From IMG/VR virus record IMGVR_UViG_3300012920_000222, positions 1 through 26,378 of that record: a DNA stretch of 26,378 bases. One strand, written 5' to 3'. The translations under genes were made by a program, and so were the position numbers. Under the pieces are notes generated by a model. It did not search any database. It was not told the origin of the DNA and saw only the letters and a list, made by a program, of their open reading frames with translations. The number at the start of each line of letters is the position of its first letter. Positions within the stretch are counted from its first letter, which is position 1. Origin of the DNA: a virus. Positions 1 through 26,378 of this stretch are shown in pieces.

Positions 1-3000
1 TCGCTTGTTCATTCAACTTTTGGTCAAGATGGTCTTCCCAAAAACTTCGATATAAAATTAGATAATTTTGCGACAAGTGTAGTAACTACTACTTTTAGAA
101 AATACGGGGATTCTGTTTACAGGCTGTTTAACTTAGAAAAGGGAAACATTAAGACAAAAGAACATGGGCTATTGGGCTTATCAAGTAGATTCTCAAAGGC
201 AAGCGAACAGAAATCGAGTATTCCGTTCTATGCTTCCGGATATAGACTAGGGGCGGGATATAATTATGAAAGTTCTTTTGATGATGGTTTACAACCTGTA
301 AATAAAATAACTACACATAGCAGCAATTATCCCTTGAATAATTTACCAATCGAAAGTAGAGGAGAAGCGAGTGCGGGTTCTAGGTTCTTTGATAGCACTA
401 TTTTTCCCGATGGGGTCTTTGATATTTCACTTTTCTTCCCAACTTTCGCAACTACTGATACCGAGCATGTTTCTCCAACAAATGACGATTACTTAAAATT
501 AGTTCCATATACAGTTAAAGAGTATTTGAACATTCCCGATATAAGCACCAAAAGAATGTTTTTGTTTTCTAATTGCGACCTTTCACCATATTCTAAAAAA
601 AGAACGACAAGTCTGTTATATGGAACTAGGACAATATCGGACTATTCTATATTGGGAATAAAAGAACCCTTTTCAGCAGGACGCTCCGATTTAAAGGATG
701 ATGTATTATCTACTGAAACTATTAATCTAAATGATGATTCTTATTCTTCTAGTAATATTGTTGAAGCAAATAAAACTATAACTAATCTAAAGGGCTTTTC
801 TATGATGAGACTTACTGAAGTATGTTTAGATTGGGCGTTTAATCAAGTAAATCCCGAATCACCAATAGATAAAAAAGCAACAATACCACAATTAGATACC
901 GCAGGATATAATCTTTCCCCAATAGCATTTCCACCAATAAATGTTACTGCTAGTAATTATGAAGTAGATGCATCGGGTAATTTTTCAGCAAATTCATTTG
1001 GAATATTGTCTGATGGAGCAGAAGATTGGACTGTTGCTGATGCTAACGGTAATTCTCTAGATGTAGGAGATATAATTACAGACGGTAATGGAAGATACAT
1101 AGGAACCGTAGCGAGTTTTGCATCACCGGGAGCAACAACTAATTCAGTTTGTATGTTAGATAGAATACCATACAGAACAGACGGTGACAATTACTATACC
1201 GGACAACTATTTAAAATAAGAAGAAGTGAAGTTCTTACAGATTTACAAATCAATGGTAAAGGAAATATAGATACATTTACCTCGGTAGAAGAGGATATTC
1301 ATATGTTTAAATCGGCTTTTATGAGTCGTGGAAAGTTTGAATTTATGAAACAAAGAGTTACTTTAATTGCCAATGGAACTTCACATCAAATAAATAATAC
1401 TGCTAATTTTCTATTAGTGGAACTACCAAAAGAAGATGGAACTACTGCTAATTTTTACATCTATTATAGTATTAGTGGAAGTAGTGCGCCTTCTTCATAT
1501 TCATCTTCATATAGCACCTATACTCTCATTGAAGTTCCTATTGATGGAATAACTAGCACTGCTGTTTTAGATAAACAAGCAAGGCTATTAGCATTATACA
1601 ATGCTCTAATAGGTAATTCAACTTTTATATCTCACATACACAGTATTAGTCATGTAAATAATACAATACGCTTAATTCCTTTAGTAACTGTTGAGGCTTT
1701 CAATAATCCTACAATCTTTGACATATTCACTGGTGGTCTTGTTCAAGAGTATACTTACAATTCTGCAATGGGAGGACTTCATAAAATGGGATATGGTCAA
1801 AATGGAAATGCTAGTTTCACCGATGCCGAATTGGTAAATACAGCAATAAGCATAACTGGTTCACATACCTTTAGTGCGGGAGAAGGCTATGGGGGAAGTA
1901 AGGATAGTTCTTGGCGACAAAAATCAGGCCAAACATTAGGCGGTCAAATAACAGATGAATCTTATATTATGCATTCTGTTCTACCAATTACTACTAACTT
2001 AAATGAAGCACGACTGTTTTATCCATTTAGTATTTTTAGATGGTTGGCTAATCTTCCTAGAAACGACACTACAATAGATAGTAAGGGTCTTGGTCTAAGG
2101 ACTTCAACTAATGGTTATTGGGAATTTCTCTATAAATTCTTCAATGCGGTATGTTTAGAAAGATATGATATTGAAGATAATGTTGGTGCTAAAGCCATAG
2201 CAGGAATGTCTACACCCTACATTAGAGGAATTTTTAGAAAGGAATATACTGATTCTAACGAAACACCAGTGATTCCTAATTTGAATAAAGCCCTGTATGG
2301 AATAAATCACATCGGAGGTAATTTTGGTAATTTATTAGTAACTGAAGCCGATACTGTAGATAAGACTTCTGTAACAGAACAAACCCCTAGACCATTCTTT
2401 TTGAATAGTGATAATCAAGAGTTTGCACTAAAACAATTTGACGGGAATCCGGAAACGACTGGATATAATCAAGAACTAAGAGAGGCTGATGGTGCTTTAA
2501 CCGTTTTTAAGCCAAAACTATTTGTTAGTGTTGATGTCATAGGAACACAATCATCACAAGTAGGTATAGGAAATAATAATCAATTTAAATATACTTTTAC
2601 TAGCGGAAAATATCGTGGTTCAACTACTAATGTTTCGGAATATACTTGGTTGAATTTTGTAGATTTAACTGGTTGTTATTTGGCCTCTAGTCGAGGAAAG
2701 AAATACAGAACAGATGGTTCCTCTAATATTACAGACACAACCGGATTTACCGTTCCATCTTTTAGAACAACTGAATATACACCCGAAACATTAGCCTATG
2801 TTTTATCGCATGAATTAGATACTACCGACTTAGAAAATAAACATATTATTATTGTAGATAAACAATTAAAGGCTGATGAACTTTACTCAATATTACAACC
2901 AAACCATACTTTTTCTCACAGTTTTAGTCCTAATACAATAAGATTAAATGAATTGTCAAGTAAATATACAAAAATGGCTAATCAAGATTCTATATATAAA

Positions 3001-4293
3001 GACATTGGAAATTACTCGTCCATATCTAATGCCTATGAAGAGTTCGGAGAAAGAGAAGGCGTAATGTCAATGTATGTTGTTGTTGATATAGACGGGCAAA
3101 CTAGTAGTAATGAAATAGTAATACGCAACCCAGATACCCTTTCGGATAATAATGGAAGTATTATTGATTTACCTCCCGCTATGGTAATTAGTGACGGAGA
3201 AAACTCACACAAAATATCGGTGGAGATGGAAAACTTAGGGGATGGTATTGGATATTATCTTTCTTTTTCGGATATGCATAATCTAAAAGGAATAGTAAGT
3301 TTTACTGAACCTATTACACTAACAGTAGGAAAAGAATTCGATAACGAATCAAAGAGATGTTTAATTGGAAGTGGAGTAAAGGTATGTAATGAAGCAGAAG
3401 ATTTGATTAACGACTTAATGGAAGATGAAGGACTACAGTTCACTTTAGATACAGTAGATTATCCATTGTTTATTGCTCCAAACTTTCAAGGCTCGTCTCT
3501 TTTGGATGCATTACAATTCTTAACGGAGAAAAAGGATAAGACTATTATTTATGAAAACGAATCGTTTTCTATAAAAGACAAAGAATCTAATGATTTCTTT
3601 TCTAATATTTTGATTAATGATACAGGAGAATATCAAATATTAGAATATGAAAAGGTTAGAACGACTTTTGATTTACATAATGAAATTATAGTCTACGGAA
3701 ATAGCCATAAAGCAACTAAAAAAGATTTGAGAAGTATACAGAAAAGAGGAAGAAAAACTCTAGAAGTATTTGAAAGAGAACTTATTACACAAGACGAAGT
3801 AGATAAAAGAGCGCAAGAATTATTAAAAATACATTCTACTCTCAATACAAAACTTATCCTTACTATTAGTTCTAAAGGATTAGGACAATTAAGAGCGGGA
3901 GATATTGTTCAAGTTCAAATAGAAAGAGAAAACATAGAGCGAGGACAATTTTTAGTTCTACAGATAGAGCATAAAATGACTGGCCTACTAAAACTAGAAT
4001 TAGGACGGTATTCAAAACAATTAGAAGATAGATTTGCAGAACTACTAATTGCTAATAAGAAAACTAATTCAGCCATTCGTAACCAAAAATTCAGTGAACC
4101 AACCACTAGTTTTGACTTTTTAGAGAGTGTCAATATCAAAGAGTTGAGACTATTCATTAGAAAGAGAACCACTACCGGAACGCCCCTAACATTAGGTTTT
4201 GGAACAACCCTAAATACAAGTAGTGTAGAACTAGGGTTTGAAGGTGGTAGCGGAATTTCACTTACCACTTTAATTGATGAGGATTTAGCATGA
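1..4293 (+). CDS. Very large tail/baseplate hub-like protein, 5' end outside the window
   Basis: The reading frame is open from base 1, so the gene begins upstream; a TTG at 172 is only the first possible start codon inside the window. At least 1430 residues are encoded here. The first 1000 or so are Ser/Thr/Asn-rich beta-type sequence as in virion proteins. The region encoded at about 3390-4050 resembles the hub or late-control-D class of baseplate proteins: a domain around LLDALQFLTEKKDKTIIYE, a helix with TQDEVDKRAQELL, then GQLRAGDIVQVQIE and GQFLVLQIEHKMTG, ending in a helical LEDRFAELL stretch. This class assignment is by pattern only. The stop overlaps the next start (ATGA at 4290-4293), so the two are probably translationally coupled. 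A role at the tail tip or baseplate is inferred from this C-terminal region and the fibre genes downstream. The large N-terminal part is not recognised and may bind the host surface. Confidence 0.65.
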   Translation, partial: SLVHSTFGQDGLPKNFDIKLDNFATSVVTTTFRKYGDSVYRLFNLEKGNIKTKEHGLLGLSSRFSKASEQKSSIPFYASGYRLGAGYNYESSFDDGLQPVNKITTHSSNYPLNNLPIESRGEASAGSRFFDSTIFPDGVFDISLFFPTFATTDTEHVSPTNDDYLKLVPYTVKEYLNIPDISTKRMFLFSNCDLSPYSKKRTTSLLYGTRTISDYSILGIKEPFSAGRSDLKDDVLSTETINLNDDSYSSSNIVEANKTITNLKGFSMMRLTEVCLDWAFNQVNPESPIDKKATIPQLDTAGYNLSPIAFPPINVTASNYEVDASGNFSANSFGILSDGAEDWTVADANGNSLDVGDIITDGNGRYIGTVASFASPGATTNSVCMLDRIPYRTDGDNYYTGQLFKIRRSEVLTDLQINGKGNIDTFTSVEEDIHMFKSAFMSRGKFEFMKQRVTLIANGTSHQINNTANFLLVELPKEDGTTANFYIYYSISGSSAPSSYSSSYSTYTLIEVPIDGITSTAVLDKQARLLALYNALIGNSTFISHIHSISHVNNTIRLIPLVTVEAFNNPTIFDIFTGGLVQEYTYNSAMGGLHKMGYGQNGNASFTDAELVNTAISITGSHTFSAGEGYGGSKDSSWRQKSGQTLGGQITDESYIMHSVLPITTNLNEARLFYPFSIFRWLANLPRNDTTIDSKGLGLRTSTNGYWEFLYKFFNAVCLERYDIEDNVGAKAIAGMSTPYIRGIFRKEYTDSNETPVIPNLNKALYGINHIGGNFGNLLVTEADTVDKTSVTEQTPRPFFLNSDNQEFALKQFDGNPETTGYNQELREADGALTVFKPKLFVSVDVIGTQSSQVGIGNNNQFKYTFTSGKYRGSTTNVSEYTWLNFVDLTGCYLASSRGKKYRTDGSSNITDTTGFTVPSFRTTEYTPETLAYVLSHELDTTDLENKHIIIVDKQLKADELYSILQPNHTFSHSFSPNTIRLNELSSKYTKMANQDSIYKDIGNYSSISNAYEEFGEREGVMSMYVVVDIDGQTSSNEIVIRNPDTLSDNNGSIIDLPPAMVISDGENSHKISVEMENLGDGIGYYLSFSDMHNLKGIVSFTEPITLTVGKEFDNESKRCLIGSGVKVCNEAEDLINDLMEDEGLQFTLDTVDYPLFIAPNFQGSSLLDALQFLTEKKDKTIIYENESFSIKDKESNDFFSNILINDTGEYQILEYEKVRTTFDLHNEIIVYGNSHKATKKDLRSIQKRGRKTLEVFERELITQDEVDKRAQELLKIHSTLNTKLILTISSKGLGQLRAGDIVQVQIERENIERGQFLVLQIEHKMTGLLKLELGRYSKQLEDRFAELLIANKKTNSAIRNQKFSEPTTSFDFLESVNIKELRLFIRKRTTTGTPLTLGFGTTLNTSSVELGFEGGSGISLTTLIDEDLA

Positions 4294-4649
4294 TAACAAA
4301 CAGATGTAGACAATTTTTGGCTTCTAGTTTGAAAGTCAATATAGATTCCGGATTTAGCGAAGTTGGTTATGGAGGTAATTCTACTAATCCTTTCTCTAGC
4401 ACACTTGATGTTCCTGCGGGTAGTGGGGTTCCGGTGACAATACAAACAGCAAATGCAGATGAAAATGTAATAGAAATAAAAGCGAGTGTAGATGGAGCAA
4501 ATGTTACTGGTAGGGTTCTAAGAGAATTAGGTTTTTTTGAGCATCCAAATGCAGGTGGCGCTATGCTCGCTAGAGTTAATTTTGACGGTATTGGGCCGTT
4601 TTCAGCAGGAGAAACAATTGAATTCTTTTTGACGATAGAGGTGGAGTGA
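4290..4649 (+). CDS. Small virion-type protein, probably tail/baseplate associated
   Basis: This encodes 119 residues of predicted beta-rich sequence with no membrane segment. Recognisable stretches are PAGSGVPVTIQTANADENVI, VDGANVTGRVLRELGFFEH, and an ending ARVNFDGIGPFSAGETIEFFLTIEV-like in style. The combination of a variable beta strand, an RELGFF turn and a strand with NFDGI...GETIEFFLTIE resembles small phage tail-fibre-attachment or baseplate proteins, but I cannot name a family. The gene starts inside the stop of the hub-like gene (ATGA) and is followed one base after its stop by the tail-fibre gene, so the three are probably made together. A linker between baseplate and fibre is an inference from position only. 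Confidence 0.55.
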   Translation: MITNRCRQFLASSLKVNIDSGFSEVGYGGNSTNPFSSTLDVPAGSGVPVTIQTANADENVIEIKASVDGANVTGRVLRELGFFEHPNAGGAMLARVNFDGIGPFSAGETIEFFLTIEVE

Positions 4650-4650
4650 T

Positions 4651-6789
4651 ATGACCCAAACAGAAAACAATAAGCATAAGTTTACAGAAAGTTCAACTGG
4701 ATTAAGTTTATCCGAAATAAAAGATGGTGTTGATTTTCCCCATACTGGGTTATTGAAAGCATTACTTCAAACTGCTAAAGGTAATCATGTGGTAAAAACA
4801 GGAAATGGAAATACAAATGATGATTTCGCTATAACTAAAGTTAATTCTACAACATTAACTGTAAAAGGTGGTTCTTATTATAGAAATAATAAATTACATA
4901 CTATTACGGATTCTGATGTTTCACCTACTGTTACTCTTACTTTAGGATTTACAACGGCTAATGCTTATCATTTACTAGTAATAAATGAAGCAGGACAATT
5001 CGCAATAAGAAGTCCAACTGCCTCAAATCAAGTAGCGGATACTTTTCTTAATGATGTCATTGTTGCGGTATTAACTTATACTGGTGCTTCTAGTGCTATG
5101 AATGTTCAATACTTAACAAATGATAAATCTGCCAATTCTTTGAGTATTGCTCATGATGGTGGAGGAACACAGACTTCAACGGTTTATACAGAAGTTGGTG
5201 AAATAGCACACGATTCAGCAACGGGTGGAGTCAATTTCAAAGTAACGGCAGGTGACTTAACAATTGAAAATGATGCGGCTGATGGCGATATTATCTTCAA
5301 AGGAAACGATGCGGATGGAACTAGTGATTTAACAGCATTAACTCTTGATATGAGTCTTAATGGTAGGGCTACTTTTAGCGGAGATGTTGTTTCGGGAGGA
5401 ACTACATTAACAGGAGGAACTGTTGCTAATGAGGCTAATAATAGAATTACTACTTCTACTGGTAGTAATAATAATCTAAATGCAGAAGCCAACTTAACTT
5501 TTGATGGTTCTACTTTGGCTGTTACGGGAGGAATTACTGGAACAACCCTTACTACGACGGGATTGATTCAAACTACTGGAAATAATATTCAATCAACTAC
5601 GGGTTCTGTTACAGGGGTTTCAATTGGTGCTGGAACTGGTGGTCTTTCTAATACTGGAGCAAGAAGTAGAAGTATGGAATTAGCGGCTGATGCAGGTAGT
5701 GGTTATGGGGTTACTATACATGCTCACGCTAGTTTTAATGCTCTTTATAGCAATCCTCCAATAGATTGTTCAAAAGAAGAATATTATGTTGGTTTTGATT
5801 CTCAAGTAGACCCTTCACATAATGGCCCTATGGGGCCAAACTTTCCTTTTCTTTTTAGTCTTACTCCGGGTAGTGAATTTGAAACTTTAGTAAAACCAAA
5901 TGCTAGTAATGCTACTAATGGGGATGTAACCACTTTTAATTATGGCGCTGAAGAAGTATTTGGGGGATTATCACTATTTATAGGAATACAAGCGCCTAGA
6001 TTAAATAATGGAAAAGAAGTTGTTATTCACAATCTTACGGGGTTTGGATTGTATATTTGTGTCGTAGACCCTGAAGTAGACCCATCCCAACCGGGATATA
6101 TAATGCAAGATAGAGTTAATGGCGGTTGGCATCATCATCATAACCTATCTTTTTTTGATGGTAATGACAGATTAGTTGAATTAAAACGCACACTATTAGG
6201 AGAACCTTCGAATGACCAGTTTAATTTTGTAGGTGGTTTTGGAACCCAACATGCGAGTGAAATTGGTAGAGATGCTATAATTCTAAAACCAAGAGAAAGT
6301 GTAAGATTAAGAGCAATTGATATTGTAGCGGGAGAAGGAGGAACTAATCACCCTCATGATGTCGCTTTACAACAGGGACTATTTGCTGACCCGACAGCAA
6401 CATCACCGGATGCCTCTCAATGGATGATTACTTCTGCTAGTAGTCCTATAGGGAGAGCGCCTGTTGCTATACTAAGAGATGCTTTTTTCCATGTTCCTAC
6501 TTACTATACCGGAACCACTTTTATAAATGAAGGAACAAGTGAAGTAGTTTTACCGGATAGTCCTCATCCGGGAACACAATTCGCTTTTCTTTGTTTAACA
6601 GGGGGAATAACTATTACACTTCCAACCGTAGGAAGTAGTATTACTCAAATAGGGCAATTAAGTATTGTAGACCAATTTTATACTGTAGGAACTAGTGGTT
6701 CTACATCTGTTACATTATCAGCAGGAGATACCAAGACTTTTGTTTATATTGTTTCACCGCAAACAAAAGGATACCAAGTAATAGGTTGA
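4651..6789 (+). CDS. Tail fibre protein
   Basis: This encodes 712 residues. The N-terminal 160 or so residues (SLSEIKDGVDFPH, then KVNSTTLTVKGGSYYRNN and NAYHLLVINEAGQFAI) look like the attachment and shaft start of marine phage fibres. Residues about 200-330 form a low-complexity Thr/Gly/Ser shaft, with stretches such as NGRATFSGDVVSGGTTLTGG and GSTLAVTGGITGTTLTTTG, which is typical of trimeric fibres. The C-terminal half contains His-rich motifs (WHHHHN near 490, a HPHD motif near 568) that could bind metal, as in some fibre tips. A Shine-Dalgarno-like GGAGTGAT lies directly before the ATG. Host adsorption is inferred from fibre architecture and position. No chaperone or intramolecular protease domain was recognised. 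Confidence 0.7.
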   Translation: MTQTENNKHKFTESSTGLSLSEIKDGVDFPHTGLLKALLQTAKGNHVVKTGNGNTNDDFAITKVNSTTLTVKGGSYYRNNKLHTITDSDVSPTVTLTLGFTTANAYHLLVINEAGQFAIRSPTASNQVADTFLNDVIVAVLTYTGASSAMNVQYLTNDKSANSLSIAHDGGGTQTSTVYTEVGEIAHDSATGGVNFKVTAGDLTIENDAADGDIIFKGNDADGTSDLTALTLDMSLNGRATFSGDVVSGGTTLTGGTVANEANNRITTSTGSNNNLNAEANLTFDGSTLAVTGGITGTTLTTTGLIQTTGNNIQSTTGSVTGVSIGAGTGGLSNTGARSRSMELAADAGSGYGVTIHAHASFNALYSNPPIDCSKEEYYVGFDSQVDPSHNGPMGPNFPFLFSLTPGSEFETLVKPNASNATNGDVTTFNYGAEEVFGGLSLFIGIQAPRLNNGKEVVIHNLTGFGLYICVVDPEVDPSQPGYIMQDRVNGGWHHHHNLSFFDGNDRLVELKRTLLGEPSNDQFNFVGGFGTQHASEIGRDAIILKPRESVRLRAIDIVAGEGGTNHPHDVALQQGLFADPTATSPDASQWMITSASSPIGRAPVAILRDAFFHVPTYYTGTTFINEGTSEVVLPDSPHPGTQFAFLCLTGGITITLPTVGSSITQIGQLSIVDQFYTVGTSGSTSVTLSAGDTKTFVYIVSPQTKGYQVIG

Positions 6790-6793
6790 TAAT

Positions 6794-7459
<666 letters not shown>

Positions 7460-7464
7460 ATAAC

Positions 7465-7584
7465 ATGGTTTACTTAATATTAGCATTTATTATTAGTTTT
7501 ATTTTTGGATATTTGGCTATAGCGTTAGGATTGCGTGATAATCAAGCAATAGGAATTATACTAATAGAAGATGAAAAGCCCTGA
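7465..7584 (+). CDS. 39-residue single-span membrane protein
   Basis: An ATG five bases after the previous stop opens a 39-residue frame. Residues 2-22 are almost entirely hydrophobic (VYLILAFIISFIFGYLAIAL), followed by a short polar tail LRDNQAIGIILIEDEKP. This gives one predicted membrane helix with a small acidic C-terminus. It is the last gene of the late unit and is followed ten bases later by a terminator hairpin. Its size, single span and position after the tail genes would fit a holin-like or other late membrane peptide, but nothing specific identifies it. It could also be a chance frame; the tight spacing and exact fit before the terminator argue for a real gene. Confidence 0.5.
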   Translation: MVYLILAFIISFIFGYLAIALGLRDNQAIGIILIEDEKP

Positions 7585-7593
7585 ATTAGCCCA

Positions 7594-7620
7594 ACAAAAT
7601 TAGATTTTGTGCGTTTTTTT
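7594..7620 (+). terminator. Intrinsic terminator of the late (tail) unit
   Basis: A perfect 7-bp stem ACAAAAT/ATTTTGT closes a 3-base TAG loop and is followed by GCG and seven Ts. It lies ten bases after the stop of the last + strand gene. Archaeal RNA polymerase stops mainly on the T run, so the T tract is the stronger part of this call. Confidence 0.7.
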
Positions 7621-7628
7621 AAAAAACC

Positions 7629-7664
7629 AAAAAAAAATCGGAAGAAAGGGCTTACGCCCCTTCT
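7629..7664 (-). terminator. Intrinsic terminator of the long - strand operon
   Basis: Read on the - strand, AGAAGGGGC and GCCCTTTCT pair (nine positions, one mismatch) around a GTAA loop, followed by TCCGA and nine Ts. The stop codon of the last - strand gene (7652-7654) lies in the hairpin itself. Together with the + strand terminator it forms a compact two-way barrier between the converging units. Confidence 0.75.
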
Positions 7665-7801
7665 CCCTTCTTTGACCAAATAGCAAAACAATGTCTACAT
7701 TCCCACAATTTAATTTGTTCGTCAGAACCAACATAAAAGCCAAGTATTCTCTTAGCCAATGTCGCTTCTTTACAATACGGACAAATTTGTTTAAGAACCA
7801 T
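7652..7801 (-). CDS. 49-residue zinc-ribbon protein
   Basis: A short frame starting with MVLKQICPYCKEATLAKRIL carries two CxxC knuckles: CPYC at 7-10 and CRHC at 35-38, about 25 residues apart, as in a treble-clef or ribbon that binds one zinc ion. The C-terminus is basic (WSKKGEGA). The start overlaps the end of the upstream membrane-peptide gene, and the stop lies inside the operon terminator, which supports it being the last gene of the unit. The function is unknown. Small viral zinc ribbons often bind nucleic acid or transcription factors, but that is general family knowledge and not shown here. Confidence 0.7.
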   Translation of the reverse strand: MVLKQICPYCKEATLAKRILGFYVGSDEQIKLWECRHCFAIWSKKGEGA

Positions 7802-7943
7802 CTTTATCGCCAGTATTCATTAAACGCTTCATATAATCTTCAACATTTTCGTCAGTAACACTTGTTCCTCCAAAAGCGGCAAAGAAAAGAAGCATTAGAA
7901 TTATAATAAAGACGATTAGACCAAACCACTCCCAACCTGTCAT
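7791..7943 (-). CDS. 50-residue single-span membrane protein
   Basis: The frame encodes MTGWEWFGLIVFIIILMLLF as its first 20 residues, so residues 5-24 form one membrane helix, followed by a polar, mostly acidic tail (TDENVEDYMKRLMNTGDKDGS). The ATG shares one base with the stop of the exonuclease gene (TAATG) and has an excellent Shine-Dalgarno sequence, GGAGGTGA, seven bases upstream. The strong ribosome site makes this a real gene despite its size. I do not recognise a family. An N-out, tail-in small membrane protein is the most that can be said. Confidence 0.7.
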   Translation of the reverse strand: MTGWEWFGLIVFIIILMLLFFAAFGGTSVTDENVEDYMKRLMNTGDKDGS

Positions 7944-8545
7944 TACCAACTCACCTCCAAATCTTTCTGTGTTTCGTTCTCAATAGAGAACGCTTTAACA
8001 ATTCCATTTTCTCTTCCATAGTCCCATAAATCATAGACTAATTGAGTGTCTTTCATGCAGTAATCTACCACTTCATTGTATTTTCCCATCTTCCACAACT
8101 TAGGAGCGTCGGCACTATCCATTAGTTTTGAATCTTGCATTGTGCATTTTACTAAATTCTTCAATTGGAATCTTTCACCGTGTTGTTTTAGAAGTATTTT
8201 AGATGTGTCAATATACTGCTTTTCATCTAAATATTTTTTAATACAATAAATATCTAATGAATCTCTAAGGATTGGTAAATCAAAAGCCGCTATATTGTGT
8301 CCTAGAAGAACACCGCCTTTTTGGAAATGTTCATCTAAATCATACTTTAAATCCTTTAATGGTTTTATTACGAAGTCCGATTTATTTATACTATCTAATC
8401 CTTCATCTAAATAGATAGTTCCATTATTACCATCCCATGTTGCGACAGTGGATACTTGAAACATATGTGTATTAGAAAAGCCACCTATTTCATAAGACAT
8501 ATTTTTTGTCTCTATATCGAGAGCCAAAACTGACATATGCATCAT
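7943..8545 (-). CDS. DnaQ-like DEDDy 3'-5' exonuclease
   Basis: This encodes 200 residues of an RNase H-fold exonuclease. Exo I is ALDIET (D10, E12), Exo II is GHNIAAFDLPIL (D89) and Exo III is DYCMKDT (Y162, D166), giving a complete DEDDy set for two metal ions. The motifs resemble the stand-alone exonucleases related to the proofreading domain of family B polymerases more than classic DnaQ. ATGs lie at residues 1, 2 and 4; the first is kept because AAGGA lies just upstream and it overlaps the upstream stop (ATGA). Since the PolB in this operon keeps its own exonuclease residues, this enzyme is probably used for something else, such as primer or DNA-end processing or degradation of host nucleic acid. 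That role is inference. Confidence 0.8.
   Translation of the reverse strand: MMHMSVLALDIETKNMSYEIGGFSNTHMFQVSTVATWDGNNGTIYLDEGLDSINKSDFVIKPLKDLKYDLDEHFQKGGVLLGHNIAAFDLPILRDSLDIYCIKKYLDEKQYIDTSKILLKQHGERFQLKNLVKCTMQDSKLMDSADAPKLWKMGKYNEVVDYCMKDTQLVYDLWDYGRENGIVKAFSIENETQKDLEVSW
7951..7958 (-). promoter_or_regulatory. Strong Shine-Dalgarno site (GGAGGTGA)
   Basis: On the - strand GGAGGTGA lies seven bases before the ATG of the 50-residue membrane protein, inside the end of the exonuclease gene. It matches the archaeal 16S 3' end and decides that the small downstream frame is translated. Confidence 0.75.
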
Positions 8546-8775
8546 TCCTTAGATGGACTTGACCAAAGTTTAGCAACCTTTTGTTCTTCTTTATTGATTG
8601 TAGGTTCTTCGTCTAAGTCTGTTCTTCTTTTTAAGAAACAAACTATTTGAGAACCCGCTACAATCAATTGAGAACAACATTCCCATCCTTCGTCTCCATA
8701 GGTATTCAATGTGTCAATTATTACTTTTGGCCCCTTTGCTACTTCAAAAACTAGGTATGTATTTTCCCACTTCAT
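8542..8775 (-). CDS. DUF4177-like small protein
   Basis: This encodes 77 residues. The pattern KWENTYLVFEV...DTLNTYGDEGWECCSQ...IVCFLKRR matches the layout of DUF4177 proteins: a strand, a helix with LN..G.EGWE, and a final strand ending in FLKR. The tail (residues 52-77) is charged and probably disordered. The start has GAGGTGA nearby and overlaps the helicase-like gene stop by four bases, and its own stop overlaps the exonuclease start. The biochemical role of the family is unknown. The call rests on motif resemblance alone. Confidence 0.5.
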   Translation of the reverse strand: MKWENTYLVFEVAKGPKVIIDTLNTYGDEGWECCSQLIVAGSQIVCFLKRRTDLDEEPTINKEEQKVAKLWSSPSKE

Positions 8776-10226
8776 TCGTCTTCACCTCTCATTATTAACT
8801 TAATATAAGTGCTTCTTCCTTCTCTCAACTCTTCAAACTTATGTCTAATAATATCATAATATCTGTATATTTGTGACCTTGATTTCTTGGCTCTTTTTCT
8901 GACTTCTGTTAAAAATAGGCTCTTATTGACAAATCCATTTTCATCTTTCTTTATCTTATCGTATGTTGATATAAATAATGGTTCTAAATTATTTTCCGCT
9001 ATGCTTTGCCTCTTGACCTTTAGGCTTTGCTCTAACCACATAACCAATGTCTTATAACATTGTTGCACGATAGCCGATGCTTGCATTACATTAGAACTAG
9101 TTACTATGAACCTATCTTCCTTGTTTGAAATTGATGGAGCAGAAGCCACAGAACAAAGCACTGACAACTTAATGGCAATCTTCATCAACCTAGTTGTAAA
9201 GTTAGAACAAATCTTAGCCACATCGGGTCTAGTATTTTGGAGTTCTATGTTCATTCTATGATACTCCAATTTAATTGCTTGTGTAAAATCTTCGCTATAT
9301 GTCATTGTTTTAAGCGGGTCTTTACCTACTTCCTCATATCTTTCTTTAACTACTTTGTAAATAGATACTAAAGAATTAGCGAACTGGTCAATGGGTGATT
9401 TCACATCTGCTATCTTACCTGCTAAGTCTAATTGTTCTAATCTCATCTTGTCTTGTTCATATTGAGGAACTTCTCGAACATAAAGAAGCATTCTTTGTAG
9501 AACGCCTTTTTCTGCCATAACAGTATTAAGATTGTTAGGGGGATAAGTCATAGCCAAAACTGAACGCTCGGAATAACAAGACATAGTTCTACCATCCATA
9601 GAATCTAATGCTTTTGTTATGACCCATGCTTCCCCTGCCAAAGAGTTCATCAAAGTATTTAGATAAACAATACATTGTTCTTTGTGTTGAGATTGCTTGA
9701 ATACTCCGGAATACTCAAATTCGTCCCAGTGGGCTAAACCACTTCCTTCAAGAATACCGGGTCTTCTACGCCATTCATCGTCATCATCTTCATCCTTAAC
9801 ATATTTACCAATCAAAACCGAATCAGTATAATCGGTTACAGAAAAGGTATCAAAGTTTCTTGGAATTACTATGTTATCCTTTCGCAAGGAAGGATGACCA
9901 TTGATAGCATTTACTCTTTTGAATGCTTTATTTGCCACATTACCTACGAAGTTCCAAAGAGTAGACTTTCCTGTTCCCGAAGTTTGAACCCAACAAAAGT
10001 GTATTCTACTATCTTCTATGTTTCTACCATTTGGTATGCGAATAAAATCCTTGCATAGTTGTCCTAATATTACAAAATAGGAAATACTTGCAGGTATGCC
10101 GTTTCCATGAGAAACCTCTAACGCTGATTTCTCAAACTCCCTAACCACCGCAGGTAAGGCTATGTTCATAATTCTTGCATCTTCTTCAAAGGAATCGTAA
10201 TCCTCTTGTTCATAATCTTCATTCAT
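8772..10226 (-). CDS. AAA+/P-loop ATPase, candidate replicative helicase
   Basis: This encodes 484 residues. A Walker A motif TSGTGKST lies at 82-89 and a Walker B-like LAHWDEFE at 164-171. About 50 residues follow to a conserved-looking SVLAMTYPPNNLN, which could be sensor 1. The last 80 residues (NKSLFLTEVRKRAKKSRSQI) look like a winged helix. The N-terminus is acidic (EDYEQEDYDSFEEDA). The overall plan (helical N-part, NTPase core, C-terminal winged helix) fits DUF3987- or MCM-like viral helicases. No other helicase is visible in the window, so it is the best candidate to unwind DNA for the replisome. The family is not certain; a packaging or recombination ATPase is less likely given the neighbours. 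Confidence 0.6.
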   Translation of the reverse strand: MNEDYEQEDYDSFEEDARIMNIALPAVVREFEKSALEVSHGNGIPASISYFVILGQLCKDFIRIPNGRNIEDSRIHFCWVQTSGTGKSTLWNFVGNVANKAFKRVNAINGHPSLRKDNIVIPRNFDTFSVTDYTDSVLIGKYVKDEDDDDEWRRRPGILEGSGLAHWDEFEYSGVFKQSQHKEQCIVYLNTLMNSLAGEAWVITKALDSMDGRTMSCYSERSVLAMTYPPNNLNTVMAEKGVLQRMLLYVREVPQYEQDKMRLEQLDLAGKIADVKSPIDQFANSLVSIYKVVKERYEEVGKDPLKTMTYSEDFTQAIKLEYHRMNIELQNTRPDVAKICSNFTTRLMKIAIKLSVLCSVASAPSISNKEDRFIVTSSNVMQASAIVQQCYKTLVMWLEQSLKVKRQSIAENNLEPLFISTYDKIKKDENGFVNKSLFLTEVRKRAKKSRSQIYRYYDIIRHKFEELREGRSTYIKLIMRGEDE

Positions 10227-10912
10227 ATTTTCACCTTCTCTTCCGAGTTTAATGTAGAGAAAATTCTTTTGGCTAGGGTTTCTCCAATCCCGTCAATTAC
10301 TTGGAGTTGATACTCCGAGCATTCTCCTATTTCCATAATAGAACCAAATTCTTTTATTAGTTCTTTTGCCTTTTTAATTGATACGCCTTTAATACTGGTT
10401 AATATATCTAATCTTAAATCATCAGTTGTTATTCTTTTGAATACTTGTGGTGCTATTGTATCTCTTGTTATTGGTTTCATTTTACTTACTGCTGTTATTA
10501 TTAATGCCGCTTCTTCTTCACTATTTACCCATACTGGTTTTATATCTGTATCTAATATTATTCTTCCTAATGCCCCAAGAAACTTATTATTCAACATTAT
10601 TCTTCTAGATGCATTAGGCATTTTTGTTCTCGAATTTGCTAAGATATTTAAAATTGCTTCTTCAAGAGAGCCATATATGATTACAATGTTAGTTTGATAG
10701 TGTCTATCCATATTATCTAGTTGCGTCCAAAGTCTTTTTGATAAGACAGAACCTAGAAAATCTATGGTAGATTTTGCTTCAAAACAAACATCGTCGTAAA
10801 CATAATCGCCTATCTCAATCCATTTCTTTTCATGGGGTATATTAAGACCCCTAGCCTTATCAATCACTAAATCTGTAAGTCTAGAGTTTTCTCTTGAATC
10901 AATCACTAACAT
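10223..10912 (-). CDS. ERCC4/XPF-type structure-specific endonuclease
   Basis: This encodes 229 residues. The ERCC4 nuclease domain is recognised by DSRE (5-8), EIGDY (33-37) and FEAKSTIDFLGSV, where the usual ERKxxxD is EAKxxxD (E45, K47, D51). LWTQLDNM follows as in archaeal XPF. Residues about 165-225 form a tandem helix-hairpin-helix (LTSIKGVSIKKAKELIKEFG and VIDGIGETLAKRIF), the DNA-binding part. There is no helicase domain, so it resembles short archaeal XPF and viral forms. The enzyme would cut 3' flaps, forks or recombination branches. It overlaps the primase stop by 14 bases and the helicase start by four. Fork repair or resolution of replication intermediates is inferred from context. 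Confidence 0.88.
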   Translation of the reverse strand: MLVIDSRENSRLTDLVIDKARGLNIPHEKKWIEIGDYVYDDVCFEAKSTIDFLGSVLSKRLWTQLDNMDRHYQTNIVIIYGSLEEAILNILANSRTKMPNASRRIMLNNKFLGALGRIILDTDIKPVWVNSEEEAALIITAVSKMKPITRDTIAPQVFKRITTDDLRLDILTSIKGVSIKKAKELIKEFGSIMEIGECSEYQLQVIDGIGETLAKRIFSTLNSEEKVKI

Positions 10913-11939
10913 CGGGATACCTCCAACACTTACCTACACAGAAATCTTCGCTAATTAGTTTATCACAATGAGGTGTATTATAATTATTAAAAACAGTAAA
11001 CTTCGCATGTTTCCTAGTGGTTCTCTTATCCCAATCTAACCAAACTGAATCTGAATCAGCAAATACCCTCTCTAATTCATCTACTACCAAATCTAGTGTT
11101 TTTTCTTTTTCCTCATGGTTAGTCAAATCTTGATAGCCTGAAATCAAATCCCTATACCAAGATACTAGATATGCTCTTGCTATGTGGGAAGGATTCTCCG
11201 TCATGATAGCATTGTGTAAACAAGGCAACATAGGCAAGTTTCCTACAGTATCGGGAACAGAAACCTCGCCTTGAATCGCTTGAATGGGGGGTGCTTCGGG
11301 GAAGATGACTCTTTTTTCTCCCTGTTTTTTGAACGGTATATGGCGTGGCATCTTTGCTAAAAAAAGTAAATGATTCAAAGGTAATTTGAGGTCTTTTTTT
11401 AATAGTGGAATACAGTAATATGGTTCTTTGTTTTCGTCTAACGACGACATATTAACTGTGTTTGGTATTCTTCTCAATCTAGTTGTTTGTCCTACTCTAT
11501 CATCTAATGAATTATTCTTACCAACTTTAGAAACTAAATACTCTTTTATTTCTCTAAAAAGAACTTGTATGTTTCTCATATTATTAGTTTCTTCACCGAA
11601 TATAAATAAATGAAAACCCCTACCAGAAAAGAAAAGAGTATGTTCATAATCTCTAGAATAAACCAATTCCATAACAATTTTTAAATCGTTATATACTTTT
11701 TCTAAATTATCATCATGAGCATCAAAATCTAAAAAGACTCTATCCAAGATTACTGTTGAATCCATTTTTGCCTTTTCACTAAACTGTTTGAAGTCATATA
11801 CTGTAGTATACACATTCATTCTGTTATTGTGAGCATTGATGAAATCAATATATTCATTCCTGCTGAATACTATCTTTCTTCTCATCTGCGGTGCGTTCTT
11901 TATGTGACTCCCCGCCCATACTTCCCTCGGAAACTTCAT
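10899..11939 (-). CDS. Archaeo-eukaryotic primase with PriL-like C-terminal Cys domain
   Basis: This encodes 346 residues from the ATG at 11939, chosen because GGAGGT lies seven bases upstream; a TTG at 11954 would place that site inside the gene. The catalytic AEP domain shows LDFD (70-73), SGRGFHLFIF (105-114) and RRIPNTVN (156-163), the three classic primase motifs. After a linker, residues about 236-346 resemble the iron-sulfur domain of the large primase subunit: LPCL (C240), HIARAYLVSWYRDL, then PHC (C325), DFC (C334) and GKC (C338). The enzyme would make primers for the PolB. Overlap with the upstream gene is 86 bases out of frame. The fusion of the two subunit types is my reading of spacing and motifs; the catalytic domain call is much firmer than the C-terminal one. 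Confidence 0.85.
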   Translation of the reverse strand: MKFPREVWAGSHIKNAPQMRRKIVFSRNEYIDFINAHNNRMNVYTTVYDFKQFSEKAKMDSTVILDRVFLDFDAHDDNLEKVYNDLKIVMELVYSRDYEHTLFFSGRGFHLFIFGEETNNMRNIQVLFREIKEYLVSKVGKNNSLDDRVGQTTRLRRIPNTVNMSSLDENKEPYYCIPLLKKDLKLPLNHLLFLAKMPRHIPFKKQGEKRVIFPEAPPIQAIQGEVSVPDTVGNLPMLPCLHNAIMTENPSHIARAYLVSWYRDLISGYQDLTNHEEKEKTLDLVVDELERVFADSDSVWLDWDKRTTRKHAKFTVFNNYNTPHCDKLISEDFCVGKCWRYPDVSD

Positions 11940-12225
11940 TTTTATTACCTCCAAAACTTACTGTTGCTGTGCTTAACATTTGTTTGATTACTTCTGCCAC
12001 ATCAGCCTGTATTTGTATTAGTCCAACATCTCTAAACATATCTTCAAAAGTCTTTCCTAACATATTATCATTTATTCTAATTTCCCTTACTAGGTCAAAT
12101 CTTTCTTTTAATGAGAGTTCAATATATATCTCTTTAGCCAAAATACCAATAGAGTTCGCTAAATCACTTACTTCTAAGAAAGACCAATTTTTAGATAATA
12201 CTTTTTGTTTAATTATATCTTTCAT
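11854..12225 (-). CDS. Unrecognised 123-residue protein with disordered tail
   Basis: Residues 1-90 are helical with mixed charge (NWSFLEVSDLANSIGILAKE, then LSLKERFDLVREIRIN and ADVAEVIKQML). Residues 92-123 are Gly/Ser/Glu/Lys-rich and probably disordered (GGNKNEVSEGSMGGESHKER). No motif I know. The start follows GTGAT, with four bases between this ATG and the nuclease stop. The last 86 bases overlap the primase start in another frame, exactly the part coding for the disordered tail. This pattern suggests the tail evolved as an overlapping extension. A long frame on the opposite strand (11891-12229) is a shadow. Co-transcription with primase and nuclease suggests a replication accessory role, nothing more. 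Confidence 0.6.
   Translation of the reverse strand: MKDIIKQKVLSKNWSFLEVSDLANSIGILAKEIYIELSLKERFDLVREIRINDNMLGKTFEDMFRDVGLIQIQADVAEVIKQMLSTATVSFGGNKNEVSEGSMGGESHKERTADEKKDSIQQE
11947..11952 (-). promoter_or_regulatory. Shine-Dalgarno site that sets the primase start
   Basis: GGAGGT on the - strand is followed after seven bases by the ATG at 11939. It makes the ATG, and not the upstream TTG at 11954, the likely primase start. Confidence 0.75.
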
Positions 12226-12229
12226 TTAA

Positions 12230-13135
12230 TCACAACCATGTATCCTCTTGCGCTCCTTCGCAAATTCCAAAGTAACTACAATGTTGGCAGTTTTTATAAA
12301 AGAACTTGTGAGGAAATTGATTGTTCTCATAAGCGTGTATTAGTTTAGCAATATTGTTCATTACTGATGTCATTGAAGCCTTTTTGATAGGTTCAGCATA
12401 CACATAATTAGAGACTGGGTAATACCAACCCCAATGACTTATTTCCATTTCTTTGGTTAAACCATTCTTGGCTAGAACTTCATCCGGAGCATTCTCAATA
12501 AGTAGTTGATAGAAAGCCATTTCTTGACGCATAGTAGTTGTTTTGTAGTCTTTCCAAGCACCTGTTTTGTATTCAAAAGGAATAAGTTTACCGTCTTCCA
12601 TGAATATTCTATCAATGATACCTTGAATATGAATAACATAATCTCTAGATAGAGGGAACTTTTTATTTGTATCTGCACGAATTGTTATTTCGGCATCAAA
12701 CTTTCCTTCGTTATTTATCGGTAAAAATTCATTCGTTTTTTCTTCCGACTTTGCTTCAATAAAACGCTGTGCTTCAAAGGCCGCTACCGTCAATGAAACA
12801 TCAAAATACTCATCAACGGGCATAAGACTAGTAGCATATTCTATAATTTCTGAATTATTCATAGAGGTTGCTTTTTGTATATCGAATTCGTTAAAGAAAT
12901 TTTCTCTATGGTTGTGTAGAATTGTTCCCTTTCTCATGGCTTCTGTTTGGTCTTGTGGTAATCTATCAATGTAGTTGTATTTGTATTTTAGACTACACCA
13001 ATTAAAAGAGCCTAAAGAAGACTTAGTTATTTTCAGTATTGGTTTAGACGGGTCATCGTAGTTTTCCGGTTGCCATTGATATGTATAGTCTTTCATAGTT
13101 TTTATTCTTGCATCATATTGTTCATCTGTATTCAT
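12230..13135 (-). CDS. Cas4/RecB-like PD-(D/E)XK exonuclease with Fe-S cysteines
   Basis: This encodes 301 residues. The core motifs are KSSLGSFNWCSLKYKYNYID at 38-57 (first cysteine C47), GTILH (H74), GIIDRIF (D175), PFEYKTG (E188, K190) and QEMAFY (Q204, Y209). The C-terminal CQHCSYFGIC (C283, C286, C292) supplies three more cysteines, so four in total could hold an iron-sulfur cluster as in Cas4 and AddB. The family includes 5'-3' or bidirectional ssDNA exonucleases that act in end processing and recombination. There is no CRISPR array or Cas1/Cas2 near, so a recombination or DNA-degradation role in virus replication is more likely than adaptation. It lies directly after the polymerase C-part (TAA then ATG). 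Confidence 0.85.
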   Translation of the reverse strand: MNTDEQYDARIKTMKDYTYQWQPENYDDPSKPILKITKSSLGSFNWCSLKYKYNYIDRLPQDQTEAMRKGTILHNHRENFFNEFDIQKATSMNNSEIIEYATSLMPVDEYFDVSLTVAAFEAQRFIEAKSEEKTNEFLPINNEGKFDAEITIRADTNKKFPLSRDYVIHIQGIIDRIFMEDGKLIPFEYKTGAWKDYKTTTMRQEMAFYQLLIENAPDEVLAKNGLTKEMEISHWGWYYPVSNYVYAEPIKKASMTSVMNNIAKLIHAYENNQFPHKFFYKNCQHCSYFGICEGAQEDTWL

Positions 13136-14050
13136 TTAAAACCACTCCTCCAATGTTGTTTGAATCTTACCTGTTCTAATACTTGAAATGTCCCAATCCA
13201 TAGCCTCATAAATCGGCTTTGCTTTTTTGATAATCTGTTCTGCATAATGCTCATATGCAGGAATACACTTATCAAAATCACTATTAATATTTCCTGCTAG
13301 AAATTCTACTGTTCTTCTTTCTTTTGTTAAAGGGTGAATATAGGTTTCGTTTAGTGGCTTGACTTTCATAAACAAATAAGAATCATCAAACTTATTCTCT
13401 CCCTTTTGCCAAGAATATAGAACCCCCGCTATTCCCGAACCTATTGAAGGTTTTTTCTTTTCAATTGTTAAAAAGGAACTTACGGGAGTTCCGCACTTAT
13501 GAGTTCCTGCTCTACCCTCATTTTCTCCACAAAATTCTATTTTGGTTAAGTCTTTAAGATGATACTTTCTTTTACAGTCTTGACATTGAACCATGAATCT
13601 AGATTCTTTTAGCCTACTTCTTTTTATGAGAAGAGAGTTATCTATTTCACCTTTCATGATAGACTTGTAAATATCGCTAAGATAATTATTGATTTCCTTT
13701 CTAGTGTTTTGTGTAGTCCACATCTTAAGCGCAGTTGTTTGAACATCTTTTTCTAATTGCGTAGCACTAACTCTTTTGGCAGTAAAGCCAGTCATTGTAA
13801 ATTCCGGCTCATCTAACCATTCACCGTCTTTCCATATAATCATCCCTGCGTTTCTGTTTTTAGTTGTTCCAACACCTAAAGAAGAATAGTATTTTTCAAA
13901 CTCTAATACAACCGGATGCTGTTTTAATCCCATAACATTAGGAAAATGCTCTCTTACACTAGATTCGATTTCTTTAATTGCTTTTTGTGCTTTTTCAACA
14001 GAATCTATTTTTACATAGATTGAATCTGTATGTCCGTAAACTACTTCCAT
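13136..14050 (-). CDS. polB: Family B DNA polymerase, C-terminal part (motif C, thumb, PIP tail)
   Basis: This encodes 304 residues from the ATG at 14050, starting MEVVYGHTDSIYVKID, so motif C is at residues 5-10. An in-frame ATG at 14101 would add 17 residues. I prefer 14050 because the 14101 start has no ribosome site and lies inside the upstream small gene, whereas AAGGA lies before 14050. FTAKR (near 90) is the KxY-like palm motif. Four cysteines in the thumb region (C156, C159, C174, C186) could hold zinc. The C-terminus QTTLEEWF (297-304) is a canonical PCNA-interacting peptide. The N-part with exonuclease, motif A and motif B is encoded at 15098-16750, so the two chains must join to make one polymerase, as known for the two-chain PolB of Methanothermobacter. 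The first aspartate of motif C is His; the second is kept. Confidence 0.88.
   Translation of the reverse strand: MEVVYGHTDSIYVKIDSVEKAQKAIKEIESSVREHFPNVMGLKQHPVVLEFEKYYSSLGVGTTKNRNAGMIIWKDGEWLDEPEFTMTGFTAKRVSATQLEKDVQTTALKMWTTQNTRKEINNYLSDIYKSIMKGEIDNSLLIKRSRLKESRFMVQCQDCKRKYHLKDLTKIEFCGENEGRAGTHKCGTPVSSFLTIEKKKPSIGSGIAGVLYSWQKGENKFDDSYLFMKVKPLNETYIHPLTKERRTVEFLAGNINSDFDKCIPAYEHYAEQIIKKAKPIYEAMDWDISSIRTGKIQTTLEEWF
14042..14050 (-). repeat. Nine-base repeat ATGGAAGTA, copy at the PolB C-part start
   Basis: These nine bases code the first three residues (MEV) of the PolB C-part and are identical to 15101-15109, which code the last three residues of the N-part. The bases on either side differ. 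The pair frames the block of small genes that separates the two halves. Confidence 0.7.
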
Positions 14051-14051
14051 T

Positions 14052-14198
14052 TTAACCAATCCTTTGATGTGTAATAATTCCAATTCTTTTGCCATTGACA
14101 TATAATGAGACTACATCATTATGAATCATGATAGTAGTGACATCATCTACATATCTTTTAGCCCAACCAATAAGTTCTTGTTGAGTTTTTTTATTCAT
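14052..14198 (-). CDS. 48-residue unrecognised protein before the PolB C-part
   Basis: An ATG overlapping the upstream stop (ATGA at 14195-14198) opens a 48-residue frame: MNKKTQQELIGWAKRYVDDV, then TTIMIHNDVVSLYVNGKRIG and IITHQRIG. It looks like one helix followed by a beta hairpin, with codon use like its neighbours. The stop lies one base before the ATG at 14050, leaving a tidy junction to the polymerase C-part. If the polymerase started at 14101 the two frames would overlap by 50 bases. No function can be assigned. Confidence 0.5.
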   Translation of the reverse strand: MNKKTQQELIGWAKRYVDDVTTIMIHNDVVSLYVNGKRIGIITHQRIG

Positions 14199-14413
14199 GA
14201 CATTCCCACCCTAGTTGGTGCGTATATCTTATTAATAGCATAAAAGTCACCGTTATCTCTAAGATACTCTTGTATCTCACACACTGCTCTTGCTAACTTA
14301 GCATTATCTATCTCAAATAACATATCTAAGTCTTTTTCCAAGCCTTCAATTCTTTGCTCTAATACTTCTATTTGATACTTCAATTCCTTTATTTCTTTTT
14401 CTTTCTTATTCAT
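14195..14413 (-). CDS. Small coiled-coil protein
   Basis: This encodes 72 residues. Residues 1-35 are a clear heptad-type helix (KEKEIKELKYQIEVLEQRIE, GLEKDLDMLFE), so a dimeric coiled coil is likely. The rest is a mixed segment ending NKIYAPTRVGMS. Start and stop both overlap neighbours by four bases (ATGA). It lies within the gene block that divides the polymerase. There is no recognisable domain beyond the coil. Confidence 0.6.
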   Translation of the reverse strand: MNKKEKEIKELKYQIEVLEQRIEGLEKDLDMLFEIDNAKLARAVCEIQEYLRDNGDFYAINKIYAPTRVGMS

Positions 14414-14535
14414 ATTATCACCGTTACTATAGTTATAATGGTTGCTATGTTTACGACATTTACCATCATCAATATCTTGTTACTTCTTGCTATCATAGCG
14501 AGCAATTCTTCCAATAATTCGTTAGTCCTGTCCAT
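14410..14535 (-). CDS. 41-residue membrane protein inside the split-polymerase block
   Basis: This small frame starts at an ATG inside the end of the upstream gene and ends in an ATGA overlap with the coiled-coil gene. Residues 1-20 are a charged amphipathic helix (MDRTNELLEELLAMIARSNK); residues 21-41 are hydrophobic (ILMMVNVVNIATIITIVTVI). It predicts one C-terminal membrane helix with the soluble part in the cytoplasm (tail-anchored). It fills an otherwise empty 108-base gap with overlaps at both ends, which is good support for a gene this short. Function unknown. Confidence 0.55.
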   Translation of the reverse strand: MDRTNELLEELLAMIARSNKILMMVNVVNIATIITIVTVII

Positions 14536-14761
14536 CATCATAATAATCCTCTTCCATATCTGTTTCTGAATAATCTGAATTAAGAAATGATAGGCTTAAT
14601 TTACTCGAATCTTGATTAACACCCTGTTCTATATTGATAATCGAAGCGTTACGCTTCAAATTATTCATCATTTGAAATATCTCTTCTACTTCTTGTAGAG
14701 TAATATCCCATGTTTCTTCTGTATCATAAGACACTTTAACTGTCACATATTTGGTTTTCAT
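14522..14761 (-). CDS. Small acidic protein, unrecognised
   Basis: This encodes 79 residues: a beta-rich N-terminal part (KTKYVTVKVSYDTEETWDIT), a helix (LQEVEEIFQMMNNLKRN), and a strongly acidic tail (DMEEDYYDDGQD). Acidic small viral proteins sometimes mimic DNA, but the acidic part here is only the last 15 residues, so I do not claim that. It overlaps the upstream winged-helix stop by four bases and ends over the start of the 41-residue membrane protein. No known family recognised. Confidence 0.55.
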   Translation of the reverse strand: MKTKYVTVKVSYDTEETWDITLQEVEEIFQMMNNLKRNASIINIEQGVNQDSSKLSLSFLNSDYSETDMEEDYYDDGQD

Positions 14762-14964
14762 TCTTGTTTCCTCCGATATACTCCATTCTTGACCTTCTCT
14801 ACATTAGGTAGTCTATTCAATAGCCACCCTATTGCTGATGCAGTTCCAATACTAGCGGTGTTTCCCTTTTTGTAAATAATCTTATCAAGTATTTGACTGG
14901 AAGTAAATTCCCCATTCATGGTTTCAACTACTTCTTTTATCCACCTTCTAAATATTTCATTCAT
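14758..14964 (-). CDS. Small winged-helix-like protein
   Basis: This encodes 68 residues. The pattern WIKEVVETMNGEFTSSQILD, a basic turn, then IGTASAIGWLLNRLPNVEKV and NGVYRRK fits a winged helix: three helices, with LLNRLPNVEKV as recognition helix and NGVYR as the wing strand. It would bind DNA, perhaps as a transcription regulator or as a replisome accessory. The start lies two bases after the upstream zinc-ribbon stop. It sits between the two halves of the polymerase gene. The DNA-binding role follows from the predicted fold only. Confidence 0.55.
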   Translation of the reverse strand: MNEIFRRWIKEVVETMNGEFTSSQILDKIIYKKGNTASIGTASAIGWLLNRLPNVEKVKNGVYRRKQE

Positions 14965-14966
14965 AT

Positions 14967-15101
14967 TTACAACCCCTTAGCCATTCTTTTTCGTTTTAAT
15001 TTCAATGACCCATATCTGCCTTTTCCATAGCATTCCCAACACAAAGGGCGACCAACATAACATAACTCGGATTCGTTTTTATTGCATACTATACATTTCA
15101 T
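14967..15101 (-). CDS. 44-residue zinc-knuckle protein at the PolB break
   Basis: The frame encodes MKCIVCNKNESELCYVGRPL, then CWECYGKGRYGSLKLKRKRM and AKGL. Cysteines 3, 6, 21 and 24 give CxxC-14-CxxC, a small zinc-binding unit, followed by a basic tail suited to nucleic-acid binding. Its ATG overlaps the stop of the polymerase N-part (ATGA at 15098-15101), so it is probably translated by ribosomes finishing that gene. It is the first gene of the block that separates the polymerase halves. Confidence 0.65.
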   Translation of the reverse strand: MKCIVCNKNESELCYVGRPLCWECYGKGRYGSLKLKRKRMAKGL

Positions 15102-16750
15102 ACTTCCATCTCCTTAGCCTTAAAAGCCGCTAATCTAATTGCTTCTCTAGCACTAGCAGTAATACTGGCCGCTAAATCTACATCAGCCCAACCAAATCCT
15201 TGAAATGCAACAATACCGTAGAAAGAACTCATTAGGCGCTTAACAGCCATTTGATTATTATACCACTTTTGATATTCTTCTTTGTTGTTTGCACTCTTCA
15301 TTCTTTTCTTGTAGTCATTTCTCAAATCTCTTAGTTCCATAACCGCTTTAGGTAATAATCCTAATTCATCCGTTTTGTAGTATAACATCTGCTTGCGTTC
15401 ATTTATACTAAAATCTCTAGGCGTTAGAATATTAACAGCGAATTCTGTAGGCTCTTTTGACTTAGTTTCCCAAGATATATTTCTAGCCATCATCATACTA
15501 GGATATAGTTGTGCATAATCAAATGCCGCTACATTATGATGTAGTCCTTGTGTTTGCTCACTTAATGGGTCATAAATCATGGCTCCGTCATAATCTTTTC
15601 TATCCACATTTTTATCTCCAGTGGGGGCTTTCCACCAAGCGTTTCTCATGAAGTAAATACTTCCCATATGAGAAGCATAAAAACATGCATCAAAAGGCGC
15701 TTTTAGTAATCTTTGAAGAGAGATAATTGCTTCGCTACAATAGTTTGTTTCATCAATTCTACGAATTAAATCTACATCAACCAAAGCATATTCAAGATAC
15801 ACTTCAGTATCTTCTAACCATGCTCTACGAAAGAACTCGTTTTTATCCTTAAATTTGCTTTCCTTTACTTTACCTTCATCAAATAATAATTGAGATACAT
15901 ATTCTAGAGACAAAGAAGGCAAAGTTCCTCTTTGTGAATCATTCCATTGTCTTTCAAATGCTAAATCAAGAGAAAGAGTTATGCGACCTCCTATTGGTTG
16001 TTCTATAGGAGTAAATCCTTTTTCAGCATAAGCAAAAGAAAAACCATCTTTAGCCTTCTTAACTCCCTTTACAGTAGCGATAGGAGACATTATCTGTGGG
16101 TCTAATCCTAATGCACATGCTCTTTTAATCAAATGGGGTAAATCAAACCGTTGTCCGAACCAAGCAATCAACATATCGGGGTCTTTTACAACCATAGTTG
16201 TCATAAAAGATTCAATCATATCTTTTTCATTATCAAAAACAAACTTATCAAAATCTCTTATGCCTCCTTCTAAAGACCATTGATAATCAGGAAACCATGC
16301 CCATTGATAGTATTGCTTATCGTAATTATCATACGCTACAATAGTAGTAATACAATCGTGATATTCTCCACCTTGTTGCCATTCCATATCCCAATACCAT
16401 TTTCTTAAATCATATTCGGGCATTTCATCAATACAATCAACTGCATATCTAAAATGAAATGGAACATCTGCTTCGTAAGTTCTCTTAAAACAATTTTTAG
16501 CACTTCTAATATCAAACGAATTTTCTACATAAACTCGCTTTAATGGCTTTTTATCTAGATTTAAAAAATCGCCCTTTTCATATTCAAAATTTCTTTCTAT
16601 ATACTTAGAGGGTTTATATGAAGAAATCTCTTTTGCTTTATCTAAAACATAGAAATAAGGTCTATGTTCAACAATAGAGTGTTTCTTTTCTTTACCTTCT
16701 CTCCAAGAAACATAAACACTTTTACCATCATTACATCTACTAATTATCAT
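15098..16750 (-). CDS. polB: Family B DNA polymerase, N-terminal part (exonuclease, motifs A and B)
   Basis: This encodes 550 residues from the ATG at 16750, preceded by GGTGGT at 5 bases; a TTG three bases further up is less likely. The proofreading domain has Exo I WDMEW (D121, E123), Exo II AWFGQRFDLPHL (D203, with Phe in place of the usual Asn) and Exo III YALVD (Y321, D325). Motif A is AAFDYAQLYPSMM (D411) and motif B is KRLMSSFYG (K504), where the usual Asn is Ser. The chain ends after SITASAREAIRLAAFKAKEM, EV, just before motif C would begin. The rest lies in the gene at 13136-14050. The clamp gene directly upstream shares one base with the start (TGATG). All metal-binding acids of both active sites are present across the two chains, so a working split polymerase is expected. 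Confidence 0.9.
   Translation of the reverse strand: MIISRCNDGKSVYVSWREGKEKKHSIVEHRPYFYVLDKAKEISSYKPSKYIERNFEYEKGDFLNLDKKPLKRVYVENSFDIRSAKNCFKRTYEADVPFHFRYAVDCIDEMPEYDLRKWYWDMEWQQGGEYHDCITTIVAYDNYDKQYYQWAWFPDYQWSLEGGIRDFDKFVFDNEKDMIESFMTTMVVKDPDMLIAWFGQRFDLPHLIKRACALGLDPQIMSPIATVKGVKKAKDGFSFAYAEKGFTPIEQPIGGRITLSLDLAFERQWNDSQRGTLPSLSLEYVSQLLFDEGKVKESKFKDKNEFFRRAWLEDTEVYLEYALVDVDLIRRIDETNYCSEAIISLQRLLKAPFDACFYASHMGSIYFMRNAWWKAPTGDKNVDRKDYDGAMIYDPLSEQTQGLHHNVAAFDYAQLYPSMMMARNISWETKSKEPTEFAVNILTPRDFSINERKQMLYYKTDELGLLPKAVMELRDLRNDYKKRMKSANNKEEYQKWYNNQMAVKRLMSSFYGIVAFQGFGWADVDLAASITASAREAIRLAAFKAKEMEV
15101..15109 (-). repeat. Nine-base repeat ATGGAAGTA, copy at the PolB N-part end
   Basis: These bases code the final Met-Glu-Val of the PolB N-part and repeat exactly the first nine bases of the C-part at 14042-14050. 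Removing one copy plus the sequence between would give an in-frame, uninterrupted polymerase reading AKEMEVVYGHTDS. Confidence 0.7.
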
Positions 16751-17523
16751 CAATTACCACCAACATGAGGTGCTTTCATCAACATTCTATCGTTTGCTAC
16801 CACCATCATGGGGAATTCATCTCTAACATAAAAATTCAATAGTTGGTCTTTCTTGAAGAAAGAATACAACGGAGAACTGAAATCTAATGTTGCTGATTCG
16901 CCATTAACAAAAACAGGGACAAGTGTTTCACTATATGCATTTGTGGCGTTAGCCGAAGAAGATATTGTTACTTCGCCTTGATGATAATTTAAATTATATA
17001 TCCCTTCACCAACTAATTCACAATTACGCAAACAATTTTGAAAGTCTTTTTGATTCAAAGAAAAACTACCTTCAAAGTTTAGATTACTAAATGTAAAAAG
17101 AGTATTTGGTTGAGGTTCATATCTTATGTGGTTGGTCATTTCTATTAACCTAGACAAGGCTTCTTCATGAGGATGATTCACTAATTTAGGAATATTCGCA
17201 TTCTTTCTACCATTAGAAATAAGTATGTAATCACCAACAGTAATAGTTACATTACCATCGAACGATTTTAGATACGGTAGAATAAGTGAAGCATCAGCGT
17301 TACAGGTTCCGGATTCATGACCTTCTGTAACAACCTCTAAGGCTATTTTCAGCATAAAGGTAGAATCACCGTTTGCTAAAAGTAGTTGGTTATCAACTAA
17401 GTTAGCAGTAAAGATTGAACCAAAACTACCGGAACTAAATCCGGTATTTGTTAGTTGCTTTCCTTTAACCTGTAGGCTTTCTAGTGCTTCTTTTAATTCA
17501 TTACTATCAACTTGAAACTTCAT
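16750..17523 (-). CDS. DNA sliding clamp (PCNA-like)
   Basis: This encodes 257 residues, a usual PCNA length. Features include MKFQVDSNELKEALESL at the start, a central YLKSFDGNVTITVGDYILI strand pair, and a C-terminal LLNFYVRDEFPMMVVANDRM with KAPHV, comparable to the final strands of sliding clamps. The sequence is divergent and some stretches also recall the bacterial beta clamp. Length and archaeal neighbours favour a trimeric PCNA-type ring. It would hold the PolB on DNA; PolB, the RFC-large-like protein and perhaps the ssDNA-binding protein carry matching PIP tails. It overlaps the ATPase gene before it by four bases and the polymerase by three. Confidence 0.75.
   Translation of the reverse strand: MKFQVDSNELKEALESLQVKGKQLTNTGFSSGSFGSIFTANLVDNQLLLANGDSTFMLKIALEVVTEGHESGTCNADASLILPYLKSFDGNVTITVGDYILISNGRKNANIPKLVNHPHEEALSRLIEMTNHIRYEPQPNTLFTFSNLNFEGSFSLNQKDFQNCLRNCELVGEGIYNLNYHQGEVTISSSANATNAYSETLVPVFVNGESATLDFSSPLYSFFKKDQLLNFYVRDEFPMMVVANDRMLMKAPHVGGN
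16756..16761 (-). promoter_or_regulatory. Shine-Dalgarno site that sets the PolB N-part start
   Basis: GGTGGT on the - strand lies five bases before the ATG at 16750, inside the end of the clamp gene. The spacing suits the ATG better than the TTG at 16753. Confidence 0.55.
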
Positions 17524-18335
17524 AATTTACCATCTCTTAGTTCAGGAATACCATTCCAATTTACATTTCCATTTTTTATTTCTAACGATTCCCAAACCTT
17601 TCCTACGAGGTTGGTATTTGTTTTGCTACTTAGCAATTCAGCCTTATAGACAACATCATTCTTACGAAGTGTCCTTCGTGTGTTAATGACTTGGAATAAG
17701 TAATCTCCCCAATTGTGCCAATTAGGTTTTGTTCCGATTACTTCACCAGTAGAGCCATAATCTGCTTTAGCATGAGTAATGTATACTTGGTCACACTTTA
17801 GGCTCTTACACATCATAAGTAGAGAATAAAATGGAGCATTTCTTTTACCCCATTCAAACTTCATCTTTTGTGGTTTACCTATTTTAGAACTACCTGTAAC
17901 ATGAAGTGTGCAACAATCAAGCCACTTATCTACTCCATCAAATACAAACAAAACATCTTCGCCTTCTTTAATCTTAGATTCAACATGCAGAATAAAATCT
18001 TCGGAGTTTGCTTCCGACTTCTGTATATCTAATTCGCCATTTTGATTTCTTACTTCCGGATTCCACAAAGTAATCCTTTCGGATGCTTCATGATTTTGTC
18101 TCCATGTTGGTTCACAGCCATCATCCCAATCTAAAACATAAATTTGTTTATCGGGGAAGTCTAGGGCTAGTCCACTTTTTACGGTCTTTGGTTCTCCCCA
18201 AATACCACAAATAAGACGACTATTTCTAGCATGTCTTTCCTCAAGTTGTTTCTTTAGTTTCTCTTGAAACAAAACAACTCTAGCATTGTTATTTGCATCT
18301 TCACTCATCTTTCCTTTACTTTTTGTTAAACTCAT
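17520..18335 (-). CDS. RecA-fold ATPase (Sak4/AAA_24-like)
   Basis: This encodes 271 residues. The P-loop is GIWGEPKTVKSG (residues 44-55), where the usual glycine before Lys-Ser is valine. VLDWDDGCEPTW follows (about 67-78), and Walker B is VLFVFDGVDKW (128-138). The layout of P-loop, aspartate-rich second strand and later ITHAKADYG loop matches phage AAA_24 or Sak4-type RecA-like proteins, which anneal or load ssDNA in recombination. The start has GAGGT eight bases upstream. It sits between an unknown small gene and the clamp. A role in recombination-dependent replication is likely. RadA-like recombinase is a close alternative, but it is short and lacks a clear N-terminal HhH domain. Confidence 0.72.
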   Translation of the reverse strand: MSLTKSKGKMSEDANNNARVVLFQEKLKKQLEERHARNSRLICGIWGEPKTVKSGLALDFPDKQIYVLDWDDGCEPTWRQNHEASERITLWNPEVRNQNGELDIQKSEANSEDFILHVESKIKEGEDVLFVFDGVDKWLDCCTLHVTGSSKIGKPQKMKFEWGKRNAPFYSLLMMCKSLKCDQVYITHAKADYGSTGEVIGTKPNWHNWGDYLFQVINTRRTLRKNDVVYKAELLSSKTNTNLVGKVWESLEIKNGNVNWNGIPELRDGKL

Positions 18336-18337
18336 TT

Positions 18338-18604
18338 TTAAAACCTCTCGTTACTATATTTTAAATCCGTTTCTTCAAAAAAGATACTTTTACCGCATCT
18401 TACTGAAGCCCAATTTTCTAGAACTTCTAGAGTATCTTGGGTGGACTTAGACATATATCTTGTTTCTTTATCTCCGATATGGAATTTCATTAACCATTTT
18501 TCGGGAGAATCTTCATTTTGGGTATATGTAATAAAATCAACATTTTTGAAATCTATTACAAAACCTCCTCTTTTAATTAAAAATCTTTCTTCTTTCATTT
18601 TCAT
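18338..18604 (-). CDS. Unrecognised 88-residue protein
   Basis: The protein is beta-rich at first (RFLIKRGGFVIDFKNVDFIT, KWLMKFHIGDKETRYMSKS) and ends in a helix (TQDTLEVLENWASVRC) plus a charged tail. The plan of several strands then one helix recalls PH-like small domains of unknown function seen in phages, but I cannot name it. GAGGA lies before the ATG at 18604; a second ATG two codons on is possible. It is the first gene after the 123-base non-coding gap, so it may head a sub-operon with the ATPase, clamp and polymerase. Confidence 0.55.
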   Translation of the reverse strand: MKMKEERFLIKRGGFVIDFKNVDFITYTQNEDSPEKWLMKFHIGDKETRYMSKSTQDTLEVLENWASVRCGKSIFFEETDLKYSNERF

Positions 18605-18727
18605 ATATATTCCTCGGTTAGGATAGGCTTCGCACCTATTCGAGTGTCAATTTTTTCCTGTAGTTCACACTTACACTAATTAATGAAGAGGGACAAGCAA
18701 GCAAGCAAAACCCCCTTTGGAAATCAA
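18605..18727 (-). promoter_or_regulatory. Longest non-coding gap of the - strand unit, with a hairpin leader
   Basis: This 123-base gap has no open frame. In transcript order it holds GGGGGTTTTGC, a (CAAG)n-type repeat (18694-18708), an AT-rich ATTAATTA near 18675-18685 that could be a TATA element, and a 6-bp hairpin AUAGGU/GCCUAU with a GCGAA loop (18623-18639), just before the GAGGA site of the 88-residue gene. An internal promoter and a structured leader for the clamp/polymerase genes would fit. This is inference from position; none of the elements is strong alone. Confidence 0.3.
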
Positions 18728-19936
18728 TCAAAACCAGTCAGTGTAATCCTCCTGTGGTTGATTTACTTCTACTGAAGAACCGTGTTTTTCAGTGCAAAGC
18801 AAACCAGTTGTATTAATTGTTGCAGGTTCTATTTCACCATCTACTGTTCTTTGACTTGTTCTTCCTGCTATGATAACATTAGAACCGATACCGAAATCTA
18901 ATTCGATATGTTCCGGAATCCAGCAAGTATAGATACCATCGTTTCCATCATCTAGAGTTGAATCTAAATCAGAAATATTAATGATTCTGTTACCGTTCTT
19001 AGTAGGAATCATGTTCATACTAATTACAGTTCCATCAGTAACGATGTATCTTTCTTTAGCAGGTAAAGCCATTCTTTGAACATGAGCCTTATCTAGTTCA
19101 ACAAGAGGAACGATATGATTATCAAAATGCTCTTGAAGGCACTTTTGGAAATCAAAGTCTCCCATGTCACGATAAATGTCACTTTCCGGGTCAAGAGAAC
19201 TGTTTAATGATAGACTGTTAATTGTCAAATCAGTTGCTCCATAAATATCAGTTCCGTTAGAACCTTCAATACATAGGAAATGCACCCATTCGAAGGTATT
19301 TGGTTTGAAATCTATACCACCTTGATTCTTGTAAGAAAAGTAATATGGTTTCATACCGTCTTGACCGCCAATAGAACCGAAGAATACTCCCGACCTTCTA
19401 AATTGTTCTTTAGGAAGTGGGTTTCCATATTTAGTATTCTTACCGCCATTCATGTAAGTAAGTGTATTATCTAGTGGAATAAAGATTCTACCATCTTCTA
19501 GGGTTTCAGCGCCTTCGGGCAAAGAATCTTTTGTTGCTTCTCTATATTCTCCGTTATGATAACGGGATATGACATACTTTCCTAAAGCGTTTTCAGTTGC
19601 TACAGCAACAATACCCTTTTCTAGTGCATTGTCAGCGTCTCTAAGGAACTCTTCTTTGGCCTTAGCCCTGTTCCAACTCATCATGTCTCTAGGTGCTTCT
19701 AGGGCAACAAAGAAACCAAATGCCGCTCTATAGTATGAGTCATTCTGTTGGTTTCCATTTTGTTGGCTTCTTTTAGCATTAGCCACATAATTTCTCCAAA
19801 GACCCAACCCTAAGCGGTTGTCTATCTCTATTCCGTTCTGTTCACAAAGTTCTGTAAACTTTGCCATAGCCTCATCTAGGGTAATACCTAGTTGTTCTGC
19901 TCCATTCTCTATTTCTTTTTTCGTATTTTCATCCAT
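18728..19936 (-). CDS. RPA-like single-stranded DNA-binding protein
   Basis: This encodes 402 residues. A C-terminal OB-fold is suggested by YIVTDGTVISMNMIPTKNGN, RIINISDLDS, then WIPEHIELDFGIGSNVIIAG and a last strand near 370-385. The middle part (residues 140-260) may hold a second strand-rich domain. The tail is acidic and ends in QEDYTDWF, resembling both the acidic tip of SSB proteins and a PIP-like motif. The start has GAGGTGA. It lies between the RFC small subunit and the non-coding gap. Coating ssDNA at the fork and recruiting replication proteins by its tail would be its role. The call rests on the OB-like pattern, acidic aromatic tail and neighbours; sequence identity to known RPA looks low. 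Confidence 0.6.
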   Translation of the reverse strand: MDENTKKEIENGAEQLGITLDEAMAKFTELCEQNGIEIDNRLGLGLWRNYVANAKRSQQNGNQQNDSYYRAAFGFFVALEAPRDMMSWNRAKAKEEFLRDADNALEKGIVAVATENALGKYVISRYHNGEYREATKDSLPEGAETLEDGRIFIPLDNTLTYMNGGKNTKYGNPLPKEQFRRSGVFFGSIGGQDGMKPYYFSYKNQGGIDFKPNTFEWVHFLCIEGSNGTDIYGATDLTINSLSLNSSLDPESDIYRDMGDFDFQKCLQEHFDNHIVPLVELDKAHVQRMALPAKERYIVTDGTVISMNMIPTKNGNRIINISDLDSTLDDGNDGIYTCWIPEHIELDFGIGSNVIIAGRTSQRTVDGEIEPATINTTGLLCTEKHGSSVEVNQPQEDYTDWF

Positions 19937-19958
19937 TTGTTTTCACCTCTTTTTCTTT

Positions 19959-20870
19959 TTACAATAGTTGCCCCACCATCCATGATATTAACACTCTTGG
20001 GGTCATGCTATTGGAACGCCATTCTGTCTCTCCTACTGTTCTTAACAGTTTAAATTTCAACATCGTATCCAATCCCTCCGAATTGACGATGACATCGTGA
20101 AGACCGCTACAAATTTCTTTGACGGTTCTTCCTTGAAATAGTAAGTCATGTAGTTCACCTAGTAAATTTTGATTCTTATTTGTGATTTTAATTAGTAATT
20201 CATTGTATTCGCTTAGGGATACTTCGACTTGTTTTTTGAGTGTGCTGTTGCTAGATTTTGCGGCTTGTAATTCCGTGATTGCTCTCCGCATATCACCATT
20301 CATGGAGTATAAAAAGCCCCCTAAATCCTCGTCAGAAAATCTTGTGATATTTTCTTTTCTTAAAATCTCTTTTACCATATCTAACATTTTATTATTAGAT
20401 ATTGGTTTAAAGTGATAATTAGCACATCTACTTTGTAAAGCGAAGATTATCTTGTTCTTCTCATTACAAGTAATTATAAATCTAATATTAGAAGAATATC
20501 TTTCCATTATTCTTTTCAATGCTCCTTGTGCATCGGAAGTCATGTTTTCCATTTCATCAAGTAAACATATTCTAAAAGGAACATCTCCTAAAGAAGCACT
20601 TTGAGCGGCTTGTTTAATTGTAGTTCTAACCGTTTCTAATCTTCTATCATCACTGGCATTGATTTCAAAGAAATTGTCTTTGAATCCATCACCTAATATT
20701 TCTTTAGCAACAACTATTCCTGCTGTTGTTTTACCATTACCGGGATTACCGTATAATAATAAATTAGGCATATTGTTTTCTTCTTTCCATGATTGTGCAT
20801 CCATAACAAACTGTTCTTGTCCGTATATGTCTCCTATTCTTTGTGGTCTGTATTTTTCTGTCCATAACAT
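19959..20870 (-). CDS. rfcS: Clamp loader small subunit (RFC small subunit)
   Basis: This encodes 303 residues. All typical RFC boxes are present: LWTEKYRPQRIGDIYGQEQF at the start, Walker A YGNPGNGKTT (40-49), INASDDR (70-76), Walker B ICLLDEMENM (101-110), sensor 1 FIITCNEKNKI (131-141) and the arginine-finger SRC (147-149). Sensor 2 is near NGDMRRAI. The length is near the low end for archaeal RFC small subunits (about 320). It would load the clamp encoded at 16750-17523 with ATP. GGGGGT precedes the ATG. The gene two positions upstream in the operon is probably its large-subunit partner. Confidence 0.95.
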   Translation of the reverse strand: MLWTEKYRPQRIGDIYGQEQFVMDAQSWKEENNMPNLLLYGNPGNGKTTAGIVVAKEILGDGFKDNFFEINASDDRRLETVRTTIKQAAQSASLGDVPFRICLLDEMENMTSDAQGALKRIMERYSSNIRFIITCNEKNKIIFALQSRCANYHFKPISNNKMLDMVKEILRKENITRFSDEDLGGFLYSMNGDMRRAITELQAAKSSNSTLKKQVEVSLSEYNELLIKITNKNQNLLGELHDLLFQGRTVKEICSGLHDVIVNSEGLDTMLKFKLLRTVGETEWRSNSMTPRVLISWMVGQLL

Positions 20871-20872
20871 AT

Positions 20873-21157
20873 TTAATTACCCCCTATGTGGTGTTTAGGA
20901 TATTTATGTATCCTGCGATAAGCAATCCTGTGGTTGTTTATTTTTCTTCTCTCTATTAATCCGACATCACATAAATGCTTGAAAAAGGTTCTACAAGCAT
21001 CTATTCCAAATTTAGTTTTAGAATACTTTAGTATTTCTCTAATTGATTTCCAATCATTATCTATATTGAGTAATACTTCTAACCATTCGGCATCTAAAAA
21101 TGCATTATCTTCAAATTCAATTGAAGTTACATATCCCTTTTTACTTTTTATTTTCAT
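20873..21157 (-). CDS. Small winged-helix protein
   Basis: This encodes 94 residues. A helix-turn-helix with SIREILKYSKTKFGIDACRT and FFKHLCDVGLIERR, followed by a wing INNHRIAYRRIHK, gives a classic winged helix at residues 35-85; the tail is His/Lys-rich. It probably binds DNA and may control this operon, lying between the two clamp-loader genes. Start and stop are tight with the neighbours (TAATG upstream, two-base spacing downstream). No family name beyond the fold. Confidence 0.6.
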   Translation of the reverse strand: MKIKSKKGYVTSIEFEDNAFLDAEWLEVLLNIDNDWKSIREILKYSKTKFGIDACRTFFKHLCDVGLIERRKINNHRIAYRRIHKYPKHHIGGN

Positions 21158-22011
21158 TATTGAGCCTCCTTTGTAAATTGAAACAATGAAGTCTGTTCGA
21201 CTCTTATTGGTTCTAGTTTCTTTCTTTTCTTTTTTTCTCCTAATTTTAGGAGTCTACTATCTGTATTGTTGAGTTTACTTTTAGCCCATTCTCTAAAGGC
21301 TTCATCTTTCAGCAGTTGCTTTAATATCTTAGGTTCTTTAACTCCTAACTTTCTAGATAAGTAAGGTATTCTACTATACTGCCCTCTTGTAGGCATTTCT
21401 ACTCTACCGTAGAAGTTACCTGTGTGTGTATATGCGAGCATATCGTAAAAGTAGTCTTGGCTCCATCTTCTACGAACTCTACCATCAATAAACAATAATC
21501 TGTTTGGATGTATGTTTTCTGATAACCATGTTAATATCTGTGTATCGGATGGCTTGTTGAAATGTAAAATCTCTCTAACCAAGTCTCTATCCTTTAGTTT
21601 GAGATAATCGTATACTAATTTGTATGTGTCTCTTTCATGTGAAAGAGGTTTTTCGCTTCTTGGAGCGATTTCTTTTATTTGTTCTTCTAAATAATTCTTA
21701 GAACCTGCTCTTTTAATTTTACACATTACTTTAATGTTTTTAGGAACAGATTTCTCATTAATAGAAGTAATAACAATTTGCCCTTTATATGTTCTAAGAA
21801 TGTTTAAAATAGCATCTTTATCGGGTTTAATATGTATATCTTCTATGATAATACCATTATCAATGGGTATTGAACCTATATCGTAATTTATATCGTCTGC
21901 ATAGAAGATAACTGGGTCATTAACAAAAGTTTTGGCTTTTGTTGATTTACCTGTTCCTGTTTTTCCTGTTAATAAAATCGGTCTTTTTATATCTAAATTT
22001 TTAAATCCCAT
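21157..22011 (-). CDS. AAA+ ATPase with C-terminal PIP box, candidate RFC large subunit
   Basis: This encodes 284 residues. Walker A is LLTGKTGTGKST (13-24), a Walker B-like GIIIEDIHIKPD lies at 53-64, and a possible sensor 1 is VITSINEKSVP (80-90). A helical region and a LLFIDGRVRRRWSQDYFYDM stretch follow (residues 172-191). The tail is a lysine-rich linker KKKRKK followed by QTSLFQF (273-279), a PCNA-interacting peptide. Archaeal RFC large subunits end in the same way, basic linker plus QxxLFxFF. With a proven RFC small-subunit gene two genes away, this is probably a short, divergent large subunit. The missing second aromatic residue (Thr in place of Phe) and short length mean another clamp-bound AAA+ protein cannot be excluded. 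Confidence 0.6.
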   Translation of the reverse strand: MGFKNLDIKRPILLTGKTGTGKSTKAKTFVNDPVIFYADDINYDIGSIPIDNGIIIEDIHIKPDKDAILNILRTYKGQIVITSINEKSVPKNIKVMCKIKRAGSKNYLEEQIKEIAPRSEKPLSHERDTYKLVYDYLKLKDRDLVREILHFNKPSDTQILTWLSENIHPNRLLFIDGRVRRRWSQDYFYDMLAYTHTGNFYGRVEMPTRGQYSRIPYLSRKLGVKEPKILKQLLKDEAFREWAKSKLNNTDSRLLKLGEKKKRKKLEPIRVEQTSLFQFTKEAQ

Positions 22012-22406
22012 TATAATACACCTTTAATTTTCATTAGCATCTCTAACCCCTCTAGAGTTTTATGCTTATTTTTATTTATAATATCTACAATTTGTTTGAA
22101 TTCGTTTAAATCATTCCTATAATTAGGAACAATTGGTAATAAGTCACTTATTATCTTTAAGTTCACTATGCCAGTAATTTTTAAGACCGGGCTTTTTCTT
22201 CTGGAGGATTCCTCAGATTTCATTTTTGAAATAACTCCTAATTGTAATAATGAGCGTTTAACTGCAATTAAAAACAATTCATCTCCTCTAATACTTAAAG
22301 AAAAATTAACACTATAACCTAATTTAGCCCTTTCATTAGTATAAATGGTTAAGTTGTGTCTAGCAACTCCTAACAAAATACCTCTTAGTATATCGTTATT
22401 ATACAT
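22011..22406 (-). CDS. Degenerate LAGLIDADG-fold protein
   Basis: This encodes 131 residues, matching one LAGLIDADG domain in length. The signature helix is ILRGILLGVARHN (6-18): the small residues that pack the two helices are kept, but the acidic residue that holds the metal is gone. Downstream strands and helices fit too: LGYSVNFSLSIRGDELFLIA, KRSLLQLGVISKM, LKITGIVNLKIISDLL, and the typical end KHKTLEGLEMLM. It is free-standing, not inside an intein or intron. It is probably a domesticated homing-endonuclease relative that binds DNA without cutting it. The start follows TAATG-like overlaps with neighbours. The family call comes from the overall pattern of a degenerate motif, so moderate confidence. 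Confidence 0.5.
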   Translation of the reverse strand: MYNNDILRGILLGVARHNLTIYTNERAKLGYSVNFSLSIRGDELFLIAVKRSLLQLGVISKMKSEESSRRKSPVLKITGIVNLKIISDLLPIVPNYRNDLNEFKQIVDIINKNKHKTLEGLEMLMKIKGVL

Positions 22407-22773
22407 TACTTTCTACCTCTTTCGCTCCTAAGTAATCTACTTTGTAGCGTAGATAATCTAAACCGTCTAATATTATCCCTTTCACCATGTCTTCCATATC
22501 TTCTTTTGTAGCAAAAGCAAATGTAAGAACTGCTCCTCTAAATAGATTAAAAGCAACTGCTTTATTTTCATCTATTTCTTCAGCCGTAACTATGGCTTCT
22601 CCTTTAACTGGTAAATTTTCGAATTGAAAGAAAAGCCCCCTTGCTAACAAACTTATTTCTTCTTCATTGGGTAAACCATATACAAAGAAGCGATAAGTTT
22701 GGACGACTTCGTTAGAATTAATGAACTCCGCTAAACTATCTTCTACAATAGTGTCATTAGAGACAGTTACCAT
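22399..22773 (-). CDS. Unrecognised 124-residue protein
   Basis: The protein is acidic with mixed strands and helices (VVQTYRFFVYGLPNEEEISL, KGEAIVTAEEIDENKAVAFN, FRGAVLTFAFATKEDMEDMV). There are no cysteines or clear catalytic motif. GGTGATTAA lies directly before the ATG. The stop overlaps the LAGLIDADG-like start by eight bases. It lies between a histone-fold gene and the LAGLIDADG-like gene; beyond co-expression nothing is known. Confidence 0.55.
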   Translation of the reverse strand: MVTVSNDTIVEDSLAEFINSNEVVQTYRFFVYGLPNEEEISLLARGLFFQFENLPVKGEAIVTAEEIDENKAVAFNLFRGAVLTFAFATKEDMEDMVKGIILDGLDYLRYKVDYLGAKEVESNV

Positions 22774-23217
22774 TTAATCACCCCGAATATACCTTTCATT
22801 TTCCTTCCAATATCCCTCTACTACTTGGTTTGTTTCAAGCCAATGGATGTGTGCGGCAGTAATTCTAGAATGACCAAGCCTAATAGCGTTTTTCTCCGCA
22901 TTACTAACTACATTGGCAACTGCTGTCTCTAACCATTCCATCAAAAAGTTCTTTGCTGAACGAGATATTTGTAAATCAGTATTCTCTTTTATTAGAGAAG
23001 TAAGATTTACTTTACTTTTAGTTCTAGGCTTTTTTATTACTTCTTTTTCGGGAATAATTAATTGATTATCTTTGATGAAAGGGCATTCGTTCACTTTCAC
23101 TTTTTTAGCACGACCCTGTTCATGAAGAATATTTTTTAGATAAGCAAAACCATCTTCTATTTTTATACAAAGATAGGTAGTAGTTCCTATTATTGTTAAT
23201 TCACCCTGTTCAATCAT
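22774..23217 (-). CDS. Histone-fold protein with extra N-terminal domain
   Basis: This encodes 147 residues. Residues 70-127 fit the archaeal histone fold: helix 1 NLTSLIKENTD, loop and ISRSAKNFLMEWLETAVANV as long helix 2, SNAEKNAIRLGHSRITAAHI as the end of helix 2, loop 2 and helix 3. The spacing and the GHSRITAAHI motif agree with the GRKTIKAEDI motif of archaeal histones. Residues 1-55 are a small beta-rich domain (TIIGTTTYLCIKIEDGFAYL) and 56-68 a basic linker (KEVIKKPRTKSK). It would bind or wrap DNA, either compacting viral genomes or altering host chromatin, or act as a transcription factor of the NF-Y/TAF type. The start overlaps the ligase stop (ATGA). Fold call is from pattern, no structure test. 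Confidence 0.65.
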   Translation of the reverse strand: MIEQGELTIIGTTTYLCIKIEDGFAYLKNILHEQGRAKKVKVNECPFIKDNQLIIPEKEVIKKPRTKSKVNLTSLIKENTDLQISRSAKNFLMEWLETAVANVVSNAEKNAIRLGHSRITAAHIHWLETNQVVEGYWKENERYIRGD

Positions 23218-24743
23218 TCTAATGCCTCTACATCTTCTAATGTATTAATATCAGCAACAAACTTATCATCTCTAATTCTTTTACATCTAGGGAATCTAAG
23301 TCCTAGATTATCTTTAGCATCTCTACTAACTAAATCTGCCGATACTTCTAATACAACAACTGGTGATACATTGTAATTACCTCCTTCATAAGTTTCGACA
23401 TTTCTTCTTAATGTATTAGTCAAGAATATTAAATCAGCATCACTAAATCCTGTTCCAACAGAACCAACGCCTACGAATCCTTTAGGGCTAGATACAGCAA
23501 TATCAAAAGAAGCGAATACATTTGCTTTAGCACCATCACCATATCTAGCAGAAGTAATAACTACATCTAACTCAATACGGGGAGGTTTGTATTTAGCCCA
23601 ACCTATACTTCTTTTACCTGCTTCGTAAGCCATTGAAGCATCTTTTACTATAATACCTTCAAACCCATCATTAATCGCTCTATTATAGAATGCTAGAACA
23701 TCTCCACCAACTTCCATTCTATGTGCTTGGTCGGGTAGGTCTTCAAAACAAAGCAATCTTTCATGGTAAGGTAAATCCATAATGGTCTTATTTCCTATCT
23801 TAAGGCAATCAAATATAACCCACTTGACTTTCACCTTCTCTCTTGCTTCTGCATGGTCTTTAGAGTGAACTCTTGTTCCCATTAGTTTATGTTCAGCAGG
23901 TGAGCCGTCTTCATTAATAGGATATATTTCACCATCAAGAATACAATTTTGCACACCATAACTTCTAATTCTTTCAACAACATCTTGAAACTGTGGAGTA
24001 ACAATAGAACCTTTACGATTGAAGATAATCACATTGTCTTCTTGTTTGTGTATTTGGTATCTATTACCATCATACTTGTAGTCTACAATCTTATTCTCCG
24101 GCCATTTATTCATAGGAACTTCTTTCGCTAACATTGGTTTTACAAAAGTTCCATGTGATAAATTACAAGGAGGCTCTTCTTTCATTTCGTAGTATCTAAC
24201 TACATTCTCTACGCTATTAAAATTAAGATGCTTCTTGACTTCTGCTAGTTTCTTTTTGTAATTCTTAGCGATAACTTTCTTTACTAAACCTTCATTAATG
24301 CCATGTCTAGGTGTCTTCAGCCAATATCGAATAAACCACTTTCTTTCTAAAGAAGACATTTTAAGAATAGAAGTTTTAATCAGTTCAAATTCTTTTGAAT
24401 TCAATCTAGAGGCATCTAACTCCAGTAGTTTAACAATACTATTGAGAGTGTATCTTCCTTCACTTTCAGCAGAATAGTCTAGATAATAAATCGCATCACC
24501 TAAATCATTCATATGAGCGATATATTGGCCTTCTATTTCATCTTCGAATACATCAAAGATATTGGCTAACCATTTCTTAGCCCTTGCTAAACCAATATTA
24601 TTAGACTCATAATCTAATGAAAGTATCTTTAGAAATAACGGAGCATCGAACTCCGATAAATCAGTTGCTATTCTTTTTACTATTGTAGTAGGTATTCCGT
24701 TTTCAGTTGCTTCAAGTAATCTACTCGCTTTCTCCCAAGTCAT
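23214..24743 (-). CDS. lig: ATP-dependent DNA ligase
   Basis: This encodes 509 residues. The nucleotidyltransferase core starts with the active-site lysine in VDYKYDGNRYQIHK (K223, R228). Motif III is LDGEIYP (E272), IIIa is WVIFDCL (308-314), IV is FEGIIVKD (361-368) and V is GWAKYKPPR (381-389). The N-terminal 200 residues are the helical DNA-binding domain of archaeal/eukaryotic-type ligases (WFIRYWLKTPRHGINEGLVK). An OB-fold with VGVGSVGTGFSDADL follows the core. All catalytic residues are present and the length is near the archaeal norm of 550-600, slightly short. It would seal Okazaki fragments and repair nicks, using ATP. The ATG has GGTGAT five bases upstream. Confidence 0.96.
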   Translation of the reverse strand: MTWEKASRLLEATENGIPTTIVKRIATDLSEFDAPLFLKILSLDYESNNIGLARAKKWLANIFDVFEDEIEGQYIAHMNDLGDAIYYLDYSAESEGRYTLNSIVKLLELDASRLNSKEFELIKTSILKMSSLERKWFIRYWLKTPRHGINEGLVKKVIAKNYKKKLAEVKKHLNFNSVENVVRYYEMKEEPPCNLSHGTFVKPMLAKEVPMNKWPENKIVDYKYDGNRYQIHKQEDNVIIFNRKGSIVTPQFQDVVERIRSYGVQNCILDGEIYPINEDGSPAEHKLMGTRVHSKDHAEAREKVKVKWVIFDCLKIGNKTIMDLPYHERLLCFEDLPDQAHRMEVGGDVLAFYNRAINDGFEGIIVKDASMAYEAGKRSIGWAKYKPPRIELDVVITSARYGDGAKANVFASFDIAVSSPKGFVGVGSVGTGFSDADLIFLTNTLRRNVETYEGGNYNVSPVVVLEVSADLVSRDAKDNLGLRFPRCKRIRDDKFVADINTLEDVEALE

Positions 24744-24870
24744 CTATTATCACCAAATTTTTATTTACACTAATAACCAGTTCTTTTAGAAGGCGGGATA
24801 TTTCACCTTCATGTTTTTCCGAATAAGTCCACATAGCATTTGCTAAGTAAATCCACTCACTCTTCTTCAT
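24721..24870 (-). CDS. 49-residue unrecognised protein before the ligase
   Basis: This fills the 113 bases between two larger genes. The frame encodes MKKSEWIYLANAMWTYSEKH, then EGEISRLLKELVISVNKNLV and IIDDLGESE. It is mostly helical with two Trp-containing turns. It overlaps the upstream gene by 14 bases and the ligase start by 23. The ligase's ribosome site lies inside this frame, so translation may be coupled. Codon use is like its neighbours, but no function is seen and a chance frame is possible. Confidence 0.5.
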   Translation of the reverse strand: MKKSEWIYLANAMWTYSEKHEGEISRLLKELVISVNKNLVIIDDLGESE

Positions 24871-25207
24871 CTGTTCCACCATCTAGTTTAGATAGAAGAC
24901 GCAAGAAGTTTTGCATCATCATGCTTACAACTTCAATTTCTTCTTCTGCTCCCATCTCTATGAAACGGTGTAACATATGAATTAATGATGCTTGTGTCAT
25001 AGCAGGGGCTAATTTAGCCAAACTACCATTACCGTATATTTCCCAATAACAAACAAAAGCCGCTTTTGGTAAATAACTAGCATTCACTACTTCACTATAA
25101 CCACTAACGAAGTGTTCTAAAGCCGCACCTTTTAGTTTCTTTTGTAATTTTTTACGCCATTCTTCAAATTTTTTACTGTTTACTGTTGTTAAATATATTT
25201 TATTCAT
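24857..25207 (-). CDS. Unrecognised helical protein, 116 residues
   Basis: A basic amphipathic N-terminus (SKKFEEWRKKLQKKLKG) is followed by alanine-rich helices (SYLPKAAFVCYWEIYGNG, PAMTQASLIHMLHRFIEMGA, VVSMMMQNFLRLLSKLD) and an acidic end GGTDEEE. It is probably an all-helical bundle; the methionine content is high. It overlaps the upstream gene by four bases (ATGA). No family recognised. It is one of three early-operon small proteins with acidic EEE ends or helical folds, lying just before the ligase. Confidence 0.55.
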   Translation of the reverse strand: MNKIYLTTVNSKKFEEWRKKLQKKLKGAALEHFVSGYSEVVNASYLPKAAFVCYWEIYGNGSLAKLAPAMTQASLIHMLHRFIEMGAEEEIEVVSMMMQNFLRLLSKLDGGTDEEE

Positions 25208-25482
25208 TCTTCTTCATCTCCTTCATTTATATCTATAAATTCTCTCATGGCAATATACATCTTATTGAAAGTATTTTCAACATGATGCTCATGTAATCTA
25301 CTACCTCTTCCTGTTTTTGGATAGGACTTTTCTACAAATAGACAGAATAATTCTACTATCTTGTAAGAACATTCTGCTGTTTTAGTAATTGCATCGGCTG
25401 TCATGCTCCTGCCTTTGTTATTATTTTTAATAGCGGCTTGTCTTAGTGCCGCTTCTGCATGTTTCTTTAGAATTCTACTCAT
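25204..25482 (-). CDS. Possible second histone-fold protein, 92 residues
   Basis: Residues 8-22 (HAEAALRQAAIKNNN) could be helix 1, MTADAITKTAECSYKIVELF at 27-46 the long helix 2 (continuing CLFVEKSY), GRGSRL loop 2 and HEHHVENTFNKM (65-76) helix 3. The long amphipathic helix, basic loop and short helix match the histone or TAF layout, and the HVENTF end recalls the VE.A pattern of such folds. The C-terminus is acidic (NEGDEEE). With the clearer histone-fold gene at 22774-23217 it might form a heterodimer. This is an inference from pattern and weaker than for the other gene. It overlaps both neighbours by a few bases. Confidence 0.4.
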   Translation of the reverse strand: MSRILKKHAEAALRQAAIKNNNKGRSMTADAITKTAECSYKIVELFCLFVEKSYPKTGRGSRLHEHHVENTFNKMYIAMREFIDINEGDEEE

Positions 25483-25693
25483 CTAATTCCCTCTTTAGTA
25501 TATCTAGCAGTTTCTTTGCTTCTTCTTTATTCAATCTAATTCCTTTGTAAGAAGGTTTATTGTTTGCATACCATCTAATATCTACAACATCAATCATTCT
25601 ATATGTTCCTACATTAACTAGAACTTCTTGTATTGCGTTTCTAGGTATTCTTCCTACAATCTCTAATCCTTTACTATCACTCAACTCATCCAC
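25475..25693 (-). CDS. PC4-like ssDNA-binding transcription cofactor
   Basis: This encodes 72 residues, the size of a lone PC4 domain. The sequence pattern IPRNAIQEVLVNVGTYRMID, VVDIRWYANNKPSYKGIRLN and a C-terminal helix EEAKKLLDILKREL follows the PC4 layout: strand, strand with VDIR.WY, P..KGI.L and helix. Such proteins dimerise and bind ssDNA or melted promoters. The start is a GTG at 25693, or perhaps the TTG at 25684, for which GGGGTGGAT would serve as ribosome site. The upstream stop overlaps by 13 bases. It could assist viral transcription or coat ssDNA at the fork. Confidence 0.65.
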   Translation of the reverse strand: MDELSDSKGLEIVGRIPRNAIQEVLVNVGTYRMIDVVDIRWYANNKPSYKGIRLNKEEAKKLLDILKRELDE

Positions 25694-26079
25694 CCCTGTT
25701 TGAATTTCTCTAATTCTTGTCTTGAAGTAAAGTATCTAGGAGTATCTAATTTATCTAAACGATTAACCACCCAACAAGCACCTCCAAGAGAAGATACTTG
25801 AACAATCTCAAACTGTCCGTCATTTACTTCTAATACTTCTCTAGTTTGTATTTCCGGTGTTAATCCATATTTCTTAGTTATTTCACTAGCAACCTCATGA
25901 ATATTATCTACAACATATTTGATAATATGCGCTCTTTGTATTGGTATCTTGGGAGCAACATCAATCTTAATTGAACCGGACATATTACAGACTATACATT
26001 TGTTACCTTTACAAATAGGACATTGAATTTGTGCTTTGTGTGGTGCAGGTAATGTTACCGTTACTGCTTTTTTCTTCAT
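25681..26079 (-). CDS. Zinc-finger protein, 132 residues
   Basis: Residues 20-31 (CPICKGNKCIVC) carry CPIC and CIVC, a compact pair of zinc knuckles like half of a DnaJ-type finger. The rest (DNIHEVASEITKKYGLTPEI, EVLEVNDGQFEIVQVSSLGG, ACWVVNRLDKLDTPRYFTSR) is a mixed alpha/beta domain not recognised. GGTGA lies before the ATG. The start overlaps the upstream tiny zinc-ribbon gene (ATGA). Possible nucleic-acid binder; no specific function. Confidence 0.6.
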   Translation of the reverse strand: MKKKAVTVTLPAPHKAQIQCPICKGNKCIVCNMSGSIKIDVAPKIPIQRAHIIKYVVDNIHEVASEITKKYGLTPEIQTREVLEVNDGQFEIVQVSSLGGACWVVNRLDKLDTPRYFTSRQELEKFKQGWMS

Positions 26080-26168
26080 TCGTTTTCACCCTCTAAACAT
26101 ACCTTACATTCACCAAACCTTCTAGCATAATACTTAGTAATATCCCTAGAACATTTAGGACAAATCAT
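26076..26168 (-). CDS. 30-residue zinc-ribbon protein
   Basis: This tiny frame reads MICPKCSRDITKYYARRFGE, then CKVCLEGENE. CPKC at 3-6 and CKVC at 21-24 give one four-cysteine zinc site. GGAGTGAT lies before the ATG, and both start and stop overlap neighbours by three or four bases. The ribosome site and overlaps support a real gene. It is the third CxxC/CxxC mini-protein in this window. Confidence 0.6.
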   Translation of the reverse strand: MICPKCSRDITKYYARRFGECKVCLEGENE

Positions 26169-26378
26169 TTATCATCACTCCTTTCATAAATATATCCTAA
26201 TTCTTTCATTAGTTTTGGTGATAAGAAATGTTCACGCATAGGTCTTTGTTTTCCGAAAGTAGGGTCTTGTCCCATTCTTTGAGCAATAGAAGCAACATAT
26301 TTCCTTTCTTCCGGAGTCTTAGCATTTTCTAATTTCTTGGCAAGATAATGCTTTGTAGCCTCTTTTGATATTTCTGCA
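26165..26378 (-). CDS. Unrecognised protein, N-terminal part outside the window
   Basis: The frame is open at the window's right edge and stops at 26165; 71 codons including the stop are visible. The visible C-terminal part is charged and helical (ISKEATKHYLAKKLENAKTP, EERKYVASIAQRMGQDPTFG, then SPKLMKELGYIYERSDDK). No motif recognised. It is part of the same operon, as its stop overlaps the next start (ATGA). Confidence 0.6.
   Translation of the reverse strand, partial: AEISKEATKHYLAKKLENAKTPEERKYVASIAQRMGQDPTFGKQRPMREHFLSPKLMKELGYIYERSDDK

Follow-up and report, generated by a model that had tools for sequence, protein, structure and literature searches.

A predicted histone-fold protein with a new domain arrangement encoded beside the DNA ligase of magrovirus-like viruses

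The locus and its viral setting

The window, that is, the whole stretch of DNA analysed here, is a 26,378-base virus contig (IMG/VR record IMGVR_UViG_3300012920_000222). Its tail genes lie on one strand and a replication module on the other. The module comprises a family B DNA polymerase divided between two genes, a PCNA-like clamp, a Sak4-like ATPase, the small subunit of replication factor C (RFC), primase- and nuclease-like genes and an ATP-dependent DNA ligase. The ligase is flanked by two small genes with predicted histone folds, referred to below as family A and family B (the latter unrelated in name to the polymerase family).

19959-20870, minus strand: RFC small subunit, in the same operon direction, given for context
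22774-23217, minus strand: family A gene, ATG start, 147 residues; predicted beta domain, basic linker and C-terminal histone fold
23053-23217, minus strand: N-terminal domain of A (residues 1-55), six predicted strands with SH3/KOW-like topology
23005-23052, minus strand: basic linker of A (residues 56-71), net charge +4
22837-23004, minus strand: histone fold of A (residues 72-127), with helices 72-79 and 86-113 and a very short helix 121-123, placed by profile, AlphaFold2 and superposition
22846-22875, minus strand: loop 2/helix 3 of A (GHSRITAAHI, residues 115-124), where T54 of HMfB is replaced by R and D59 by H
22777-22836, minus strand: C-terminal tail of A (residues 128-147), in which G-x-W (G135, W137) is conserved and a short helix 138-145 is predicted
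23214-24743, minus strand: ATP-dependent DNA ligase, with B on one side and A on the other; the ligase stop and the start of A overlap (ATGA)
25204-25482, minus strand: family B gene, a stand-alone predicted histone fold of 92 residues with an acidic tail, upstream of the ligase
25279-25308, minus strand: loop 2/helix 3 of B (RGSRLHEHHV, residues 59-68), with the pattern R-hydrophobic-x3-[HD]-hydrophobic as in A

The sequence-only reading had placed a virus-encoded histone-fold gene next to the DNA ligase, and the family A open reading frame has the coordinates given there and does adjoin the ligase, its start overlapping the ligase stop by 4 bases; start-on-stop overlaps are found among the genes of the window. 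Family A is a real, protein-coding and conserved gene. Between the window and the sister locus L003 it is under purifying selection (dN 0.07, dS 0.64). Relatives gathered by protein scans and ligase-anchored scans of IMG/VR amount to 165 family A ORFs in viral contigs, 98 of them unique, overlapping loci being counted more than once among the 165; the suggested search for conservation in sister viruses thus gave a clear answer. A ligase was present within 1.5 kb upstream of A in all 154 loci with a visible flank, a set that includes loci fetched via the ligase, the rest having been found through A itself, and no other context was found. Among 16 large magrovirus-like records, A was found in 11 and was absent from 5, and B was found in 14. 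A tblastn search of a phage collection with A gave no relative, a PHROGs search gave no meaningful match, and Foldseek against viral models left the two-domain protein unmatched as a whole.

Two large records stand out. IMGVR_UViG_3300021958_000021 (L213/G027, 184,733 bases) is twice the usual genome size and contains two different copies each of A and B about 90 kb apart; it probably represents two magrovirus-like genomes joined in assembly. In the magrovirus-like record L052/G006 (85,884 bases), neither A nor B was detected with their profiles.

Magrovirales have been described as tailed viruses of marine Poseidoniales (PMC10768690, PMC12999244). The gene content of the window and its sisters fits this description, and it is on gene content that the magrovirus-like assignment rests. 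The sister contigs of 76-97 kb also carry GroEL, and a TFB-like gene is present at least in L006 (1451-2314). Together with the split polymerase, the PCNA-like and RFC genes, the ligase and the tail genes, this agrees with the earlier attribution of the protein to an archaeal tailed virus. The two parts of the family B DNA polymerase (13136-14101 and 15098-16753, minus strand) are separated by about 1 kb that holds several tiny ORFs, and match consecutive stretches of phrog_262 (17-560 and 572-726); PolB-NTD and PolB-CTD labels also appear in the ICTV profile of Aoguangviridae.

Several further genes were observed. The conserved gene that follows A (22399-22773, minus strand; VQTYRFFVYG...) has no family match, and its homologues directly follow the ligase in many clades without A. 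The product of 25681-26079 (minus strand), small and conserved, has paired CxxC motifs (CPICKGNKCIVC) and probably binds zinc, and a gene adjoining the tail-like genes (6794-7459, plus strand) has a run of 13 glycines near the protein start. Magrovirus-like RFC genes with 70% and 54% identity were found in L108 and L109 (NZMJ01000161.1 and NZMJ01000151.1), which are filed under the Maricaulis MAG IN14 and are probably viral contigs misbinned into it. A scan of the genome collection with the ligase profile found nothing, and the corresponding scan with RFC returned mainly cellular archaeal RFC loci, with no Poseidoniales among them.

Evidence for the histone fold of family A

With the window protein alone, the matches to histones are weak (PF00125, E 0.054; NF043032, E 0.0049; PDB 8bdk, E 0.16) and lie below the PF00808 cut-off. 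A histone claim is therefore unsafe from this one sequence, but it is safe with the family. Against the PDB, the best match of the family A profile is 8bdk, the archaeal histone MJ1647/HmvA (E 8.3e-7, positions 70-127), and most of the matches after it are further histone-fold chains, NF-YB and NC2-beta among them. This is the outcome of the profile search against archaeal histones and NF-Y-type families that had been proposed as a check. PF00808 is matched by 23 of 38 family members, and two sister-virus proteins pass its curated cut-off of 21.4 bits (24.2 and 21.6 bits). When the family A profile was applied to the loci of 16 archaeal histones, all 16 ranked above every other ORF and aligned in one register. 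A profile-profile comparison of A with the same 16 histones yielded a probability of 90.5% and a score of 39.5, compared with a maximum of 16.6 in 100 column-shuffled controls.

The AlphaFold2 model of A has a mean pLDDT of 83 and contains the three helices listed above. Helix 2 is long, with 28 residues, and helix 3 has three residues at a pLDDT of about 70. Superposition of the model on HMfA covers 60 residues at 1.6 Å, and the CHRAC histone-fold chain 2bym_B fits at 1.3 Å over 54 columns, with middling structural scores (Z about 6-7). The fold, whose absence from a predicted structure had been named as evidence against the claim, is present in the model.

Given the family profile, the PF00808 matches, the ranking of archaeal histones, the shuffled controls and the model, residues about 70-127 of A are a histone fold as far as computation can establish one. 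The sequence-only reading had seen the whole fold in this region; the profile, PF00808 and the model support that, except that helix 3 is very short and predicted with lower confidence. That the likeness is a chance resemblance of a short-long-short helical protein is hardly credible. The single-sequence E-values are weak and chance alone can give helical proteins Z-scores of 6-7, but such a coincidence is largely refuted by a family profile that puts MJ1647 first (E 8e-7), two members above the PF00808 cut-off, the single register of all 16 archaeal histones and a score far above the shuffled controls.

Domain organisation, DNA-contact residues and family B

Residues 1-55 are suggested by the model to form a separate beta domain with the topology of an SH3-like barrel (pLDDT 84-90), in which G35 and P46 are invariant and R36 is conserved in 36 of 38 members. 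The domain, predicted as part of the whole protein, aligns with Spt5/DSIF KOW chains with a Z-score of about 6 over 54 residues at 3.3 Å. PF00467 (KOW) went unmatched at E 10 across 11 sister genomes, whereas the controls were positive in 14 of 14 cases, and a profile search of the N-terminal domain gave no sequence support for KOW. KOW membership by sequence was accordingly rejected, and since the domain was also predicted only within the whole protein, it is the topology alone that is suggested. A single, weak NCBIfam match to a NusG-like family (UpxY), absent from ten members that were re-scanned, was likewise discarded. Of the new beta-rich domain and basic linker described in the sequence-only reading, the linker was recovered with its net positive charge, and the domain is separate, beta and new by sequence, although in predicted topology it is similar to the SH3-like barrels of KOW domains.

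Canonical archaeal histones hold DNA through the loop 1 (L1) arginine, its RT pair and the R-D clamp (PMC13260811, PMC10516927). At the position equivalent to R19 of HMfB, the L1 arginine, none of 38 family A members has arginine, all 38 having Q, P, S, V or K. The R-D clamp (R52-D59) is also lost, with no arginine at the R52 position and histidine at the D59 position in 36 of 38. Judged by these residues, A is not a canonical nucleosomal archaeal histone, as it lacks both the L1 arginine/RT pair and the R-D clamp. Net charge averages about -0.8 across the family; the protein encoded in the window is basic, with a pI of 8.8. The lost wrapping residues, the near-neutral family charge and the absence of A from 5 of the 16 large records speak against A simply being a histone that packs the genome.

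The family B gene had escaped the sequence-only reading. Its AlphaFold2 model has a pLDDT of 92 and helices at residues 6-19, 29-53 and 65-91, and histone-fold chains are its closest matches in structure, MHF and H3 first and an Asgard histone among them. By sequence, the top PDB match was MJ1647 at E 0.3, and a Pfam search with B gave no histone match. In profile-profile comparisons, B scored barely above the shuffled maximum against archaeal histones (15.7 vs 15.2) and moderately above it against A (23.2 vs 17.6). Family B is thus predicted to be a histone fold, confidently as a model and with weak support from sequence. The loop-2 motif R-hydrophobic-x3-[HD]-hydrophobic is common to both families, its strict form occurring in 72 of 97 A and 66 of 77 B sequences, compared with about 1-2% by chance. 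Arginine is present in B at the L1 position in 39 of 40 members and at the L2 position in 35 of 40.

In 64 loci with both flanks visible, B is commoner than A (56 vs 40): both genes occur in 37, B alone in 19, A alone in 3 and neither in 5, with the two replacement ORFs of L006 and L010, described below, entered as B. The co-occurrence is not significant (Fisher p 0.14), and the clades are not independent. Pairing of A and B is therefore not obligate, and the idea of an obligate pair was rejected on the 19 B-only and 3 A-only loci. In the group of L006 (6225-6473) and L010 (1922-2170), the place of B is occupied by an 82-residue ORF of different sequence, unmatched by the B profile and histone-like by eye, with a long helix followed by KLKKHHAQRAI.

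Related histone-fold systems and possible roles

The closest solved relative of A, MJ1647/HmvA of Methanococcales (PDB 8bdk; PMC10516927), shares with it a similar loop 1 (TDLQIS in A, TDFNIS in MJ1647) and AExNA at the end of helix 2, and both are divergent from canonical archaeal histones. MJ1647 is a cellular tetramer with a C-terminal two-helix tetramerisation module of about 27 residues (PMC10516927), whereas in A the extra domain is N-terminal and beta, helix 3 is very short and the R-D clamp is missing. The tail after its fold, of about 20 residues with one short helix, is not such a module. HMfA and HMfB (PF00808) have the same fold as A in the same profile register, but A is a two-domain protein of near-neutral family charge without the L1 arginine and the clamp. 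The alpha3-family histones of bacterial phages combine an N-terminal histone fold with a C-terminal helical tetramerisation domain (Schwab et al., PMC11390915). They resemble A in being encoded by tailed viruses and in their short helix 3, whereas A has the reverse domain order with a beta N-terminal domain and falls outside that class. In alpha3-truncated histones, helix 3 has 3-4 residues and helix 2 is shortened by 4-5, compared with a three-residue helix 3 at a pLDDT of about 70 and a long, 28-residue helix 2 in the model of A. Giant viruses (Marseilleviridae, Medusavirus) encode homologues of core histones, which form nucleosomes; A and B are virus-encoded histone folds too, but by sequence and model they appear to resemble archaeal-type folds instead. 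POLE3-POLE4/Dpb3-Dpb4/CHRAC and CENP-S-CENP-X/MHF are small, non-nucleosomal eukaryotic histone-fold pairs acting in replication or repair. The former (CHRAC, 2bym) is a structural neighbour of A and MHF one of B, but these are eukaryotic proteins, and the likeness is drawn as an analogy in working, not as a relationship by sequence.

The ligase that adjoins A in every visible context, and the operon shared with polymerase, clamp and clamp loader, suggest a role in replication, although operon position is no proof of a replisome role. The most likely reading, at about even odds, is that A serves the viral replication module as a DNA-binding histone-fold accessory and is not a histone for bulk packaging. 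Such a protein would dimerise through its histone fold, with itself or with B, and would bind double-stranded viral DNA during replication, as eukaryotic histone-fold accessory pairs do, and docking to the replisome, ligase or RNA polymerase would fall to the beta domain. The DNA sites of a histone handshake each combine L1 of one subunit with L2 of its partner; an A-B dimer could thus possess one complete DNA site. The DNA contacts of the two families look complementary in this respect, and if the two proteins pair, the loop-1 arginine missing from A would come from B. More tentatively, and less likely than not, the two proteins encoded on either side of the ligase in magrovirus-like viruses may form a virus-specific heterodimer on replicating DNA, the archaeal viruses' counterpart of POLE3-POLE4 or CENP-S-CENP-X.

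Other roles were weighed against an accessory of replication. Viral chromatin, in which A, alone or together with B, would wrap or bridge the genome inside infected cells or virions much as MJ1647 bridges DNA or giant-virus histones build nucleosomes, appears unlikely. Kinship with the DNA-bridging MJ1647/HmvA (PMC10516927), the similar loop 1 and AExNA stretch, and the basic pI of the window's own protein would suit such viral chromatin, but the RT pair and clamp used for wrapping are lost, the mean net charge of the family is near neutral, A is missing from 5 large records and has no MJ1647-type tail, and its gene sits among replication rather than virion genes. An NF-Y/NC2-like transcription factor, with a KOW-like domain that touches RNA polymerase and switches host or viral transcription, is quite unlikely. 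The NF-YB and NC2-beta chains among the profile matches, the alignment of the N-terminal domain with Spt5/DSIF chains and the TFB-like gene of a sister virus point towards it; against this, A has no KOW sequence match, the SH3-like barrel is a common shape, and no link to transcription genes exists in the window.

It is very improbable that A acts against host chromatin by forming heterodimers with host histone-fold proteins and so capping or poisoning them. Histone folds heterodimerise readily, and the lost DNA contacts of A would suit a dominant-negative partner, yet its gene is placed with replication genes. Moreover, Poseidoniales, the reported magrovirus hosts, are reported to have unusual acidic four-fold histones that are themselves suspected not to bind DNA (PMC13260811). 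As described, these host histones are quite unlike A and B.

By sequence and model, A is a genuine but derived histone-fold protein with a domain arrangement that is new. Viral histones have so far been discussed mainly for giant viruses and recently for some bacterial phages; in the open-access articles searched, none was described in magroviruses, the one joint mention being incidental. A conserved family A in marine archaeal tailed viruses, often paired with B, widens the known range of viral histones, and its place beside a replication ligase suggests that the histone fold is used in viral replication rather than packaging. As judged from sequences and models, many sister viruses seem to encode, within the replication operon, histone-like proteins for handling DNA.
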